Assembly (NCBI GenBank): GCA_017451525.1
Contig: JAFTOD010000003.1
Span: 62,001-126,000, forward strand
Direction of reading: 5' to 3'
DNA: 64,000 nt
Source of the DNA: Paludibacteraceae bacterium
Lineage (GTDB): Bacteria; Bacteroidota; Bacteroidia; Bacteroidales; Paludibacteraceae
Part shown: positions 1-64,000 of the stretch, piece by piece
How positions within the stretch are numbered: position 1 is the stretch's first letter
How the letters are laid out: each line of letters starts with the position of its first letter
Made by a program: the position numbers and the translations under genes
The notes under the pieces: model-generated
Seen by the model: only the letters and a program-made list of their open reading frames with translations
Databases searched by the model: none
What the model was told of the DNA's origin: nothing

Positions 1-1212
1 TATGCTGCTATGGATGAGGTATTTAAGAAAGAATGGCCAGAAGGCGTGAAAGCAGCAGATGTAAAATATCCTACTGATAATATTGATGAGTTGGCATTGA
101 TCAACTATACATCGGGCTCAACAGGTAATCCTAAGGGCGTGATGATTAGCCATAAGAACTTGAGTGGAAATATCGACTTTGCTGTGAAACGTATTCCTCA
201 CCAAGCAGGTGATAAAGTGCTGAGTATGTTGCCTATCGCGCATATGTTTGGCTTGATGTTTGAGTTCTTGTACCAAGTATGCGATGGCGCAGAGGTGTAT
301 TTCTTGACCAAAGCTCCAACTCCATCGGTATTGATGCGCGCATTCGCACAAGTGCATCCATTTATGATTTTGACTGTACCTTTGGTTATTGAGAAGATTA
401 TCAAGGGTAAAGTGTTGCCAGTGATTCATAAACCACTGATGAAAGTACTTTGGAAAACGCCAGGTATCAACAAACTATTGCATAAGAAAGTGGGCAATAC
501 TTTGTTGCAAGCCTTCGGTGGTAAGTTGCGTTTCTTGATTATTGGTGGTGCAGCACTCAACGAGGAAGTGGAGAAATGTATGCATGATATGCACTTCATG
601 TATTGCGTAGGTTATGGTATGACCGAGTGCGCTCCGCTTATCACTTACGAAGATTGGTACAAGTATGTATATCGCTCATGCGGTAAAGGTATTGTGGGCA
701 TGGAAATGCGTATTGACTCGGAAGATCCTGCTACCAAAGAGGGTGAGTTGCAAGTACGCGGCGTGAACGTGATGATGGGTTACTATAAGAACGAAGAAGC
801 CACTAAAGAAGCGTTTACCGAAGATGGATGGATGCGTACGGGTGACCTAGGTATCATTGATAAAGAGGGTAACCTCTTCCTTCGCGGTCGTAGCAAGAAT
901 ATGTTGCTTGGTCCTAGTGGACAGAATATCTATCCTGAGGAGATTGAGGACAAGCTCAATAGTTTGCCATTCGTACTAGAGTCAGTGGTAGTGCAACGCG
1001 ACCATAAATTGGTGGCATTGGTTTATCCAGACAACTCAGAGGCTGCTAAAAAACAATTGGCTGGCAAAAACATCTTTGAGGTGATGGATAGCAACCGTCT
1101 GGAGCTCAATAAGCAATTGCCTCAATATAGCCAAGTAACTGCTATTGAGGTGGTAGAGAAAGAGTTTGAGAAGACTCCAAAGCGTAGTATCAAGCGTTTC
1201 TTGTATAGTTAA
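1..1212 (+). CDS. Long-chain acyl-CoA synthetase (AMP-forming), C-terminal part; 5' end outside window
   Basis: An AMP-binding enzyme that activates fatty acids to acyl-CoA through an acyl-adenylate. The reading frame is open from base 1, so the N-terminus lies upstream of the window. Visible are the phosphate-binding loop TSGSTGNPKGV near the start, the YGMTE motif, the TGDLG segment, the C-terminal hinge (RGRSKNMLLGPSGQNIYPEEIE) and a lysine-rich end KTPKRSIKRFLY carrying the expected catalytic lysine. It is clearly paralogous to the complete gene at 42854-44524, sharing the same motifs in the same order. The family call is secure; chain-length preference cannot be read from sequence. Confidence 0.93.
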   Translation, partial: YAAMDEVFKKEWPEGVKAADVKYPTDNIDELALINYTSGSTGNPKGVMISHKNLSGNIDFAVKRIPHQAGDKVLSMLPIAHMFGLMFEFLYQVCDGAEVYFLTKAPTPSVLMRAFAQVHPFMILTVPLVIEKIIKGKVLPVIHKPLMKVLWKTPGINKLLHKKVGNTLLQAFGGKLRFLIIGGAALNEEVEKCMHDMHFMYCVGYGMTECAPLITYEDWYKYVYRSCGKGIVGMEMRIDSEDPATKEGELQVRGVNVMMGYYKNEEATKEAFTEDGWMRTGDLGIIDKEGNLFLRGRSKNMLLGPSGQNIYPEEIEDKLNSLPFVLESVVVQRDHKLVALVYPDNSEAAKKQLAGKNIFEVMDSNRLELNKQLPQYSQVTAIEVVEKEFEKTPKRSIKRFLYS

Positions 1213-1264
1213 TCCGGGTATCGGTTATCGGATATTGAAAAGTATTGGAAAATGCGCATACCGT

Positions 1265-1295
1265 TTGTGTATGTGCATTTTTTTTTGTACCTTTG
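1265..1295 (+). promoter_or_regulatory. Bacteroidota-type promoter of the MATE gene
   Basis: TTG at 1265-1267 and TACCTTTG at 1288-1295 (TTG-N20-TA spacing). The -7 box ends only 4 nt before the ATG at 1300, so the mRNA is expected to begin at or within a few nt of the start codon. Confidence 0.8.
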
Positions 1296-1299
1296 TGCC

Positions 1300-2634
1300 A
1301 TGAAATCACAGTCACTTAATTATCAAATATTGCGCCTTGCTATTCCAAGCATTTTAGCAAACATCACCATTCCGTTGGTTGGATTGGTGGATACGGCTAT
1401 TGTAGGTCATATCTCCAATGCTACCGCCATTGGCGGTATAGCTATTGGCACGATGCTGTTTGATTTGCTATATTGGAATTTTGGTTTCTTGCGCGTAGGA
1501 ACAAGTGGTATGACTGCGCAAGCTTTTGGTCGTGGAGATAGGGTGGAGTGTGCACGACTTTTCAGCCAAAGTATAGGTATAGCGCTGATAGGTGCCATAC
1601 TTATCTGGCTGATTCAGTGGATGTTTGTGAATGTGGTGTTGATGTTAGTACCGTGTTCTCCTGAGGTGGCGAGTTTTGCACGTGAGTACTTCTTTATTCG
1701 TGTATGGGCTGCCCCAGCCACTTTGTCGCTGATGGCTTTCAAAGGGTGGTTTATTGGTATGCAAGATACTATTAGCCCAATGGTTACGGATATTGTAGTC
1801 AATGTGGTGAATATGGTGGTCAGTTATGTGTTGGCAGTCTATACGCCAATGGGCGCATTGGGTGTGGCATTAGGAACGGTGGTCGCACAATTTATAGGTT
1901 TGACTGTGGCTGCGATTATACTAGTAGCGAAATATCGCTATCTTTGGAAGGGGCTATCGCCTTGGCGTTTGGCATTTGATGGGAAGGGCATGCGGCGCTT
2001 GCTTACGCTCAATGGTAATATATTTATTCGTTCATTATGCTTCATGGTGGTCTATGTAGGTTTCACTTCGTTGGCAGCTAAATATGGTGATGTAGAATTG
2101 GCAGTCAGCACCATCATGATGAAACTCTTTATGCTCTTCTCTTATTTCGTAGATGGTTTTGCCTATGCAGGTGAAGCGTTAGTAGGGAAATATGTGGGTT
2201 TGGGTCAGGAGTCAGGAACCAAGAACCAAGATAAATCAGATATATCTCGTGTTGTTCGTTTGTTATTTGTCTGGTCTTTAGGAGTAGGTGTGATCTTTAC
2301 ATTGATTTTTGCCCTTTGGTCGGGAGAATTTTATCGTGCCATGACTTCTGATTCCATTGTTTTGGGGCGTTTATCTGATTATATAGGTTGGCTGATTGCC
2401 ATGCCAATTGTATCTACCTTGGCATTTATGTGGGATGGTATTTATACTGGTGCAACAGCAGGCAAACAGATTCGCAATGGCATGGTGTATGCAGCACTAG
2501 CGTTCGTGTTGGGTTACCTATTAACCTATCAAATATACGATGTGTTGTCTATTTATATTGCTTATTTTGCACATTTGTTAGCTAGAGTTATATATCTCTC
2601 ATTATCATGGAGATATATTTTGCGAAACATGTAG
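1300..2634 (+). CDS. MATE-family multidrug/Na+ antiporter (DinF-like)
   Basis: Inner-membrane efflux carrier of the MATE fold with about 12 hydrophobic helices; the N-terminal segment (LRLAIPSILANITIPLVGLVDTAIVGH) is typical of the DinF branch. An upstream in-frame ATG at 1252 lies before the promoter, so ATG 1300 is chosen (444 aa). A polar stretch GTKNQDKS (about 2214-2243), in a loop between helices, is encoded by a dispersed repeat also found in the response regulator (29721-30479) and Mfd. A hairpin terminator follows at 2659. The substrate is unknown. Confidence 0.9.
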   Translation: MKSQSLNYQILRLAIPSILANITIPLVGLVDTAIVGHISNATAIGGIAIGTMLFDLLYWNFGFLRVGTSGMTAQAFGRGDRVECARLFSQSIGIALIGAILIWLIQWMFVNVVLMLVPCSPEVASFAREYFFIRVWAAPATLSLMAFKGWFIGMQDTISPMVTDIVVNVVNMVVSYVLAVYTPMGALGVALGTVVAQFIGLTVAAIILVAKYRYLWKGLSPWRLAFDGKGMRRLLTLNGNIFIRSLCFMVVYVGFTSLAAKYGDVELAVSTIMMKLFMLFSYFVDGFAYAGEALVGKYVGLGQESGTKNQDKSDISRVVRLLFVWSLGVGVIFTLIFALWSGEFYRAMTSDSIVLGRLSDYIGWLIAMPIVSTLAFMWDGIYTGATAGKQIRNGMVYAALAFVLGYLLTYQIYDVLSIYIAYFAHLLARVIYLSLSWRYILRNM

Positions 2635-2658
2635 TATAATAGGTTGTCGTATGGCATT

Positions 2659-2683
2659 CGCAAACATAGTATTTGCGTTTTTT
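2659..2683 (+). terminator. Intrinsic terminator after the MATE gene
   Basis: CGCAAA (2659-2664) pairs with TTTGCG (2672-2677) and is followed by a run of T to 2683. Confidence 0.65.
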
Positions 2684-2706
2684 ATAGAGAATAATATAAC
2701 AACTAT

Positions 2707-3270
2707 ATGGTAGAGAAATTAGAGAACAGAAAATGGAAAGTATTGCATTCTGAAGCGCTTCTTAAGCGTGGTCCATGGCTGAATATACGTCAAGAATTGG
2801 TGGAATTGCCATCTGGAGCTCAAATCCCCACATGGTATGTGATGGACTTCCCAAACTGGATAAATGTGATAGCTATTACTAAGGATGGTCAGTTTGTGAT
2901 CGAAGACCAATATCGTCATGCTTTGGGCGAAACGCATTATGAATTGGTGGCAGGTGTGATTGATGAAGGTGAGACACCATTGCAAGCAGCTCAGCGTGAA
3001 TTGAGCGAAGAAACTGGTTTCGGTGGAGGAGAATGGCAGTTGTTTATGACGCTATCGCCCAATCCGACGAATCATACAAATCTTAGTTATACTTTTCTTG
3101 CAACTGGAGTAGAGAAACTCACAGAGCAGCACCAAGAAAAGACAGAGGATATTCGTGTACACCTATTTGATCGTGAGGAGGTTGTGGAGCTGTTGCAGTC
3201 GGGCGAAATAGTCCAAGCCCTGCATGCTGCACCATTATGGAAGTACTTTGCAATGTCTAATCACAAATAA
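2707..3270 (+). CDS. NUDIX hydrolase (ADP-ribose pyrophosphatase-like)
   Basis: Soluble 187-aa hydrolase acting on nucleoside diphosphates linked to another moiety. The complete Nudix box (G-x5-E-x7-REL-x-EE-x-GF) is visible from about residue 79, with the metal-binding REL-EE core. Length and the N-terminal 'ENRKWKVLHSE' segment resemble the ADP-ribose/ADP-sugar pyrophosphatase group. No TAnnTTTG promoter was seen in the 70-bp gap after the MATE gene, which instead holds a hairpin terminator, so its transcription start is unresolved. Confidence 0.9.
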   Translation: MVEKLENRKWKVLHSEALLKRGPWLNIRQELVELPSGAQIPTWYVMDFPNWINVIAITKDGQFVIEDQYRHALGETHYELVAGVIDEGETPLQAAQRELSEETGFGGGEWQLFMTLSPNPTNHTNLSYTFLATGVEKLTEQHQEKTEDIRVHLFDREEVVELLQSGEIVQALHAAPLWKYFAMSNHK

Positions 3271-3314
3271 ATTTTTCGTAAAATCCTATTTGAGGTTAAA
3301 AATAGGTGCTTTTC

Positions 3315-3782
3315 TTAGCATTTCAGTACGAGGATGTCACGCAGATTGGTGGTGTAGCAAGGAGAGGGTTTCTCGCGTTTGGTAAGCGGTTTGTTCGTGC
3401 TGAGCACTTGCATGGCTACTTTGACTGCTGTTTTGCCATACTGGTTGTTGATATGGTCGATGGCTTTCTGTAGTCGCTCATCGCGCTCCTTGGGGCGCTC
3501 ATCAAAGAGAATCTGCTGGGCATTGTCTGCTGGAGTGAGACTCATCAGTACTACGCCCGCTTTCTTGTAGGGGTAGGGCTTCCATAGCTTGCGTATGGCT
3601 GCAAGCATGTAGCCAACTAGTTCGGCTGTGATAGCCGTCGGGAAGGGTAGTGTCACTACTTGATGAATTACCTGCATTTCCTCCTCGGCAAAGCGCGAGG
3701 TATGCGCATAAACGATAAACTGGCGACATAGACTGCGCTGTTTGCCCATGTTGTGGGCGGTGGATATGTCGGTTAGTTTCAT
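3315..3782 (-). pseudogene. C-terminal remnant of a UmuC-type Y-family DNA polymerase (little-finger end plus DUF4113)
   Basis: The 155-aa product matches only the last third of UmuC as I know the family: part of the little-finger domain (VVTLPFPTAI) followed by the DUF4113 tail (YKKAGVVLMSLTPADNAQQILFDE, then SPCYTTNLRDILVL). The palm with the catalytic acidic residues and the fingers are absent, so it cannot polymerise DNA. An in-frame TGA sits 9 bp before the ATG, so the start is well bounded. It nevertheless has an intact consensus promoter about 55 bp upstream and an uninterrupted frame, so a small expressed tail protein is an alternative to a decayed gene. No umuD is adjacent. Confidence 0.75.
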
Positions 3783-3836
3783 AATCGTTCACAACGGAAT
3801 AATCCTGATTGTGTATATCCTTTAAATAAGTTGTTG

Positions 3837-3867
3837 CAAAGGTATAATTTTTGTGAGATATATGCAA
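3837..3867 (-). promoter_or_regulatory. Promoter upstream of the UmuC remnant
   Basis: Minus-strand TTG (3867-3865) and TACCTTTG (3844-3837), N20 apart, with the TTGCATAT form of the upstream element common in this genome. Confidence 0.75.
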
Positions 3868-4087
3868 GGATTTTTTGTAAAAATTCACTTCTGCGGTTAA
3901 AAATAATGCTTTTAGCCGCAAAATATGCGTCTTATTAGCATTTTTTTAGCCACATTATGAGATGGGAAGCATATACGCTTTATATATCAAAATTTGAATA
4001 TAAAAAGAGCGATACGAGGCATTAGTGTTATAACAATAATTATTGCGCGCTTAATGAAAACAAATATCAATTGGAATATAAATCTAT

Positions 4088-4118
4088 AAACCGAGCGACA
4101 CGCAGTGTTGCTCGGTTT
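4088..4118 (-). terminator. Hairpin terminator downstream of the DUF4465 gene
   Basis: About 14-bp stem (AAACCGAGC at 4088-4096 with GCTCGGTTT at 4110-4118, extended by one G-U and further pairs) with a 3-nt loop. AT-rich on both sides, so possibly bidirectional. Confidence 0.7.
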
Positions 4119-4142
4119 ATATTTACTATATAATTTTTTCGA

Positions 4143-5093
4143 TTACTGGATTTCTGCGCCCATCATGTTATAGGTCTTACCATCGCGGAGGATGAGGAGT
4201 TGACCATTGTAGAGGATTTTTGGGCTTTTAGGCGATGAGGCGATAGGGCTATTAGGTAAGGCGGTATCGTCTTTTGGAAAGCGGACTGCTACATCATCGT
4301 AGGCGAAATAGGCAGGTGCATTGAGTCCCCATTGACCATATAAGTCGTTAGTACCAACGATATTGAAGGCTACAGCATTCACTTCGCCCAAGACAGACAA
4401 ATCCCATTTCTGCCAGTCTGTCAGAAGGCTATCCTTGCCATTGTAGAGGGCAAAAGTAGTGCGGCTGATCTCGTGACCATTGGCATCTTGTCCTACGGCT
4501 ACGGCGTATAACTTGGTTGTGTCGTTGGCAGGGGGATTATAGCCATCACCATACACCAGCGAATTAAGCACATAACAGATGTTGGTGACATACATATGGT
4601 CTATCACGCGTGCCTTGCCGTCGGCAAAGGCGATAGTCTGCATTGAAGTATAGTCTGCATTGTAATCATCTACATGACCGTTGTGTACGCAGAAGTTCTT
4701 GGAGCCATTGTTGCCGCCTTGAAGGGTAGCGAATTGGAGTTCGTACCATGCGGTGTTAGCAGGTAGATCGTTGTTGGTGAAGCCAGGGGTGGTGAAGTTG
4801 GAGATGGCATGTCCACCATTCCAATAAGGTGCTGTAAAACTGTGGGTTAGTAGGGTGTTCTGCGCATCGCACCATGTGTAAACACCGCCTGCGGTGTAGG
4901 TGAGGGTGCCATTGTACTGCGCATCGTCCACGAGGTCAGACCATGTGGAGATGGTGCGGTTGGCATAGTCGAGGGTGTAAGGCGCAAACTGAGCATCCGC
5001 ATCCTCGAAAGTCAGGGTTCGTAACTCGTAGTCCTCCGCCATGAGGGCTACATTCATCAGGCATAAAGCCGCAAGAAAGAATGATTTCTTCAT
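4143..5093 (-). CDS. Secreted DUF4465 protein, candidate B12-responsive surface protein
   Basis: 316-aa exported protein: signal peptide MKKSFFLAALCLMNVALMA, then a DUF4465-like domain beginning TLTFEDADAQF with the 'YNG..Y..CDAQNT' core, and a short C-terminal module KILYNGQLLILRDGKTYNMMGAEIQ that resembles the tail of the endonuclease at 19168-21042. A cobalamin riboswitch on the same strand lies about 330 nt upstream with no other convincing gene between, so the gene is probably repressed by adenosylcobalamin. DUF4465 proteins recur, to my knowledge, in Bacteroides corrinoid-uptake loci, which would suit a corrinoid-binding role; this is inference. A dispersed repeat (4221-4258) encodes the PNSPIASSPKSPK linker before the tail. 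The longer frame to 5123 would add only repeat-derived residues, so MKKSFF is preferred. Confidence 0.75.
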   Translation of the reverse strand: MKKSFFLAALCLMNVALMAEDYELRTLTFEDADAQFAPYTLDYANRTISTWSDLVDDAQYNGTLTYTAGGVYTWCDAQNTLLTHSFTAPYWNGGHAISNFTTPGFTNNDLPANTAWYELQFATLQGGNNGSKNFCVHNGHVDDYNADYTSMQTIAFADGKARVIDHMYVTNICYVLNSLVYGDGYNPPANDTTKLYAVAVGQDANGHEISRTTFALYNGKDSLLTDWQKWDLSVLGEVNAVAFNIVGTNDLYGQWGLNAPAYFAYDDVAVRFPKDDTALPNSPIASSPKSPKILYNGQLLILRDGKTYNMMGAEIQ

Positions 5094-5127
5094 GTTGGTT
5101 TGTTGATTAAAATGGTTATACAAAATG

Positions 5128-5169
5128 GTTCAACATTGTTCAACAGTAGTTCAACATTGTTCAACGATT
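5128..5169. repeat. Tandem 10/11-bp array GTTCAACATT
   Basis: Four units (10, 11, 10, 11 bp) of GTTCAACATT / GTTCAACAGTA, forming a 21-bp repeat twice. It lies immediately upstream of the DUF4465 start, inside its expected leader. Confidence 0.85.
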
Positions 5170-5188
5170 GTTTGGTTTGCGTGTATAA

Positions 5189-5266
5189 CCACACCTCCCT
5201 GACCATCTACTTCGGATTTTCCCAAATGCGAAGTAACATGGCAGGGTGACGGTCAGGGGTGTGTGG
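5189..5266 (-). repeat. Long imperfect inverted repeat in the riboswitch-DUF4465 leader
   Basis: The outer arms (5189-5204 and 5251-5266) pair over 16 bp with two mismatches; an inner stem pairs ACTTCG with CGAAGT. In the minus-strand RNA this is a ~78-nt hairpin between the cobalamin aptamer and the DUF4465 start codon. No U-tract follows, so it is not a standard terminator. Bases 5207-5392 are also open in one frame but look non-coding. Confidence 0.6.
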
Positions 5267-5423
5267 ATAGGCGTTTTGACTCCCGAGAAACACACTGACC
5301 ATCGGACACAACAAATGGGTACTTGATACATCTATCAAATACCTATACGCGTACAAGCGTACCATAGATACTATTGAAAACCTTTGCGTCATTGTCGTTG
5401 GCTCGATTCCCCGAGAGCGTTCA

Positions 5424-5585
5424 ACTTCACCAATTTGTTGGTGGCACGCAGCAGGTCTTCTGACTTATCGCTCCTTTTGTTCAGCCTTCCCAACCCGTTA
5501 AGGGTCAGTGACTTTCAAGATTTTGAACATCGGATTGCGAATCACAGCAGCGGGACTGTGCAGGAATTGCACCTGCTTCCCTTGA
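5424..5585 (-). promoter_or_regulatory. Cobalamin (B12) riboswitch
   Basis: Minus-strand RNA carries the hallmark elements of the cobalamin aptamer: GCAGGTGCAATTCC then CAGTCCCGC and GCTGTGATTCGC (5' half, about 5540-5582), and AGTCAGAAGACCTGC (the B12-box side, about 5448-5464). A hairpin with arms CACCAA/TTGGTG near 5426-5442 could provide the kissing loop. It starts about 15 nt after a consensus promoter and reads toward the DUF4465 gene. A covariance search with the Rfam cobalamin model should return a strong hit. Confidence 0.92.
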
Positions 5586-5597
5586 CTGAATGCGGTG

Positions 5598-5628
5598 CAA
5601 AGGTACAATTAATTTTTGATATATGCAA
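5598..5628 (-). promoter_or_regulatory. Promoter of the cobalamin riboswitch transcript
   Basis: Minus-strand TTGCATAT (5628-5621) and TACCTTTG (5605-5598), N20 spacing. A 9-bp AAAAATCGC/GCGATTTTT hairpin (5630-5655) abuts the upstream edge. Confidence 0.85.
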
Positions 5629-5731
5629 GAAAAATCGCTTTTTTGGGCGATTTTTCTTATAGGTATGTCGCTTATGAGCGAAGTTACGCGCCTGCGGCGG
5701 GTGATGTAGGCTTTGCCGAAGTTGTGTGCGC

Positions 5732-5905
5732 TTAGACAGAAAACTCTAATAGGCACTTTCGGCAAAGGCATTGGTTGGGGTATTGCTCTGCGATATAAGC
5801 ACGGGTGGCGGGAGAGAGCAATACACCTGCACATTGACACTTGGCGGGATTTTCGTGTTGGCAAATAAACGCAGCTCCACAGCGCGGACAAGATTTGTGT
5901 TCCAT
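5732..5905 (-). CDS. Small cysteine-rich CWC-type zinc-binding protein (57 aa)
   Basis: Starts MEHKSCPRCGAAFIC and ends QCLCRKCLLEFSV. Eight cysteines are arranged as CPxC, an isolated C, C-x-C, C-x-C and C, matching the pattern I associate with the Cys_rich_CWC family (CPRCGAxFxC ... CxC ... CLCxxCL). It probably binds one or two zinc ions; its function is unknown. The ATG lies 11 bp after the stop of the acetyltransferase, so the two form an operon from the promoter at 6525. It is real despite its size because the cysteine spacing is intact and the stop falls exactly at the family end. Confidence 0.8.
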   Translation of the reverse strand: MEHKSCPRCGAAFICQHENPAKCQCAGVLLSPATRAYIAEQYPNQCLCRKCLLEFSV

Positions 5906-5916
5906 AGTTGCTTGAG

Positions 5917-6504
5917 TTACCTATCCCATGATTTGTGTTTGTCGGTTTCGGTGATGGGGCGGATTGGGTGGCAGGGATTGCCTACAGCCACTACATTGTC
6001 GGGGATGTCTTTCACCACCACGGAGCCACCGCCAATGACTACATTAGAACCAATCTTCACGCCTGGCATTACTTGTACACCTGCTCCAATCCATACATTA
6101 TCACCCACTGTGATGGGGTAGGCATACTCCAAGCCCTGATTGCGACGGTCGGCATCAATGGGGTGACCCGCCGTATAAAAGCCACAGTTGGGAGCAATAA
6201 ACACATTATCGCCAAAAGTGACTTTGGCACCATCGAGAATGACAGTATTGTGGTTGGCAAAGAAGTTCTTGCCTACTTCGATATTGTAGCCATAATCGCA
6301 CCAGAAAGGTGCCTGAATGCAGCAATTGTCGGATTTCTTGCCTAATAGTTGGCTGAGAATCTGCTGTTGGTTGGCTTCGTCAGAAGGGCGTAGTTGGTTG
6401 AACTGGTAGCACAAGTCTTTGGCTATTTGACGCTCGCGAATGAGTTTGGTATCGTAGTTCGCATCGTACAGCATCTGCTGTTGCATTTTTTCTTTTTCGG
6501 TCAT
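5917..6504 (-). CDS. maa: Sugar O-acetyltransferase (maltose/galactoside acetyltransferase family)
   Basis: 195-aa cytosolic enzyme of the left-handed parallel beta-helix family that transfers acetyl from acetyl-CoA to sugars. N-terminal 'MLYDANYDTKLIRERQIAKDLCYQFN' is the typical Mac domain; the hexapeptide repeats follow, with the catalytic His in 'NHNT' and 'FYTAGHPID', and 'VWIGAGVQVMPGVKIGSNVVIGGGSVVVKDIP'. Start ATG 6504 is chosen because the promoter (-7 box at 6525-6532) lies between it and the longer frame to 6555. First gene of a two-gene operon with the CWC protein. The physiological acceptor sugar is unknown. Confidence 0.9.
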   Translation of the reverse strand: MTEKEKMQQQMLYDANYDTKLIRERQIAKDLCYQFNQLRPSDEANQQQILSQLLGKKSDNCCIQAPFWCDYGYNIEVGKNFFANHNTVILDGAKVTFGDNVFIAPNCGFYTAGHPIDADRRNQGLEYAYPITVGDNVWIGAGVQVMPGVKIGSNVVIGGGSVVVKDIPDNVVAVGNPCHPIRPITETDKHKSWDR

Positions 6505-6524
6505 GATAGAAAGAATTAATGCTG

Positions 6525-6555
6525 CAAAGGTAGTGCTTTTTCGGAATATATGCAA
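6525..6555 (-). promoter_or_regulatory. Promoter of the acetyltransferase-CWC operon
   Basis: Minus-strand TTGCATAT (6555-6548) and TACCTTTG (6532-6525), N20 spacing; an 11-bp hairpin (6556-6566 with 6572-6582) abuts it upstream. Confidence 0.85.
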
Positions 6556-6582
6556 GAAAATGGCGACTTTTTCGCCATTTTC

Positions 6583-6622
6583 AGTTTAGAGGACGCTCGC
6601 GTGGCGAGCTACAGTTTAAGAG
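6583..6622. repeat. Dispersed repeat TTTAGAGGACGC...CTACAGTTTA
   Basis: Shares its two flanking blocks (AGTTTAGAGGACGC and CTACAGTTTA) with 44534-44572 (intergenic) and with 28142-28190 inside the metallophosphoesterase gene (reverse orientation). The 480-bp gap 6505-6984 otherwise holds a near-perfect CCCCATAACGC/GCGTTATCGGGG hairpin (about 6634-6662), the elements at 6774 and 6873, and no convincing gene. Confidence 0.75.
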
Positions 6623-6773
6623 CACCCCATAACGCCACGAGCGTTATCGGGGACCCCGCTGAGCACTAGACCAGTGGCGGGAGAGATAGTAGCACTAGGA
6701 GTTCTAGCCACACTAGAGGCTCGAATAGGATTCGAGGGGAAGGGAGAAAGAAAAGGAATATGAGATATACAGC

Positions 6774-6854
6774 ACGCGGGAAGTGTAATGTTTACTAGGC
6801 TTCCCGCGTGAGTGTGTTGTTTTGAAAAGAAGTTGCGCGTGCTGAAAGTTGTGC
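6774..6854. repeat. Dispersed hairpin element, copy 1 (ACGCGGGAAG stem)
   Basis: Perfect 10-bp stem ACGCGGGAAG (6774-6783) / CTTCCCGCGT (6800-6809) followed by a conserved tail ending GCGTGC-GAA-GT-GTGC. A second copy with the same stem and tail lies at 32552-32625. Confidence 0.85.
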
Positions 6855-6872
6855 CGATGGTTTCCTATTCGT

Positions 6873-6932
6873 TTCGGGGCAGGAAGGAATGCTACAGAAC
6901 GCATTCTAGGTGTAGTGCCCGAAGATTCCCCA
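6873..6932. repeat. Dispersed two-stem element, copy 1 (GGAATGC stem)
   Basis: Outer arms TTCGGGGC / GCCCGAA and inner arms GGAATGC / GCATTCT, then GATTCCCCAC. Copy 2 at 22621-22688 has GGAGTGC / GCACTCC, i.e. paired changes that keep the inner stem. The plus-strand reading KECYRTHSRCSARRFPT also resembles KECDGTHSERSARRVPT in copy 2, so a short coding element is an alternative. Confidence 0.75.
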
Positions 6933-6984
6933 CCACAGTTACAAAAATAGCGCAAGAGTATGAGGAAAGAAATTTAAAAAGACT

Positions 6985-8064
6985 TTACTTTTTTGAAGTT
7001 GGGACTATAAATGTAAAAGAATTACCTTCACTTTTTGTATAGCCCTTATAAGTAGAATTCCAATATAAATTAGTAGGTTTTCTTTTATATAATCTGCTTT
7101 GGCTCAAAACCCTATATGTTTTATAAAAAGAGGTCTCATCTCCAACTGTAATATATGCATCATAAACGATAGGCTGATACTTTTGCGCTTGAATTTCTTT
7201 AGGAGTCAAAATATTTTCACATATTTTTTCTCGTTCTACATATTCTGTAATATCTTGTTTAACATAATTCGCGATTTCGCAAATATAGAATTCATTTTCA
7301 ATACTTTGTAACTGTGAATCTTCGCCAATCTTGAATGTTATATAGTTACCAAATGTCATAGGAGTTGTCAATTCTGAATAAGTTATTTTATCAGACTCTT
7401 CAGGGTAATATTTTAAGTCACAACTAATAATCTCATTTGAGATAATAGAGAAGTTATTAACAAATTTAGAAGATTTAGGAGGTATCGCTAAGATAGGGGT
7501 GTTAGAGGTAGAAATGCTAGTAGAATGTCCTATCATTGATGTTGCGGTTGAAGCTCCAAATAGCATTGCGCCATAAGACTTTGATGCTCCAAGTGTAGCA
7601 CTAGATGCCATTGGGTCATACTGAGTTAATGGATTTATACCAAAGTTTCCTGCGTAATATTGCGAAATAGATGCTGAATATGAGCGAGTTGCAGAAAGGT
7701 TGTATCCTTTGGTATGAGAAATAGAGGCGTTAGAACTTTCGGTTTCCGTTACTGTCTGATCTTGATAATAATCATATGCTATTCCATTTTTAATAAAGAA
7801 GGTCTTACTTAAATCTAAATAAATGATTTTATCAGTTTTGTTATAAAATTCAAAACCAGCATCACCACCATCGCTCCAAAATTTGTAAAATACAGCACAA
7901 TTATCATCTTCATACAATAATCCACCATTTACTTGAGAAATTGAAGATGACTGATTAATAGGCTTTGCAGATAACATTTGGATGTAATCGTAATAAGTGC
8001 CACATGATGGTAGTAGAAGGGCAAAACAAGCAGTTACTAAATAAACTAAATTTGTTTTTCTCAT
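6985..8064 (-). CDS. Predicted lipoprotein of unknown function
   Basis: 359-aa protein with a clear lipobox (signal helix then LLPSC-GTYYDYIQML), so an outer- or inner-membrane lipoprotein. The middle (about residues 120-190) is rich in Ser/Ala/Thr/Tyr ('SNASISHTKGYNLSATRSYSASIS', 'SATLGASKSYGAMLFGASTATS'); the C-terminal half is mixed alpha/beta with no motif I recognise. ATG 8064 gives a proper signal peptide; the frame extends further upstream without one. No TAnnTTTG box lies in front; instead a large structured RNA with a terminator-like hairpin (8167-8335) precedes it, so attenuation is possible. Confidence 0.75.
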   Translation of the reverse strand: MRKTNLVYLVTACFALLLPSCGTYYDYIQMLSAKPINQSSSISQVNGGLLYEDDNCAVFYKFWSDGGDAGFEFYNKTDKIIYLDLSKTFFIKNGIAYDYYQDQTVTETESSNASISHTKGYNLSATRSYSASISQYYAGNFGINPLTQYDPMASSATLGASKSYGAMLFGASTATSMIGHSTSISTSNTPILAIPPKSSKFVNNFSIISNEIISCDLKYYPEESDKITYSELTTPMTFGNYITFKIGEDSQLQSIENEFYICEIANYVKQDITEYVEREKICENILTPKEIQAQKYQPIVYDAYITVGDETSFYKTYRVLSQSRLYKRKPTNLYWNSTYKGYTKSEGNSFTFIVPTSKK

Positions 8065-8166
8065 AATATTAAATTTTATTCTGCCTACTCTTTGTCGGAT
8101 TTTCGGCATGCTCCGTTTATGAATAATTTGATTTGTTGTTTGATTTTGAATCCATTAATATATACG

Positions 8167-8335
8167 AAAAAGCGTGAACTTTCGTTCGCTTTAATTTGAT
8201 ACTCTGAGGTCTTCGACTACCTAAATCATTCAAATTATGCACAAAAGCCCACGCCAAAAGCGTGAGCGTTCATAGGCTGTGCTTGAATGATTTTGATTTC
8301 CTAAAAGTGTCGAAGTTTCAGGGTATCAAGTCTGG
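8167..8335 (-). ncRNA. Rod-like structured RNA with terminator-like end (candidate sRNA or leader)
   Basis: The arms TTGATAC at 8196 and GTATCAA at 8323-8329 close a ~134-nt imperfect hairpin. Inside are paired CTTCGAC, an asymmetric internal loop, a 10-bp AATCATTCAA stem, a GCACA stem and a terminal GCTCACGC/GGCGTGGGC stem with a TTTT loop. On the minus strand this is followed by AAAGCGAAC-GAAA-GTTCACGCTTTTT (8192-8167), an intrinsic-terminator shape. The topology recalls 6S RNA, but I cannot assign a family. The 320-bp gap 8110-8433 holds no gene. Confidence 0.45.
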
Positions 8336-8433
8336 GCTTATAACGCTATATTAAATATGTCGGGCAACGGATCGTTGCGGATTAACTATAAACTATGGGT
8401 GATGAGTTATAAATAATTTATGGGGTTAGTATT

Positions 8434-9240
8434 TTATTTTCTAATAAATTTTACGATGCAATCAATACAAATAGGAGTGTCGGAAACAGCATCAATAAAC
8501 ACATTTGCAGGGTGCATATCTTCTAAGTGTAAGCGTTCTCCAATATAATTTACGCCTCGTCCATCTCCGTTATCACGAAAGCCTTTTTGAGCAACCATGA
8601 GATCTATCTCTTGCTTGGTAGCTAATCGTTTGCAAGTAACATAGGGCTGCGTACAAATAATACGGAACATTCCATCGGAATCGCGTGTAAAGCCAATCAC
8701 ATTCATAGGCGTTTCCGCAAAAAGTGCATTGTGCAATACGATAGATTCTAATGCTCTGCCCAATGTGGCATAGATGGATGTGCGAAGCTTGATGACAGAG
8801 GTGTCGCCATTTTGGTAATAGACTTTCGCTTCTGCTCCTTGGGCAATCATCGGACCGTATTCCGCTTCGATATCCTTTTCGGCATTATCGAACCATATAC
8901 CTCTGACTTCTGCCCATCGACGAACCAGTTTCTCTTGAAGTTCGTCTATCTCCCAATTTCCTGGGCTAATTTGGCTTGCTGAAGCATTTGCACTTGCTTC
9001 AAGGCTTGTTCGCGCGTAGCAGCTGACGATGTACGCCCCAATGAGCATCTCACCTGCGCAGCAGAGACCTGCATGCTCCGCTTGATTGAATTGAGTAAGG
9101 TTTGTTTTTCCATTGAGTATGTCGTTTGTGAAATTATCAATAATTTGTGTTGTTTGCTCTGAAAATCCGTTATCACGAATAGCAGCATAGATTGATTCTA
9201 TGCTTATTGGTGATGTGCTATTCAATAGTTCTTCTGACAT
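8434..9240 (-). CDS. Stand-alone polyvalent-protein-type kinase
   Basis: 268 aa. The N-terminal ~100 residues are helical with no recognised domain. From about residue 115 the sequence matches the small kinase domain known from polyvalent proteins of phages and conjugative elements: glycine-loop-like QGAEAKVYYQNG, the ATP-lysine in SVIKLRT, a helix with 'ALESIVLHNALF', the substrate region 'GFTRDSDGMFRIICTQPYV', a catalytic loop LEDMHPANVFID and a metal-binding-type ICIDCIVKFI. The key K, D/N and D are all present, so it is probably active. It is usually fused into large multidomain proteins; here it is solitary with its own promoter. The target is unknown. Confidence 0.75.
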   Translation of the reverse strand: MSEELLNSTSPISIESIYAAIRDNGFSEQTTQIIDNFTNDILNGKTNLTQFNQAEHAGLCCAGEMLIGAYIVSCYARTSLEASANASASQISPGNWEIDELQEKLVRRWAEVRGIWFDNAEKDIEAEYGPMIAQGAEAKVYYQNGDTSVIKLRTSIYATLGRALESIVLHNALFAETPMNVIGFTRDSDGMFRIICTQPYVTCKRLATKQEIDLMVAQKGFRDNGDGRGVNYIGERLHLEDMHPANVFIDAVSDTPICIDCIVKFIRK

Positions 9241-9270
9241 GATTTTCTATGCAATTTACAATTCTGCCTG

Positions 9271-9301
9271 CAAAGATACACTTTTTTTTTGAGATGTGCA
9301 A
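9271..9301 (-). promoter_or_regulatory. Promoter of the polyvalent-type kinase
   Basis: Minus-strand TTG (9301-9299) and TATCTTTG (9278-9271), N20 spacing; an 11-bp AGAAAAATCGC hairpin (9301-9311 with 9320-9330) abuts it. Confidence 0.8.
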
Positions 9302-9331
9302 GAAAAATCGCATTTTGGGGCGATTTTTCTA

Positions 9332-9393
9332 GTGTAGAGTGTAAGGTGTAAAGGCGGGGATAGCCCGAATACATTCGGGATAATGGACAAAGA
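9332..9393. repeat. Composite of two dispersed repeats
   Basis: GTGTAGAGTGTAAGGTGTAAAGGCGGGG (9333-9360, given here only as a type) matches 40886-40917. It is followed by hairpin CCCGAAT/ATTCGGG (9364-9379) plus TAATGGACAAAGA, the third copy of the hairpin in the repeats ending at 23065 and 35224. Confidence 0.75.
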
Positions 9394-9404
9394 TGCACAA
9401 GGTG

Positions 9405-9749
9405 TTATTTAGAGGCGTGGATGAGGGAGCCGATGATGAAACCGCGGAGAGTGGTGTAGGGATTGGGGTGAGTGTTGGGATAGCGGTCAGCTTTCTTGCG
9501 GTAGGCAGCGTATTTCTCCTCCCACTCGGAACGGAGTTCGGGGGTGTTCAAGATGACCGTGGTTTGGTTGACCGCGTCCTTGAAAGCCGTGATAGTGCGT
9601 TGGCGTTCGGGCGCAATAGGACCTTTATACGGATGTTTGATCGCATAAGCATGCGTGCGACCATTGCGAGTGCGCATAACAATCTTTTCTTTAGAAGCGA
9701 GTTTGCCCGACATGGAGTCGAAAGGATGAGAGAGAGTAGTGCGTGCCAT
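9405..9749 (-). CDS. Small conserved-type protein of unknown function (114 aa)
   Basis: Basic protein beginning MARTTLSHPFDSMSGKLASK, with a central 'VMRTRNGRTHAYAIKHPYKGPIAPERQRTITAFKDAV' segment and a C-terminal 'LRGFIIGSLIHASK'. It resembles a group of small Bacteroidales proteins with an 'SGKL...R.RNGR' core sometimes seen near mobile elements, but I cannot name it. A GTG at 9767 would add six residues. The leader from the promoter at 9905 is about 150 nt and contains a perfect 8-bp inverted repeat (9776-9792) just before the start. Confidence 0.6.
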   Translation of the reverse strand: MARTTLSHPFDSMSGKLASKEKIVMRTRNGRTHAYAIKHPYKGPIAPERQRTITAFKDAVNQTTVILNTPELRSEWEEKYAAYRKKADRYPNTHPNPYTTLRGFIIGSLIHASK

Positions 9750-9904
9750 CGTGTTCGGCAATCTCACGCATTGACCAACGACGACGTCGTTGTTAGGGCG
9801 CTCGATGCCTCCACTCTATCCTCGAGTTCACGAAACTCTCGGATGTTTTCAGAGGGAGACTCCTCCTTGCCGTCGGAGGGGATAAGGATTAGTAATTATG
9901 GGTG

Positions 9905-9935
9905 CAAAGGTACGGAAAATTTGCGAGATATGCAA
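9905..9935 (-). promoter_or_regulatory. Promoter of the 114-aa protein gene
   Basis: Minus-strand TTGCATAT (9935-9928) and TACCTTTG (9912-9905), N20 spacing. Confidence 0.8.
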
Positions 9936-10012
9936 GTTTTTGTATAGTTTTTTACTGTTTTTATGTAAATATTTGATAGATACGGTATTCCTACGGTGTG
10001 AATATACTAATA

Positions 10013-10067
10013 TACCGTGTATCTACCGTGTATGTACCGTATATCAACCGTATATCTACCGTAGTTG
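10013..10067. repeat. 11-bp tandem array (TACCGTGTATC)
   Basis: Five contiguous 11-bp units: TACCGTGTATC, TACCGTGTATG, TACCGTATATC, AACCGTATATC, TACCGTAGTTG. Two units in the opposite orientation (TACGGTATTCC, TACGGTGTGAA) lie just upstream at 9981-10002. The rest of 9936-10245 is AT-rich with short GCGAGCTGTAGTTGG-type repeats and no gene. Confidence 0.9.
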
Positions 10068-10245
10068 ATAGCGAGTTGGTAGCGGGGGATAATAGATCGC
10101 TCGCAGGGCGAGCTGTAGTTGGTAGTTCGCTTCGCTGTAATTGGTTGATGGTAGATTACTAGTGAGTAAACTCCCGTCGAGCGCATAGGTAATAGTTCAA
10201 ATGATAGATAAAATCTATCTTTTTTCAAAAAAAGTGTTCGTTTTC

Positions 10246-10276
10246 TTGCGTATGTGCATTTTTTGTAGTAACTTTG
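10246..10276 (+). promoter_or_regulatory. Promoter of the mgsA-mutA-mutB transcript
   Basis: TTG 10246-10248 and TAACTTTG 10269-10276, N20 spacing; about 120-nt leader. Confidence 0.8.
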
Positions 10277-10401
10277 CACCGAAATTGTGCGTTTCGCGCT
10301 AATGGCAGGCGAATATGCACAGAAAAACTGCTAAAAAACATGTCTTGAAGCTAAAAATCAAGAATTGAGAACAAAGACAAGGATTATAACAAAGATTGAT
10401 T

Positions 10402-10875
10402 ATGAAAAAATTGAATATCGCTTTGGTTGCTCATGATGCCAGAAAACAAGAATTGGTGAAATGGTGTACCTTTAATTCGTGTATTCTCAAACATCATAAT
10501 TTATTTGCAACAGGTACAACCGGTAGTCTCCTTGCTGCTATTCCTGAAGATTCAGAAAACACCGAGTATCCCCTCAAAGATATTACTCTGCTGAAGTCTG
10601 GACCACTGGGCGGAGATCAACAAATAGGTGCAATGATTGCCGAAGGGAAATTGGATGCGCTGATATTCTTTTGCGATAACCTCATTACGCAAGGACACCA
10701 ACAAGATGTGGGAGCACTAACACGATTGGCATCATTGTACAACATAGCATTTGCAACCAATCGTACAACAGCAGATATGATTATCACCTCTCCTCTCTTT
10801 GGCAACGAAGAGTATGAACGGATAATTCCTCTATCTATCAAATCATACGAAAATAGAAAATTAACATTAAAATAA
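10402..10875 (+). CDS. mgsA: Methylglyoxal synthase
   Basis: 157-aa cytosolic enzyme converting dihydroxyacetone phosphate to methylglyoxal plus phosphate. Family signatures are present: IALVAHDARK at the N-terminus, TGTTGSLL, the SGPLGGDQQIGAMIAEGKLDALIFF block with the catalytic Asp, and NRTTADMIITSPL. ATG 10402 follows a short TTG-initiated extension and is preferred. Only 25 bp, without a TAnnTTTG box, separate it from mutA, so the three genes probably form an operon from the promoter at 10246. Confidence 0.93.
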   Translation: MKKLNIALVAHDARKQELVKWCTFNSCILKHHNLFATGTTGSLLAAIPEDSENTEYPLKDITLLKSGPLGGDQQIGAMIAEGKLDALIFFCDNLITQGHQQDVGALTRLASLYNIAFATNRTTADMIITSPLFGNEEYERIIPLSIKSYENRKLTLK

Positions 10876-10900
10876 ACATAATACTAACTTTTCTAAAATC

Positions 10901-12787
10901 ATGGCAGAAGAAAAATTGAACATGTTAGCCGAGTTTCCCGCCATCTCTACCAAAGCATGGAAGGAGAAAATCGTAGCTGACCTCAAGGGCGCCGATTTCG
11001 ACAAAAAACTCGTATGGCGCACCACAGAAGGCTTCAACGTACAGCCTTTCTACCGTCAAGAAGACCTCAAAGGTCTGAAAACTACTGTATCTGCACCAGG
11101 TCAATTCCCTTACGTGCGTGGTACCAAAACCAACAATGAGTGGGCTATCCGCCAAAACATCTGCGCTTGCAAAAACGCTCGCAAAGCGAATGCAAAAGCG
11201 TTGGACGTATTGAGCAAAGGTGTGAACTCGTTGGGCATCTGCTTGAACGCAGAGAAACTTACCTATCGCTACATCAAGACATTGCTTGAGGGTATCCAAC
11301 TCGACAAAGTAGCACTGAACTTTAGCGTATGCGCTTGCAAAGCTCCTCAATTGGCAAACATCTTGGTTCGCCTCGTAGGACGTAGCGGATATGACTTCAA
11401 AGCAGTGACAGGTACTATCAATGTGGACCCAATCAAGAACATGCTGCTCAAAGGCAAACCACTAAGCCGTGAGAAAGTAGCAGAGAAAATCGTGGCTACC
11501 GTGAAAGCTGCTAAGACATTGGTGAACTTCCGCGTGGTAGGTGTGAACTCAGTAATCCTGAACAACTCAGGTGCATACTGCGCTCAAGAGTTGGCTTACG
11601 CATTGGCTTGGGGTGCTGAATACATGACCATGATGACCGAGGCAGGTTTGCCAAACTACTTGGCTGCTCGTGAGATTCGCTTCAACATGGGTATCGGCGG
11701 TAACTACTTTATGGAGTTGGCTAAATTCCGTGCTGCACGTCTGTTGTGGGCAAAGATCGTAGAGGCATACAAAGCTCCTATCTTCACTGCTGCATTGAAA
11801 GACGCTGCGAAGATGAATGTTTGCGCAGAAACAAGCCGCTTCAACATGACCATCTTCGATGCATACGTAAATATGCTTCGTACACAAACAGAGACTATGT
11901 CTGCTGCATTGGCAGGTGTGGATGAGATCGTGGTTACTCCATTCGACGCTACCTACGAGGTACCTACCGAGTTCGCAGAGCGTATCGCACGTAACCAACA
12001 ACTCCTACTGAAAGAGGAGTCACACTTCGACAAGGTGGTTGACCCAGCTGCTGGTTCATACTACATCGAGAACTTGACCAACGCTATCGCAGCTGAGGCA
12101 TGGAAGCAATTCCTCGCTATCCAAGAGCAAGGCGGTATGTACGAGATGGTAGCCGCAGGTAAGGTACAAGAGGCAATGGCAGCTAACCTCAAAACTCGTT
12201 TGGCTGATGTGGCTAAACGCAAAGAGGTGTTGCTGGGCTCTAACCAATTCCCTAACTTCACCGAGAAGGCAGGCAAGAAGATCAAAGAGACAGGTTGTGG
12301 TTGCGGTTGCTGCAAGACCAAACCAGAAGGTGCTATCGCTACCTTGCCAGTGGCTCGCGCTGCTGAGGAGTTTGAGACCTTGCGTCTGGAGACCGAAGGT
12401 GCTAAGAAACAACCAGTGGCATTCATGCTCACCATCGGTAACTTGGCAATGCGTATTGCTCGTGCACAATTCTCTTGCAACTTCCTCGCATGCGCTGGTT
12501 ACAAAGTAATCGACAACAATGGCTTCAAATCTGTAGCTGAAGGTATCAAGGCCGCTCGCAAAGCAAAAGCAGATATAATCGTGCTCTGCTCAAGCGACGA
12601 CGAGTATGCAACATACGCTCCACAAGCATGGTTGCAACTTGAGGATGCAAAAGAACTCTTTATCGTGGCTGGTGCTCCTGCTTGCATGGAAGACTTGCAA
12701 AAACTCGGTATAGAGAACTTTATCCACGTTCGCGTAAACGTACTCGAGACACTTAAGAAATTCAATGCTCAACTTCTAAATAAATAA
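10901..12787 (+). CDS. mutA: Methylmalonyl-CoA mutase small (beta) subunit
   Basis: 628-aa partner of the catalytic subunit in the adenosylcobalamin-dependent interconversion of succinyl-CoA and methylmalonyl-CoA, the propionate branch in Bacteroidota. The TIM-barrel part resembles the large subunit ('[21 protein letters not shown]'), while the C-terminal cobalamin-type domain lacks the DxHxxG motif, as expected for the non-catalytic subunit. Odd: a cysteine-rich stretch GCGCGCCK at about residues 465-472 in the linker between barrel and C-terminal domain, plus a CACK near the N-terminus; I do not recall this as typical of the family. mutB follows after 7 bp. Confidence 0.95.
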
Positions 12788-12794
12788 TGCGATT

Positions 12795-14939
12795 ATGAAA
12801 CCAAATTTTAAAGATATTGATATCAAGAAAGTGGCTGCTTCGCATGTAGAAGGAGCCAATGAAGCTAACTGGAAAACACCTGAACTCATTGATGTTAAGC
12901 CAGTTTATACCAAAGAAGACCTCGAGGGTATGGAACACCTCAACTACGCTTCAGGTATCCCACCATTTTTGCGTGGCCCCTATAGCGCAATGTATCCTCT
13001 CCGCCCTTGGACTATCCGCCAATACGCAGGTTTCTCTACTGCAGAGGAGTCTAACGCGTTCTATCGCCGTAACTTGGCTTCTGGTCAAAAAGGTCTGTCT
13101 GTAGCATTCGACCTCCCAACTCACCGTGGTTACAACGCCGACAACATGCGCGTGGTAGGTGACGTGGGTAAAGCAGGTGTAAGTATCTGCTCACTCGAGG
13201 ACATGAAAGTGTTGTTCGCTGGAATTCCATTGAACAAGATGTCTGTGTCTATGACTATGAACGGTGCCGTTCTTCCTATCTTGGCGTTCTACATCAACGC
13301 AGGTTTGGAGCAAGGCGCGAAACTCGAAGAGATGGCTGGTACAATCCAAAACGATATCCTCAAAGAGTTCATGGTGCGTAACACCTATATCTATCCTCCT
13401 AAGTTCTCTATGAAGATTATCGCTGATATCTTCGAATATACTTCACAAAACATGCCTAAGTTCAACTCTATCTCTATCTCTGGTTACCACATGCAAGAGG
13501 CAGGTGCTACCGCAGATATTGAGTTGGCTTACACCTTGGCTGACGGTATGGAGTACCTCCGCGCTGGTGTGAATGCAGGTATGGACGTAGATACCTTCGC
13601 TCCACGCTTGTCATTCTTCTGGGCTATCGGTATGAACCACTTCATGGAGATTGCTAAGATGCGTGCAGGTCGTATGTTGTGGGCAAAGATCGTGAAGTCT
13701 TTCGGTGCAAAGAACCCAAAATCTATGGCATTGCGTACTCACTGCCAAACATCTGGTTGGTCACTCACCGAGCAAGATCCATTCAACAACGTAGGTCGTA
13801 CCTGTATCGAGGCCATGGGTGCAGCGTTGGGTCACACCCAATCATTGCACACCAACGCACTGGACGAGGCTATCGCATTGCCAACTGACTTCTCTGCTCG
13901 TATCGCTCGTAACACACAGATCTATATCCAAGAGGAGACTAAGGTATGTAAGGCCATCGACCCATGGGCAGGTTCTTACTACGTTGAGCAACTCACTCAA
14001 GAGCTCGCTGACAAGGCTTGGGCACACATCCAAGAGATTGAGAAGCTCGGCGGTATGGCTGCTGCTATTGAGACCGGTATTCCAAAAATGCGTATCGAGG
14101 AGGCTGCTGCGCGCACACAAGCACGCATCGACTCTGGCGAGCAAAAGATTATCGGCGTGAACGAGCACCGCTTGGCTCACGAGGATCCAATCGATATTCT
14201 TGAGATCGACAACACTGCTGTTCGTGAGGAGCAAGTGGCTCGTTTGCAAGAGCTCCGCGCTCACCGCGATGAGGCAGCTGTGCAAGCTGCGTTGGCAGAG
14301 ATTACTGCTACTGTACAAGAGTGGGCAGATGGTAAAAAATGCTCTAACAACTTGCTCGCTTTGGCAGTTAAGGCAGCAGGTCTCCGTGCATCATTGGGCG
14401 AGATCTCTGACGCTTGCGAGAAAGTGGTTGGTCGCTATTCAGCAACTATTAGAACTATTTCAGGCGTGTACGCATCAGGAACTAAGAATGACGAGTTCTT
14501 CGTTAAGGCACAAGAACTCACAGCAGAATTTGCTAAGAAAGAGGGTCGTCAACCTCGTATCATGATTGCTAAGATGGGTCAAGACGGTCACGACCGTGGT
14601 GCAAAGGTAGTAGCTACAGGCTACGCTGACTGCGGTTTCGACGTAGATATGGGTCCATTGTTCCAAACTCCTGCTGAGGCAGCTAAACAAGCTGTTGAGA
14701 ACGACGTTCACGTTCTTGGTGTATCTTCACTCGCTGCTGGTCACAAGACTCTTGTACCACAAGTGATTGAGGAGCTCAAGAAGCTCGGCCGCGAGGATAT
14801 CATGGTTATCGCAGGTGGTGTAATCCCAGCGCAAGACTATGACTACCTCTACAAGGCAGGTGTGGCTGCAATCTTTGGCCCTGGTAGCCCAGTAGCTAAG
14901 TCTGCTTGCACCATCATGGAGCTGTTGATGGCTGAGTAA
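12795..14939 (+). CDS. mutB: Methylmalonyl-CoA mutase large (alpha, catalytic) subunit
   Basis: 714 aa, full length. N-terminal CoA-binding barrel with '[21 protein letters not shown]' and the substrate Tyr region, '[13 protein letters not shown]', and a C-terminal cobalamin-binding domain with DGHDRGAKV (lower axial His), the SSL segment and GGVIP glycine-rich loop. It needs adenosylcobalamin, which ties it to the riboswitch at 5424 and to NrdJ. No epimerase or decarboxylase gene is adjacent; they must lie elsewhere. A strong terminator follows at 14964. Confidence 0.97.
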
Positions 14940-14963
14940 TACTCAAACTGAGTATATTATGAG

Positions 14964-15002
14964 TAGCCATTTATGTTTTTTAGCATAAATGGCTATTTTT
15001 TT
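14964..15002 (+). terminator. Intrinsic terminator of the mgsA-mutAB operon
   Basis: 12-bp stem TAGCCATTTATG (14964-14975) / CATAAATGGCTA (14984-14995), then seven T. Confidence 0.9.
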
Positions 15003-15012
15003 GCATCTTTTT

Positions 15013-15043
15013 TTGCTCAATTCAAAAAAATACACTATTTTTG
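15013..15043 (+). promoter_or_regulatory. Promoter of the TerB-like gene
   Basis: TTG 15013-15015 and TATTTTTG 15036-15043, N20 spacing. Confidence 0.7.
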
Positions 15044-15077
15044 CCACAGGAATCATGTTCTTAATCATTTTTACATT

Positions 15078-16481
15078 ATGCGACACCACCAGAAAATAGC
15101 GATTGCACGTCTGATTTCAGACCTCATCAAATCTGATGATGTGATATGTAGAGAGGAGATTACACTTTACAATCAAATTGTTAGTTCATTCGATATTTCG
15201 CAAGACGAACTATACGAAGCGCAATTTATCCCACAAGCAGAAGCTGTGGCATACATCAAAAAGATGACGCCTAGCGAACAGAAGAAAATCTACTCAATCC
15301 TACAGAAAGCTGCATATTCCGATAATTCATGCGTAGCACGCGAAGCATTGTTGCTTCTGACATTGTCGTTGATGCTCAATGATAACGAGGGTAAGTACCA
15401 TCTGCTATCCTCCTTGATGAAAGGTTGGCAAAATATCGAAAAATACGTTATGTATATCGAAAGCGATTACATGCCAGCTATCAATGAAGAGATTCAGCAA
15501 CAATATGAAACGATTTCTAATCTGTTGCATTTATGGAAGTTTGAGTTTATCTATTTTCCTAAAATTGCTCAATCTTTATGCGAAATGGATCGTGACTACC
15601 TATGCGACATTATTCGCTATATGAATCCGCGCATTTCTGCTGATATGCTCAATACATTGTATGACCGCTTAACTAAATTCACTACCGAGAGTTTTACGCG
15701 AGACTATTTAGGCAATTCATCGCATCAAAATCATTTTTATGACATTGAGCCATCGTTGCTAATCAATGTAGGAACATCGCATGTGCCTGCATCTACGCCT
15801 GCTTTGCAAGATACGTATTTTATCAATTTCCTTACTATTCGGCTGGATGATGAACCAAATTGCGTGCTCAACGAGGTGCGACGCTTCTTGGACCAATACG
15901 AGACGTTTATCACCGAACCTGAATATCATCGCCCGAAACGAGGAAAGCCCCTCTTTCACTATCATGGATTCTACAAGCAACTCTTTGATTTCTTGGCACG
16001 CCATCATACCAATGGCGAAGAAAATAAGATACTGATTGATATTCCTGCGCGACGTATATGGATGCGAGGCATAGAGGTACAGATGAGTGCTACGCAATTG
16101 GCTACATATGTCTTCATTCTCCACCAAACGCTTTGTACGCACCATTGCGGATTGGTCAAAGCAGGCCAGCATCATCCGTTGTCTGACAAAGAGGTGCAAC
16201 GGTTGGGTCGCACCTATCATACGATTTGCAATCTATTTCGCGATACTCCAATCGCTGAACGTTCGTATTTGGAAGATATACAGAATATACGAGGTTATAT
16301 CGCACGTATCCGCACCTTGATTATGCATCATATTGATGAGCAAGATGTGAACTTCTATCTCCCCATCGATTCCAAAGACAAAAGTATGTATCACATCGCT
16401 ATTGATTCTTCCAAGGTGTTTCTTAAAACGGTCACGGGAGAACAGCTTTTCACTGATTATGCACTTTGGAAACAGTTATGA
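15078..16481 (+). CDS. TerB-like N-terminal domain protein of unknown function
   Basis: 467-aa soluble protein. Residues ~5-100 resemble a TerB/DjlA-type helical domain ('IARLISDLIKSDDVICREEITLYNQIVSSF ... AYSDNSCVAREALLLLTL'), usually involved in metal or stress signalling. The remainder is helical; the last ~120 residues contain 'ARRIWMRGIEVQMSATQLATYVFILHQ', reminiscent of a C-terminal winged-helix-like segment, but I cannot name it. ATG 15078 is used because upstream frame codons precede the promoter. The fabD promoter overlaps its stop codon. Confidence 0.7.
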   Translation: MRHHQKIAIARLISDLIKSDDVICREEITLYNQIVSSFDISQDELYEAQFIPQAEAVAYIKKMTPSEQKKIYSILQKAAYSDNSCVAREALLLLTLSLMLNDNEGKYHLLSSLMKGWQNIEKYVMYIESDYMPAINEEIQQQYETISNLLHLWKFEFIYFPKIAQSLCEMDRDYLCDIIRYMNPRISADMLNTLYDRLTKFTTESFTRDYLGNSSHQNHFYDIEPSLLINVGTSHVPASTPALQDTYFINFLTIRLDDEPNCVLNEVRRFLDQYETFITEPEYHRPKRGKPLFHYHGFYKQLFDFLARHHTNGEENKILIDIPARRIWMRGIEVQMSATQLATYVFILHQTLCTHHCGLVKAGQHHPLSDKEVQRLGRTYHTICNLFRDTPIAERSYLEDIQNIRGYIARIRTLIMHHIDEQDVNFYLPIDSKDKSMYHIAIDSSKVFLKTVTGEQLFTDYALWKQL

Positions 16482-16482
16482 T

Positions 16483-16513
16483 TTGCATATCTCGAAAAAA
16501 AGTATTACCTTTG
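16483..16513 (+). promoter_or_regulatory. Promoter of fabD
   Basis: TTGCATAT from 16483 and TACCTTTG 16506-16513, N20 spacing; begins within 2 nt of the upstream stop. Confidence 0.85.
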
Positions 16514-16536
16514 TACCCAATTTCAATTATAATCGT

Positions 16537-17403
16537 ATGACTGCATTTGTATTCCCTGGTCAGGGAGCCCAATTCTCGGGTATGGGCAAAGACCTTTATG
16601 ACGCATATCCAGAAGCACGCACGATGATGTTGCGTGCCAATGATATCCTTGGTTTTTCGCTTACTGACGTTATGTTTGAAGGCACAGACGAAGAATTGCG
16701 CCAAACACGCGTTACGCAACCTGCTATATTTCTTCATTCCATTGTAGCTGGTCGCTTGATGACTACGCTACGACCTAACATGGTGGCAGGTCACAGTTTG
16801 GGTGAGTTCTCTGCTTTGGTAGCAGCAGAAGCCATCAGTTGGGAGGATGGTTTGCGTTTGGTCAGCCAACGTGCACAAGCCATGCAAGAGGCATGCGAAC
16901 TGCAACCAGGTGCTATGGCAGCTGTCTTGGCATTGGCAGACGAGAAAGTTGTGGAAGTATGCGAGAATATTGATGATACCGTGGTTGCTGCCAACTTCAA
17001 TTGCCCTGGTCAGGTGGTTATTTCTGGTTCTATAAGTGGCGTGGAGATGGCGTGCAAGGCTCTGAAGGAAGCGGGTGCTAAGCGTGCACTGAAATTGCCA
17101 GTAGGAGGCGCTTTCCACTCACCGCTCATGCAGCCTGCGGCTGAACGACTACAACAAGCTATTATGCAAACAACTTTCCGTACGCCCGCGTGCGCGGTGT
17201 ATCAAAATGTGAGTGCAAAGGCGGAAACTGATCCAAAGCTGATTCAAAAGCAGGTCTTAGAGCAACTCACTGCTCCTGTTCGTTGGACGCAGAGCGTGCA
17301 GCAAATGATTGCTGACGGAGCGACACATTTCTATGAGTTCGGTCCTGGCGATGTACTCAAGGGCCTCATTCGCAAGATTAACCCCGATGTAGAAGTGGGG
17401 TAG
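16537..17403 (+). CDS. fabD: Malonyl-CoA:ACP transacylase
   Basis: 288-aa cytosolic enzyme that loads malonate onto acyl carrier protein for fatty-acid synthesis. It begins MTAFVFPGQGAQFSGMGKDLY; the nucleophile lies in GHSLGEFSAL (Ser), the arginine in 'SQRAQAMQEA', and the catalytic His in 'GGAFHSPLM'. The open frame extends upstream to 16402, but the promoter at 16483 places the start at ATG 16537. Monocistronic by appearance. Confidence 0.95.
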   Translation: MTAFVFPGQGAQFSGMGKDLYDAYPEARTMMLRANDILGFSLTDVMFEGTDEELRQTRVTQPAIFLHSIVAGRLMTTLRPNMVAGHSLGEFSALVAAEAISWEDGLRLVSQRAQAMQEACELQPGAMAAVLALADEKVVEVCENIDDTVVAANFNCPGQVVISGSISGVEMACKALKEAGAKRALKLPVGGAFHSPLMQPAAERLQQAIMQTTFRTPACAVYQNVSAKAETDPKLIQKQVLEQLTAPVRWTQSVQQMIADGATHFYEFGPGDVLKGLIRKINPDVEVG

Positions 17404-17478
17404 GGTTCGAAGCATATTAACAATATTTTCAAAAACTGCACCTAAACATACGAAAATTAGCAACAATATTGTTGCATT

Positions 17479-17509
17479 TTGCATACTTGAATTAATCGCT
17501 GTAATTTTG
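17479..17509 (+). promoter_or_regulatory. Promoter of the small membrane protein gene, overlapping an inverted repeat
   Basis: TTGCATA from 17479 and TAATTTTG 17502-17509, N20 spacing. An 8-bp inverted repeat AATCGCTG (17494-17501) / CAGCGATT (17510-17517) flanks the -7 box and could also act as a fabD terminator (TTTT follows). Confidence 0.6.
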
Positions 17510-17572
17510 CAGCGATTTTTATTATAGGCTCGTGCCATTAAACCTCAAACCCTTAAAAACCAACCTACAACT

Positions 17573-17986
17573 ATGTTACGCATATCATATCTTTGGACAA
17601 AATTGATGCGCATCCATACCTTTTGGTTGATTCAGGCGCTGTTGGTCATCGGATTTGTTGCTTTCGTATCTTTGTTGCTATTGGATATTTTCCTGACGAA
17701 TCTTTCGTATGAATATGGTTGGATATTAGTTCTTTTGGCGGCAGATGTGCTATTTGACTACCTGATTGTTTTCCTATCTGGTCGTTGGGATAGGCGTAAG
17801 CAGCGTTATGTGCTACCTACGTCTATTACAGTTTTCTTGATTATCCTCACTCTTTCTTGCCTCATCACTTACTATCAATCAGTTTTTATGGGGCAATCGG
17901 GCATGATTCTTTACATAGAACCATTGGTGCTTGCATTGATTATTTTGTTGTTTGCAGTCATCACTAGCCGCCCTTCCGCCCGCTAA
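17573..17986 (+). CDS. Four-helix membrane protein of unknown function
   Basis: 137 aa with four hydrophobic segments (about residues 18-40, 48-70, 80-102, 112-132) and a short cytoplasmic basic loop 'SGRWDRRKQRY' between helices 2 and 3. No family motif recognised. It has its own promoter and is followed after about 35 bp by the promoter of the flavodoxin operon. Confidence 0.6.
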   Translation: MLRISYLWTKLMRIHTFWLIQALLVIGFVAFVSLLLLDIFLTNLSYEYGWILVLLAADVLFDYLIVFLSGRWDRRKQRYVLPTSITVFLIILTLSCLITYYQSVFMGQSGMILYIEPLVLALIILLFAVITSRPSAR

Positions 17987-18019
17987 ACCAATACCTCCAA
18001 TATTTTTTTTATAAAAAAA

Positions 18020-18050
18020 TTGCATATTAAGTAAATTTTCATTACCTTTG
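18020..18050 (+). promoter_or_regulatory. Promoter of the flavodoxin/lpd operon
   Basis: TTGCATAT from 18020 and TACCTTTG 18043-18050, N20 spacing. Confidence 0.85.
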
Positions 18051-18082
18051 CACCCGAAACCCAACTTATCGGGTCTATCATT

Positions 18083-18700
18083 ATGCGCGTACTATTAATC
18101 AACGGTAGCCCCCGTGCAAAGGGCAATACGAGCATTGCGCTTGCCGAAGTGGCTAAAACGCTCGAATCCGAAGGCATTACCACCTTGACGGTTCATATTG
18201 GTAATCAGCCTATTCGTGGCTGTGTCGCTTGTGGTGCATGCAGGAAGTTCAACTCCTTGTGTGCTTTTTCCGATCCTCTCTACGACCAACTTCGTGCTAT
18301 CGTGGAAGAGGGCATCGACGGTCTTGTCGTTGGGTCACCAGTCTATTATGCAGGTCCTAATGGCTCGCTCTGCGCATTGCTCGACCGCCTCTTCTATTCC
18401 AGTGGCGCCCTTATGGCTTATAAGCCAGCGGCTGCTGTGGCTGTATGCAGAAGGGGTGGAGCAAGTGCTACCTTCGACCGACTCAACAAGTACTTCACCA
18501 TCAACAATATGCCCGTCGTGCCATCCCAATACTGGAATAGTGTTCACGGTGCTGCTGCTGGCGAAGCATTACAGGATCTCGAGGGATTGCAGACTATGCG
18601 TACACTCGCGCGCAATATGGCTTGGATGCTACGCGACCTCAACCGCGAACATATCCCTACAGCCGAAGATAAGAAACTCAAAACCAGTTTTATACGATGA
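18083..18700 (+). CDS. Flavodoxin-family NAD(P)H-dependent FMN reductase
   Basis: 205-aa protein with the N-terminal FMN phosphate loop LLINGSPRAKGNTSIAL, the 'CVACGACRKFNSLC' cysteine cluster characteristic of the multimeric (iron-sulfur-flavoprotein-like) branch, and the flavin-contact 'GSPVYYAGPNGSLCALLDRLFYSSG'. It probably reduces flavin or quinones, or passes electrons to a redox partner. It overlaps the next gene (ATGA at 18697-18700), implying translational coupling with the Cys-rich C_GCAxxG protein. Confidence 0.88.
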   Translation: MRVLLINGSPRAKGNTSIALAEVAKTLESEGITTLTVHIGNQPIRGCVACGACRKFNSLCAFSDPLYDQLRAIVEEGIDGLVVGSPVYYAGPNGSLCALLDRLFYSSGALMAYKPAAAVAVCRRGGASATFDRLNKYFTINNMPVVPSQYWNSVHGAAAGEALQDLEGLQTMRTLARNMAWMLRDLNREHIPTAEDKKLKTSFIR

Positions 18701-19158
18701 CCGAACAAGAGATACAACAAAGAGTTGATAAAGCCGTAGCGCTCTTCAAGCAGGGATTCAACTGTAGCCAATCCGTCTTTGCTGCGTGTGCCGATCTGTA
18801 TGGCATCAATGATGAGGCATTGGCATTGCGCCTATCGGCTTCTTTTGGTGGTGGGATAGGGCGCATGCGCCAAACATGTGGAGCAGCATGTGGTATGTTC
18901 CTATTGGCGGGCTTGCACAACGGCAGTGCTATACCTCATGATGCTGATGGCAAAAAGCAAAACTACGCTTTGGTACAAGATCTTGCAGCACAATTCAAAG
19001 CCGAGAATGGTAGTTTGATTTGCGCTGAGTTGCTTGGTATCGCACCCAAGCCGCAAGATCCCCAACCTGAAGCGCGTACCGAAGCATACTACCAGAAGCG
19101 ACCATGTGCTGATATGGTTGCATCGGCTGTGCGTATATTCCTAACACAACATTCCTAA
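18697..19158 (+). CDS. C_GCAxxG_C_C family redox-type protein
   Basis: 153 aa. Matches the family pattern: 'GFNCSQSVFAA' then 'FGGGIGRMRQTCGAACGMFLLAG' and later Cys residues ('LICAELLG', 'KRPCADMV'). Family members are small cysteine-rich proteins thought to bind a metal or take part in electron transfer; the exact role is not established. The start codon overlaps the flavodoxin stop. Confidence 0.9.
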   Translation: MTEQEIQQRVDKAVALFKQGFNCSQSVFAACADLYGINDEALALRLSASFGGGIGRMRQTCGAACGMFLLAGLHNGSAIPHDADGKKQNYALVQDLAAQFKAENGSLICAELLGIAPKPQDPQPEARTEAYYQKRPCADMVASAVRIFLTQHS

Positions 19159-19167
19159 TTCAACATT

Positions 19168-21042
19168 ATGAAACATCTTTCTCTTCTTCTCATTTCCATC
19201 TTTGCAATTGGACAATCCTTTGCTTTCAATTGCCATGTCACCCCTGCCGATTCATTGCCTGCATACTATGCCTCTATTGATGGCACAAGTGGCAAAGAAC
19301 TTTTATCGGCGATCCAACAAGTGGCTAAGATAGGCTACCGAACTACTGACTTCCGCTATGACAGCGTATGGCTTGCATTCAAATACACTGATATTCGTCC
19401 TGATGGACTAATCTGGGAGATATATAGCGATTGCAACTTCGAGTACGAAAAAGATCGCACATCCAATACGAGCCAAACAGGAGAATGCAAAGGCTACAAC
19501 CGCGAACATGCCATGTGCCAATCGTGGTTTGGAAAAAAAAGCAATGAGGATTTATATGATTTGCATGGAAATAAAGCAAGTTCGAGCATGAAGAATACTC
19601 CTGGCTCAGACATCTTCCATATTTATCCTGCCAGCTATGGCATGAATAGTCGCCGTGGTAATCGTCCGTATGGCGAAGTGCTTACTGCTGCAAACACCTC
19701 TGGCAATGGCACCAAGTATGGTACGCCTGTTACCACGAAGTCTGTTACTAATAGCATAGCAGGAGCGTATGTAGAGGGAACAATAACAGTGAGCACCAAT
19801 GTGTTGGAACCTGCTGACGAATACAAAGGCGACATCGCACGTAGTTATTTCGGCACGATGGTCAAGTGGGCAGGCGAATGGGCATTCAATAAAAACGAAT
19901 TAGGAAATGTGATTTTCGATGCTACTATCGATGCAGATACACACTATGGTCCAGAGAATAACTATGGTTTTACTGACTATGGACTGGCTCTGATGCTCAG
20001 TTGGCACCGCCAAGACCCTGTGTCGCAAAAAGAGGTGGATCGCAACAATGGTATCCAGAAGACACAAGGCAATCGCAATCCATTCATTGACTATCCTTAT
20101 CTCGCTGAGTTCATTTGGGGTGAGAAGTCAGGACAAGTACTGGATTTTGATCAACTGCTTTGTTCTACAGACGAACTTTTCGAACTGGGGGTTAGCAAAG
20201 GTTATTTGGGCGAAGTGCAAGATATGCAATTAGATACCATCTTATGGATGGTCGGTGACACACAATACGATTGCACATACCATCTCCATGGTAGCAAAGT
20301 GAAAAACTTGCCCGGAGCTCCTTCTTCATGCAGTGCAACCAGTTCTACTTTCATGGGTTGGACCGACAGCCCTATGACGGAGGTCAGTGCTGATGCGCCT
20401 ATTATTTTATATACTAAAGTCGCTGATTTTCCTGCGATCAATACCAACACTGCTTACTACGCAGTCTTCGCACAGAAAACAACCTCAGAAATTATCGGAC
20501 AAACCATAACGCTCAATAAAGCAGATTCTACAGATTGGACACTCACCAACCTCAAGCAAAAGTCCAATAATACCGACGGCGCATACTGGTTACTCGTTAA
20601 AGATGCATCCATCACTTCGCCTGTGATTGACCTACAAACACTCGATTCTATTGCAATGAATATACGTAGTTATCAAAGCAAAACTACTGTATCTATCTCT
20701 GTTAATGGTAATTCACTTGGTACACTCTCTGCTGAGACCAACAGCATACAGCGCTACGTATGGTCAGCACCTGAACTAACGGGCAGCCAATCTGTAACCT
20801 TCACTGGCATAAACGGTACGGCAAGTTACGGAGTTGGAATCAATGCCATTTCGTTGTATTTAGGTGGTGCAAAGGCTACTTACACCAATTACCTCACCCA
20901 TTGCGATGATGGACCTGCTACTTTATTAACGACACCTAATGTCAATAATTCGATACGCAAGATTATTCGCAACGGACAATTGCTAATCATACACAATGGT
21001 CAAATTTATAATACCCTCGGCAACAATATTGAACAATTTTGA
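19168..21042 (+). CDS. Secreted endonuclease I-family nuclease with C-terminal sorting-like tail
   Basis: 624 aa with signal peptide (MKHLSLLLISIFAIGQSFA). Residues ~85-330 form an Endonuclease_1 domain: GYNREHAMCQSWF (catalytic His) and 'SDIFHIYPASYGMNSRRGNRPYGEV'. The middle carries a cysteine-containing repeat-like region (GAPSSCSATSSTFMGWTD) and a beta-rich domain. The C-terminus KIIRNGQLLIIHNGQIYNTLGNNIEQF resembles the tail of the DUF4465 protein and is probably a short T9SS-type sorting module, so the enzyme is likely surface-bound or released to scavenge extracellular DNA. lpd follows after 9 bp. Confidence 0.88.
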   Translation: MKHLSLLLISIFAIGQSFAFNCHVTPADSLPAYYASIDGTSGKELLSAIQQVAKIGYRTTDFRYDSVWLAFKYTDIRPDGLIWEIYSDCNFEYEKDRTSNTSQTGECKGYNREHAMCQSWFGKKSNEDLYDLHGNKASSSMKNTPGSDIFHIYPASYGMNSRRGNRPYGEVLTAANTSGNGTKYGTPVTTKSVTNSIAGAYVEGTITVSTNVLEPADEYKGDIARSYFGTMVKWAGEWAFNKNELGNVIFDATIDADTHYGPENNYGFTDYGLALMLSWHRQDPVSQKEVDRNNGIQKTQGNRNPFIDYPYLAEFIWGEKSGQVLDFDQLLCSTDELFELGVSKGYLGEVQDMQLDTILWMVGDTQYDCTYHLHGSKVKNLPGAPSSCSATSSTFMGWTDSPMTEVSADAPIILYTKVADFPAINTNTAYYAVFAQKTTSEIIGQTITLNKADSTDWTLTNLKQKSNNTDGAYWLLVKDASITSPVIDLQTLDSIAMNIRSYQSKTTVSISVNGNSLGTLSAETNSIQRYVWSAPELTGSQSVTFTGINGTASYGVGINAISLYLGGAKATYTNYLTHCDDGPATLLTTPNVNNSIRKIIRNGQLLIIHNGQIYNTLGNNIEQF

Positions 21043-21051
21043 ACCACAAAT

Positions 21052-22440
21052 ATGAAATACTTCCTCGCAATTATTGGCGGTGGTCCTGCAGGATATACTG
21101 CCGCAGAAATAGCTTCTAAAGCTGGTAAAGATGTCATTATCTTCGAGCAGAACGCATTAGGTGGCACATGCCTCAATGTAGGATGTATCCCCACCAAGAC
21201 GCTACTCTATAGTGCCAAGCAGTACTACAACGCTACTCATGCGGATAAGTATGGCGTCAAGGCAGAGGGAGTCGCTTTTGATTATACCAAGATCGTGCAA
21301 CGCAAGACCAAAGTAGTGCGCAAACTCGTGGCTGGTATCAAGCAAAAGCTCAACAACGAGCATTGCACCGTCATTATGGGAGCAGCTTCTGTCCTTAGTC
21401 GCACCGATGACCAAGTCATTATCGCTTGTGGCGAGGAGCAGTACGAAGCAGACAACCTACTGATTTGCACGGGCTCAACCAATTTCGTTCCTCCTATTCC
21501 AGGTATCAAGGACAATCCTGCCGTATGGGATTCTACTGATGCATTGGACAGCAAGCAGCTACCATCATCTATGATTATCGTAGGCGGTGGAGTGATTGGT
21601 ATGGAGTTTGCTACCTTGTACCATGAGCTCGGCGTACCTGTCACCGTCATCGAAGCCATGCCTACTATCCTGCCCAACCTCGATCAAGAGATTGTCAACA
21701 TACTCCTTGAGAAATACCGCAAAGCAGGTATTCAAATCCTAACCGACACTAAGGTGACCGAAGTGCAGGGCAATAGGGTAGTGACCACCAATGGCGAATA
21801 CGAGGCAGAGCATATCCTTGTATCAGTAGGCAGACGCGCCAATATGCAGGGACTCGAAGCGCTCACTGATATTGAGATACATCGTGGAGGTATTGTGGTG
21901 GATGAGTTCATGCGCACCAACCTTAAGAATGTCTATGCCGCAGGTGATGTTACGGGCAAGATTATGCTCGCGCATGTGGCAAGCCGTCAAGCAGAAGTGG
22001 CAGTAGGTCGTATGCTCAAGCAGTTGCCTCTCCAACGCATTGCCTACAACGCTATTCCTAGCGTAGTTTATACCAATCCCGAGATTGCATGCGTTGGATT
22101 GACTGAGAAGGATCTTAATGAGATACACGAGGGCGACTTCGCGCCATCTATGTCCACCGACGAGCCATTTGTACCATACGAAGTGCACCAACTTCCAATG
22201 ACTTATTCAGGACGTTTTGTGGCTGAAAACGAAGGTGAGATGGGACTCTGCAAAGTGATTGTAGATAAACGCAGCAAGACCGTTATGGGCGTACATATGA
22301 TTGGCAACCCATGCTCCGAGTTCGTGGCAGCTGCTAGTTTCGCTGTCAGAATGGGTTATACAGTTGCCGAATTCAAGCAAGTTGTCTTCCCACACCCAAC
22401 GGTGGCTGAAGTACTCCGCGAAACAATCGCCGAACTATAG
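21052..22440 (+). CDS. lpdA: Dihydrolipoyl dehydrogenase (E3)
   Basis: 462-aa FAD enzyme that reoxidises lipoyl groups of 2-oxoacid dehydrogenases or the glycine cleavage system. GGGPAGYTAAEIA (FAD site), redox disulfide GGTCLNVGCIP (two Cys, four residues apart), NAD site GGGVIGMEFA, and the C-terminal 'HPHPTVAEVLRE'-like FPHPTVAEVLRE with the catalytic His. Last gene of the operon starting at 18083. The intrinsic terminator overlaps the stop codon. No lipoyl-complex partners are adjacent, and its pairing with a secreted nuclease is unexplained. Confidence 0.95.
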   Translation: MKYFLAIIGGGPAGYTAAEIASKAGKDVIIFEQNALGGTCLNVGCIPTKTLLYSAKQYYNATHADKYGVKAEGVAFDYTKIVQRKTKVVRKLVAGIKQKLNNEHCTVIMGAASVLSRTDDQVIIACGEEQYEADNLLICTGSTNFVPPIPGIKDNPAVWDSTDALDSKQLPSSMIIVGGGVIGMEFATLYHELGVPVTVIEAMPTILPNLDQEIVNILLEKYRKAGIQILTDTKVTEVQGNRVVTTNGEYEAEHILVSVGRRANMQGLEALTDIEIHRGGIVVDEFMRTNLKNVYAAGDVTGKIMLAHVASRQAEVAVGRMLKQLPLQRIAYNAIPSVVYTNPEIACVGLTEKDLNEIHEGDFAPSMSTDEPFVPYEVHQLPMTYSGRFVAENEGEMGLCKVIVDKRSKTVMGVHMIGNPCSEFVAAASFAVRMGYTVAEFKQVVFPHPTVAEVLRETIAEL

Positions 22441-22452
22441 TTCGGCGATTTT
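22425..22452 (+). terminator. Intrinsic terminator overlapping the lpdA stop
   Basis: Perfect 11-bp stem AATCGCCGAAC / GTTCGGCGATT with a TATA loop, then TTT. Confidence 0.9.
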
Positions 22453-22491
22453 CACGGATAACAAGTTGCTGGTAAGCATAGAATAAAAATA

Positions 22492-22584
22492 GTCCCGAAT
22501 TTGTATAAGCAATTTCGGGACCACGATAGGAGATCTATAGGACATCTATGGGCTTTCTGTGGCTTTCGGAGGCTTTCGGAAGCC
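22492..22584. repeat. Hairpin plus 10/11-bp degenerate tandem array
   Basis: GTCCCGAA (22492-22499) / TTCGGGAC (22514-22521) hairpin, then units ATCTATAGGAC, ATCTATGGGCT (22533-22554) grading into TTTCTGTGGC, TTTCGGAGGC, TTTCGGAAGCC (22554-22584). First part of the 830-bp gene-free stretch 22441-23270. Confidence 0.7.
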
Positions 22585-22620
22585 ACTTTTGTGGCAAATT
22601 ATGGGCATACTGCAAGTTCT

Positions 22621-22688
22621 CTTCGGGCTACGCGACCTGAAGGAGTGCGACGGAACGCACTCCGAGCGCAGCGCCCGAAGAGTCCCCA
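22621..22688. repeat. Dispersed two-stem element, copy 2 (GGAGTGC stem)
   Basis: Outer stem CTTCGGGC / GCCCGAAG and inner stem GGAGTGCG / CGCACTCC, then AGTCCCCAC; see copy 1 at 6873. A partial third copy (CTTCGGGTTACGCGA) is at 57780-57794. Confidence 0.8.
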
Positions 22689-22714
22689 CTCTGAGGAATC
22701 AGCGCAAGCATAGA

Positions 22715-22769
22715 ACAAATGAGCACATCTGTCGCCTAAATGTGCCCTATTTGTGGGCGAAATTTGGCT
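22715..22769. repeat. 11-bp tandem array (TAAATGTGCCC type)
   Basis: Five 11-bp units: ACAAATGAGCA, CATCTGTCGCC, TAAATGTGCCC, TATTTGTGGGC, GAAATTTGGCT, sharing an ATnTGTGnCC core. Confidence 0.7.
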
Positions 22770-22920
22770 GATTGTACCCTTCGAAAGCACTTCGTTATCA
22801 CTGCGATGTCCATCGGTGGCTACTTGAGAGAGAAAGATTGCACATTGTTTAGAAACTGATGATGCAACCATTTCAGTAATTAAGTCAACCTTTTTTAGGT
22901 TTAGTCAGTTTTAGTTAGAG

Positions 22921-23065
22921 TTCTTTGGTCGTCCTTGGTTTGTCTTTGGTTCGTTCTTGGTTATTAACACGGAGCATATATACAAGGTACAAGGGAAAGG
23001 AATCTTAATAAATGTGCTTTTTTCGAAAAAGTACCCGAATACTATTCGGGAGTAATGGATAAAGA
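22921..23065. repeat. Large dispersed repeat, copy 1 (11-bp array plus hairpin)
   Basis: An 11-bp array of TCTTTGGTTCG-type units (22922-22964) followed by conserved AGCACGG/AACACGG, AAGGTACAA, TTAATAAA-GTGCTTTTTT and hairpin CCCGAAT-ACT-ATTCGGG (23034-23050) with TAATGGATAAAGA. The same order of blocks is found at 35080-35224. Confidence 0.85.
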
Positions 23066-23183
23066 AAATTAAAAAGAGAGCATTTAGGTAGGGAATACCC
23101 TCTTTAAGGTTATAGGAAGGCGTGCCGCCTATTGGATGCCGCGTAGCGGCTACTGGTTCAATGAGAAAGGGTTTGGCACGGGA

Positions 23184-23211
23184 TTTGACATTTGACAATT
23201 AACAGTTAACT
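23184..23211. repeat. Heptamer array TTTGACA
   Basis: TTTGACA, TTTGACA, ATTAACA, GTTAACT in register, 60 bp before the hydrolase start. Confidence 0.7.
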
Positions 23212-23270
23212 ACAACTCGCCTCCATTGTCAGGGGAGGGATTGAAGATATTAAACCAAAAACGTAAAACT

Positions 23271-24353
23271 ATGAAAGGAAACATCTTAGTCATCGCTCTG
23301 ATGACATGGGCAATGGCGTTGCCCGAAGCAAAAGCGTGTACAGGTATCACACTGCACACACAAAGTAATCAACCCATCACAGCACGCAGCATCGAATGGG
23401 CTGCTACACCACTAAATGCGATGTTTGTGGTAGTACCACGAGGACAGAAACAAACATCGTTTCTGCCTGACGGCACAACACAAGGCAAAGAGTTTATTGC
23501 CAACTACGGCTACGTAGGCATAGCCGTGGAAGATGATGCATTCGTGATGGAAGGCGTTAACGAAGCAGGATTAGGTGCTGGGCTATTCTATTTCCCCGAA
23601 TATGGCAAATACATGCCATACAAAGAGGAAGATAAGTCGTTGTGCGTGAGCGATATGCAGTTTGTGGCATGGGTGCTGAGTTCGTGTGCTACCATCGACG
23701 AACTGGTGGCACTGATGCCAACAATTCGTGTGATAGGTACCGACCCTCGTGCCTCTACCGTACACTGGAGAGTGACAGAGCCATCGGGTAGGCAAGTGGT
23801 GATAGAGATAGTGGATGAAGAAGTGAAAATACATGAGAATCCACTAGGCGTGCTGACCAATTCGCCCGAGTTGACGTGGCATATCACTAATCTGAATAAC
23901 TATGTAAACATGATGGCAGGCACCGTAAAAGAGCGTGAGATGGGTTCGCTGAAACTGAAAGCCATTAGCGGAGGCACAGGATTGCAAGGCATACCCGGCG
24001 ATATGACGTCCACAAGCCGATTTGTACGTGCAGCCATACTACAGAGTACGGCACCCACATTGGCAACCGCAGAAGAGACTGTGGCACAAGCATTTCATTT
24101 GATGAATAATTTTGATATTCCTATTGGAATACAATTTAGCAACCCTGAAGAAGTGCCCAACATGCCAAGTGCGACGCAGATAACGATAGTGTCAGACTTG
24201 CAAAATCAACGTTTGTACTATCGCACGATGTACAATAGTAATATACGCTGCATCGACCTAAAGAAGATTGATTTTAAGCGAACGGACTTTCAAGTGAGAG
24301 GGCTGGAGAAGAGTCGAATGCAACCGATAGAACAATTGACAATTGACAATTGA
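23271..24353 (+). CDS. Choloylglycine hydrolase-family Ntn amidase (bile salt hydrolase / penicillin V acylase-like), exported
   Basis: 360 aa. Signal peptide of about 22 residues ending EAKA; the next residue is Cys23, which would become the N-terminal nucleophile of this linear amide hydrolase family (CTGITLHT, then ARSIEW). Also visible are 'EGVNEAGLGAGLFYFP', 'TNSPELTWHITNLNNY' (the catalytic Asn region) and the late Arg in 'SNIRCIDL'. Exported, so it could act on bile salts, N-acyl amino acids or acyl-homoserine lactones; substrate not decidable here. No consensus promoter was seen. The last codons and stop lie in a heptamer array (24332-24359). Confidence 0.85.
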   Translation: MKGNILVIALMTWAMALPEAKACTGITLHTQSNQPITARSIEWAATPLNAMFVVVPRGQKQTSFLPDGTTQGKEFIANYGYVGIAVEDDAFVMEGVNEAGLGAGLFYFPEYGKYMPYKEEDKSLCVSDMQFVAWVLSSCATIDELVALMPTIRVIGTDPRASTVHWRVTEPSGRQVVIEIVDEEVKIHENPLGVLTNSPELTWHITNLNNYVNMMAGTVKEREMGSLKLKAISGGTGLQGIPGDMTSTSRFVRAAILQSTAPTLATAEETVAQAFHLMNNFDIPIGIQFSNPEEVPNMPSATQITIVSDLQNQRLYYRTMYNSNIRCIDLKKIDFKRTDFQVRGLEKSRMQPIEQLTIDN

Positions 24354-24359
24354 CAATTG
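24332..24359. repeat. Heptamer array ACAATTG x4 across a stop codon
   Basis: Four exact ACAATTG units; the TGA stop of the hydrolase (24351-24353) is created by the array. A GGACGGCGC...GCGCCTAT element follows at 24383-24403. Confidence 0.9.
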
Positions 24360-24418
24360 AGGACGCTGCGCTATGGGATAATGGACGGCGCATAGCGCCT
24401 ATAGGGTATTGGAATTAA

Positions 24419-24450
24419 AAAAAAGAGTTGCCGAAGGGGCAACTCTTTTT
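24419..24450. terminator. Bidirectional terminator between the hydrolase gene and ppdK
   Basis: GAGTTGCC (24425-24432) / GGCAACTC (24438-24445) with A-run and T-run flanks; serves both convergent genes. Confidence 0.85.
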
Positions 24451-24468
24451 TTATTATTGAGAGTGGTC

Positions 24469-27198
24469 TTACTCTGCGTCTTCTACAGCAGCTTGAGCAG
24501 CAGCCAAGCGTGCGATTGGAACGCGGAATGGAGAGCAAGATGCATAGTTCATACCTACGCGAGCGCAGAACTTAACAGAACTTGGCTCACCACCGTGCTC
24601 ACCGCAGATACCAGTGCGCAATCCTGGACGAACAGCACGACCTTTCTCTACTGCCATCTTAATCAATTGACCAACACCGTTTTGATCCAAAACTTGGAAT
24701 GGGTCAACCTTCAAAATCTTTTGCTCAAGATATACTGGCAAGAAGCTAGCAATATCGTCACGGCTATAACCGAAGGTCATCTGTGTCAAGTCGTTGGTAC
24801 CGAAGGAGAAGTATTGTGCCTCAGTAGCGATACGGTCTGCAGTAAGAGCAGCACGTGGAATCTCAATCATCGTACCGATCTCGAACTCTACCTCTGTGCC
24901 GTACTCAGCAAATACTTGCTTAGCTACTTTCTCGATAATCTCCTTTTGTTGGTGGAACTCGTAGAGGATACCAATCAATGGAACCATAATCTCTGGCATA
25001 GGGTTCTTACCCTCAAGCTTCAACTCGCAAGCAGCACTCAAGATAGCGCGAGTTTGCATAGCGGTAATCTCTGGGAAGGTGATACCGAGACGGCAACCAC
25101 GGTGACCAAGCATTGGGTTGTTCTCTGCGAGAGAGTCAACACGTTGCTTAATCTCTTGTACGCTTACGCCCATCTCCTTAGCCATAACCTCTTGACCAGC
25201 AGCATCGTGTGGCACGAACTCGTGCAATGGTGGGTCAAGCAGACGGATATTCACTGGATAGCCATCCATAGCCTCAAGGATACCCTTGAAGTCAGCTTTT
25301 TGGTAAGGAAGAAGTTTTGCCAATGCTTTCTCACGACCCTCAGCAGTCTTAGAAAGAATCATCTCGCGCATAGCCACAATTTTCTTATCCTCGAAGAACA
25401 TGTGCTCGGTACGGGTCAAACCGATACCCTTAGCGCCGAAGTCACGAGCCACTTGTGCATCGTGTGGAGTATCTGCGTTGGTACGTACTTGGAGGTGAGT
25501 ATATTTGTCGCAGAGGTCCATGAGCTCTTTGAAGTCGCCGCTCAATTCAGCAGCCTTGGTTGGGATTTGACCTGCATATACTTGACCTGTAGAACCGTTG
25601 ATAGAGATGTAGTCACCCTCTTTGTATGTAATACCTTCGATGGTCAAGGTCTTAGCCTTGTAATCTACTACGATAGCACCTGCACCAGATACGCAGCACT
25701 TACCCATACCACGAGCTACTACGGCAGCGTGAGAGGTCATACCACCACGAGCGGTCAAGATACCCTCAGCAGCAGACATACCTGCGAGGTCCTCTGGGCT
25801 GGTTTCGATACGAACCATAACGACTTTCTTGCCATCTTTGTGCCACTCTTGAGCGTCGTCAGCGTGGAAGACGATTTGACCACATGCAGCACCTGGACTA
25901 GCTGGCAAACCTTGAGTGATTACCTTAGCGGTCTTCAACGCAGCCTTGTCGAATACAGGGTGGAGTAGTTCGTCGAGCTTTTGTGGCTCGCAACGCATGA
26001 TAGCGGTCTTCTCGTCGATAAGACCCTCGTGAACGAGGTCCATAGCAATCTTCACCATCGCAGTACCAGTACGTTTACCGTTACGTGTTTGGAGGAACCA
26101 GAGCTTGCCCTCTTGTACGGTGAACTCCATATCTTGCATATCGCGGTAGTGGTTCTCCAGCTTGGTTTGGATAGCATCAAGCTCAGCGTAGATAGCTGGC
26201 ATTGCCTCTTCCATTGAAGGATACTTGCTAGCGCGCTCTTCCTCGCTGATACCTTGGAGTGCTGCCCAACGGCGGCTACCCTCGATGGTGATTTGTTGAG
26301 GAGTACGGATACCTGCCACTACGTCCTCACCTTGAGCGTTTACGAGGTACTCACCATTGAAGAGGTTCTCACCAGTAGCAGCGTCACGGCTGAAGCATAC
26401 ACCTGTAGCTGATGTCTCGCCCATGTTACCAAATACCATGGCTTGTACGGTAACGGCTGTCCCCCATTCGTCTGGAATTCCTTCCATCTTACGATAGAGG
26501 ATAGCGCGCTCGTTCATCCAACTGCGGAACACAGCGCAAATAGCGCCCCAGAGTTGCTCAACTGGGTTGGTAGGGAAGTCGTGACCTGTTTGCTCTTTGA
26601 TAGCTGTTTTGAAGCGAGCCACGAGGAGTTTGAGTTCATCTACGGTCAGGTCTTTGTCAAGCTTGATACCGCGAATCTCTTTTACCTCGTCGATGATAGC
26701 CTCAAATGGGTCGATATCCTCTTTGTTAACTGGCTTCATGCCAAGCACCACGTCACCGTACATCTGTACGAAACGGCGGTAGCTATCGTAAACGAAGTGA
26801 GGGTTATTGGTCTTAGCAGCCAAACCAGCAGCCACCTCATCGTTCAAACCAAGGTTGAGGATAGTATCCATCATACCTGGCATAGACGCACGAGCACCCG
26901 AGCGAACGCTCACCAAAAGTGGGTTGCTAGGATCACCGAAGTTATTGTTCATCAAACTCTCAATGTGAGCAACTGCTGCAGTTACTTCTGCATTCAGTAC
27001 TTCTACAATTTTCTCTTGACCTACTTGGTAGTACTCGTTGCAAACATCAGTGGTGATTGTGAATCCTGGAGGCACTGGTACGCCCACAAGGTTCATCTCA
27101 GCAAGGTTTGCGCCTTTACCGCCCAATACTTCGCGCATTTGAGCGTTACCTTCTGCTTTACCATTACCGAAGGTGTAAACACGTTTCTTGTTGTCCAT
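24469..27198 (-). CDS. ppdK: Pyruvate, phosphate dikinase
   Basis: 909-aa cytosolic enzyme interconverting pyruvate + ATP + Pi and PEP + AMP + PPi, a gluconeogenic or PPi-dependent glycolytic step common in Bacteroidota. N-terminal ATP-grasp domain ('GGKGANLAEM', 'SVRSGARASMPGMMDTILNLG'), the phosphohistidine domain with catalytic His in GGMTSHAAVVARGMGKCCVSG, and a C-terminal PEP-binding barrel with 'GTMIEIPRA', 'FGTNDLTQM' and the Cys region 'GICGEHGGEP'. Full length. Single gene with its own promoter at 27258. A long open frame on the opposite strand is a codon-bias shadow. Confidence 0.97.
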   Translation of the reverse strand: MDNKKRVYTFGNGKAEGNAQMREVLGGKGANLAEMNLVGVPVPPGFTITTDVCNEYYQVGQEKIVEVLNAEVTAAVAHIESLMNNNFGDPSNPLLVSVRSGARASMPGMMDTILNLGLNDEVAAGLAAKTNNPHFVYDSYRRFVQMYGDVVLGMKPVNKEDIDPFEAIIDEVKEIRGIKLDKDLTVDELKLLVARFKTAIKEQTGHDFPTNPVEQLWGAICAVFRSWMNERAILYRKMEGIPDEWGTAVTVQAMVFGNMGETSATGVCFSRDAATGENLFNGEYLVNAQGEDVVAGIRTPQQITIEGSRRWAALQGISEEERASKYPSMEEAMPAIYAELDAIQTKLENHYRDMQDMEFTVQEGKLWFLQTRNGKRTGTAMVKIAMDLVHEGLIDEKTAIMRCEPQKLDELLHPVFDKAALKTAKVITQGLPASPGAACGQIVFHADDAQEWHKDGKKVVMVRIETSPEDLAGMSAAEGILTARGGMTSHAAVVARGMGKCCVSGAGAIVVDYKAKTLTIEGITYKEGDYISINGSTGQVYAGQIPTKAAELSGDFKELMDLCDKYTHLQVRTNADTPHDAQVARDFGAKGIGLTRTEHMFFEDKKIVAMREMILSKTAEGREKALAKLLPYQKADFKGILEAMDGYPVNIRLLDPPLHEFVPHDAAGQEVMAKEMGVSVQEIKQRVDSLAENNPMLGHRGCRLGITFPEITAMQTRAILSAACELKLEGKNPMPEIMVPLIGILYEFHQQKEIIEKVAKQVFAEYGTEVEFEIGTMIEIPRAALTADRIATEAQYFSFGTNDLTQMTFGYSRDDIASFLPVYLEQKILKVDPFQVLDQNGVGQLIKMAVEKGRAVRPGLRTGICGEHGGEPSSVKFCARVGMNYASCSPFRVPIARLAAAQAAVEDAE

Positions 27199-27257
27199 TT
27201 TTTTTAATAAAATTTATGATTAATATTCTTTTTTATACTTAATTTTGTTTCAGTCTG

Positions 27258-27288
27258 CAAAGGTACAAAAAAAAATGCATATATGCAA
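27258..27288 (-). promoter_or_regulatory. Promoter of ppdK
   Basis: Minus-strand TTGCATAT (27288-27281) and TACCTTTG (27265-27258), N20 spacing; imperfect hairpin AGCAAAA...TTTTGCT lies just upstream. Confidence 0.85.
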
Positions 27289-27369
27289 ATAAAAAGAGCA
27301 AAAGTTCTATTTTGAGGGTATTTTGCTATTTTACTTGATTATTGGCTATATAATATTAAGGTGTAGGAA

Positions 27370-27858
27370 TTAGTATATCTTTTGATATGCAATACGCGGA
27401 GAAGAGTCGCGTGTGTAGATAATGCCACAGCGTGTGAAGTGGTTTTGCTCGATGAGGTGAATCATGCGGGCATTGGCTTGGTGGGTGTCAATGCGGATAT
27501 TGCTGCATTGTGCTGAGCACCAGTCGAGTACGGTGCGGAAGATTCCTCGTTGCTGCCCATTAGAGGCGATGCGATGAATAGTGCCGTAGGGTAGGGTGTC
27601 ATCTAACCATTGGCCGTCCTCAATATACGCATAGGTAGGGTCGTCGCCGATGATAAAAACGAAAGTGGCGCAGGGCACTCCTTTGTGTTCAATGACATAA
27701 CTCACGCCGCGTTGGATGTCGTTCTCCAACTGCTCGCGGGTAGGGTAACTATCTCCCCATTGCGTAGGATTGCCATCAGCAGCCATCTGCGCACGAGCAT
27801 AGTCAAAGATAGCCAAAAGGGCATCAATGTCGGCATATGTCGTAGGTCGGATGTTCAT
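27370..27858 (-). CDS. GNAT-family N-acetyltransferase
   Basis: 162-aa acetyltransferase beginning MNIRPTTYADIDALLAIFDYARAQM, the typical GNAT first strand and helix; 'YGTIHRIASNGQQRGIFRTVLDWC' occupies the acetyl-CoA-binding motif A position and 'RIDTHQANARMIHLIEQNHFTRCGIIY' motif B. The ATG shares its A with the TAA stop of the metallophosphoesterase (TAATG), so translation is coupled. Substrate unknown. Last gene of the two-component operon. Confidence 0.88.
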   Translation of the reverse strand: MNIRPTTYADIDALLAIFDYARAQMAADGNPTQWGDSYPTREQLENDIQRGVSYVIEHKGVPCATFVFIIGDDPTYAYIEDGQWLDDTLPYGTIHRIASNGQQRGIFRTVLDWCSAQCSNIRIDTHQANARMIHLIEQNHFTRCGIIYTRDSSPRIAYQKIY

Positions 27859-28883
27859 TATTGTTTTTGCAATGTGATTACGGTTATTTCTGCGGGTACG
27901 CCTATGCGAACGGGTAGGGTGCAACCTAGGCCTGTATTGATGTGGAGGGATTGTCCGTCATTGTGATACCAGCCCTCTGATTCGGTGAACATGAGGGAAG
28001 AGAGTGGGTAGCCGAAGAGGCGCACTTGTCCTGCATGCGTGTGTCCGCTGAGAGTCAGCGGAATGTCGGTGGTAGGTACTACCTCTCCTCGCCAATGCGA
28101 TGGGTCGTGCGTTAGCAATATTTGCATCCCATCGCCTTTCGCCTCTAAACTGTAGCCCGTAGGGCGTCCTCTAAACTGTAGCGCAGCGTTCAGATCCCCT
28201 TGGGAGATAGTCTGAAATCCTTGTCCCTGACAAGAGGTATTATCCACGCCAATGATTTGCAGGTGGGCGGTGTCGCGCGAGATGATATACGACTGATTGC
28301 GAAGCAGATACCAACCTAACGTGTCGCGTTGGTAGGCGGTTAGTTGGTTGACTTTTTCTTCTTTCTGCTCATCGTTTAGTCCGTGGTGGTAGAGTGCAAA
28401 ATCGTGGTTGCCGAGTATGCTCGTGATACCATCTTTGGCATGCAGTTGGCGGAGCATATCCGTGAACGGAATAGCTTCTTCTACACCAAAGCCCACGAAG
28501 TCGCCCGTAAAACAGATAAGGTCGGGTTGTTGAGCGTTGATGGTATCTATTATGCGTTGCAGGAATGCAGGATTGTCGGCAAAAGAGGATAGGTGCAAGT
28601 CGCTGATATGTACAATCTTGTAATTGTTAAAAGCAGCAGGTACTTTGGTCGAAGTGTAGGCGGTAGGTTGCACACGCAGTTGGAAGCGTCCGAACCAATA
28701 ACCATAGAGCATAGTGCCCATGAAGAGCAGTACGAGTGCAAGTCCTGTATAGGCAAAAGGTGCATACGGCATGGCGTGGTGGCACAGCCGTGCCACAATC
28801 CAACAGAGTAGCCATACAAGAGTAGGGCAGAGAAATAGCACTACGATGCAGAATATGAGAAAAGAGGTAAACATATGTTGCAA
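27858..28883 (-). CDS. Membrane-anchored metallophosphoesterase (YkuE/YaeI type) with in-frame repeat insertion
   Basis: 341 aa. Two or three N-terminal membrane helices, then a calcineurin-type phosphoesterase: IVHISDLHL, FTGDFVGFG, LGNHDFALYHHG, LTHDPSHW and SGHTHAGQV, covering all five metal-binding blocks. Related proteins act on UDP-diacylglucosamine or other membrane phosphoesters; the substrate here is unknown. Between 'ISQGDL' and 'MQILLTHD' the chain has an extra segment (NAALQFRGRPTGYSLEAKG) encoded by a dispersed repeat (28142-28190) also found in intergenic DNA at 6583 and 44534. In the operon with the two-component genes (3 bp from the kinase gene). Confidence 0.88.
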   Translation of the reverse strand: MQHMFTSFLIFCIVVLFLCPTLVWLLCWIVARLCHHAMPYAPFAYTGLALVLLFMGTMLYGYWFGRFQLRVQPTAYTSTKVPAAFNNYKIVHISDLHLSSFADNPAFLQRIIDTINAQQPDLICFTGDFVGFGVEEAIPFTDMLRQLHAKDGITSILGNHDFALYHHGLNDEQKEEKVNQLTAYQRDTLGWYLLRNQSYIISRDTAHLQIIGVDNTSCQGQGFQTISQGDLNAALQFRGRPTGYSLEAKGDGMQILLTHDPSHWRGEVVPTTDIPLTLSGHTHAGQVRLFGYPLSSLMFTESEGWYHNDGQSLHINTGLGCTLPVRIGVPAEITVITLQKQ

Positions 28884-28886
28884 TGG

Positions 28887-29663
28887 TTATTTTGCTCTAC
28901 GTGCAAGGGAGAACTGAAACTCTAATCCGCCTTCGGGGCGATTGATTGCGGTGATTTTTCCTCCATGGAAGATCACCGCATGTTTTACGATGGAGAGTCC
29001 TAAGCCAGTGCCGCCTGCTTTGCGACTGCGACCTTTGTCCACACGATAGAAACGCTCAAAGATATGTGCCAATGCTTCATTTGGAACTCCCTGACCATTG
29101 TCGGTAATACTGAAATATAGATTTGATGGGTCTTGGCTCGTGAGTTGAATACTAATCTCTGCTTTCTCTACATAGTTGATGGCGTTGTCCACAATATTAT
29201 GAAAAATGGAGTAGAGTAGCGTATAGTTTCCTGAGATAATCAAGTGTTTAGGTATATTGTGCGTAATGGTAGCACCTGCTTGCGAAGCGCGCAAAGATAG
29301 GTCTTGCACCACATTCTCCACCACGGTGTAAAGGTCTAATTGTAGGCGAGTGTAGAAGTCGGTTTGGGTGTCGAGTTTGTTGATAGTGGATATATCTTCC
29401 ACAAGGTTGGCAAGGCGACCCGATTGCTGATAGGCACGCTCAATGAATTGTCGGCGTTGTTCTTCGGTCATGTCGGGGTGCATGAGGATAGTTTCCAATG
29501 CTCCGCGAATACTCGCTACAGGTGTTTTGAGTTCGTGACTGATATTCTGCGTCAGCGTCAATCGTTGCTGCTCGCGTGCCTTATTAATCTTCTGCTTGTA
29601 GAAGGCGTAAAAGATGCCTACAATAGCAATAATGCCTATTCCTATGATAATCCAAATGTTCAT
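28887..29663 (-). CDS. Small PhoR-like sensor histidine kinase
   Basis: 258 aa: one N-terminal membrane helix (MNIWIIIGIGIIAIVGIFYAFY), then directly the DHp domain with H-box ISHELKTPVASIRG and the HATPase domain (NIVDNAINY; DNGQGVP; HIFERFYRVD; GGTGLGLSIVKHA). Periplasmic sensor, HAMP and PAS domains are missing, so it may sense through the membrane helix or a partner. ATG 29663 is used; the longer start falls in the 10-bp tandem array. The cognate regulator is encoded immediately upstream, about 57 bp away. Confidence 0.9.
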   Translation of the reverse strand: MNIWIIIGIGIIAIVGIFYAFYKQKINKAREQQRLTLTQNISHELKTPVASIRGALETILMHPDMTEEQRRQFIERAYQQSGRLANLVEDISTINKLDTQTDFYTRLQLDLYTVVENVVQDLSLRASQAGATITHNIPKHLIISGNYTLLYSIFHNIVDNAINYVEKAEISIQLTSQDPSNLYFSITDNGQGVPNEALAHIFERFYRVDKGRSRKAGGTGLGLSIVKHAVIFHGGKITAINRPEGGLEFQFSLARRAK

Positions 29664-29670
29664 GGTGTTG

Positions 29671-29720
29671 TGTAGCATTGTGTAGAATGGTGTAGTGTTG
29701 TATAGAGTTGTGTAGGAGGG
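29671..29720. repeat. 10-bp tandem array TGTAGNNTTG x5 between regulator and kinase genes
   Basis: Units TGTAGCATTG, TGTAGAATGG, TGTAGTGTTG, TATAGAGTTG, TGTAGGAGGG in perfect 10-bp register. The same unit family occurs inside mfd at 53727-53770. Confidence 0.85.
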
Positions 29721-30479
29721 TTAATTTTCGAAGAGGTATCCGTAACCAGATTTGGTGATAATGCGTTTGCCGTACTGCCCAAGTTTGCGACGGAGGTGGG
29801 TGATATGCACATCTACGGTACGTTCGAGTACATAGCCGTTGCTGTCCCACACATTATTAAGCAAGTGATCGCGTGATAGGATTTGTCCGCGATGGGTGAG
29901 TAGGTAGCAGAGTAATTCAATCTCTTTGCGTGTTGTTTTTACATGTTCGCCATCCACCATGAGCGACATATCGGCTTTGTTCACTACAATCCCTTCAAAC
30001 ACGATGCAGTCGTTGCTGATAGGTCTTTGTTCTTGGTTCTTGGCTCCTTGTTCCGCAGTTCTGCGAAGCACTGCTGCTACTCGTGCCAGTACTTCGGCAA
30101 TGCGGAAGGGCTTGCTGATATAGTCATCTGCGCCTAACTTAAATCCCTGAAGCACAGTATCTTCGTCGCTCAATGCTGTTAAGAATATGATAGGAATAGA
30201 CGCCCCTTGGGGGCTATTAGGCGATGAGGCGATGAGGCTATTAGGTGAAAGGCGAAGTTTCTCCGCCATCTCCAACCCCGACATGCCGTCCATCATAATG
30301 TCGAGAAGGATGAGGGATATGGGTGATGGGCTATTGGCAATAGGCGATTGGAGCAGGCCCAATGCTTCTTCTGCGGAGTGTGCAACAAGTGTTTCGTAGC
30401 CTGCTTTTTGCAACGAATAGGAGAGAATCATGCAGATATCCTCTTCATCATCTACTATGAGTATGCGTTGTTTTGCCAT
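29721..30479 (-). CDS. OmpR/PhoB-family response regulator with repeat-encoded insertions
   Basis: 252 aa: receiver domain (acidic VDDEED, phospho-acceptor Asp in LILLDIMMDGMSG, FLTALSDED, and the KPF lysine) and a C-terminal winged-helix DNA-binding domain (TRKEIELLCYLLTHRGQILSRDHLL ... VDVHITHLRRKLG). Three non-family stretches interrupt it: SPIANSPSPIS before the third strand, SPNSLIASSPNSPQG before the fourth, and AEQGAKNQEQRPIS in the interdomain linker. The last two match repeats in other genes. First gene of the operon; plausible regulator of the two Pho-box-like promoters at 31353 and 35246. Confidence 0.92.
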   Translation of the reverse strand: MAKQRILIVDDEEDICMILSYSLQKAGYETLVAHSAEEALGLLQSPIANSPSPISLILLDIMMDGMSGLEMAEKLRLSPNSLIASSPNSPQGASIPIIFLTALSDEDTVLQGFKLGADDYISKPFRIAEVLARVAAVLRRTAEQGAKNQEQRPISNDCIVFEGIVVNKADMSLMVDGEHVKTTRKEIELLCYLLTHRGQILSRDHLLNNVWDSNGYVLERTVDVHITHLRRKLGQYGKRIITKSGYGYLFEN

Positions 30480-30501
30480 ATTGATGATATAGTTTCGGCT
30501 G

Positions 30502-30532
30502 CAAAGTTAGTAAAAATATTTCAATCAACCAA
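30502..30532 (-). promoter_or_regulatory. Promoter of the two-component operon
   Basis: Minus-strand TTG (30532-30530) and TAACTTTG (30509-30502), N20 spacing. Confidence 0.75.
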
Positions 30533-30583
30533 CCCGATTGTTTAATTTAATGATTTATTAATATTTTTTGCCGATATTGCAAA

Positions 30584-30617
30584 CAAAAGGTGTGTCAGTA
30601 TCGTGACACACCCTTTT
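30584..30617 (-). terminator. Terminator after the 42-aa membrane protein gene
   Basis: GGTGTGTCA (30589-30597) / TGACACACC (30604-30612) with AAAA and TTTT flanks; the minus-strand T-run follows the stem. Confidence 0.8.
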
Positions 30618-30631
30618 GTGGGAAATTGTTG

Positions 30632-30760
30632 TTATTTTTCTTCCTCTTCTTGCTTTTGTTTAGCCTCTTTGCGGTCTTTGATGGCACTAATAATAAAGAA
30701 AGGACCCATAAAGACTGCTACCATGCCCAGGGCAAGGAGAATCATTGTCAAATCATCCAT
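30632..30760 (-). CDS. Small single-helix membrane protein (42 aa)
   Basis: MDDLTMILLALGMVAVFMGPFFIISAIKDR followed by a charged tail KEAKQKQEEEEK. One transmembrane helix, then a highly charged cytoplasmic end; no family recognised. Supporting evidence: a clean start, a stop 15 bp before a strong terminator on the same strand, and a sensible topology. It lies 98 bp downstream of the exported-protein gene ending at 30859 and could share its transcript. A 7-codon ATG-initiated mini-frame overlaps its start. Overlapping plus-strand frames are shadows. Confidence 0.65.
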   Translation of the reverse strand: MDDLTMILLALGMVAVFMGPFFIISAIKDRKEAKQKQEEEEK

Positions 30761-30795
30761 AGTTGTTTCATGTTTTGATAGTTAAACTTATAGTT

Positions 30796-30848
30796 ATCGG
30801 ACGGCGTTCCGCCTATTGGATATTGGACGGCTGCGCCTATTGGATATA
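30796..30848. repeat. GGACGGC...GCCTATTGGATAT repeat, two units
   Basis: Two adjacent copies of GGACGGC-n-GCCTATTGGATAT; related copies at 23116-23142 and 24383-24413. Confidence 0.75.
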
Positions 30849-30858
30849 GGTTAGATCA

Positions 30859-31287
30859 CTACCAAAAACTATGAAACGGAAAGGATATTTGTTCTGTGGG
30901 TAAACTAAGTGGCGTTGTGCATGATAGTGCCACTATACGCTTGATATTGTGGGAAATACTATTGGCTTGGTAGCGCAATGCAGCACATAGTTGCTGCATG
31001 TTGGTACGCAGTTGCCACGATGTAGAAACACGCTCCTGACGGCGAGTGCGCAAGCGATTATCTTCGCTGCGTGTACCGATTTGGTACGAGGTGAGGGCAT
31101 CAGTCCAATCGTATTGTTGCTGAAGACGTTTGGCGTAGTCCTCTGATATATCATTTAATACGGAAGATGATGCGCTTGCACTCGCTGATGGGCAAGATGC
31201 TGTATCTTGAGCAGAAAGGTCGGACATATGCACAGAAGCACATAGTCCGATTATCAATACGAGCAATATATAGCGCAAGTCTTTCAC
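30859..31287 (-). CDS. Exported protein of unknown function
   Basis: 142 aa from a GTG start (VKDLRYILLVLIIGLCASVHM), giving a signal peptide; upstream frame codons precede the transcription start, so GTG 31287 is preferred. The mature part has a Ser/Ala-rich segment (SASASASSS), a charged helix (AKRLQQQYDW...) and 'RTRRQERVSTSWQLRTNMQQLCAALRYQ'. No family recognised. Its promoter at 31308 diverges from the Pho-box promoter of the antiporter gene. Confidence 0.6.
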   Translation of the reverse strand: MKDLRYILLVLIIGLCASVHMSDLSAQDTASCPSASASASSSVLNDISEDYAKRLQQQYDWTDALTSYQIGTRSEDNRLRTRRQERVSTSWQLRTNMQQLCAALRYQANSISHNIKRIVALSCTTPLSLPTEQISFPFHSFW

Positions 31288-31307
31288 TACAAATCTATTT
31301 AATGCTG

Positions 31308-31338
31308 CAAAGGTACAAAAAAATATGCACATGTCCAA
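31308..31338 (-). promoter_or_regulatory. Promoter of the 142-aa exported protein gene
   Basis: Minus-strand TTG (31338-31336) and TACCTTTG (31315-31308), N20 spacing. Confidence 0.8.
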
Positions 31339-31352
31339 TTATATTTCCAGAA

Positions 31353-31409
31353 TTTAATAATTTCTTAACAAAATCTTCATACTTCTATAATAATATTGTG
31401 CTACTTTTG
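31353..31409 (+). promoter_or_regulatory. Pho-box-like promoter of the Na+/Ca2+ antiporter gene
   Basis: TTTAATA (31353-31359), CTTAACA (31364-31370), CTTCATA (31375-31381): three 7-mers at 11-bp intervals. The -7 box TACTTTTG (31402-31409) starts 27 bp after the start of the third repeat. No TTG exists at the usual position (31379). Same geometry as 35246-35302. Confidence 0.65.
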
Positions 31410-31451
31410 CACGAGAATTGTTGATTGGATGGTAGAGCGACCGCCTGTAGA

Positions 31452-31535
31452 CTACAGCGAATGCAATGAGCGAACTACAGTGAGCATTGCGAACGATCTA
31501 CAACGAAGTGAGCTACAGCGAATGAAATGAGCGTA
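31452..31535. repeat. 23-bp tandem repeat in the antiporter leader
   Basis: CTACAGCGAATGCAATGAGC-type units at 31452, 31475, 31498 (15 bp) and 31513; the second unit contains the reverse complement GCATTGC of the first unit's core. Confidence 0.8.
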
Positions 31536-31551
31536 CTAAAACTTATTAATT

Positions 31552-32517
31552 ATGGAATATATTATTTTGATTGTGACTTTGGTAGGCATCGTGTTTGGTG
31601 CTGATTTGCTGCTAAATGGTAGCGTAGCTATCGCTAAACGCTTTCATGTATCGGATTTTGTGATTGGTGCTGTTATCGTGGGCATTGGTACAAGTGTGCC
31701 TGAGTTGGTGGTCAGTTTCTTTGGCGCGCTGAAAGGCAATGCCGATGTGGCGATTGGCAATGTGGTGGGCTCCAATATATTTAATGTGTTGGGTATCTTG
31801 GGTTTGACGGCATTGCTCTTCCCAATCGCAATAGACAAGAAAAATATGACCTTTGAGATACCATTGTGTATTGGTGTTTCGGTCTTGCTGACCTTATTGG
31901 CGCTTAATTTCTTCAATGGCACACCTGCCACGATAAGCCGTATAGATGGTATCGTATTATTGTTAATTTTTGCGGGGTATATGTGGTATTCTATAGCTCG
32001 CGACAAAAGAGAGTCTACCCCCATTCCCCCTCTAACGGAAGGGGCAAATGACAAGGAGATGCAATGTTTGATGCCTGTTTGGAAAGCGGTTATGAAAGTT
32101 GTTGTGGGGTTGGGCATATTAATTGTGAGCTGCGATATGTTTGTAGATGATGCAGTGGCTATTGCTAAATCTTGGGGCGTTGATGATGCTATAATCTCGC
32201 TCACATTGGTTGCTTGCGGTACTTCGTTGCCAGAGTTGGCTGCTTCGGTAGTGGCAGCATGCAAGAAGAATACCCAACTGGCATTGGGCAATATCATCGG
32301 TTCGAATATCTTCAATATCTTGCTGATCTTGGGTCTTAGCTCACAAGTCATGCCTTTGGTTTCTGCGGATATCACGATTGTGGACTATGCCGTCATGATT
32401 GCCGCGGCAGCTTTCCCGTTGCTCTTTGGCTTCAAAGGCAAGATCGGCAGAGTAGGTGGCGCGTTGATGGTGATCGCTTTTGCAGTCTATACTTGGTATT
32501 TGATTGCAGGTGTTTGA
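31552..32517 (+). CDS. CaCA-family Na+/Ca2+ antiporter (YrbG-like)
   Basis: 321-aa inner-membrane cation exchanger with two inverted repeats, each carrying the family alpha motif: 'GIGTSVPELVVSFFGALKGNADVAIGNVVGSNIFNVLGILG' and 'ACGTSLPELAASVVAACKKNTQLALGNIIGSNIFNILLILG' with the acidic Glu of each GTS-PEL. The loop between the halves is lengthened by 'STPIPPLTEGANDK', encoded by repeat-like DNA (32019-32056). Preceded by a Pho-box-like promoter and a 140-nt leader of 23-bp repeats, so it may respond to phosphate (calcium-phosphate homeostasis is inference). Confidence 0.92.
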   Translation: MEYIILIVTLVGIVFGADLLLNGSVAIAKRFHVSDFVIGAVIVGIGTSVPELVVSFFGALKGNADVAIGNVVGSNIFNVLGILGLTALLFPIAIDKKNMTFEIPLCIGVSVLLTLLALNFFNGTPATISRIDGIVLLLIFAGYMWYSIARDKRESTPIPPLTEGANDKEMQCLMPVWKAVMKVVVGLGILIVSCDMFVDDAVAIAKSWGVDDAIISLTLVACGTSLPELAASVVAACKKNTQLALGNIIGSNIFNILLILGLSSQVMPLVSADITIVDYAVMIAAAAFPLLFGFKGKIGRVGGALMVIAFAVYTWYLIAGV

Positions 32518-32551
32518 TTTCAGAAGAATAGTTACTTTGATATATATGCTA

Positions 32552-32625
32552 ACGCGGGAAGTGTAGTGTTTACTATGCTTCCCGCGTAGTGTATTAAATA
32601 AGTTTTCGCGTGCCGAAGATGGTGC
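32552..32625. repeat. Dispersed hairpin element, copy 2 (ACGCGGGAAG stem)
   Basis: ACGCGGGAAG (32552-32561) / CTTCCCGCGT (32578-32587), with inner TAGT/ACTA pairing, and the tail ending GCGTGCCGAAGATGGTGC. It sits between convergent genes; copy 1 is at 6774. Confidence 0.85.
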
Positions 32626-32705
32626 AAAGATGTATCATAAATTCCACACATATACACACGTTAGGCGGTCACTGTTGCTACATCACAAAAACGGCATAGC
32701 AACTT

Positions 32706-33008
32706 TCACATGGATATGAACATACTATAATCTGCACCATCATCAAGAATGCTTTGGCCAGTGGTTTCTACTGCAACTACAGGCACTATAAAATCGTTTT
32801 TTGTCTCACTTTGGTGATTGATAAACAAACCAATGAGTAACCCTATTGCGGCGGCAACGGGAGTGGTTATCCATCCCCAATACTGACTGCGATGGTGTGT
32901 TGGCGAATGCGTTATTTCTGGTGATGCTGCTACATGTAGTTTTGCATCTTGCGCTTCACGCAAACGGCGTGCAGAAGCAGTTAGTTGATCTTCAAATGTA
33001 TTATTCAT
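32706..33008 (-). CDS. Small single-pass membrane protein, putative anti-sigma-type partner
   Basis: 100 aa: an N-terminal ~50-residue cytoplasmic part (MNNTFEDQLTASARRLREAQ), one membrane helix (ITTPVAAAIGLLIGLFI), and a ~40-residue periplasmic end. It overlaps the end of the ECF sigma gene by 8 bp. Position and topology are those of an anti-sigma or sigma-regulatory protein, but no anti-sigma domain signature is evident, so the role is inferred from context. Confidence 0.65.
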   Translation of the reverse strand: MNNTFEDQLTASARRLREAQDAKLHVAASPEITHSPTHHRSQYWGWITTPVAAAIGLLIGLFINHQSETKNDFIVPVVAVETTGQSILDDGADYSMFISM

Positions 33009-33576
33009 AATCTTTTAATTTTAGTCGTAGATGATTAGTTAGTGTGTGTAGGCGTGACTTGACTGTTCCTTCTGGTACACCAATAATTACTGCTATTTCG
33101 GGAACCGTTAATTCTTGCGTAAATCGTAATTCAAATAATAGCTGTTGTGATTCGTCTAAACGAGATAGTGCTTGTTGCAATGCTTGGTCAAAGGTGACGG
33201 CATCAAGTTGAATCGTTGTCGTCTCTTCTTCGATAGGTTCTTCAGTGGATAATGACTCTAAATATGCTTGTTTACGTTGGTTGCTGCGGTAGGTATTCTT
33301 GCATAGATTATAGGCTACAGAAAAAAGCCAAGTACGGAATGGTTGACTTGCTGAATATGATGTACGTGATGTCCACACTCGTACAAAAGTTTCTTGTAGT
33401 AAGTCTGCTGCTTGTTGTTCGTCCCCTCCTAATCGGCGAAAGAAAAATCCTTGCAATAATCGCGCATATCGGCGATGTAACTCGTTAAAGGCTTTTTCAT
33501 CGTTCATCAGACGAACATGCTTCATGAGTTGTTCGTCTGATGTTGATTTATAATTTGTAAATAATGAGAATATCAT
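33001..33576 (-). CDS. ECF-type RNA polymerase sigma factor
   Basis: 191 aa. Region 2: 'NELHRRYARLLQGFFFRRLGGDEQQAADLLQETFVRVW' and 'FRTWLFSVAYNLCKNTYR'; region 4: 'LPEIAVIIGVPEGTVKSRLHTLTNHLRLKL'-like helix-turn-helix (preceded by LTVPEIAV). A linker of acidic residues (EEPIEEETTTIQ) joins them. Its ATG overlaps the stop of the 409-aa gene (ATGA, 33573-33576) and its stop overlaps the small membrane protein. Middle gene of a tightly coupled three-gene operon that lacks a recognisable housekeeping promoter, consistent with autoregulation. Confidence 0.93.
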   Translation of the reverse strand: MIFSLFTNYKSTSDEQLMKHVRLMNDEKAFNELHRRYARLLQGFFFRRLGGDEQQAADLLQETFVRVWTSRTSYSASQPFRTWLFSVAYNLCKNTYRSNQRKQAYLESLSTEEPIEEETTTIQLDAVTFDQALQQALSRLDESQQLLFELRFTQELTVPEIAVIIGVPEGTVKSRLHTLTNHLRLKLKDYE

Positions 33577-34802
33577 TTCTGCTTATCGTTTAGGAGATTA
33601 ATGTATTTCACTTTCTCCTCATCTGGCAAGGATGTTTGTACCACGGCAGATAGTAATGATCGCATCAATTGATCAGCGTGAAGCGTATCACCGCTTTCCT
33701 TGTAGCTCTTGACAACTGGTGCAAGCATAACTACATAATTGAGTTGAATGCGCTCGCTTCCCTTCCATTGTTCTTCGTAAACAAAGTTCGGCTCTGTGAT
33801 ATATTGCAGGTTATACTTCGTTTCGACATTATGTTTTGCAATAGCCATATTATCGTAACGCTTCGTACTATAACGAAATGCAAGTCCCTCATTATATAGA
33901 TTCTTCTTAAAGGAATCTATTTCGGGATAGCTATCTGTTGGGAAGAAATAAATAGGGCGTTTGCTATTATCAATAATATGCTCTAATAAGTCTTGGAAAT
34001 AATCATCCATTGCAGTGTACTCTTTCTTGACCTCAAAATCTTTGATACCCAGGAAGTCGCACAAGGCTTTGCGGTAAGTATCTACAAAAAGGAAGGAAAC
34101 AGGAACAATGATTTTGTCTGTATGTTGGTTGAGCGCTTCTTGAATGACCAAAGATGTATATCCGGGTACATCGCCATTAACAAAATAGATGGCGTTTTCC
34201 TCCATTCCTTGCAACGAGTTATAGGTATAACGCAACAAATAGGACGGATAAGCGTTGGTTGTGTAAAGATGTTGAGCAAACTTAGTGAGATGCTTCTGTT
34301 CTACATTAGGTGTTTTATCTTTTGCTAAGGTTTTGCCACTCATCCAAAGATAAGAGATTAGTGTCTCTGCATCTTTGCGGGCAATATTCTCTGGCATTAA
34401 TTGCAGGGCTTGCTTTGCATACGGGTCTGGATTACCACCACGAACGGCTATTTCAGTCATGTACATGCAGAGATTATAAGTGAACGAATTAGGAATATTC
34501 TCTTTCATCTTATCAAGAATAGCCTGTTTGCGTTGAGTGCGTCCCCAGTCCTCAGCCAACATGTCTGCATAACGCGCAGCCTCAAAGGCTTGTTGCCATG
34601 CATGTTCATCTGTAGGGTTGTCCTCCGCTTTCTGTAACCATAAGCGTTGCTGCGTTTCATACCAAACACTATCGTGTCTATCCACGACAATACCGCGTAT
34701 CTCTTGTGGTTCTTCTTTCTTCAATGCTGTGAAGGCTTTAATAGTTCCAATACCGCCAAGCAGAAGAATTACGACGGCTGTAATAATAGTTTTGCGTTTC
34801 AT
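33573..34802 (-). CDS. Membrane-anchored periplasmic protein of the ECF operon, function unknown
   Basis: 409 aa: N-terminal anchor (MKRKTIITAVVILLLGGIGTIKAF), then a mostly helical periplasmic domain. The region 'NAIYFVNGDVPGYTSLVIQEAL...DKIIVPVSFLFVDTYRKAL' and 'RPIYFFPTD' recalls the C-terminal part of DUF2723-type membrane proteins, and the N-terminal third could be TPR-like. As the first gene of the sigma operon it may be a sensor or a target; inference only. No TAnnTTTG box upstream; the 540-bp region 34803-35345 holds repeats (34975, 35080) and the Pho-like promoter. Confidence 0.7.
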   Translation of the reverse strand: MKRKTIITAVVILLLGGIGTIKAFTALKKEEPQEIRGIVVDRHDSVWYETQQRLWLQKAEDNPTDEHAWQQAFEAARYADMLAEDWGRTQRKQAILDKMKENIPNSFTYNLCMYMTEIAVRGGNPDPYAKQALQLMPENIARKDAETLISYLWMSGKTLAKDKTPNVEQKHLTKFAQHLYTTNAYPSYLLRYTYNSLQGMEENAIYFVNGDVPGYTSLVIQEALNQHTDKIIVPVSFLFVDTYRKALCDFLGIKDFEVKKEYTAMDDYFQDLLEHIIDNSKRPIYFFPTDSYPEIDSFKKNLYNEGLAFRYSTKRYDNMAIAKHNVETKYNLQYITEPNFVYEEQWKGSERIQLNYVVMLAPVVKSYKESGDTLHADQLMRSLLSAVVQTSLPDEEKVKYINLLNDKQK

Positions 34803-34974
34803 TTTGTAAATTTTATTTGTGATTATTATTCGGATTCGAGTGCACTCTCACTACCGCATACACCGATCATTGGTAATCGTTCATTATTATGACAAAAAAT
34901 ATACCAATTATAACTAAAGGTCATATTGAATCTTAACAAAAGGCACTTTTGTGTCACGAGGAGTTGATGCGCTC

Positions 34975-35007
34975 TTCTCTCGGTGTTCTCTCGGTCGTCG
35001 CTCGGTG
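34975..35007. repeat. 11-bp tandem array TTCTCTCGGTG x3
   Basis: TTCTCTCGGTG, TTCTCTCGGTC, GTCGCTCGGTG in exact 11-bp register. Confidence 0.85.
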
Positions 35008-35079
35008 GAATTAGGCGAGGTATAAGAGAAGTAAAAGAGACGGCAATCTTAACAAACAGCCTTTTTTGAGTTTCGGCGT

Positions 35080-35224
35080 TCTTAGGTTCATCCTTGGTTC
35101 GTCTTAGGTTCGTCCTTGGTCTTTAGCACGGCACAGATCTATAAGGTACAAAGGAAGAAAATATTAATAAAAGTGCTTTTTTTACAAAAGCTTCCGAATG
35201 AGATTCGGAATTAATTGACAAAGA
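35080..35224. repeat. Large dispersed repeat, copy 2 (11-bp array plus hairpin)
   Basis: Units TCTTAGGTTCA, TCCTTGGTTCG, TCTTAGGTTCG, TCCTTGGTCTT (35080-35123), then AGCACGG, AAGGTACAAAGGAA, TTAATAAAAGTGCTTTTTT and hairpin TCCGAAT-GAG-ATTCGGA (35193-35209) with TAATTGACAAAGA. Same block order as 22921-23065. Confidence 0.85.
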
Positions 35225-35245
35225 ATGTGAGACAGAAAAAAACGA

Positions 35246-35302
35246 TTTAACAATTTCTTAATATTTTCTTAATACCTATATAATGATATGGCAGTACTTT
35301 TG
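35246..35302 (+). promoter_or_regulatory. Pho-box-like promoter of the Na+/Pi symporter gene
   Basis: TTTAACA (35246-35252), CTTAATA (35257-35263), CTTAATA (35268-35274) at 11-bp intervals; TACTTTTG (35295-35302) begins 27 bp after the start of the third repeat. No TTG at 35272. Matches the promoter at 31353 in both sequence and spacing. Confidence 0.7.
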
Positions 35303-35345
35303 CACAGGATTTGAAAGAACAATTTTGAACAATACTATTACATTT

Positions 35346-37073
35346 ATGGGAATTTTACAAATCTTTACGCTCCTTGGAGCACTCGGAATGTTCCTCTACG
35401 GAATGAACTTAATGTCATCGGGTTTGCAAAAAGCCGCAGGTGATAAACTACGCGGATTCTTGTCTGCCATGACATCTAATCCGTTCAAAGGTGTACTTAC
35501 AGGACTGGGCATCACCTCCATCATCCAATCTTCTTCTGCCACAACGGTGATGGTGGTGAGCTTTGTCAATGCAGGACTGCTAACCCTCACGCAAGCAATA
35601 GGCGTGATTATGGGTGCGAATATCGGTACAACCGTTACCGCATGGTTGGTAGCGTGGCTCGGATTCAAAGCCGACATCTCTATTCTGGCTATTCCATTGA
35701 TGCTGTTCGGCTTCTTGTTCTCTAACTCGAAGAAGAACAAACATCAAAACATTGGCGAACTTATCGTGGGCTTCTCGCTGTTGTTTCTCGGTTTGTCGTT
35801 CATGAAAGAGTCGGTGCCAGATTTGCGTGAGACACCACAAGTGCTTGAGTTCGTGCGCAACTGGTCAAGTTATGGCTTTGGTTCGGTACTGCTATTCTTG
35901 GCGTTTGGTACAATATTGACATTGGTGCTGCAATCATCATCAGCTACGATGGCCATCACGCTTATTATGCTCAGCATGGGTTGGATACCTTTCCACATGG
36001 CGTGTGCGATGGTGTTGGGTGAGAATATCGGTACAACCATCACCGCGAATATCGCAGCAGCAGTGGGCAATACGCAAGCTAAGCGTGCCGCTATGTCGCA
36101 TACGATTTTCAATGTGTTTGGTGTGATTTGGGCATTGATTCTGTTTAAGCCATTTACAGCGTTGGTGGGTAAGGTCATCGAACTCTTTGGTTTGCCTAAC
36201 CCAGCAGCAGAGGGTTTTGCTGTAGTGGAAGGCGATATGGGTAGCAGTACGGCAGCATTGTACGGATTGAGTATGCTGCACACGATGTTCAATACCATTA
36301 ATACCTTGATTCTCGTATGGTTTATCAAGTACATAGAGAAAGCGGTGGTGTGGATTATCAAACCAAAGAACCAAGAAGCAGAGCCCTTCCGCCTCAAATA
36401 TATCTCTGCGGGACCATTGGCTACGCCAGAACTCGCTGCTGCGCAAGCGTTTGATGAGATTGTACACTTTGCAGAAATCTCTCGCAATGGTTTGGGCTAT
36501 GCCAAGCAAGCGATTGCAGCCGATGCAAAGCATTTTGATGAGTTCCGCGAGAAACTGGTGAAGTACGAGGAGATTTCCGACCGTATTGAGTACGAGATTG
36601 CTACTTTTTTGAATGGTGTGATAGCAGGCGATATTAGTGAGGCAACCTCTATGAAAATCAAAGCGATGTACAAGATTATCGGCGAGTTGGAGTCGTTGGG
36701 CGATTCGGGCGAGGCGATTAGTCGTATGCTTAGCCGCAGAAATGAGCACAAGAAGAGTTTTGATACTGCGACTATCGAGAAGATTAACTTGATGATAGCA
36801 AAAGTGGATAGCGCGTATGAGGTGATGATTGCCAACCTGATTGCTGCGCACGAGGGTACGCTGAGTAGCATTGCAAATGCGTATGATGCTGAGGAACAGA
36901 TCAATGCGCTGCGCAACGAGCTGCGCGAGGCAGAGATTGAAGCGTTGGATAACAACGACAAGAACTACCAAACGAGTGTGTATTACATCGACATTATCAA
37001 CGAGCTTGAGCACATGGGCGACTTTATGATTAACATCTCGCAGAGCTTGGAGAGAGCGTTTGTGGGGAAGTGA
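35346..37073 (+). CDS. Na+/phosphate symporter (NptA-like) with C-terminal PhoU-like domain
   Basis: 575-aa inner-membrane transporter. Two Na/Pi-cotransporter repeats each contain the QSSSAT signature ('IQSSSATTVMVVSFVNAG' and 'LQSSSATMAITLIML') and a GANIGTT/GENIGTT motif; about 9 membrane helices. Residues ~370-575 are a helical PhoU-like domain. ATG 35346 matches the family N-terminus (MGILQIFTLLGALGMFLYGMNLMSSGL); the longer frame to 35283 would start upstream of the transcription start. The promoter with Pho-type repeats suggests induction by phosphate limitation. Confidence 0.95.
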   Translation: MGILQIFTLLGALGMFLYGMNLMSSGLQKAAGDKLRGFLSAMTSNPFKGVLTGLGITSIIQSSSATTVMVVSFVNAGLLTLTQAIGVIMGANIGTTVTAWLVAWLGFKADISILAIPLMLFGFLFSNSKKNKHQNIGELIVGFSLLFLGLSFMKESVPDLRETPQVLEFVRNWSSYGFGSVLLFLAFGTILTLVLQSSSATMAITLIMLSMGWIPFHMACAMVLGENIGTTITANIAAAVGNTQAKRAAMSHTIFNVFGVIWALILFKPFTALVGKVIELFGLPNPAAEGFAVVEGDMGSSTAALYGLSMLHTMFNTINTLILVWFIKYIEKAVVWIIKPKNQEAEPFRLKYISAGPLATPELAAAQAFDEIVHFAEISRNGLGYAKQAIAADAKHFDEFREKLVKYEEISDRIEYEIATFLNGVIAGDISEATSMKIKAMYKIIGELESLGDSGEAISRMLSRRNEHKKSFDTATIEKINLMIAKVDSAYEVMIANLIAAHEGTLSSIANAYDAEEQINALRNELREAEIEALDNNDKNYQTSVYYIDIINELEHMGDFMINISQSLERAFVGK

Positions 37074-37114
37074 TCAACGAATAATTGTTGTTATATTAAT
37101 AGTACTAAAAATAA

Positions 37115-37147
37115 AAATCACAGACTCAATTGATGGGTCTGCGATTT
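37115..37147. terminator. Hairpin between convergent symporter and epimerase genes
   Basis: AAATCACAGAC (37115-37125) pairs with GTCTGCGATTT (37137-37147) with one mismatch; A/T flanks on both strands. Confidence 0.6.
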
Positions 37148-37171
37148 GACATATATGAGGGTATGACTAAG

Positions 37172-38263
37172 TTATCGAGGGGATACTCCAGTGCCTGGCT
37201 TATTAACTAACGTCAGTTTGCCATCTACAATTTGAATGCCCTCGTAAGGGTCATTGGCAAGCAGAACATGACCATCCAAATCGGCATAATCCACCAATGG
37301 ACTCAGCGTTGTCGCCGCAGATATGCCCGCACTGGTTTCCGTCATGCAGCCAATCATAATCTGCATGTCCAACTCACGCGCCAATGCAATCATCTTGCGC
37401 GCCTCTGCCACTCCGCCACATTTCATCAGTTTGATATTGATACCATCGTAGTATGGTTGTAACCCTGCTATATCGGCGTAGGTTTGGCATGCCTCATCGG
37501 CGATAATAGGCAGTTCCACCTGTTCGCAGAGCCAACCATGCTCCTCGTTCATGTGTTTTGGCATCGGTTGCTCAATCAGCACTACTCCTTGCTCTGCCAA
37601 CCATTGGCACATCATCAGCGCATGCTCTTTGGTTGGCCAGCCTTGGTTAGCATCCACATATATCGGTTTGTCGCTAATGCTACGTATAAGGCGAATCATA
37701 CGCTTATCCTCAGCCTCCTCACGACCGAGCTTTACTTTTAGAATTTTAGCCCAGTCAGCTTCACGCACTTTCACCAGCACAATCGAATCGCAGGCATCAT
37801 AGCCAATCGTATAACTGGTACAAGGCGTAGCATTAGGATCAATACCCCAGATTTGCCACAAAGGCTTGTTCGCTAGTTTACCATATAGGTCGTGCAGAGC
37901 GATGTCAATGCTTGCCTTCGCCGCATGGTTGCCAGGAGCAAGGGCATTGACCACTTGCATGATACTATCCACATTCAGTGGCTCTGTACAACTGTTAATT
38001 ATAGGTTCAGCCAACTCCAGAAAGGCGCACACCGATTCTTGTGTTTCTGTTAGATAAGGAGGCAATGCAGCTTCGCCATATCCCGTTTTGTCGCCTAAAG
38101 TGATGCGTGTGAGTACAATGGGCGTAGTTGTACGTGTGTTAGTAGAGATACCAAAGGCATGGTGCAACTCACCAGTAAAGGGCTCGTATGTCAGTTGCGC
38201 TGTTTTTTCACACGACTGGCATAACAATGCCAAGACAATGGCAGGGAATAGTACACGTTTCAT
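37172..38263 (-). CDS. Lipoprotein of the enolase superfamily (dipeptide epimerase-like)
   Basis: 363 aa. The barrel matches the muconate-lactonizing/L-Ala-D/L-Glu epimerase branch: KVKLG (first catalytic Lys pair), metal ligands in VDANQGW, LIEQP and IADEACQ, second catalytic Lys in NIKLMKCGG, and the DLDGHVLLANDP specificity segment. It would epimerise dipeptides, e.g. from peptidoglycan. Unusual: an N-terminal lipoprotein signal with lipobox LLCQSC, placing it on the periplasmic or outer face, whereas this enzyme group is normally cytosolic. Own promoter at 38293. Confidence 0.88.
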   Translation of the reverse strand: MKRVLFPAIVLALLCQSCEKTAQLTYEPFTGELHHAFGISTNTRTTTPIVLTRITLGDKTGYGEAALPPYLTETQESVCAFLELAEPIINSCTEPLNVDSIMQVVNALAPGNHAAKASIDIALHDLYGKLANKPLWQIWGIDPNATPCTSYTIGYDACDSIVLVKVREADWAKILKVKLGREEAEDKRMIRLIRSISDKPIYVDANQGWPTKEHALMMCQWLAEQGVVLIEQPMPKHMNEEHGWLCEQVELPIIADEACQTYADIAGLQPYYDGINIKLMKCGGVAEARKMIALARELDMQIMIGCMTETSAGISAATTLSPLVDYADLDGHVLLANDPYEGIQIVDGKLTLVNKPGTGVSPR

Positions 38264-38292
38264 AATTCTATTATTTATACTTTAATCTTGCG

Positions 38293-38323
38293 CAAAATTA
38301 CTACTTATTTTTCATATACACAA
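38293..38323 (-). promoter_or_regulatory. Promoter of the lipoprotein epimerase gene
   Basis: Minus-strand TTG (38323-38321) and TAATTTTG (38300-38293), N20 spacing. Confidence 0.7.
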
Positions 38324-38460
38324 ATTTATGGACAAAATGTGACATTTTTTTGTTATACTGCTAATCCGTATATACTTCTCCTTTAAGAAACAATATGTGT
38401 CAATTTTTATGGAAAAAAGTAAAACAAAAAGACACCCGCAAGAGATGTCTTTTTGTTTTG

Positions 38461-38533
<73 letters not shown>

Positions 38534-38577
38534 AGAAGCATTGCGATTGACTAATGCGAAAATCACGAATGCGGGTG

Positions 38578-38608
38578 CAAAAGTACTGCTTTTTTGCGAA
38601 ATATGCAA
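38578..38608 (-). promoter_or_regulatory. Promoter of tRNA-Thr
   Basis: Minus-strand TTGCATAT (38608-38601) and TACTTTTG (38585-38578), N20 spacing; back-to-back with the DUF389 promoter. Confidence 0.8.
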
Positions 38609-38614
38609 ATATTT

Positions 38615-38645
38615 TTGCGTATTTGAGGAAAAAATTGTAATTTTG
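38615..38645 (+). promoter_or_regulatory. Promoter of the DUF389 operon
   Basis: TTG 38615-38617 and TAATTTTG 38638-38645, N20 spacing. Confidence 0.7.
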
Positions 38646-38737
38646 TCGGCAGAAGTGAATGATATAAACAAAAATTATTCAAAAATTAGACCAAAATTAT
38701 CAAAAATTTCAGGAACTTGCTCAACCAAATAAGTACT

Positions 38738-40090
38738 ATGAAAGTGAATTTTAATACTGTCAGAGAATTTCTTAAGACAACCCTCAATCTGACCAACGAT
38801 GTGGATATTCAGGCAGCTAGTGAGAATATACGAAAGAATATCCCATTTCGTGGACCAAATGTGTATATTCTGTTTTCTGCTGTTATCATAGCCAGCGTGG
38901 GACTCAATGTCAACTCTATACCCGTCATCATCGGCGCCATGTTGATCTCTCCGCTGATGGGACCTATTATTGGACTGGGACTAGGACTGGGCACCAACGA
39001 CAGAGAACTGGTGCTGTTCTCCATCAAGAACCTACTGGTGATGGTGGGAATCAGTTTGCTGGCAGCCACTATGTATTTTATGCTCACTCCGTTAGAGATC
39101 GACAATCCAACCGAGCGATTGGCGCGTACCAGGCCTACGATATACGATGTGTTTATTGCCTTGTTTGGCGGCTTAGCGGGTGTACTGGAGACGGCTCGCA
39201 AGGAGAAAGGTACTGTAATTTCGGGTGTGGCGATTGCTACCGCCTTGATGCCACCACTCTGTACCGTAGGTTACGGCATAGCTAATCTGAGCTGGCAATA
39301 TACGATAGGAGCGCTATTCCTGTTCAGCATCAACTGCATCTTTATCGCTATGGCAGCATACCTGATGGCTAAGTTCCTGAAGTTCCCTGTGAAGACCGTG
39401 GAGCAACACCGCACGAGGTATTTCATCCTGTCGTATGGGTTGGTGATCCTGTTGGCGGCGACTAGTATCTTCACGGGATATAATGTGATTCGCGAGAATG
39501 ATTTTACGAAGCTGGCTAATCGATTTGTGAAGAAGAATCAGAATATCGGCAAGACCTATATCTATGATTCACAGGTGAATATAGACAGCAAACCGTATAT
39601 GCTGGAGTTGCGATTGGCTGGTGAGACACTCAATGAAGACACGAAGGAGATGCTGCTGCGCGATGCAGAGAACTACGGCATCATGCGTTCGCAAATCGTG
39701 ATACACGAGGATGCGACGGTACAGGTGGACCGATTCAATGAGACGGAAATCGTCAAGAACTTGATGGCTACCAATGCAAGTAATGTCCAGGTGCGCGATG
39801 ATTCGATCAAAGTGCTGAATGCGCAGATAACCCACTATAAACAACAAGAATTGCCCGCCAAGCAGTTGGCAGAGGAGTTGCAAGTGCAACTGCCTAGCAT
39901 CACGCGTCTAACATTGGCTAGGGGTACTGCATTGGAGCAGAATGTGGTGATGAGCGAGGAGCAAGTGGTAGTGGTGGCACATTGTAGCGAGATGCCAAGC
40001 GAGGAGGAGAAGACAAGAGTATATGAATGGCTAAAAATACGACTACAGATAGACGGTCTAGAGATCATCTTTGATACGGAGACTTTATGA
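38738..40090 (+). CDS. DUF389-family inner-membrane protein
   Basis: 450 aa. Residues ~35-260 form the DUF389 membrane domain ('FSAVIIASVGLNVNSIPVIIGAMLISPLMGPIIGLGLGLGTND', 'GVAIATALMPPLCTVGYGIA'). The C-terminal ~190 residues are soluble, with two strand-helix-strand modules ('MLRDAENYGIMRSQIVIHEDATV', 'LNAQITHYKQQELPAKQLAEELQVQLPSITRLTLARG'). The function of DUF389 is not established. ATG 38738 gives the family start MKVNFNTVREFLKTTL. Overlaps the next gene by 4 bp (ATGA). Confidence 0.9.
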   Translation: MKVNFNTVREFLKTTLNLTNDVDIQAASENIRKNIPFRGPNVYILFSAVIIASVGLNVNSIPVIIGAMLISPLMGPIIGLGLGLGTNDRELVLFSIKNLLVMVGISLLAATMYFMLTPLEIDNPTERLARTRPTIYDVFIALFGGLAGVLETARKEKGTVISGVAIATALMPPLCTVGYGIANLSWQYTIGALFLFSINCIFIAMAAYLMAKFLKFPVKTVEQHRTRYFILSYGLVILLAATSIFTGYNVIRENDFTKLANRFVKKNQNIGKTYIYDSQVNIDSKPYMLELRLAGETLNEDTKEMLLRDAENYGIMRSQIVIHEDATVQVDRFNETEIVKNLMATNASNVQVRDDSIKVLNAQITHYKQQELPAKQLAEELQVQLPSITRLTLARGTALEQNVVMSEEQVVVVAHCSEMPSEEEKTRVYEWLKIRLQIDGLEIIFDTETL

Positions 40091-40872
40091 AAAAGACACT
40101 CATTCGGACACTAGCATGCATCGCTGGAGCGGCTATCGTTGCTGCCATCGGAAGAGCATTCAATAACGATAATACCAATATGCCCAATCAACTAACATAC
40201 CCCATGCAAGTAGATCGCAATGAGCTGCTCACCATCTACGATATTACCGATTGTCCACTTGATTTGGCCTGCGGACAAATGCCCGACACGACACAAGAAA
40301 ATGTCCTACTATGTGCAGCTGCCGCCTTCACAGGCCAATGCCTTGATCACTTCGAACATAGCAATATTCTTGGACCGCATATCTCGGGTGGAGTATTGCA
40401 CGAAGGATACAGGGAAGATAAGGGCGGCATCCCATTCGCAGAGCGATATGCGCTGTTTGTATGGGAAGGTAAGGGACTGAATGGTAATATGTTACCGAAG
40501 AAAATATGCACTTTTCCATGCGAGGAAGTATTGCAGAAAGCCGTGGCACATGGTGGCATGGCGTTTACCCAGCATTGGGTGATCAAAAATGGGGTGATTT
40601 ATGAGCATAAGATTCAGCCGTTAGAGCGGGTTGAGCACTTCCGATCGATTTGTCAGAAGGATGGACGATTCTACGTGATGGCCAACCGCGAGGAGATGGT
40701 ATATCAGGACTATCTGCAAGAGCTATTGGATGTAGGTGTGGAGAACGCGCTATACATGGATATGGGTGCAGGGTGGAATCATTCGTTCTACAGGGATGAG
40801 GATGGGCAAGTGCATATATTGCATCCGAAGGGGCATGATTATCCAACGAACTGGATCGTGGTGATGCGGTAA
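40087..40872 (+). CDS. Exported protein with a phosphodiester-glycosidase-like C-terminal part
   Basis: 261 aa, N-terminal signal/anchor (LIRTLACIAGAAIVAAIG). The segments 'NGVIYEHKIQPLERVEHFRSICQKDGRFYVM' and 'GVENALYMDMGAGWNHSFYRD' resemble the phosphodiester glycosidase (NAGPA) fold, where a conserved Asp/Gly-rich 'NLDGGGS'-type turn occupies the latter position; here it is DMGAGWN, so the assignment is tentative. Translationally coupled to the DUF389 gene. Confidence 0.6.
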   Translation: MKKTLIRTLACIAGAAIVAAIGRAFNNDNTNMPNQLTYPMQVDRNELLTIYDITDCPLDLACGQMPDTTQENVLLCAAAAFTGQCLDHFEHSNILGPHISGGVLHEGYREDKGGIPFAERYALFVWEGKGLNGNMLPKKICTFPCEEVLQKAVAHGGMAFTQHWVIKNGVIYEHKIQPLERVEHFRSICQKDGRFYVMANREEMVYQDYLQELLDVGVENALYMDMGAGWNHSFYRDEDGQVHILHPKGHDYPTNWIVVMR

Positions 40873-40956
40873 GGATTATAGTGGAAGGTGTAGGGTGTAG
40901 AGTGTAAAGGCAGGGGATTGTAGTTCGTGAGCAAAGCGAAAAGGAACAGTAAATAT

Positions 40957-42258
40957 ATGAAAAGAATACTGGTAATATTGTTACTCACAGTGTCCCTAGT
41001 AGGATATGCGCAGCATAGGACACAAGTGCTAGACCGTGACATACGCACGCTGCGTATGCGGTATATGGTAGAAGCATTGGAGCCATCGGGTACAGTCAAT
41101 AGACCGTATCTGGTGCTGCCAGAGAGCGGCGTGATAGATGGCAGCGAAGCGGAGAATACTTTGGAGATTAGCTTCGATGAGATGAGCCATGATGTGCATC
41201 AGTACAGCTATAAAGTGGTACATTGCAATATGGATTGGACCGAAAGTGATATCAATAGCTATGAGTATGTAGAGGGTTTTACGACCGCTGATGTGATTGA
41301 TTATGAGCATTCTGTAAATACTCAGCAAGCATATACACACTACTACTTTGGTTTCCCTAACGAAGATATGCAGTTGACCAAAAGTGGCAACTACGTTCTA
41401 CAGATATATGAAGATGGCGACCAAGAGAAGGTGGTTGCAGAAGTGTGTTTCTCTGTAGTAGAGTCACTGGTGAGTATTGACGCTAAAGTGAGGTCGAACA
41501 CGGATATTGAGTTGAATGGCAGGTATCAACAGTTGGATATCGATGTGCAGACGGCTGCTCTGAATGTACGTGATGCGGGAACAGTGAAAGTGTTGGTAAG
41601 GCAGAATGGCAGATGGGATAATCAGGTTGTGCTAAGCAGGCCTACATTTGTGGAACCCAATAGATTGAGATATGTGAATCAGAAATCGTTGATATTTGAG
41701 GGCGGAAATGAATATCGTCATTTTGATGCCTATTCGACATATTATGCTGGTTATCATGTGGATAGGGTGCAGTATGCACAGGGCGAATACCATGCATTGC
41801 TGGATATAGATGAGGTTCGCGGCACCAAGAACAGGAATGCAGGTCGTGAGGGCTTGCCCTATGTAACGGAAAGGGATGCCAATGGACAATGGTTGGTGAA
41901 CTGCGAGAAGACGGATTATGTGGATACGGAAGCAGAATACATGTGGGTACACTTTGTATTGCCTGTGTCGCAGATGGTGATGGATGGACATGTGTTTGTG
42001 GGTGGTGAACTGTTTGGTAATCAATATGGTGCGCAGAATAGGATGGAGTATGATGCAGAGCAGAAATGCTATTATTTGTATGCGTATCTGAAGCAAGGCG
42101 GATATGACTATATGTACTATGTGGTACGGAAAGATGGAGTAACGACTTTGCCATTGGAAGGGTCGCATTGGCAAACTGAGAATGAATATAGTATGTGGGT
42201 GTACTATAGACCATTTGGCGAACGATATGATCGCTTAGTGGGGTGTAAAGTGCTGTAA
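40957..42258 (+). CDS. T9SS plug-type protein (DUF5103)
   Basis: 433 aa with signal peptide (MKRILVILLLTVSLVGYAQ). It matches the protein that plugs the outer-membrane translocon (SprA) of the type IX secretion system: N-terminal beta-sandwich ('RPYLVLPESGVIDGSEAENTLEISFDEMSHDVHQYSYKVVHCNMDWT') and C-terminal domain ending 'YSMWVYYRPFGERYDRLVGCKVL'. Supports a working T9SS, consistent with the sorting tails on proteins at 4143, 19168 and 58985. The 84-bp gap upstream contains only a GTGTAGAGTGTAAAGG repeat also present at 9333. Confidence 0.88.
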   Translation: MKRILVILLLTVSLVGYAQHRTQVLDRDIRTLRMRYMVEALEPSGTVNRPYLVLPESGVIDGSEAENTLEISFDEMSHDVHQYSYKVVHCNMDWTESDINSYEYVEGFTTADVIDYEHSVNTQQAYTHYYFGFPNEDMQLTKSGNYVLQIYEDGDQEKVVAEVCFSVVESLVSIDAKVRSNTDIELNGRYQQLDIDVQTAALNVRDAGTVKVLVRQNGRWDNQVVLSRPTFVEPNRLRYVNQKSLIFEGGNEYRHFDAYSTYYAGYHVDRVQYAQGEYHALLDIDEVRGTKNRNAGREGLPYVTERDANGQWLVNCEKTDYVDTEAEYMWVHFVLPVSQMVMDGHVFVGGELFGNQYGAQNRMEYDAEQKCYYLYAYLKQGGYDYMYYVVRKDGVTTLPLEGSHWQTENEYSMWVYYRPFGERYDRLVGCKVL

Positions 42259-42302
42259 TAAATTGAATATTTATTAAAAAATCGGATAAAATGCAGTATA
42301 AT

Positions 42303-42333
42303 TTGCATAGTCCGATTTTTTTTTGTACCTTTG
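42303..42333 (+). promoter_or_regulatory. Promoter of the fadD-coaX-lptC operon
   Basis: TTGCATA from 42303 and TACCTTTG 42326-42333, N20 spacing. A perfect 6-bp hairpin AGCGCC-TAT-GGCGCT (42335-42349) sits at the expected transcript start. Confidence 0.85.
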
Positions 42334-42376
42334 CAGCGCCTATGGCGCTTAACGAAATAAAAGAAAGGATGAATGT

Positions 42377-42814
42377 ATGAAAACTGCTAGTAAAGTGATC
42401 ACAATACTGACCAGTCTGCTATTGGTGGGCTTGGCTGTATTTGTGTATGTAAAGTTTTTCTTTGTATACAGTCAAGGTGTAAACGAAGGAGATATCAACT
42501 ACTTTCAGAATGAAGGATATATCTTTAAAACCTACGAGGGAAAGATGATTCAGACTGGCTATAATTCGCGCAACTCAAGTGTAGGAATACAGTCGAATGA
42601 GTTTAAGTTCTCGGTTGAAGATGAGGCAGTAGCACGACAAATAGAAAGCAACTCCAGTCGCCAAGTGAAATTGCATTGGAAGCGTTATTTAGGTACATTG
42701 CCTTGGCGTGGAAATAGCGAGTATGTGGTGGATTCTGTAGTGTCGGTAATGCCACACGTATTACCAGGTGTTCAACCAGTGGATGACCTATTAACGCTGC
42801 CGATAGAGGAGTAA
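42377..42814 (+). CDS. Small membrane-anchored protein of unknown function
   Basis: 145 aa: one N-terminal membrane helix (VITILTSLLLVGLAVFVYVKFFF), then 'YEGKMIQTGYNSRNSSVGIQSNEFKFSVEDEAVARQIE' and 'VKLHWKRYLGTLPWRGNSEYVVDSV'. The core is one I associate with conserved Bacteroidota hypotheticals, sometimes mislabelled 6-phosphogluconate dehydrogenase. First gene of a long operon, 39 bp before the acyl-CoA synthetase gene. Confidence 0.75.
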   Translation: MKTASKVITILTSLLLVGLAVFVYVKFFFVYSQGVNEGDINYFQNEGYIFKTYEGKMIQTGYNSRNSSVGIQSNEFKFSVEDEAVARQIESNSSRQVKLHWKRYLGTLPWRGNSEYVVDSVVSVMPHVLPGVQPVDDLLTLPIEE

Positions 42815-42853
42815 GAATTATGAATCAAGAATCTTGAATTTGTAAGAAAGATT

Positions 42854-44524
42854 ATGCTAAGCAAACCTGAAGAAAATCTGATAAAGATTTACGAGAAGTC
42901 GTTTCGTGAGAATTGGGATTTGGAAGCTGTGACCGATTATGGCACAAGCAATACTTTGACCTATGCTCAGATAGCTGAGAATGTGGCTAAGCTGCATTTG
43001 CTGTTCAAGCAAGCAGGTATAGGAGAAGGTGATAGAATTGCTGTGATGGGCAAGAATAATGCAAATTGGGTGACAACTTTCTTGGCAACGGTGACTTATG
43101 GTGCGATAATAGTGCCTATTTTGCAAGACTTCAAGTCGAATGATGCTATCCATATTGTGAATCACTCGGAGAGTAAACTGCTGTTTATCACCGACTTGAT
43201 TTGGGAGAACATTGATGCGGAGCAAGTGCCTGAGCTGAGAGCGGTACTATCGCTGAATAACATGGACATGATTCTCAGCCGTTTGCCTATGGAGCAAGCT
43301 GTAGATAAGATGACGATTGAAGACTTGTTTGCAGAGGCGTATCCTAATGGGTTTAGCAAGGATGATGTGGTGTACATTGAGCGCAGCAATGCGGAGTTGG
43401 CATCCATCAACTATACCTCAGGTACAACGGGCTTTAGTAAGGGTGTGATGACGCCGATGAATGCGTTGGCAGGAAATGTTGTTTTTGGCTTGACCACTAA
43501 ATTGGTATTCCCAGGTTGCCGTCATGTGGCGTTCTTGCCATTGGCACATGCATATGGTTGTGCATTTGATTTCTTGGCATGTTTGGCAGCGGGAGGACAT
43601 ACCTATTTGATAGGTCGTACCCCATCTGCTAAGATACTGCTGAAAGCCTTTGCTGAAGTGAAGCCAACGGTGATATTATCGGTTCCACTGATATTGGAGA
43701 AGATTTACAAAAAAATGATTCAGCCACAGATTTCGAAGAATCCTGTGAGTTGGGTGTTGAAAGTGCCATTGTTGGATCAAGTGGTATTGGGTAAGATACG
43801 CGAGAAACTGATGACGGCTTTTGGTGGTGAATTTTCGCAAATCATTATTGGTGGAGCACCATTGAATGCGGAAGTGGAGGCGTTCTTGCGTCGTATTAAG
43901 TTCCCAATCACGATAGGTTATGGTATGACAGAGACTGCTCCGCTCATCAGTTTTACCCCATGGACAGAGTTTAGAAGTCAGTCCTGTGGTCAGGTGTTGA
44001 GAGGATTCATGGAGGCGCGTATATCTAATCCAGATGCAGATGGCGTGGGTGAGATTCAGGTGCGTGGCGAGAATGTGATGATGGGGTACTATAAGAACGA
44101 GCAAGCCACGAAAGAGAGTTTCACTGAGGATGGTTGGTTGCGTACTGGTGATTTGGGTACGATAGATGAAGATGGTTTTATCTACATTAAGGGGCGTTGC
44201 AAGACGATGCTGCTTGGCCCAAGTGGTCAGAATATCTATCCAGAGGAGATTGAGGCAAAGATCAACAATATGCCATATGTGTTGGAGTCATTGGTATTGC
44301 AGAAGGAAGACGCTCGTTTAGTGGCGTTAGTATGTCCTGATTTTGAGGCAGTAGATGCAGATGAACTGACGCAAGAGCAATTAGAGGTGGCGATGGAAGA
44401 GAATCGCAAATTGGTAAACCAACAATTGGCAGCATATGAGCAAGTAAATGTGTTCAAACTCTATCCGCATGAGTTTGAAAAAACACCTAAGAAGAGTATT
44501 AAGCGCTTTCTTTACGAGGCGTAA
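42854..44524 (+). CDS. fadD: Long-chain acyl-CoA synthetase (AMP-forming)
   Basis: 556 aa, complete. AMP-binding motif INYTSGTTGFSKGVM, YGMTETAP, TGDLG, C-terminal hinge KGRCKTMLLGPSGQNIYPEEIE and the catalytic lysine in KTPKKSIKRFLYE. It activates fatty acids with ATP and CoA. Paralogue of the truncated gene at the window start. In an operon that ends with an acyl-ACP thioesterase, suggesting a link between de novo and scavenged acyl chains and envelope building. Confidence 0.92.
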   Translation: MLSKPEENLIKIYEKSFRENWDLEAVTDYGTSNTLTYAQIAENVAKLHLLFKQAGIGEGDRIAVMGKNNANWVTTFLATVTYGAIIVPILQDFKSNDAIHIVNHSESKLLFITDLIWENIDAEQVPELRAVLSLNNMDMILSRLPMEQAVDKMTIEDLFAEAYPNGFSKDDVVYIERSNAELASINYTSGTTGFSKGVMTPMNALAGNVVFGLTTKLVFPGCRHVAFLPLAHAYGCAFDFLACLAAGGHTYLIGRTPSAKILLKAFAEVKPTVILSVPLILEKIYKKMIQPQISKNPVSWVLKVPLLDQVVLGKIREKLMTAFGGEFSQIIIGGAPLNAEVEAFLRRIKFPITIGYGMTETAPLISFTPWTEFRSQSCGQVLRGFMEARISNPDADGVGEIQVRGENVMMGYYKNEQATKESFTEDGWLRTGDLGTIDEDGFIYIKGRCKTMLLGPSGQNIYPEEIEAKINNMPYVLESLVLQKEDARLVALVCPDFEAVDADELTQEQLEVAMEENRKLVNQQLAAYEQVNVFKLYPHEFEKTPKKSIKRFLYEA

Positions 44525-44533
44525 GAAGCCGCT

Positions 44534-44580
44534 TGAGTTTAGAGGACGCTTCGCTACTGTTTAGAGTTTAGAGATTAGAG
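44534..44580. repeat. Dispersed TTTAGAGGACGC element plus TTTAGAG heptamers
   Basis: AGTTTAGAGGACGC then GCTACTG, followed by TTTAGAG, TTTAGAG, ATTAGAG (44560-44580) ending 2 bp before the coaX ATG. Related copies: 6583-6622 and, inside a gene, 28142-28190. Confidence 0.8.
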
Positions 44581-44582
44581 GC

Positions 44583-45323
44583 ATGAATTTGTGTATTGAT
44601 CAAGGGAATTCGAGAACGAAAATAGCGCTTTTTAAGAAAGACGGTCGTATCGTAAAGAATCTGCTATATAAATCGTTTACGAGTGCCGATGTGGAGCGTT
44701 TGTTCTCGTTGTATCCGATTACGCAGAGCATCGTATCGTCGGTGGCGAACATGGAGCCTGCTGTGATCAATGCGCTCAATCGATTGTCGAAGAAGTTCGT
44801 GCTGTTTGACCACTTGACACCATTGCCCATCAAGAACTGCTATCAGACGCCAGAGACGCTGGGACACGATCGCATAGCAGCTGCCGTAGGGGCGGCACAT
44901 TTGTGCCCTGGGCAGAACCTGCTTATAGTAGATGCTGGTTCGGCAGTGACCTATGACTTTGTGTCGGCTGAGCAAGGGTATTTGGGTGGTAATATCGCCC
45001 CGGGTATCAAGATGCGCTTGACGGTGTTGCATCAGATGACCAAGAAATTGCCTCAAGTAGAGGTGGAGCAAAATGCCCTGACACCTCTGTTTGGAAAGAA
45101 TACCAAAGAAGCTATTGCTGCAGGTGTGGTACGAGGTGTGGTGTTTGAGGTGAAAGGCTACATGCGCGCCTTGAGTGAGCAGGGAATAGACTTTGTGGCA
45201 TTTGCTACGGGTGGACACGCACCTTATATATTAAATGGTGTGAAAGATGGTATGCGCCATGAGCCCAATCTGGTGCTGATTGGATTGAACAAGATATTGG
45301 AATACAATATGCATGGTGCTTAG
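44583..45323 (+). CDS. coaX: Type III pantothenate kinase
   Basis: 246-aa cytosolic enzyme, first step of CoA synthesis, ASKHA fold: DQGNSRTKIALF (phosphate 1), 'NCYQTPETLGHDRIAAAVGAAH' (pantothenate site), DAGSAVTYD (phosphate 2) and 'GGNIAPGIKMRL', 'ATGGHAPYI'. The start is directly preceded by a heptamer array. The following genes (outer-membrane protein, TPR, lptC) accompany coaX in a gene order I recall from other Bacteroidales. Confidence 0.95.
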   Translation: MNLCIDQGNSRTKIALFKKDGRIVKNLLYKSFTSADVERLFSLYPITQSIVSSVANMEPAVINALNRLSKKFVLFDHLTPLPIKNCYQTPETLGHDRIAAAVGAAHLCPGQNLLIVDAGSAVTYDFVSAEQGYLGGNIAPGIKMRLTVLHQMTKKLPQVEVEQNALTPLFGKNTKEAIAAGVVRGVVFEVKGYMRALSEQGIDFVAFATGGHAPYILNGVKDGMRHEPNLVLIGLNKILEYNMHGA

Positions 45324-45337
45324 TTTTTTAGGAGAAT

Positions 45338-46558
45338 ATGCGAATAAAAAGATATATAGTAATGGTTGTGGCATCGATGATGCTGGTGGGAGCGTGGGCG
45401 CAGAATGCGACCTCATCACCATCTTCGAGATTTGGATATGGAGAGTTGAATGACAATCTACCTGGTGCTTATCGTGCGATGGGTGGAGTAGGTACGGGTA
45501 TGCGTTCGAATAAAGCGATTAACCCCTCTCAGCCAGCTTCGTACACTGGTGGTGATTCCTTAACGTTTATGTTTGATATAGCGGGATCTTTTCTCTATAC
45601 GAATTATGGAGATATGAATGGTCAGCGCAACCGTATGAATGGAAACTTAGAGTATATCACAATGCAATTTCCATTGTGGCGTCGCTATGTAGCGATGTCA
45701 GTGGGTGTGACGCCATATTCAGCGGTGGGATATAACTTTGCTTTATCGGATTCCACTACTTCGGGACATCAATACACCAAGACTTATAGTGGTGAAGGAG
45801 GTTTCACCCAAGTGTATGGTGGTTTAAGTGTGAATATTTGCGATTGGGTAGCGTTGGGAGCGAATGTGTACTATATGTTCGGCGAAACGACTCAAAAACG
45901 TGCTTTGACCTTTGCTGACGCTAATTTGAAGTCGGTGGAGCAAGGTGATTACTTGCATGTGAATAGTTTGCGTCTGCGATATGGTGTGCAGTTGTTTCAC
46001 ACTTTTGGTAAACATGCTGTGGTGTTGGGTGGAATGTTTGAGAATAAACAACGTTTTTCTCGTTGCGAATATCAACAAATAGAAACTAACTCTGCAGATA
46101 CAGTAACAACGATGGATGCTGGTTTTGAGATGCCTATGATGTATGGCGCAGGATTGAGTTATACTTATGGCGACCGTATTACATTGGCATTGGATTATCA
46201 ATGCCAAGATTGGGCTAATGTGTTGTACTTCAATAAGAATGATGCTTTGGCAACTCGTCATCGTTGGGCTTTCGGAGCGGAATATAGGCATGATCCTATG
46301 GGTAGAAGATTTTTGGATAGGATGTCTTGGCGCGTGGGTGCAAGTTATGCAACTTCATATACTACGCAGTTTGAACAACCTCATTTGGCAGTAACGATGG
46401 GTTTTGGTTTCCCTTTGCGTACGATAGGTACAGTGGTAAATACTACGTTTGAATATGGCAGAAGGGGATTTGCAGCAGGTCAGATGAATGAAAACTACTT
46501 ACGTTTTGTGGTGAATGCCGCCATTGCTGAGCATTGGTTTTTTAAGCGTAAATTGTAA
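45338..46558 (+). CDS. Predicted outer-membrane beta-barrel protein
   Basis: 406 aa, signal peptide (…MLVGAWAQ), then 'SSRFGYGELNDNLPGAYRAMGGVGTGMRSNKAINPSQPASYTGGDSLTFMFDIAGS', a start typical of FadL/OmpP1-like Bacteroidota barrels, and alternating hydrophobic strands to the end. It lies between coaX and the TPR/lptC genes, which suggests an envelope-assembly or lipid-related role, but no specific function is known to me. Confidence 0.75.
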   Translation: MRIKRYIVMVVASMMLVGAWAQNATSSPSSRFGYGELNDNLPGAYRAMGGVGTGMRSNKAINPSQPASYTGGDSLTFMFDIAGSFLYTNYGDMNGQRNRMNGNLEYITMQFPLWRRYVAMSVGVTPYSAVGYNFALSDSTTSGHQYTKTYSGEGGFTQVYGGLSVNICDWVALGANVYYMFGETTQKRALTFADANLKSVEQGDYLHVNSLRLRYGVQLFHTFGKHAVVLGGMFENKQRFSRCEYQQIETNSADTVTTMDAGFEMPMMYGAGLSYTYGDRITLALDYQCQDWANVLYFNKNDALATRHRWAFGAEYRHDPMGRRFLDRMSWRVGASYATSYTTQFEQPHLAVTMGFGFPLRTIGTVVNTTFEYGRRGFAAGQMNENYLRFVVNAAIAEHWFFKRKL

Positions 46559-46586
46559 TTAAGTAACAAATATTAAATATAAGAAA

Positions 46587-47957
46587 ATGAAAAAAGTACT
46601 ATTAATCGCATTGTGCTTCGCTATTCCAATGGCGGGTTTTGCACAAAAGTCAAAAAAGAAAAAGAAAGGTGCTGAACCAGAGGTGGTTGCGCCAGTAGTA
46701 ACTACGTTGACAGACGAGGAGTGCATGATTAATTTATCGCTTTTCCACGAATCTGTTAAAAACAAACAATTTGAGGAGGCTTATGGTTTCTGGTTGCCAG
46801 TTTACCAAAGTCGTCCAGATCTTAACAAAGCCATCTATACTGATGGTGCCGAGATTTTGGGCTATCGTTATCAACAAACTACTGATGAGAATGTGCGCAA
46901 GGCGTTGCGTGATTCTATCATGCAGTTGCACGATGATCGTATCAAGTATTTTGATGAGGCAAAATATCCAGATAGCTATGTGTTAGGTTTGAAGGCAATG
47001 GATTATTTGACTTATTTTCCAGAAGATGAATTGGCTTTGCCTGCATATGGTTGGTTGAAAGAGTCTGTAACTGCTTTGGGTGCGAAGGCACAAATTACAG
47101 TACTTCGTAAGTTTGTAGAAGTAAGTTACAATCTCTACAAATCCAATACTGATCAATATGGTGAACAATTCTTAGCCGACTATCAAATGGCTTCTGCTGC
47201 ATTGGAGCAAATTGCTGTTGCAGGTGGTAAGAACGCAGAGCATGCTGCTAGCCAAAAGGCATATGTAGATCGTCTATATGCAGCATCTGGTGCTGCCGAC
47301 TGCGGTCAGATGGATCAAATGTACGCGAGTGTGGTGGCTGAGAGTGCCAATGATTTGGATAAATTGGGTTCAATCATGAAACTCTATCGTCGTTTGGGTT
47401 GTACAGAGAGCGATGTGTATTTTGCTGCTGCAGAGCATGCTCACAAATTGCAACCAACCGATGAGTCGGCTGCTGGTTGTGCACAAATGTGTATCAAGAA
47501 AGGCGATTTTGCAGGTGCTGTAGAATACTATAAGCAAGCATTATCTTTGGTGGCTAACGAAGATGATAAAGCGGATTACCTCTATCGTTTGGCAAATGTA
47601 TATGTGTCATTGAAGAACTATCAACAAGGTGTTAGTTATGCACAACAAGCATTGGATATTGTCCCAGAGGATGGTCGTTGCTATTTGTTGATGGGTATTT
47701 GCTATGCCAGTGCAAAGGTATCTGACGATCCAATCTTGGCTCGTTCGGTGTTCTGGGTAGCATGCGATATGTTCCAAAAGGCGAAATCTGTAGATGCTTC
47801 TTGTGCTAGCGATGCTAACAAATTGATTGCTACTTATCGTCAATACTTCCCAAGCAAAGAGGATGTATTCTTCCACCGCGACCTGAACGAAGGCTCACCT
47901 TACCGCGTTGGTGGTTGGGTAAATAGAACCACCACTTGCCGTTCGAAGGCTGAGTAA
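46587..47957 (+). CDS. Exported tetratricopeptide-repeat protein
   Basis: 456 aa with signal peptide (MKKVLLIALCFAIPMAGFAQ), a Lys-rich KSKKKKKG stretch after cleavage, and helical repeats; the TPR pattern is clearest from residue ~290 ('AAGCAQMCIKKGDFAGAVEYYKQALSLVANEDDKADYLYRLANVYVSLKNYQQGVSYAQQALDIVPEDGRCYLLMGICYA'). Probably a periplasmic scaffold in the envelope-biogenesis operon. Confidence 0.88.
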   Translation: MKKVLLIALCFAIPMAGFAQKSKKKKKGAEPEVVAPVVTTLTDEECMINLSLFHESVKNKQFEEAYGFWLPVYQSRPDLNKAIYTDGAEILGYRYQQTTDENVRKALRDSIMQLHDDRIKYFDEAKYPDSYVLGLKAMDYLTYFPEDELALPAYGWLKESVTALGAKAQITVLRKFVEVSYNLYKSNTDQYGEQFLADYQMASAALEQIAVAGGKNAEHAASQKAYVDRLYAASGAADCGQMDQMYASVVAESANDLDKLGSIMKLYRRLGCTESDVYFAAAEHAHKLQPTDESAAGCAQMCIKKGDFAGAVEYYKQALSLVANEDDKADYLYRLANVYVSLKNYQQGVSYAQQALDIVPEDGRCYLLMGICYASAKVSDDPILARSVFWVACDMFQKAKSVDASCASDANKLIATYRQYFPSKEDVFFHRDLNEGSPYRVGGWVNRTTTCRSKAE

Positions 47958-47972
47958 TATTAAGCGTATTGA

Positions 47973-48560
47973 TTGCTTGATACTTTGAAACTATCTCAAT
48001 TTTTACAACGATTAACAGCCAAGAGAATCATGCTGATGGTTCTCTTGGTGTTGGTTATTGTAGGTTGCCGCCGTCGTGATGTGCGTTTGCGTGCAGATGC
48101 CATTACGGATCGAGCATCTATGGCGGTTTTGGAGGCAAGCGATGTAACCACTATTATTTCCGACTCGGGGGTAGTGCGCTATCGCATCAAAGCGCAGACA
48201 TGGAAAGTGTTTGACAAAGCAGATACCCCACATTGGGAATTTCCTGATGGTATCTATCTGGAGAAATTTAATGAGAATTTGGAAGCAGATGCAAGTATTG
48301 AGTCGGATTACGCTTTCTATAATGAGCCAGCACAGCGATGGATGTTGCGTGGTAATGTGCATGCAATGAACCTTGAGGGCGAACAATTTGATACACCATT
48401 GCTCTTCTGGGATCAAAAATCGGAATCAATCTATTCAGACTCCTCTATTATTATCACGCGCGAGGCATCTATTATCCAAGGGGTGGGCTTCCGCTCCAAT
48501 CAGGAGTTGACACAATATACCATATTGCGCCCCACTGGCGTCTTTCCTATCAAGGAATGA
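47973..48560 (+). CDS. lptC: LPS export system protein LptC
   Basis: 195 aa from a TTG start, or 176 aa from ATG 48030, which would place a lipobox-like LVIVGC near the N-terminus. The body 'VRYRIKAQTWKVFDKADTPHWEFPDGIYLEKFNENLEADASIESDYAFYNEPAQRWMLRGNVHAMNLEGEQFDTPLLFWDQKSESIYSD' is the LptC beta-jellyroll that forms the periplasmic LPS bridge. Either start is possible; the ATG would make it lipid-anchored as seen in Bacteroidota homologues. Confidence 0.88.
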   Translation: MLDTLKLSQFLQRLTAKRIMLMVLLVLVIVGCRRRDVRLRADAITDRASMAVLEASDVTTIISDSGVVRYRIKAQTWKVFDKADTPHWEFPDGIYLEKFNENLEADASIESDYAFYNEPAQRWMLRGNVHAMNLEGEQFDTPLLFWDQKSESIYSDSSIIITREASIIQGVGFRSNQELTQYTILRPTGVFPIKE

Positions 48561-48592
48561 TATGATGTATGTCCAACCATAGTTGAACGTTT

Positions 48593-49369
48593 ATGAAATA
48601 TAGATATAATTATATTGTCCCCTACCAAGACGTCGATGCTACGCGTCGATTGCGTTTGTACACGATGGAAAATTACCTGCTTAATGTGGCGGGTAAGGTG
48701 GCAGATGAGATGGGGATAGGTATTCCTATGCTGCTTCCTATGAATTATACATGGATTATCACGCATTTGAATATGGAGATGCTCTATTTGCCTAAACATG
48801 GCGAAGAGATGGTCATCGAGACGTGGATCGAGCGCAATGCCCATATGTTGTCTGTTCGTGATTTTCGTATATATATAAAGGAGTCAGCATCCGATAATCA
48901 AGAGTTAAGGCTAATCGGTTGTGCAAAGACGGTGTGGGCAGTATTGGATTTGACATCTCGCGAGATTGTCAATATCTTTGATCATAAGATGTTTGACGGG
49001 TCTGTGGATGGCGAAGTGCTGAATATGGCACGTGCACCACGTCTTCGCCCAATTCTGCTGGATGATATAGAAAATGAAGGCGGAGTCGCAGGTGAGGTGT
49101 TGCATGAGATACAGTATTCTGATGTAGATTATAATCGTCATTGCAATTCGTGTAAGTATTTAGAATGGATGGTCAATGCACAGCAGGCATACGACAACCA
49201 AAAGCCATTTCGCTTGGATATCAACTACGTGAAAGAACTCTATCAAGGGGATAAGATGTGGACTAGATTTTTGAAGACATCTGATGCAGTCCAATACCAG
49301 CAAGTGGACGAAAATGGTACAACATGTTGTAGTGCAAAAATTTCACAAATAGAAAATGTAAGTTGTTGA
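48593..49369 (+). CDS. Acyl-[acyl-carrier-protein] thioesterase
   Basis: 258 aa, double hot-dog fold. N-terminal 'YNYIVPYQDVDATRRLRLYTMENYLLNVAG' and 'TWIITHLNMEMLYLPKHGEEMVIETW' form the first domain; the second carries DVDYNRHCNSCKYLEWM, the position of catalytic N/H residues in FatA-type enzymes. Releases free fatty acids from acyl-ACP. Last gene of the operon from 42303; a strong terminator follows. Confidence 0.9.
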   Translation: MKYRYNYIVPYQDVDATRRLRLYTMENYLLNVAGKVADEMGIGIPMLLPMNYTWIITHLNMEMLYLPKHGEEMVIETWIERNAHMLSVRDFRIYIKESASDNQELRLIGCAKTVWAVLDLTSREIVNIFDHKMFDGSVDGEVLNMARAPRLRPILLDDIENEGGVAGEVLHEIQYSDVDYNRHCNSCKYLEWMVNAQQAYDNQKPFRLDINYVKELYQGDKMWTRFLKTSDAVQYQQVDENGTTCCSAKISQIENVSC

Positions 49370-49406
49370 TAACTTTTACAAAAGGGAAAACTTTTGGGTG
49401 TTTATA

Positions 49407-49446
49407 AAAAGTGTAAATTGCTAATTATCAGCGATTTGCACTTTTG
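49407..49446. terminator. Terminator of the fadD-coaX-lptC operon
   Basis: 15-bp stem AAAAGTGTAAATTGC / GCGATTTGCACTTTT with two G-U pairs and a 9-nt loop, T-rich after it; symmetric enough to work both ways. Confidence 0.85.
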
Positions 49447-49494
49447 TTTTGGATAACTTTGTATGCTTGTTGAAAACTTTTTGTGCAAAAATAT

Positions 49495-49525
49495 TTGCAC
49501 ATGTCATAAATATGTTGTACCTTTG
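49495..49525 (+). promoter_or_regulatory. Promoter of nrdJ
   Basis: TTG 49495-49497 and TACCTTTG 49518-49525, N20 spacing. The ~95-nt leader contains TTCGCGT (49534-49540) able to pair with ACGCGAA (49582-49588). Confidence 0.85.
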
Positions 49526-49624
49526 CAACCGATTTCGCGTCATCATGAAAAACGCTTCAGCTCCTAACGCTTTAGCTATCAACGCGAAGCTACTTACGTG
49601 AACAAAGTAAACAAAAAATATATC

Positions 49625-52180
49625 ATGGAGAAAAAGGTTTATACACAAAAAGAAGCAGAACAAGCGTCGGTGAGTTATTTCGGTGGAGATGAGTTGGCTG
49701 CTCGTGTTTGGAGTACCAAGTATGCGTTGAAAGACTCATTTGGTAATTTGTATGAATTGACCCCAGACGATATGCATCATCGTTTGGCAGGTGAAATCGC
49801 GCGTATTGAGAGCAAGTATGCCAATCCAATGGCAGAGGCAGAGTTGTTTGAATTATTACGCGATTTTAAGTATATCGTACCAGCGGGAAGTCCTATGACT
49901 GGTATTGGTAATGATTTTCAAGTGGCGAGTTTGAGCAACTGCTTCGTGATAGGTCAGGATGGTAGTGCCGATAGTTATGGTGCGATTATCCAGATTGATG
50001 AGGAGCAAGTGCAACTGATGAAGCGTCGTGGTGGAGTGGGGCATGACCTCAGCCATATCCGTCCTCACGGTAGTCCTGTGAAGAACTCAGCATTAACCTC
50101 TACGGGTTTGGTGCCATTTATGGAGCGTTATAGCAACTCTACTCGTGAGGTGGCTCAGGATGGTCGTCGTGGTGCGTTGATGCTTAGCGTAAGTGTGAAA
50201 CACCCTGATAGCGAGGCATTTATTGATGCTAAGATGGAGTCTGGTAAGGTCACAGGTGCCAATGTGTCGGTGAAGATGCACGATGATTTTATGGAGGCTG
50301 CTATCAATAATCTGCCATATGTGCAAAAATATCCAATTGATGCAGAGAATCCTACCTATACAAAGGAAGTAGATGCTGCCAAATTGTGGAAGAAAGTGAT
50401 TCACAATGCATGGAAATCTGCAGAGCCAGGTGTGCTATTCTGGGATACCATTACCCGTGAGTCTGTACCTGACTGCTATGCAGATTTAGGTTATAAGACC
50501 GTAAGTACTAACCCTTGTGGTGAGATTCCATTGTGTCCATACGATAGTTGCCGTCTTTTGGCTATCAACCTCTATAGTTATGTAAAGAATCCATTTACTG
50601 CACAAGCTGAGTTCGATTTTGACCTCTTCAAGAAGCATGTGGCTGTAGCTCAACGCATGATGGATGATATCATTGATCTTGAGGTAGAGAAGATTGAGAA
50701 GATTTTGGCTAAGGTAGGTTCTGACCCAGAGGCAGAGAGCATCAAACGTACCGAGCGCGAGCTCTGGGAGAAGATTCTGGCAAAGACCACTCAAGGTCGC
50801 CGTACTGGTGTGGGCACTACCGCAGAGGGAGATATGTTGGCTGCTATGGGATTGCGTTATGGTACACCAGAGGCTACTGCATTCTCTGTAGAGGTACACA
50901 AGACATTGGCTTTGGCTGCATACCGCAGTAGCGTAATGATGGCTAAGGAGCGTGGTGCGTTCAAGGTATATGATGCTAAGCGTGAGGAGAATAACCCATA
51001 TATCCAACGCATCAAAGAGGCTGATCCTGAATTATATGCACTGATGACTCAATACGGTCGCCGCAATATCGCCTGCTTGACCATTGCGCCTACAGGTACT
51101 ACTAGTATCATGACTCAAACCACCAGTGGTATCGAGCCAGTGTTCCAACCTGTATATCGCCGTCGCCGCAAGGTGAACCCAAATGATAAGAACGTACACG
51201 TGGACCTCGTGGATGAGGTGGGTGATAGCTTCGAGGAGTATGTAGTGTTCCACCATAAGTTCATCACTTGGATGCAAGCTAATGGCTATGAGTATGACCC
51301 TGCTCACCGCTATACTCCTGCAGAAATCGACGAGTTAGTGCAAAAATCGCCATACTACAAGGCTACTGCCAACGATGTGGATTGGATGGAGAAGGTGCAA
51401 ATGCAAGGTGCTATCCAAAAGTGGGTGGATCACTCCATCTCAGTAACCATCAACTTGCCTAACGATGTGAGCGAAGAGTTGGTTGGCAAACTCTATGAAG
51501 AGGCTTGGCGTTGTGGCTGCAAGGGTTGTACGGTTTATCGCGATGGCTCACGTACTGGTGTATTGGAAGGCATCAAGGAGAAGAAGAAAGAGGACAAGAA
51601 AGATGAGAAGAATTGCGTTTGCTTCGATAATAAGGTGCGCGTGCGTCCTGCGGAATTGGAGTGTGATGTGGTTCGCTTCCAAAATAATAAGGATAAATGG
51701 ATTGCCTTTGTTGGTTTGAAGGATGGTGTGCCATACGAAATCTTTACTGGTCTTGCAGACGATGAGGAGGGTATTTTGCTGCCTAAGTCAGTAACCAAAG
51801 GTAAGATTATCCGTGTGGTACAAGAGGATGGTACCAAGCGCTATGACTTCCAATTTGTCAATTCACGTGGCTTCAAGACTACTATGGAGGGCTTGAGCTA
51901 CAAGTTCGACAAGGAGTTCTGGAACTATGCTAAGCTCATCTCTGGCGTCTTGCGTTATGGTATGCCTATTGACCAAGTTATCAAGATGATCAGTTCACTC
52001 CAAATGGATTCTGAGTCCATCAACTCTTGGAAAGTAGGTGTGGAGCGTGCGCTCAAGAAGTATATCCAAGATGGTACAGTGGTACAAGGTCAGTCTTGTC
52101 CTAACTGCGGTAATGCTTTAATCTTCGAAGAGGGCTGTATGCACTGCCGTGAGTGTGGATATAGCCGTTGCGGAGGATAA
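49625..52180 (+). CDS. nrdJ: Adenosylcobalamin-dependent (class II) ribonucleotide reductase
   Basis: 851 aa. Makes deoxyribonucleotides using coenzyme B12 and needs no oxygen. Visible: 'SNCFVIGQDGSADSYGAI', 'RRGGVGHDLSHIRPHGSPV', the active-site NPCGEIPLCPYDSCRL, 'TIAPTGTTSIMTQTTSGIEPVFQPVYRRRRKV', and a C-terminal zinc-ribbon-like CPNCGNALIFEEGCMHCRECGYSRCGG. ATG 49625 follows the promoter by about 95 nt; the frame upstream of it lies in the leader. With MutAB it creates a B12 demand served by whatever the riboswitch at 5424 controls. Confidence 0.96.
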   Translation: MEKKVYTQKEAEQASVSYFGGDELAARVWSTKYALKDSFGNLYELTPDDMHHRLAGEIARIESKYANPMAEAELFELLRDFKYIVPAGSPMTGIGNDFQVASLSNCFVIGQDGSADSYGAIIQIDEEQVQLMKRRGGVGHDLSHIRPHGSPVKNSALTSTGLVPFMERYSNSTREVAQDGRRGALMLSVSVKHPDSEAFIDAKMESGKVTGANVSVKMHDDFMEAAINNLPYVQKYPIDAENPTYTKEVDAAKLWKKVIHNAWKSAEPGVLFWDTITRESVPDCYADLGYKTVSTNPCGEIPLCPYDSCRLLAINLYSYVKNPFTAQAEFDFDLFKKHVAVAQRMMDDIIDLEVEKIEKILAKVGSDPEAESIKRTERELWEKILAKTTQGRRTGVGTTAEGDMLAAMGLRYGTPEATAFSVEVHKTLALAAYRSSVMMAKERGAFKVYDAKREENNPYIQRIKEADPELYALMTQYGRRNIACLTIAPTGTTSIMTQTTSGIEPVFQPVYRRRRKVNPNDKNVHVDLVDEVGDSFEEYVVFHHKFITWMQANGYEYDPAHRYTPAEIDELVQKSPYYKATANDVDWMEKVQMQGAIQKWVDHSISVTINLPNDVSEELVGKLYEEAWRCGCKGCTVYRDGSRTGVLEGIKEKKKEDKKDEKNCVCFDNKVRVRPAELECDVVRFQNNKDKWIAFVGLKDGVPYEIFTGLADDEEGILLPKSVTKGKIIRVVQEDGTKRYDFQFVNSRGFKTTMEGLSYKFDKEFWNYAKLISGVLRYGMPIDQVIKMISSLQMDSESINSWKVGVERALKKYIQDGTVVQGQSCPNCGNALIFEEGCMHCRECGYSRCGG

Positions 52181-52218
52181 GAGAGGCAAAAGGCAAATCG
52201 CTTAAAGCCCAAATATGA

Positions 52219-52252
52219 CAAGGATGCAATCACACTTGCATCCTTGTTTTTT
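52219..52252 (+). terminator. Terminator of nrdJ
   Basis: 11-bp perfect stem CAAGGATGCAA / TTGCATCCTTG, 6-nt loop, T-run. Confidence 0.92.
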
Positions 52253-52333
52253 ATTAGCGATTAGTTCGTTATTCGACTTCCTTATTTTGATTCTTTCCAT
52301 TTCTCGTTTTCACTTTTCACGTTTCTTACTCGC

Positions 52334-52377
52334 ACCGCACAATTACCGCACAATAACCGCACTATAACCGCACTATT
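52334..52377. repeat. 11-bp tandem array ACCGCACAATT x4
   Basis: ACCGCACAATT, ACCGCACAATA, ACCGCACTATA, ACCGCACTATT, nearly exact. Shares the ACCG start and 11-bp period with 10013-10067. The rest of 52253-52445 shows no gene. Confidence 0.92.
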
Positions 52378-52445
52378 CGAATCTCATATTGAGCTCCGAG
52401 AAAACACTATATTGTCTTTTGCTTTATGCAGAATATACCTAATAG

Positions 52446-52473
52446 AATAAGGTGCCCTCTCGGACACCTTATT
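52446..52473 (-). terminator. Terminator of the outer-membrane protein gene
   Basis: AATAAGGTG-CC (52446-52456) / GG-CACCTTATT (52462-52473), one mismatch, 4-5-nt loop; T-rich on the minus-strand exit. Confidence 0.75.
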
Positions 52474-52499
52474 TATATATTCACTATTTCTAAATTCTA

Positions 52500-52991
52500 T
52501 TAGAACAAGTAGCGAACACCAAGGCTGATACCGCTGTAAAGACCATAAGGGTTGAAGCCTACGTAACTTCCCCAACCTTCAACACCGATGTTTGGACGCC
52601 AATCCAAAGAAAGTTGCAATGGGAAATCAAAGCAATACTCAACACCTACGTGACCAACTGCACCAACATACCAAGAGGTGGTAATCCATCGATTAAACAA
52701 GTGATAAGCACCAGCACCAGCACCAACACCAAGATACCAATTCCATTGACCAGCATAGTTCCAAGGAATTGCAGTACCAAATGGGTTAATCCAATCATAA
52801 GTAGCGGTAGCACCGATACCAGAAAAGAGTGGGAGGTTCAATGAAACATCAATCATATTTGCCTCACCAAGAGCGTGTTGGTAAGAAATGTCAAAACCAT
52901 AACCGATGTTAGCACCAATTGCACGAGGTTGAGCTACTGCTGCAGCTACACCTGCTACTGCCATAATGGCAACAAGAAGTAATTTTTTCAT
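52500..52991 (-). CDS. Small outer-membrane beta-barrel protein
   Basis: 163 aa: signal peptide MKKLLLVAIMAVAGVAAAVAQ, then about eight amphipathic strands ('AIGANIGYGFDISYQHAL', 'WYLGVGAGAGAYHLF', 'SWYVGAVGHVGVEYCFD', 'LQLSLDWRPNIGVEG') ending 'SGISLGVRYLF' with a terminal aromatic Phe as in outer-membrane proteins. ATG 52991 is chosen for the signal peptide; the longer frame runs into tRNA-Ser. No TAnnTTTG box lies between the gene and tRNA-Ser, so it may be transcribed from the tRNA promoter. Confidence 0.8.
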   Translation of the reverse strand: MKKLLLVAIMAVAGVAAAVAQPRAIGANIGYGFDISYQHALGEANMIDVSLNLPLFSGIGATATYDWINPFGTAIPWNYAGQWNWYLGVGAGAGAYHLFNRWITTSWYVGAVGHVGVEYCFDFPLQLSLDWRPNIGVEGWGSYVGFNPYGLYSGISLGVRYLF

Positions 52992-53077
52992 AATCTTTTG
53001 TTTTTTTTTAGTGTTTTTAATTATTTTCCAATCCTTTCTTACAAAACCCCATAGGTTTTTTGTGTGAAAAAATCTTG

Positions 53078-53164
53078 CGGAAAGTGAGGGATTCGAACCC
53101 CCGATACGCTTACGCGTATACCGCATTTCGAGTGCGGCTCTTTCGACCACTCAGACAACTTTCC
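53078..53164 (-). tRNA. tRNA-Ser (anticodon CGA)
   Basis: 87 nt without CCA: acceptor GGAAAGT/ACTTTCC with discriminator G, anticodon stem GCCGCA/TGCGGT with loop CTCGAAA (anticodon CGA), long variable arm TACGCGTAAGCGTA typical of Ser, T-arm GGTTCGAATCC. Reads serine TCG. Confidence 0.97.
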
Positions 53165-53178
53165 ATCAAACACGACTG

Positions 53179-53209
53179 CAAAGATACTGCTTTTTTCTCA
53201 AATATACAA
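53179..53209 (-). promoter_or_regulatory. Promoter of tRNA-Ser
   Basis: Minus-strand TTG (53209-53207) and TATCTTTG (53186-53179), N20 spacing. Confidence 0.8.
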
Positions 53210-53238
53210 ATACGACACAATTTTTTTTAAGAAAAATA

Positions 53239-56200
53239 TTATTTTCCGTGCATTTTACTTAAAATATTCAATGCTCCGCTGATGGTCTTTACTTGTTGAA
53301 TAGTGGCGTAGCGTTTGCCAGTTGGTTTGCCTTGGCGGTCTTTATCTTCTACCATTCGGCAGCGTTGTGGGCGAGTAAAGATGAACTCTACCACCTTGCC
53401 AAACATTTCCGATTGCCAGTATTTATCGCTCTTTGTCGTGAAATAGATACTCAGTCGTTCTTGCTTGAGAATCACTTTTTCTATACCCATCTTGCAGCAT
53501 AACCAACGCAATCGAACCACATTCAGCAGTTGCTCTGCTTCCTCTGGCAATTTACCAAATCGGTCAATCAATCGCTTTTGATATGCGAGAAGTGCATCTT
53601 CATCACTCAAACTGTCTAATTCGCGGTACAAACTGATGCGTTCTGCGATATTTTCGATGTAAGTGGGTGGAAATCCGAGCGTTAAGTCACTCTCTAATTG
53701 GCAGTCATTGCACCAGTATTTAGGTAGTGTAGTATTGTTTAGTGTGGTAGAGAATAGTGTAGAATTGTCGGGTGATGAAGCTAACATCTCCTCGCGGATT
53801 TCTTCTACGGCTTCGTTCAAGATGCGTTGATAGGTTTCGTAACCTAAGTCGGCTATAAAGCCACTTTGTTCCGATCCCAACATATTACCCGCACCACGGA
53901 TATCCAAGTCTTGCATCGCCAATTGGAAGCCTGCCCCCAACTCTGCAAAAGTAGTCAGCGCATCTAATCTTCTGCGTGCATCGCTGGTCAGCAACTCTCT
54001 ATCTGGAGTCACTAAATAGCAATATGCTTTGCGGTTGGAGCGTCCTACGCGTCCACGCAGTTGGTGCAAATCGGATAAACCATAGTTCTGAGCCGCATGA
54101 ATAATGATGGTATTCACATTGCTTATATCCACACCCGATTCGATGATAGTGGTAGATATGAGAATATCATAATCGTAATTGATAAATGCCTCCAATGCTT
54201 CCTCCATTTCGCCTGGTGGCATTTGTCCGTGGGCAATCACGGTGCGTGCTTCAGGGCAGAGGCGATGGATACGGTTCTCAATGCGGGGCAACATCTCGAT
54301 GCGATTGCACACCACGTATATCTGTCCATTGCGCTGCATCTCCAGCTGAATAGCCTCCTTGATGATATCCTCATCATCCAGCGTAATCATCTCTGTCTGA
54401 ACAGGATAGCGGTTGGGTGGGGGAGTGTTGATGACACTCAAGTCGCGCGCCCCGAGTAGCGAGAATTGCAAGGTACGAGGGATAGGCGTAGCGGTCAATG
54501 TCAGTACGTCCACATTGGTGCGCAGGGCTTTCAGTTTCTCCTTGACGGCCACGCCAAACTTCTGCTCCTCATCAATAATGAGTAAGCCCAAATCTTTCCA
54601 CACCACCTGTTTGCCTACCAGTTTATGCGTACCAATCAGTATATCTATCTTGCCTGCTTTGAGGTCTTCGAGTAGTTCTTTCGTTTGTTTGGCACTCTTG
54701 GCACGGCTCAAATACTCTACACGCACAGGGAAGTCGCGGAAACGTTCCTTGAAGGTATTATAGTGTTGCAATGCGAGTACGGTAGTTGGCACCAGTACTG
54801 CCACCTGCTTGCCATCGGTAGCGGCTTTGAAGGCGGCACGCATCGCTACTTCGGTCTTACCAAAGCCCACGTCGCCACAGACGAGGCGGTCCATAGGCAT
54901 GGCACTCTCCATATCGTGCTTGATGTCCAAAGTCGCTTTGGCTTGATCGGGAGTATCTTCGTAGAGGAATGATGCCTCCAATTCATGCTGCATATAGCCA
55001 TCGGGCGTATAGGCAAAACCTTTCTGCTGTTTGCGCGTGGCATAGAGTTGGATTAGGTCGCGAGCGATGTCCTTTACTTTATCTTTCGTGCGCTCTTTCA
55101 TGCGCTCCCAAGCGCCTGATCCTAAGCGAGATATAGTAGGTTCGCTACCTTCACGACCTTTGTATTTGGATATACGATGCAGGTTATGGATACTCACAAA
55201 TACAGTGTCGCCACCTTTGTAAACCAGTTTGATACTCTCTTGCGGACGGCCGTGGAAGTTGGTAGTTACCAAGCCCATAAACTGACCGATACCATGATCC
55301 ACATGCACCACATAATCACCCACTTGCAGTTGGTTAATCTCCTTTAGCGTGATGATGGCTTTACCACGGCGAGCATTCTCTGAACGTAGTGTCACACGGT
55401 GATAGCGTTCGAATATCTGGTGGTCGGTATAGCAGCATATTTTTGCGCTATGATCAATGAATCCCTCATGCAATGCATGATCTACTGCCACAAACTGAAT
55501 ACCCGATTCCTTGTCATCAAAGATGGCTTTCAATCGGTCGGTTTGTTTCACTTGATCTGCCAAAATATAAATCTTATACCCATCTTTAGTGCGTTGTTGT
55601 AGGTCGTCGATGAGTAGGTCAAAATTCTTGTTAAAAGTAGGTTGGGGGAGGGTGTCGAAGTGAATCGTATCGTATTGATTAAAGACCGATTTGTTTCCTA
55701 TTTCGATGGTAGAACTTTGGTCAATGGCTTTGGTCAATAATGTAGTGTCTTGATTGGTGATAGTACCTTCGTATTTGTAGCGAACGAGTGAAAAATCATT
55801 GCTTATCCACAAGGTATTTTGTGGCAAATAATCAATAATAAGTGTTTCGTTGCCATTATCTGAGTTCGCAGATACAATATCTATTCTATCTACCTTATTT
55901 TGAGATAGTTGTGTTTCTAATTCAAATTCGCGAATAGAGTCTATTTCATCACCGAAGAAGTCTATTCGGAATGGGATATCGTGTGCATAACTATACACAT
56001 CCACTATTCCACCACGTACAGCAAATTGTCCGGGCTCATATACGAAATCTACTCGCTGAAAATGAAGTTCGAGGAGCATATTGGTGAGTGTAGATATGGT
56101 TATTTCTTCGCCCACATGCAACGATATTTTATTTGCCTCCAGTGCCTTCGGATTAGGCACACTATCCGCTATCGCCTCAGGGTAAGTAACGATAATAGTA

Positions 56201-56622
56201 TCAGGACTTGTTTGTACCGTTTGATTAGTCCTTACCGATTTGTCTTGATTCTTGGTTCCTTGTTCCTTACTCCTAAGTAACGCACTCAACACTTCCGTTC
56301 GCTGTACAGCCATAGCTTCGTCTATTCCTTGACGGCGACGATGTGGAGTAGGGAAATAGTACACTTCATTGTCATTGCCAAGTGCTCGTAAGTCAGCATA
56401 TAGGTATTGTGCATCATCTGCATTGTCAAGTACGATAAGGAATACGCAGCCTTGTTGGCGTGCCCTCAGCCGAGAAGCAAGTGAGTGCAGTATCAGTGCC
56501 CTCGCAGAGGCATGCAAACCATTGAGTAAAAAGTGTTTATTTCCCTTTTTACTCAATTCTTGCGTCAATACATCCAATTCAGGATGCATGCCAAATAACT
56601 GTTGCAATTCGTTTATTTGCAT
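53239..56622 (-). CDS. mfd: Transcription-repair coupling factor
   Basis: 1127 aa from MQINELQQLFGMHPEL. Displaces stalled RNA polymerase and recruits UvrA. UvrB-like N-terminal module ('GDEIDSIREFELETQLS'), RNA-polymerase-interaction domain ('GDYVVHVDHGIGQFMGLV'), superfamily-2 translocase with Walker A GDVGFGKTEVAMRAAFKA, DEEQKFGV, TATPIPRTLQ, 'QLRGRVGRS', and the C-terminal D7 domain. Two non-family insertions are repeat-encoded: 'SKEQGTKNQDKSVRTNQTVQTS' (about 56209-56276) and 'DNSTLFSTTLNNTT' (53727-53770). The frame extends to 56673 but that part is heptamer-repeat DNA (KGERLEVKGERGEARG). Confidence 0.95.
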   Translation of the reverse strand: MQINELQQLFGMHPELDVLTQELSKKGNKHFLLNGLHASARALILHSLASRLRARQQGCVFLIVLDNADDAQYLYADLRALGNDNEVYYFPTPHRRRQGIDEAMAVQRTEVLSALLRSKEQGTKNQDKSVRTNQTVQTSPDTIIVTYPEAIADSVPNPKALEANKISLHVGEEITISTLTNMLLELHFQRVDFVYEPGQFAVRGGIVDVYSYAHDIPFRIDFFGDEIDSIREFELETQLSQNKVDRIDIVSANSDNGNETLIIDYLPQNTLWISNDFSLVRYKYEGTITNQDTTLLTKAIDQSSTIEIGNKSVFNQYDTIHFDTLPQPTFNKNFDLLIDDLQQRTKDGYKIYILADQVKQTDRLKAIFDDKESGIQFVAVDHALHEGFIDHSAKICCYTDHQIFERYHRVTLRSENARRGKAIITLKEINQLQVGDYVVHVDHGIGQFMGLVTTNFHGRPQESIKLVYKGGDTVFVSIHNLHRISKYKGREGSEPTISRLGSGAWERMKERTKDKVKDIARDLIQLYATRKQQKGFAYTPDGYMQHELEASFLYEDTPDQAKATLDIKHDMESAMPMDRLVCGDVGFGKTEVAMRAAFKAATDGKQVAVLVPTTVLALQHYNTFKERFRDFPVRVEYLSRAKSAKQTKELLEDLKAGKIDILIGTHKLVGKQVVWKDLGLLIIDEEQKFGVAVKEKLKALRTNVDVLTLTATPIPRTLQFSLLGARDLSVINTPPPNRYPVQTEMITLDDEDIIKEAIQLEMQRNGQIYVVCNRIEMLPRIENRIHRLCPEARTVIAHGQMPPGEMEEALEAFINYDYDILISTTIIESGVDISNVNTIIIHAAQNYGLSDLHQLRGRVGRSNRKAYCYLVTPDRELLTSDARRRLDALTTFAELGAGFQLAMQDLDIRGAGNMLGSEQSGFIADLGYETYQRILNEAVEEIREEMLASSPDNSTLFSTTLNNTTLPKYWCNDCQLESDLTLGFPPTYIENIAERISLYRELDSLSDEDALLAYQKRLIDRFGKLPEEAEQLLNVVRLRWLCCKMGIEKVILKQERLSIYFTTKSDKYWQSEMFGKVVEFIFTRPQRCRMVEDKDRQGKPTGKRYATIQQVKTISGALNILSKMHGK

Positions 56623-56631
56623 ACCCCTCGC

Positions 56632-56687
56632 CTCTCCCCTTTCACCTTTAACCTCTAACCTCTCCCCTTTCACCTTTAACCTCTCCC
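56632..56687. repeat. Heptamer array at the aldo/keto reductase-mfd junction
   Basis: Eight 7-bp units (CTCTCCC, CTTTCAC, CTTTAAC, CTCTAAC, then CTCTCCC, CTTTCAC, CTTTAAC, CTCTCCC), i.e. a 28-bp repeat twice. It encodes the end of the reductase (GEVKGERGEVRG) and its stop, and the possible N-terminal extension of Mfd. Confidence 0.9.
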
Positions 56688-57619
56688 CTAATCAACTTCA
56701 TCTCTTCATCTGTGAAAGTGATATTATTGATGGCTTGCAAATTGTCGTCTAATTGCTTCACGCTGCTTGCGCCCACAATCACGCTTGTCACATCTTGTGC
56801 CAGCAGCCATGACACTGCCATTTGTGCCAATGTCTGTCCGCGTTCAGCGGCGATAGCCCCCAATCGTTGGGCACGTGCTACAGCTTCATCGGTCACCTGC
56901 TCTGGACGGAGGAAGACGTTCTTGCTTGCGCGACTACCAGCAGGGATACCGTTGAGATAGCGGTCGGTCAATAATCCTTGCGCCAGAGGCGAGAAGCAGA
57001 TAAAGCCCGAACCATTTGCTCTTGCCACAGGCAGGTTCTCCTCCAATGTCTCTGGACAAATGATGTTTGCCTTATACTGACTAATCACGCATGGTACATG
57101 TGCTGCACGCAGATAGTCGTATGCCTCTTTCTGCTTGTCTGCGGGATAGTTGCTTATACCCACATACAGGGCCTTGCCAGCGCGCACGATATCCACCAGT
57201 GCTTGCATCGTTTCTTCTATCGGTGTATCGGGGTCATAGCGGTGCGAGTAGAAGATGTCAAAGTACTCCAGTCCTGTGCGCTTCAAGCTCTGGTCGCATG
57301 ACGAGATCAGGTACTTGCGCGAACCACCATTGCCATAAGGGCCGTCCCACATCCAATAGCCGGCCTTCGAGGAGATAATCATCTCATCGCGATGGCTCGC
57401 CAAATCCTCACGCAGTACTTTGCCGAAGGTGATTTCTGCTGTGCCTGGGGCAGGACCGTAGTTATTGGCAATGTCAAAATGTGTCACGCCTTTATCCCAT
57501 GCGTGCAGTAGCATTGCGCGTGCCACATCTGCTGGGTCTTCGCTACCGAAGTTATGCCATAAGCCCAGTGATACCAATGGCAACTGCAATCCACTTTTTC
57601 CTGAAAAACGATACTCCAT
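56648..57619 (-). CDS. Aldo/keto reductase (YghZ / glyceraldehyde-3-phosphate reductase-like)
   Basis: 323 aa NADPH-dependent oxidoreductase. Catalytic tetrad elements: Asp in 'THFDIANNYGPAPGTAE' with the Tyr, Lys in 'IISSKAGYWM', His in 'IFYSHRYDPDTP'; cofactor end 'TSVIVGASSVKQLDDNLQAI'. It resembles the YghZ/Gpr branch known to reduce methylglyoxal and L-glyceraldehyde 3-phosphate, of interest given mgsA at 10402. ATG 57619 is used since the frame to 57733 crosses the promoter. Its C-terminus and stop are inside a heptamer array. Operon with mfd. Confidence 0.92.
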   Translation of the reverse strand: MEYRFSGKSGLQLPLVSLGLWHNFGSEDPADVARAMLLHAWDKGVTHFDIANNYGPAPGTAEITFGKVLREDLASHRDEMIISSKAGYWMWDGPYGNGGSRKYLISSCDQSLKRTGLEYFDIFYSHRYDPDTPIEETMQALVDIVRAGKALYVGISNYPADKQKEAYDYLRAAHVPCVISQYKANIICPETLEENLPVARANGSGFICFSPLAQGLLTDRYLNGIPAGSRASKNVFLRPEQVTDEAVARAQRLGAIAAERGQTLAQMAVSWLLAQDVTSVIVGASSVKQLDDNLQAINNITFTDEEMKLIRGEVKGERGEVRG

Positions 57620-57655
57620 AATGCAAGTTTTTATAGTTTTTTTATATATTTCGCG

Positions 57656-57686
57656 CAAAGTTACTAATAATTTTGCATACTTGCAA
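57656..57686 (-). promoter_or_regulatory. Promoter of the aldo/keto reductase-mfd operon
   Basis: Minus-strand TTG (57686-57684) and TAACTTTG (57663-57656), N20 spacing. Confidence 0.8.
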
Positions 57687-57808
57687 ATCCCAACCCAAAA
57701 AAGTATAATTTCACAATGCCATATTTTCGGCATTTTAGTGTTTTGAAGCTAAAGATTGTGCTGGAGCACCATAAGTTTTCTTCGGGTTACGCGATCACTA
57801 CGCGAGCA

Positions 57809-57841
57809 CTGTAGCACATCTGTAGCCTATTTGTGTCATAG
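57809..57841. repeat. 11-bp tandem array CTGTAGCACAT x3
   Basis: CTGTAGCACAT, CTGTAGCCTAT, TTGTGTCATAG in register, next to a partial copy of the 22621 element (57780-57794). Confidence 0.7.
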
Positions 57842-57910
57842 CGGTTGGGGATGTGTTTTTTATCTCTATTCGTGGCTCTCATAGCCCCCCACGAAAGGCA
57901 ATAGAAAACA

Positions 57911-57942
57911 AACACTCTCACCCCGATTGAGGTGAGAGTGTT
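57911..57942 (-). terminator. Strong hairpin after the FISUMP gene
   Basis: Perfect 12-bp stem AACACTCTCACC / GGTGAGAGTGTT with an 8-nt loop, T-containing exit on the minus strand. A second hairpin AACGC-TAAAA-GCGTT lies at 57965-57979, nearer the stop. Confidence 0.75.
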
Positions 57943-57990
57943 CTGTGATGCCTTCAAATTTTGCTGAACGCTAAAAGCGTTTTGCAAAAT

Positions 57991-58971
57991 TTATAGATCC
58001 TTGACAAGACGCACGGAGTAACCGTATGCGCGAGTGGTGTAGCTTATGTACGTTCCGCCCGAGTAGAAGTTGCAGCTGTACACGTCGATGATATTGAGCT
58101 CAGTGGCAGACCAATAGATGCCAGATTCCTGCACGTTGCCCACATCGGAGCCGTTGCGGCAACCCGCAGTAGGGAGGAAGACTGCACCTGCAGCCTCAAG
58201 TTTTGACCATTGGCCTGCAGTAAAGGTTTGGTAGGCTGCGTAATAATCAACACCCCATTCACTATGGAAACCTGACTTAAATGTAATACCTGCAGGACAA
58301 CTCCAATTATCAGGCAACAATATCAGACCATTCACACCATTAACTTGAGCAACGCCTACTAAATCATCGGCATTAGTACGATTATATCGGAGATAACTCC
58401 ACTCTTCAGAAGTCAATGTACGCCAGGTATTAGGAGCATCATTACCAATCTTATTCGTACCCCAATCTACGAAAGTAGAATAGTCGCTATATGAAGTACT
58501 GGATTTAGTTGGCGCATCACCTGTTCCCCAGCCAAACAAATCTATCCAACCATCATAATCGGCTGCAATATTACTGTTTGCATTACCAATATAATCACTT
58601 TGATTCTCCGCAAAACGCCATTCGTTATTCTTTGGATGATACTGCAAATTTCCCTGTGAGAAAGTCACTTGCTTATCTGGGGAGACAGAGAAGGTGCCTA
58701 TGCCTGCGGAAGGAGTATCTTCACCACAATCCGTTTCTATATATACCGTATCGTGAATATACACCGTATCATGCACTACCTTAATCAACGTACGAGGCAA
58801 CAGCAGATGCAGCGTATCAATATCCTGCATCTCATCGTAAGTTAAACTATCAATACTCTCAATGGGAGTACCATACAGCAAACGACCATTTGCCCATACC
58901 AACTGGTTTACTTGAGCCATACTCAATACACTCATGGCTACACAAGCCAGTAAAAAGAAAAGTTTTTTCAT
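57991..58971 (-). CDS. Secreted FISUMP-domain protein
   Basis: 326 aa with signal peptide (MKKLFFLLACVAMSVLSMAQ). After a linker containing VHDTVYIHDTVYIETDCG, residues ~90-326 match the FISUMP/DUF1566-like domain common in Fibrobacter and Bacteroidota: 'FSVSPDKQVTFSQGNLQYHPKNNEWRFAENQSDYIG', 'WGTNKIGNDAPNTWRTLTSEEWSYL', 'GIYWSATELNIIDVYSCNFYSG', 'YGYSVRLVKDL'. Surface or secreted, possibly binding. It follows the T9SS-tail protein by 13 bp; both are transcribed through the pseudoknot leader. Confidence 0.85.
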   Translation of the reverse strand: MKKLFFLLACVAMSVLSMAQVNQLVWANGRLLYGTPIESIDSLTYDEMQDIDTLHLLLPRTLIKVVHDTVYIHDTVYIETDCGEDTPSAGIGTFSVSPDKQVTFSQGNLQYHPKNNEWRFAENQSDYIGNANSNIAADYDGWIDLFGWGTGDAPTKSSTSYSDYSTFVDWGTNKIGNDAPNTWRTLTSEEWSYLRYNRTNADDLVGVAQVNGVNGLILLPDNWSCPAGITFKSGFHSEWGVDYYAAYQTFTAGQWSKLEAAGAVFLPTAGCRNGSDVGNVQESGIYWSATELNIIDVYSCNFYSGGTYISYTTRAYGYSVRLVKDL

Positions 58972-58984
58972 ATCATTATAAGTT

Positions 58985-59476
58985 TTATTGTTTAATTACT
59001 TGGAAAGATTGATTGCCACTGAGTAGCAAGTAATTCCCCGTTGGCAACTCTGCCATATCTACTTGTGCAGAGCCATTCTCTACTGCCTGTGTTACCACCA
59101 AACGACCATCCATAGAGTACAAGCGCAACACATCACCTTGCGCATGCTCCACCATTAACACATCCTGCGTAGGGTTGGGATACACTTTTACCTGCAAGGC
59201 ATTGTTACCCTGTGTATTCTCCACATTGGTAGGCGTACTTGGCTGCTCATCCGAGAAGCGGATATGTTGCACGTTGGCGAGCAAGTCGCTGAATACCACA
59301 TTTTTGGCAACGTCATATACATACAGCGAGTCACCCGAATACACTACCTTGCCTATACTGCCTAAGGCAGTGATACACTCTTTGCCACTTAGGGGTTTGA
59401 CTACCAGAGAGGGGATAATAGCCCACGCCTGTGAAGAACAAAGCAATGCACAAATGAGAATAAACTTATTCTTCAT
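58985..59476 (-). CDS. Secreted protein with T9SS type A sorting domain
   Basis: 163 aa: signal peptide MKNKFILICALLCSSQAWA, a short N-terminal domain ('PLSGKECITALGSIGKVVYSGDSLYVYDVAKNVVFSDLLANVQHIRFSDE'), and a C-terminal type A sorting domain 'VKVYPNPTQDVLMVEHAQGDVLRLYSMDGRLVV...MAELPTGNYLLLSGNQSFQVIKQ'. The SLYVYD...V.NIRFSD-type domain is often paired with FISUMP proteins. Probably exported by the T9SS whose plug protein is at 40957. Confidence 0.88.
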   Translation of the reverse strand: MKNKFILICALLCSSQAWAIIPSLVVKPLSGKECITALGSIGKVVYSGDSLYVYDVAKNVVFSDLLANVQHIRFSDEQPSTPTNVENTQGNNALQVKVYPNPTQDVLMVEHAQGDVLRLYSMDGRLVVTQAVENGSAQVDMAELPTGNYLLLSGNQSFQVIKQ

Positions 59477-59519
59477 CGTATAAATGATTTGTGGGAAGTC
59501 GGCTCCAAACGACCCGTGA

Positions 59520-59645
59520 ATATATAAAGAAAGCGTGGAACCTTACCTTTGCTTATTTTCCAATTTGAGGTTCCTGCAAGACCCATCCATAAGAATAAGC
59601 AACGAACGCCTTTCGCCGATGATGTGCAGACATCCCTCGGCGTTA
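59520..59645 (-). ncRNA. Pseudoknotted structured leader upstream of the T9SS/FISUMP operon
   Basis: In the minus-strand RNA: a 6-bp outer stem (59644-59639 with 59610-59605) enclosing GATGT/ACATC; then S1 TTGCTTATT (59602-59594) pairs with AATAAGCAA (59557-59549), 9 bp; S2 GGAACCT (59574-59568) pairs with AGGTTCC (59543-59537), 7 bp. S1 and S2 interleave, i.e. an H-type pseudoknot. The leader starts right after the promoter and ends about 60 nt before the start codon. It looks like a riboswitch or other cis-regulatory RNA; I cannot assign a known class. Confidence 0.6.
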
Positions 59646-59655
59646 GTTCACTTTG

Positions 59656-59686
59656 CAAAGGTACAAAAAAAAATGTATATGAGCAA
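59656..59686 (-). promoter_or_regulatory. Promoter of the T9SS/FISUMP operon
   Basis: Minus-strand TTG (59686-59684) and TACCTTTG (59663-59656), N20 spacing. Confidence 0.85.
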
Positions 59687-59816
59687 GAAAATAGCGTTTT
59701 TTGGGTGATTTTTTGTTCAGTAAACTGATGAGTCATTCTTTTCAAGTACACCACATACATCGGGTGGGGGAGTAAAAGAAGAATGAATGATAATTTCTGA
59801 TAATTTTCTATTTTGT

Positions 59817-59847
59817 TTGCATATGTGCATATTTTTCCGTACCTTTG
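59817..59847 (+). promoter_or_regulatory. Promoter of the YbaK-like gene
   Basis: TTGCATAT from 59817 and TACCTTTG 59840-59847, N20 spacing. Confidence 0.85.
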
Positions 59848-59869
59848 CACCCGTGATTATATACAATTT

Positions 59870-60391
59870 ATGGAACGACAAGAAAAAGTACTGAACTATC
59901 TCTCTGACCATCAAATACCTTACACCTGCTACAATCATCCCGAAGGCAAGACCATTGAGGAGGCTAAACGTTGGTGGCGAGAGGATGGCAGTGTGCATTG
60001 CAAGAACATCTTCATGCGCAACCACAAAGGTACACAGCATTACCTTATTTGTTTCGACTGCGAGCACGACCTTGCTATTCACGACTTGGAGCAACGACTC
60101 AAAGCATCGCTCCTCGCAGCAGGCAAAAACGCCCCTGGCAAACTCTCCTTTGCCAGTCCAGAACGTATGCTCAAGTACCTTGGATTAGAGCCTGGCAGCG
60201 TCAGTCCTTTTGGACTAATCAACGATACCGATCATCACGTGATTCTTTTCTTGGACAAGAACCTACAACAGGCAGAATCGCTCAGTTTCCATCCCAACGA
60301 CTGCCGTGGTACGGTGGTCATTAGGCGAGAGGACTTCATACGCTACCTACAAGCCATAGGAAACACCGTTGAATGGATTGAACTATACTAA
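59870..60391 (+). CDS. YbaK/ProX-family aminoacyl-tRNA deacylase
   Basis: 173 aa, single YbaK domain that hydrolyses mischarged tRNA (e.g. Ala- or Cys-tRNAPro). 'YTCYNHPEGKTIEEAKRWWREDGSVHCKNIFMRNHKGTQHYLICFD' contains the conserved lysine (CKNIF), and 'SFASPERMLKYLGLEPGSVSPFGLINDTDHHVILFLDKNL' the GxxSPFGL loop. The WWR-containing N-terminus resembles the ProXp branch. ATG 59870 follows the promoter by about 20 nt. The S1/P1 nuclease gene follows after 30 bp. Confidence 0.9.
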   Translation: MERQEKVLNYLSDHQIPYTCYNHPEGKTIEEAKRWWREDGSVHCKNIFMRNHKGTQHYLICFDCEHDLAIHDLEQRLKASLLAAGKNAPGKLSFASPERMLKYLGLEPGSVSPFGLINDTDHHVILFLDKNLQQAESLSFHPNDCRGTVVIRREDFIRYLQAIGNTVEWIELY

Positions 60392-60421
60392 CCTTTTGCA
60401 AACATTTGAACCTTTAGTTAT

Positions 60422-61195
60422 ATGAAACGAATAACCACATTTATCCTATTGTTTACCATAGCAACCGCTACTTTTGCGTGGGGGCCCAAAGGTCACCGCA
60501 TCATAGCACAAGTAGCCTACGACAATTTGAGTAATCCCGTTCGCAAACACGTGGACAAAGTCCTCGGTAAGCAAGGTATGATTTACCTTTCTACTTGGCC
60601 CGACGAAATCAAAAGCGACACCATCTATCCTAACAGCTTCACGTGCCACTACCAAGACTTACCAGGCGGCATGACCGATGCAGAGGTGGTAGCCACTTTA
60701 TCTGATTATCCTCACGAGGGTGGGGAACTATTCATGGCTTTGGATAGTCTGGAGGCAGTACTTACGCGTCAACCTGATTGCCACGATGCACTTGTCTTCT
60801 ACGTTCATTTTATGGCTGACCGATTCTGCCCTATGCACTTGGCACACTTGGATGACAAAGGTGGCAATGCCGTGCGCATGAAGTGGTTTGGTTCCAACAC
60901 CAATCTTCATTCCGTTTGGGATAGCAAACTGATTGAATATAAAGGATTTTCATACACCGAATATGCTAATTATCTCTATAATGTGTATGGCAAGCAGCGT
61001 AAAGACATTCTCAGCATGACCGATGAGCAAACATTGCTCCATTGCTACCACGTCACTGATGCCATATACCAATACCATCCTACTTGGTCTGGCAACGCAT
61101 ATCACTATGCTTACCAATGGGTGGAAACGGATGAATACCAAATGTATATGGCTGGTATAAAACTTGCACAAGCTCTTAACACCATTCTCAAATAA
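60422..61195 (+). CDS. Secreted S1/P1-type zinc nuclease
   Basis: 257 aa. Signal peptide MKRITTFILLFTIATATFA is followed directly by Trp20, the mature N-terminal residue whose amino group ligates zinc in this family; 'WGPKGHRIIAQVAYDNL', 'WPDEIKSD', 'HYQDL', 'LVFYVHFMADRFCPMHLAHLDDKGGNAVRMKWFGSNTNLHSVWDSKLI' carry the His/Asp zinc ligands. Degrades single-stranded RNA/DNA or 3'-nucleotides outside the cytoplasm; functionally partners the secreted endonuclease at 19168 in nucleic-acid scavenging. Confidence 0.93.
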   Translation: MKRITTFILLFTIATATFAWGPKGHRIIAQVAYDNLSNPVRKHVDKVLGKQGMIYLSTWPDEIKSDTIYPNSFTCHYQDLPGGMTDAEVVATLSDYPHEGGELFMALDSLEAVLTRQPDCHDALVFYVHFMADRFCPMHLAHLDDKGGNAVRMKWFGSNTNLHSVWDSKLIEYKGFSYTEYANYLYNVYGKQRKDILSMTDEQTLLHCYHVTDAIYQYHPTWSGNAYHYAYQWVETDEYQMYMAGIKLAQALNTILK

Positions 61196-61211
61196 CAACT
61201 GTCAACTGAAT

Positions 61212-61337
61212 ATGTTTTGGGCATTACTCATCACCTTCTTGCTTACACAACGTAAAAAAATCAAATCTAAGCGTATCAAAGCGAAGATCTCAGAATGGAT
61301 TCGCTATATCAAACACCACTTCATAAAGAAAAAATAG
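61212..61337 (+). CDS. Small very basic peptide (41 aa)
   Basis: MFWALLITFLLTQRKKIKSK then RIKAKISEWIRYIKHHFIKKK: a short hydrophobic N-terminus followed by a Lys/Arg-rich amphipathic helix, calculated strongly positive. It begins 17 bp after the S1/P1 nuclease stop, and its TAG lies inside the stem of the operon terminator, exactly where a last gene would end. No family recognised; could be a membrane-active peptide or a chance frame. Confidence 0.5.
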   Translation: MFWALLITFLLTQRKKIKSKRIKAKISEWIRYIKHHFIKKK

Positions 61338-61362
61338 CAACTCACAGCGAGTTGCTATTTTT
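61332..61362 (+). terminator. Terminator of the YbaK-nuclease operon
   Basis: Perfect 12-bp stem AAATAGCAACTC / GAGTTGCTATTT, 5-nt loop, T-rich exit. Confidence 0.9.
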
Positions 61363-61395
61363 ATCATAATTGAATTCGATATTTTCCAAGCTATA

Positions 61396-63819
61396 TTACA
61401 TTAATGCAAAGTCAATCACCTCTTGAATATCTTGCACATAATGGAATTTCAATCCCTTGAGGTATTTCTCTGGAATCTCATCCACGTCTTTACGATTCTT
61501 CTCGCAAAGCACAATATCGGTGATGCCAGCGCGTTTCGCTGCCAGCAGTTTCTCTTTCACGCCGCCGATTGGCAATACCTTACCGCGCAATGTCATCTCG
61601 CCCGTCATTGCAATGCGAGGACGCACTTTCTTGCCCGTGAACGCGCTCACCAGTGCCGTCGTCATCGTGATACCTGCACTTGGACCATCCTTTGGAATAG
61701 CACCTTCTGGTACGTGGATATGCACAGACGTAGTATCTAATTTCTTGCGTGCAATGCCAAACTGCTCGGCATGAGCTTTGATATAACCTAGTGCGATGGT
61801 CGCAGACTCCTTCATCACATCGCCCAAATTACCCGTGAGGGTGAGGGTAGGGGTCTTGCTTGGCGATAGCGAGGTTTCAATGAAAAGTATCTCACCGCCG
61901 ACAGAGGTCCAAGCTAGTCCAGTTACCACACCGATATACTTATTGGTCTCCCACTCATCACGTGAATAGCGTTTCTTGCCGAGGTATGTTACTAGATCTT
62001 CCTCTGTAACTGACACATTATAAGGTTCTTCCAAAGCCATCTTTGTCACTACCTTGCGGCATATAGCGGCAATCTTACGCTCCAATCCACGCACACCCGA
62101 CTCACGGGTATAGCCATCGATGATAGCCGCAATAATGCTCTTCTTGAGCTTCAATTGCGATGCTTTCAGTCCGTGGTTATCCAACTCCTTTGGCAAAAGA
62201 TGACGCTTAGCGATCTCCTCTTTCTCCTCTTGCAGATAGCCTGTCATTTCGATAAGTTCCATACGGTCAAGAAGTGGACGAGGGATAGTATCAAGCGTGT
62301 TAGCTGTAGCAATAAACAGCACTTTGCTCAAATCGTAATCTACATCCAAGTAGTTATCGTGGAAAGTACCATTCTGCTCAGGATCAAGCACTTCCAATAG
62401 CGCACTCGTAGGATCACCCTTATAGTCCGCACCTATCTTATCAATCTCATCAAGTACAAACACAGGGTTGCATGTCTTCACCTTGCGGATATTCTCAATG
62501 ATACGACCAGGCATTGCACCGATATAAGTACGGCGGTGACCACGAATCTCTGACTCGTCATGCAAGCCACCCAAACTGATACGCGCATACTTACGCCCCA
62601 GTGCTTCAGCAATTGAGCGACCCAAACTGGTCTTACCCACACCTGGAGGGCCATAGAGGCAGAGGATAGGAGCTTTCATCTTGTCTGGATTATTGCTCAA
62701 TGCTTTGATTTTCAGCACACTTAGATACTCAATGATACGCTCCTTAATTTTCTCCATACCATAATGATCTTTGTCCAAAATCTCTTGTGCATGGCGAATA
62801 TCGTAGTTGTCCTCAGAGTATTCGTTCCAGGGCAAATCGAGTAGGGTATCTAGGTAGTTTTGTTGGGTAGCATACTCAGGCGAATGGGAGTTCATGCGGC
62901 GCAACTTCTTGAGTTCTTTCTCAAAGGTAGCTTGCATCTTCTCGCCCCAGTTCTTCTGCTTCGATTGCTCAAGCATGGCATTGACTTGTTGTTCGTCGGA
63001 GTCGCCCAATTCCTTCTGAATGGTCTCCATTTGACGGTGCAACAGGTATTCGCGCTGCTCGCGATCCAAATCCTCTTTGGTTTTGTTCTGAATATCCTTG
63101 CGCATCTCTAGCATCTTCACCTCGTTGTTGAGGATTTCGAGCAGAGAGAGAGCACGGTCTTTGATGGAGTCGATCTCCAGAAGTTGCTGTTTCTCAGCGA
63201 TACGAACGCCAAAGTTACCGCATATATAATTGACCAGAGTAGGGGGATTATCAATGCTACGGAGGGTCATACCAGCTTCTGCAGGCAAGTTCTCCATGCT
63301 CTTGATAATCTTCTCGGCTACGTTCTTCAAACTGCTCACCAATGCCACAAACTCCTTATCATTGCGCTTTGGGAAAAGTTCGGTAAGGATCTGTACGCGG
63401 GCCTTCATATAAGGTCGAACGCCCACAATCTCTTGGATATGAATACGTTCCACACCCTCAAGGATTACCATCAGATTGCCGTCAGGCATATCTAGGGTAC
63501 GCATCACGCGTCCTGCGGTGCCGACAGGGAATATATCTTCTTCGGAAGGTTCTTGCACGTCTTGCGCCTTTTGGCAACATACGGCTAGTAGTTGGTCGTT
63601 CTTGAAAGCGGTGGCTACCAGTTTCTTAGATTTTGGTCTTCCCACAGTCACTGGCAACAACACGCCAGGGAAAAGCACCATATTGCGGAGCGGTAGTACG
63701 CCCAGGATGTCGCCATCTTTCAATTTAGGTTCGATGGCATCATCAGTCTCTTCAACCAAAGGTATATATTCCACATCTGGCTGATTCTGCACGTCTAATA
63801 AATCATCAAGGTAGGTCAT
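61396..63819 (-). CDS. lon: ATP-dependent protease Lon
   Basis: 807 aa. N-terminal LON substrate domain ('LPLRNMVLFPGVLLPVTVGR'), coiled-coil helices, AAA+ module with Walker A GPPGVGKTS and Walker B VFVLDEIDKIG, sensor region 'DRMELIEMTGY', and protease domain with catalytic Ser in KDGPSAGIT and Lys in GGVKEKLLAAKRAG. Degrades misfolded and regulatory proteins in the cytosol. ATG 63819 preferred over GTG 63825. No housekeeping-type TAnnTTTG promoter is visible up to 64000, so it may use a stress promoter or a start beyond the window. Confidence 0.97.
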   Translation of the reverse strand: MTYLDDLLDVQNQPDVEYIPLVEETDDAIEPKLKDGDILGVLPLRNMVLFPGVLLPVTVGRPKSKKLVATAFKNDQLLAVCCQKAQDVQEPSEEDIFPVGTAGRVMRTLDMPDGNLMVILEGVERIHIQEIVGVRPYMKARVQILTELFPKRNDKEFVALVSSLKNVAEKIIKSMENLPAEAGMTLRSIDNPPTLVNYICGNFGVRIAEKQQLLEIDSIKDRALSLLEILNNEVKMLEMRKDIQNKTKEDLDREQREYLLHRQMETIQKELGDSDEQQVNAMLEQSKQKNWGEKMQATFEKELKKLRRMNSHSPEYATQQNYLDTLLDLPWNEYSEDNYDIRHAQEILDKDHYGMEKIKERIIEYLSVLKIKALSNNPDKMKAPILCLYGPPGVGKTSLGRSIAEALGRKYARISLGGLHDESEIRGHRRTYIGAMPGRIIENIRKVKTCNPVFVLDEIDKIGADYKGDPTSALLEVLDPEQNGTFHDNYLDVDYDLSKVLFIATANTLDTIPRPLLDRMELIEMTGYLQEEKEEIAKRHLLPKELDNHGLKASQLKLKKSIIAAIIDGYTRESGVRGLERKIAAICRKVVTKMALEEPYNVSVTEEDLVTYLGKKRYSRDEWETNKYIGVVTGLAWTSVGGEILFIETSLSPSKTPTLTLTGNLGDVMKESATIALGYIKAHAEQFGIARKKLDTTSVHIHVPEGAIPKDGPSAGITMTTALVSAFTGKKVRPRIAMTGEMTLRGKVLPIGGVKEKLLAAKRAGITDIVLCEKNRKDVDEIPEKYLKGLKFHYVQDIQEVIDFALM

Positions 63820-64000
63820 AATCACTAAGTGAATTTAAAATGTTTCAATGTTATAAAAGTTCAATAGCTAATTCTTTTCAATTTAAATATAGGGTATATC
63901 TGTATTGCGATATTTTACATAATAATTCACAATTCTGATATACTTCAGATGTAGGTTGCCGTTTCTAAAGCAATATAAAGTTTGTTTAAACTATGGTTGG
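63820..64000. other. AT-rich end of window, no feature seen
   Basis: No frame, consensus promoter or strong hairpin recognised; presumably part of the lon upstream region. Confidence 0.6.

Follow-up and report, generated by a model that had tools for sequence, protein, structure and literature searches.

A solitary cobalamin riboswitch unit encoding an exported, tail-bearing BtuJ-type DUF4465 protein in a Paludibacteraceae bacterium

The locus described here, part of a window of 64,000 nucleotides (the whole stretch of DNA analysed) from a Paludibacteraceae genome, is best explained as a free-standing btuJ unit, i.e., a B12-repressed gene for an exported corrinoid-capture protein, a reading to which we assign a probability of about 0.78. 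When B12 is scarce the unit would be expressed and the DUF4465 protein exported by the Sec pathway, with a C-terminal tail, instead of a lipid anchor, helping to place it at or beyond the outer membrane; loops of the beta-jellyroll would then bind the corrin and hand it over to BtuG/BtuB-type systems encoded elsewhere in the genome. The finding is real, and the main interpretation is correct but already known for the family, B12 capture by DUF4465 proteins being established. Three modest novelties are the solitary unit, the tail that replaces the lipid anchor, and the structured leader. The elements of the locus, in window coordinates, are:

5598..5628, minus strand: Bacteroidota-type promoter read from the sequence, TTG (5628) plus TACCTTTG (5605-5598)
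5433..5605, minus strand: cobalamin riboswitch aptamer RF00174 (Rfam, 87.4 bits, E 3.4e-20)
5397..5425, minus strand: P13-like hairpin GTTGAACGCTCTCGGGGAATCGAGCCAAC, identical in 13 aligned leaders
5207..5392, minus strand: 61-codon upstream ORF whose ATG follows the P13-like hairpin, with little or no sign of selection on the peptide
5320..5341, minus strand: hairpin H3, with three two-sided pair changes; the stretch after it is weakly T-rich
5279..5290, minus strand: segment K, a possible pairing partner of the P13 strand
5190..5263, minus strand: X:D hairpin and tip stem, with three and two pairs, respectively, changed on both sides
5182..5190, minus strand: 5' half of a clamp (GGTTATACA)
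5114..5122, minus strand: 3' half of the clamp (TGTATAACC), lying 20 nt upstream of the DUF4465 ATG
4143..5093, minus strand: gene for the DUF4465 (BtuJ-type) exported protein, 316 aa, signal peptide at about residues 1-19
4143..4223, minus strand: genus-specific C-terminal tail (KILYNGQLLILRDGKTYNMMGAEIQ), from pattern and profile searches
4085..4121, no strand assigned: 17-bp inverted repeat just past the DUF4465 gene, a possible terminator, flagged on the plus strand only
3315..3782, minus strand: 155-aa frame, the downstream neighbour, matching just the C-terminal part of UmuC/DNA polymerase V, below cut-offs

The match to RF00174 is full length (5605-5433; model positions 1-189 of 189) and exceeds the gathering score of 31.5, which bears out the well-formed cobalamin aptamer of the initial annotation; it is the one cobalamin riboswitch over the Rfam threshold in the window, and the whole genome has four. 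The promoter that had been proposed for it is likewise found, the TTG/TACCTTTG element directly preceding the aptamer and being called on what we take to be the Bacteroidota consensus. The riboswitch does head the DUF4465 gene but does not run directly into it as had been supposed, 340 nt separating the end of the aptamer from the DUF4465 start and a 61-codon ORF (5392-5207) beginning within this gap. A CTTTGCA motif is present in 12 of 14 leader slices with the platform and absent from L070 and L072, the L072 slice being cut short.

The DUF4465 gene extends from an ATG at 5093 to a stop at 4143 (the 326-aa version in the ORF list starts at a TTG). Its 316-aa product, exported as annotated, matches Pfam DUF4465 (PF14717) over residues 90-268 with 109.2 bits, as compared to a gathering score of 25 (E 3.9e-31). 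It has the augmented beta-jellyroll fold, the HI-loop and DE-loop tyrosines and the HI motif (Y262 in GLNAPAYF, and Y174), and the ligand tyrosines are invariant among its orthologs. Two features are counted against the best explanation. The Thr of the HI motif is replaced by Ala, so that Ala259 stands in the place of Thr292 of BtuJ2, the fourth of the shared ligand residues, and the protein is not a lipoprotein, unlike Bacteroides thetaiotaomicron BtuJ1 and BtuJ2: a pattern scan of it detects no lipobox, as the absence of a lipid anchor in the earlier reading implied, and its signal is by eye of the SPI type. Cobalamin binding is reported for eight DUF4465 proteins in a study that gives its selected members signal peptides only (PMC13398666), and BtuJ1 and BtuJ2 are described as very tight B12 binders (PMC12751083). 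With binding thus known for the family, the window protein is, by its sequence, a good candidate corrinoid-capture factor, as first proposed, and would itself be expected to bind B12.

No uptake gene had been seen alongside, and none of eight Btu-type queries gave a match in the 64-kb window (tblastn, E 1e-4). The two B12 enzymes noted there (MutAB and NrdJ) are confirmed by matches of MutA, MutB and NrdJ to TIGR00642, NF006944 and TIGR02504. Upstream of the DUF4465 gene lies an acetyltransferase-like neighbour, below curated cut-offs, and the UmuC-type frame downstream looks like a fragment. A DUF805b RNA (RF02914, Rfam, 43.8 bits) is found at 8082-8116 on the minus strand, at the start of the 6985-8109 frame, and also in L064. 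The description of a lone gene is accurate locally but not genome-wide. The genome (G000; 1.84 Mb, 84% complete) holds btuH-, G-, B-, F-, C- and D-like genes and three DUF4465 genes, two of them outside this locus. On contig 7, a riboswitch is followed in order by a btuH-like (PKD-domain), a btuG-like (DUF5074), a btuB-like (Plug domain) and a DUF4465 gene; on contig 4, two riboswitches head btuG-/btuH-like genes, together with a binding protein, an FecCD permease, an ABC ATPase and a second receptor. The btuG-like (DUF5074) and btuH-like genes are located at L008 and L010, the btuH-like label resting on position and similarity and Pfam giving only PKD-like and other Ig-type domains for the L008 copy. 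A frameshift between btuG- and btuH-like frames (L010/L071) was considered and dropped, tblastn indicating two separate genes.

The solitary layout is a conserved trait of one clade, because orthologs almost always lack btu neighbours while other DUF4465 loci have them. A search of named genomes retained 80 loci, of which 11 (L062-L072, labelled Paludibacteraceae or Bacteroidales) are orthologs with 66-93% identity and an open frame in every case; nine of the 11 record titles name ruminant colon, caecum or rectum. Rfam places a riboswitch upstream of ten, and the contig of the eleventh (L068) starts inside the leader. Within the fetched stretch, as far as the contigs reach, ten of the 11 have no btu-type match beside them, the exception being L071, where btuD-, C-, F-, H- and G-like genes adjoin in convergent orientation. 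Conversely, at least one btuH-/btuG-/btuB-like gene occurs in 64 of the 69 non-ortholog loci; the other five are L094, L108, L123, L128 and L130; the contigs of L094 and L130 are short, and L108 has btuF and btuC. Recurring neighbours in L051, L052, L057 and L061 (SPYISRVFEYRPAPGQF...) were rejected as a new family and are regarded as BtuH-like; in most of the 80 loci, the stretches matched by the L052 member are largely those that the btuH-like query matches. Elsewhere, in G001 (L056, 1717-13331), a cobalamin riboswitch heads a 2069-aa protein that carries DUF4465 close to its end as well as the genus tail; after it come another cobalamin riboswitch, a weaker one, then a TonB-dependent receptor and btuG-/btuH-like matches.

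The tail had been assigned to the T9SS type, a claim that was not sustained by model searches. The window DUF4465 protein has no PF18962 or TIGR04183 match in Pfam or NCBIfam (maximum E 1), a library of which TIGR04183 is presumably a member, and the tail profile aligned to five true T9SS CTD pieces of the genome and genus with an hhalign probability of 5.6% over 10 columns. The relation of the tail to lipidation was surveyed by simple patterns in 74 DUF4465 proteins, five of which lack the domain-end motif and are uncounted (n = 69), an extension being defined as at least 25 aa beyond the domain. Lipobox and extension are nearly mutually exclusive: 41 proteins have a lipobox only, 19 an extension only, eight neither and one both (Fisher p 8e-10, relatedness ignored). 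The lipobox of the single protein with both (L009) is probably false, its cysteine lying inside the hydrophobic core, and some of the eight with neither look like pattern misses, e.g., a signal far inside from a wrong start. Among the 19, L105 and L117 have longer, CTD-like tails; with these included, at least four changes of the lipobox/tail label are needed on the tree.

The tail itself is confined to the genus in the genomes searched. Profile A3 (36 columns, built from this genus, so that diverged versions elsewhere could be missed) gives 57 matches in this genome and occurs in all 37 genomes of the genus sample, this one included (9-99 each), with none in 24 genomes from other families of the order (E 0.001) or in 197 other genomes of the class (E 1e-6). 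Sixteen further stretches of this genome, together with the window, L008 and L009, yielded 19 distinct tail proteins (20 rows, one protein twice; L197 none). A Sec-type signal is present by pattern in 17 of the 19, one of the other two being cut by a contig end, and a lipobox pattern in two, namely the contig-cut protein and L194, where it lies inside the hydrophobic core. Taken together, the sequence patterns suggest that the tail is a genus-specific element linked to export and standing in for the lipid anchor, its route being T9SS or another. The reading in which it is a genuine T9SS sorting signal, one that the models miss because of its shortness or divergence, and takes the protein to the surface via T9SS, falls just short of even odds. 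The near-exclusion of lipobox by extension and the Sec-type signals argue for such a signal, as do the presence of GldM in this genome and of SprA in 34 of 36 other genomes of the genus; set against it, besides the missing model matches, SprA is found in 23 of 24 other-family genomes of the order, yet the tail in none of them, and SprA (SprA_N) was not found in this 84% complete genome, reflecting either an assembly gap or a true loss. As separate observations, a 624-aa exported protein in the window (19168-21042, plus strand) bears the same tail and is one of the 57 matches, and a 163-aa protein (58985-59476, minus strand) ends in a true T9SS CTD, with two similar copies elsewhere in the genome (L013 and L014).

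The leader between aptamer and gene is structured and conserved. In the window it folds at -91.1 kcal/mol (z -5.3), and 13 leaders (ten solitary, three operon) were aligned over 243 columns. A structure composed of K:P13, H2, H3, X:D and the tip stem has 93.7% of cells paired in these leaders, with eight two-sided pair changes as compared to a shuffle mean of 4.0 (none of 500 shuffles as high; slid versions 0-2), whereas further pair types, one of five covariation measures, do not exceed the shuffles (19 versus 20.2). The double changes are confined to H3, X:D and the tip; P13 and H2 are invariant in the 13 leaders and so neither supported nor opposed. Segment X can alternatively pair with U (5303-5295), but this hairpin, with 92.3% of cells paired and no pair changed on both sides, is weaker than X:D, and 6 of the 12 pairs of K:P13 fail in two or three of the 13 leaders. 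In addition, a segment immediately past D pairs with a second one whose end lies 18-28 nt ahead of the main ATG (for the three leaders of operons, the btuH-like start codon is the reference). Thirteen of 15 leaders have this clamp at 8 bp or more, L067 and L068 at only 6 bp; shuffled controls reproduce it at 2 to 22 per 1000 in ten leaders, and it is weak in L072, L008 and L104 (155, 161 and 158 per 1000). The window and L071 depart from the other leaders in both halves of the clamp together.

The P13 pattern (up to two mismatches), searched in 61 genomes, occurs four times in this genome, at its four riboswitches, three times in G014, once in G025 and once in another family; adjacency to a riboswitch was confirmed at all four G000 sites and at one of the three in G014. 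Of 79 frames, only 2 have TTAACC within 40 nt of a start, and both belong to the contig-7 B12 operon. An L5/L13 kissing loop, judged by eye, is not claimed: GAUUC/GAAUC fits the window, while the contig-4 riboswitches fit poorly. H2-/H3-like hairpins were also noted by eye after a contig-4 riboswitch (L010, 7742-7780, minus strand), overlapping the likely btuG start.

Directly after the P13-like hairpin comes an ATG in 14 of 15 leaders, the fifteenth being cut, and in 14 leaders this first ATG opens a short ORF of 46-66 codons; at another riboswitch of this genome, the ATG in this position is the btuB-like start. A conserved leader peptide was rejected on a weak or absent codon-position signal, with at best a slight rise at third positions: 26, 26 and 30 of 61 columns vary at positions 1, 2 and 3 (without L072), and pairwise differences are 15.3, 17.5 and 20.8% (L072 included). 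The ORF is curtailed in two of 15 leaders, L062 (46 codons) and L068 (frameshift). In the window, the DUF4465 start lies about 300 nt beyond the upstream-ORF ATG, and simple stop/start coupling is impossible because the ORF ends 114 nt before the DUF4465 ATG. The most likely mechanism, to which we give about an even chance, is indirect control via the upstream ORF. Binding of B12 would lock the P13-like hairpin and block the upstream-ORF start; with no ribosomes on this ORF, the leader hairpins would form, and either transcription would stop (intrinsic or Rho-dependent) or the DUF4465 start would stay closed. At low B12, a ribosome translating the upstream ORF would hold the leader open. Counted against this mechanism are the weak codon-position signal, the two curtailed ORFs, terminator-like matches in the leader region at the level of shuffles (2 versus a mean of 2.0) and the pair types that do not exceed shuffles.

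The main rival is direct control, in which transcription terminates inside the leader (e.g., at H3) and the upstream ORF is incidental; we regard it as plausible but the less probable of the two. H3 is conserved, shows three two-sided pair changes and came up as terminator-like in the scan, and an upstream ORF with little coding signal is as this rival would have it, as is the premature termination proposed for B. thetaiotaomicron B12 riboswitches (PMC12751083). The T-rich stretch after H3 is weak, however, and the shuffle-level terminator count and the position of the P13-like hairpin, right before an ATG that serves as a btuB-like start at another riboswitch, also argue against it.

In a DUF4465 domain tree (n = 60; the window gene and ten of the eleven named orthologs, L068 left out), the 11 solitary genes form one clade (support 100/100) and four operon copies from the same genus a separate one (97/98), both among DUF4465 proteins of Rikenellaceae and other families, which are mostly lipoproteins in riboswitch-btuHGB-type loci. 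The window leader is 80% identical to its own genome's operon leader over 360 nt, and 91 and 94% identical in two blocks to the leader of the full operon in G014, where about 150 additional nt separate the blocks. Similarity to the operon copy continues through codons 1-20 (92% DNA identity, third positions 90%) and falls to 70% (third positions 50%) in the next 20 codons and 33-70% in later blocks. The solitary gene thus looks like a mosaic, with riboswitch, leader and signal peptide apparently of one origin and the mature domain of another. The leader match at first favoured an origin by simple btuHGB loss from the operon of this genome; the different domain clade and the drop in identity after codon 20 weakened that reading. 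It is improbable that the unit is a no longer useful remnant of a btuHGB operon: the leader and first 20 or so codons are common to the fuller operon, and the acetyltransferase gene seen next to the window unit recurs upstream of the full operon in G014 (91%) and of the solitary gene in L064 and L066, but the frame is open in all 11 named genomes, ten of them with the riboswitch, the ligand tyrosines are invariant, and the domain body belongs to another DUF4465 clade than the operon copy and so is no simple deletion remnant. Binding of another ligand by the DUF4465 domain, e.g., a glycan, is less probable still, for all that jellyrolls resemble carbohydrate-binding modules.

More broadly, and as a tentative and on balance unlikely proposal, in one Paludibacteraceae hindgut genus a short, non-T9SS-like tail may have replaced lipidation for the surface placing (or release) of capture proteins, at least two DUF4465 lineages having been re-fitted in this way, and solitary btuJ would be a non-lipidated B12 scavenger under a riboswitch working via a 340-nt leader and upstream ORF. 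To our knowledge, a B12 riboswitch acting through a structured leader and upstream ORF is without precedent in Bacteroidota. Among the literature matches listed, with subscription papers and preprints mostly outside this set, there is no solitary or tailed BtuJ, nor any Bacteroidota B12 riboswitch with an upstream ORF under its control. Capturing B12 is one of the main ways in which gut Bacteroidota compete, and those BtuJ proteins that have been studied, from B. thetaiotaomicron, are lipid-anchored and made from uptake operons (PMC12751083). A solitary, tail-bearing BtuJ, if true, would mean that capture can be uncoupled from uptake in both regulation and export. The lipobox-for-tail exchange offers a clean comparative test of the role of the tail, and the leader a testable case of a B12 riboswitch that would reach its gene through an upstream ORF.

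Among known systems, the closest are BtuJ1 and BtuJ2 (BT_1491 and BT_1957; DUF4465, IPR027828) of B. thetaiotaomicron, which are lipoproteins encoded in uptake operons, whereas the window protein is not lipidated by pattern, its gene stands alone on its own riboswitch, and it carries a C-terminal tail. The surface B12-binding lipoproteins BtuG and BtuH are likewise exported Bacteroidota capture proteins in riboswitch loci, with domains other than DUF4465. T9SS CTDs (PF18962, TIGR04183) resemble the tail as C-terminal additions on Sec-exported Bacteroidota proteins, and both have a YxxG pattern, but the CTD model spans 75 positions as compared to about 26 aa for the tail, which is restricted to the genus in the searched genomes. 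The leader is reminiscent of the ppe2 B12 riboswitch of Mycobacterium tuberculosis (PMC11260477), which likewise has a hairpin where a short upstream ORF preceding the main gene begins (here by sequence position) and for which translation of the upstream ORF was shown to be necessary for main-gene expression. Stop and start codons overlap in ppe2 but lie 114 nt apart here, and the coupling must therefore differ.
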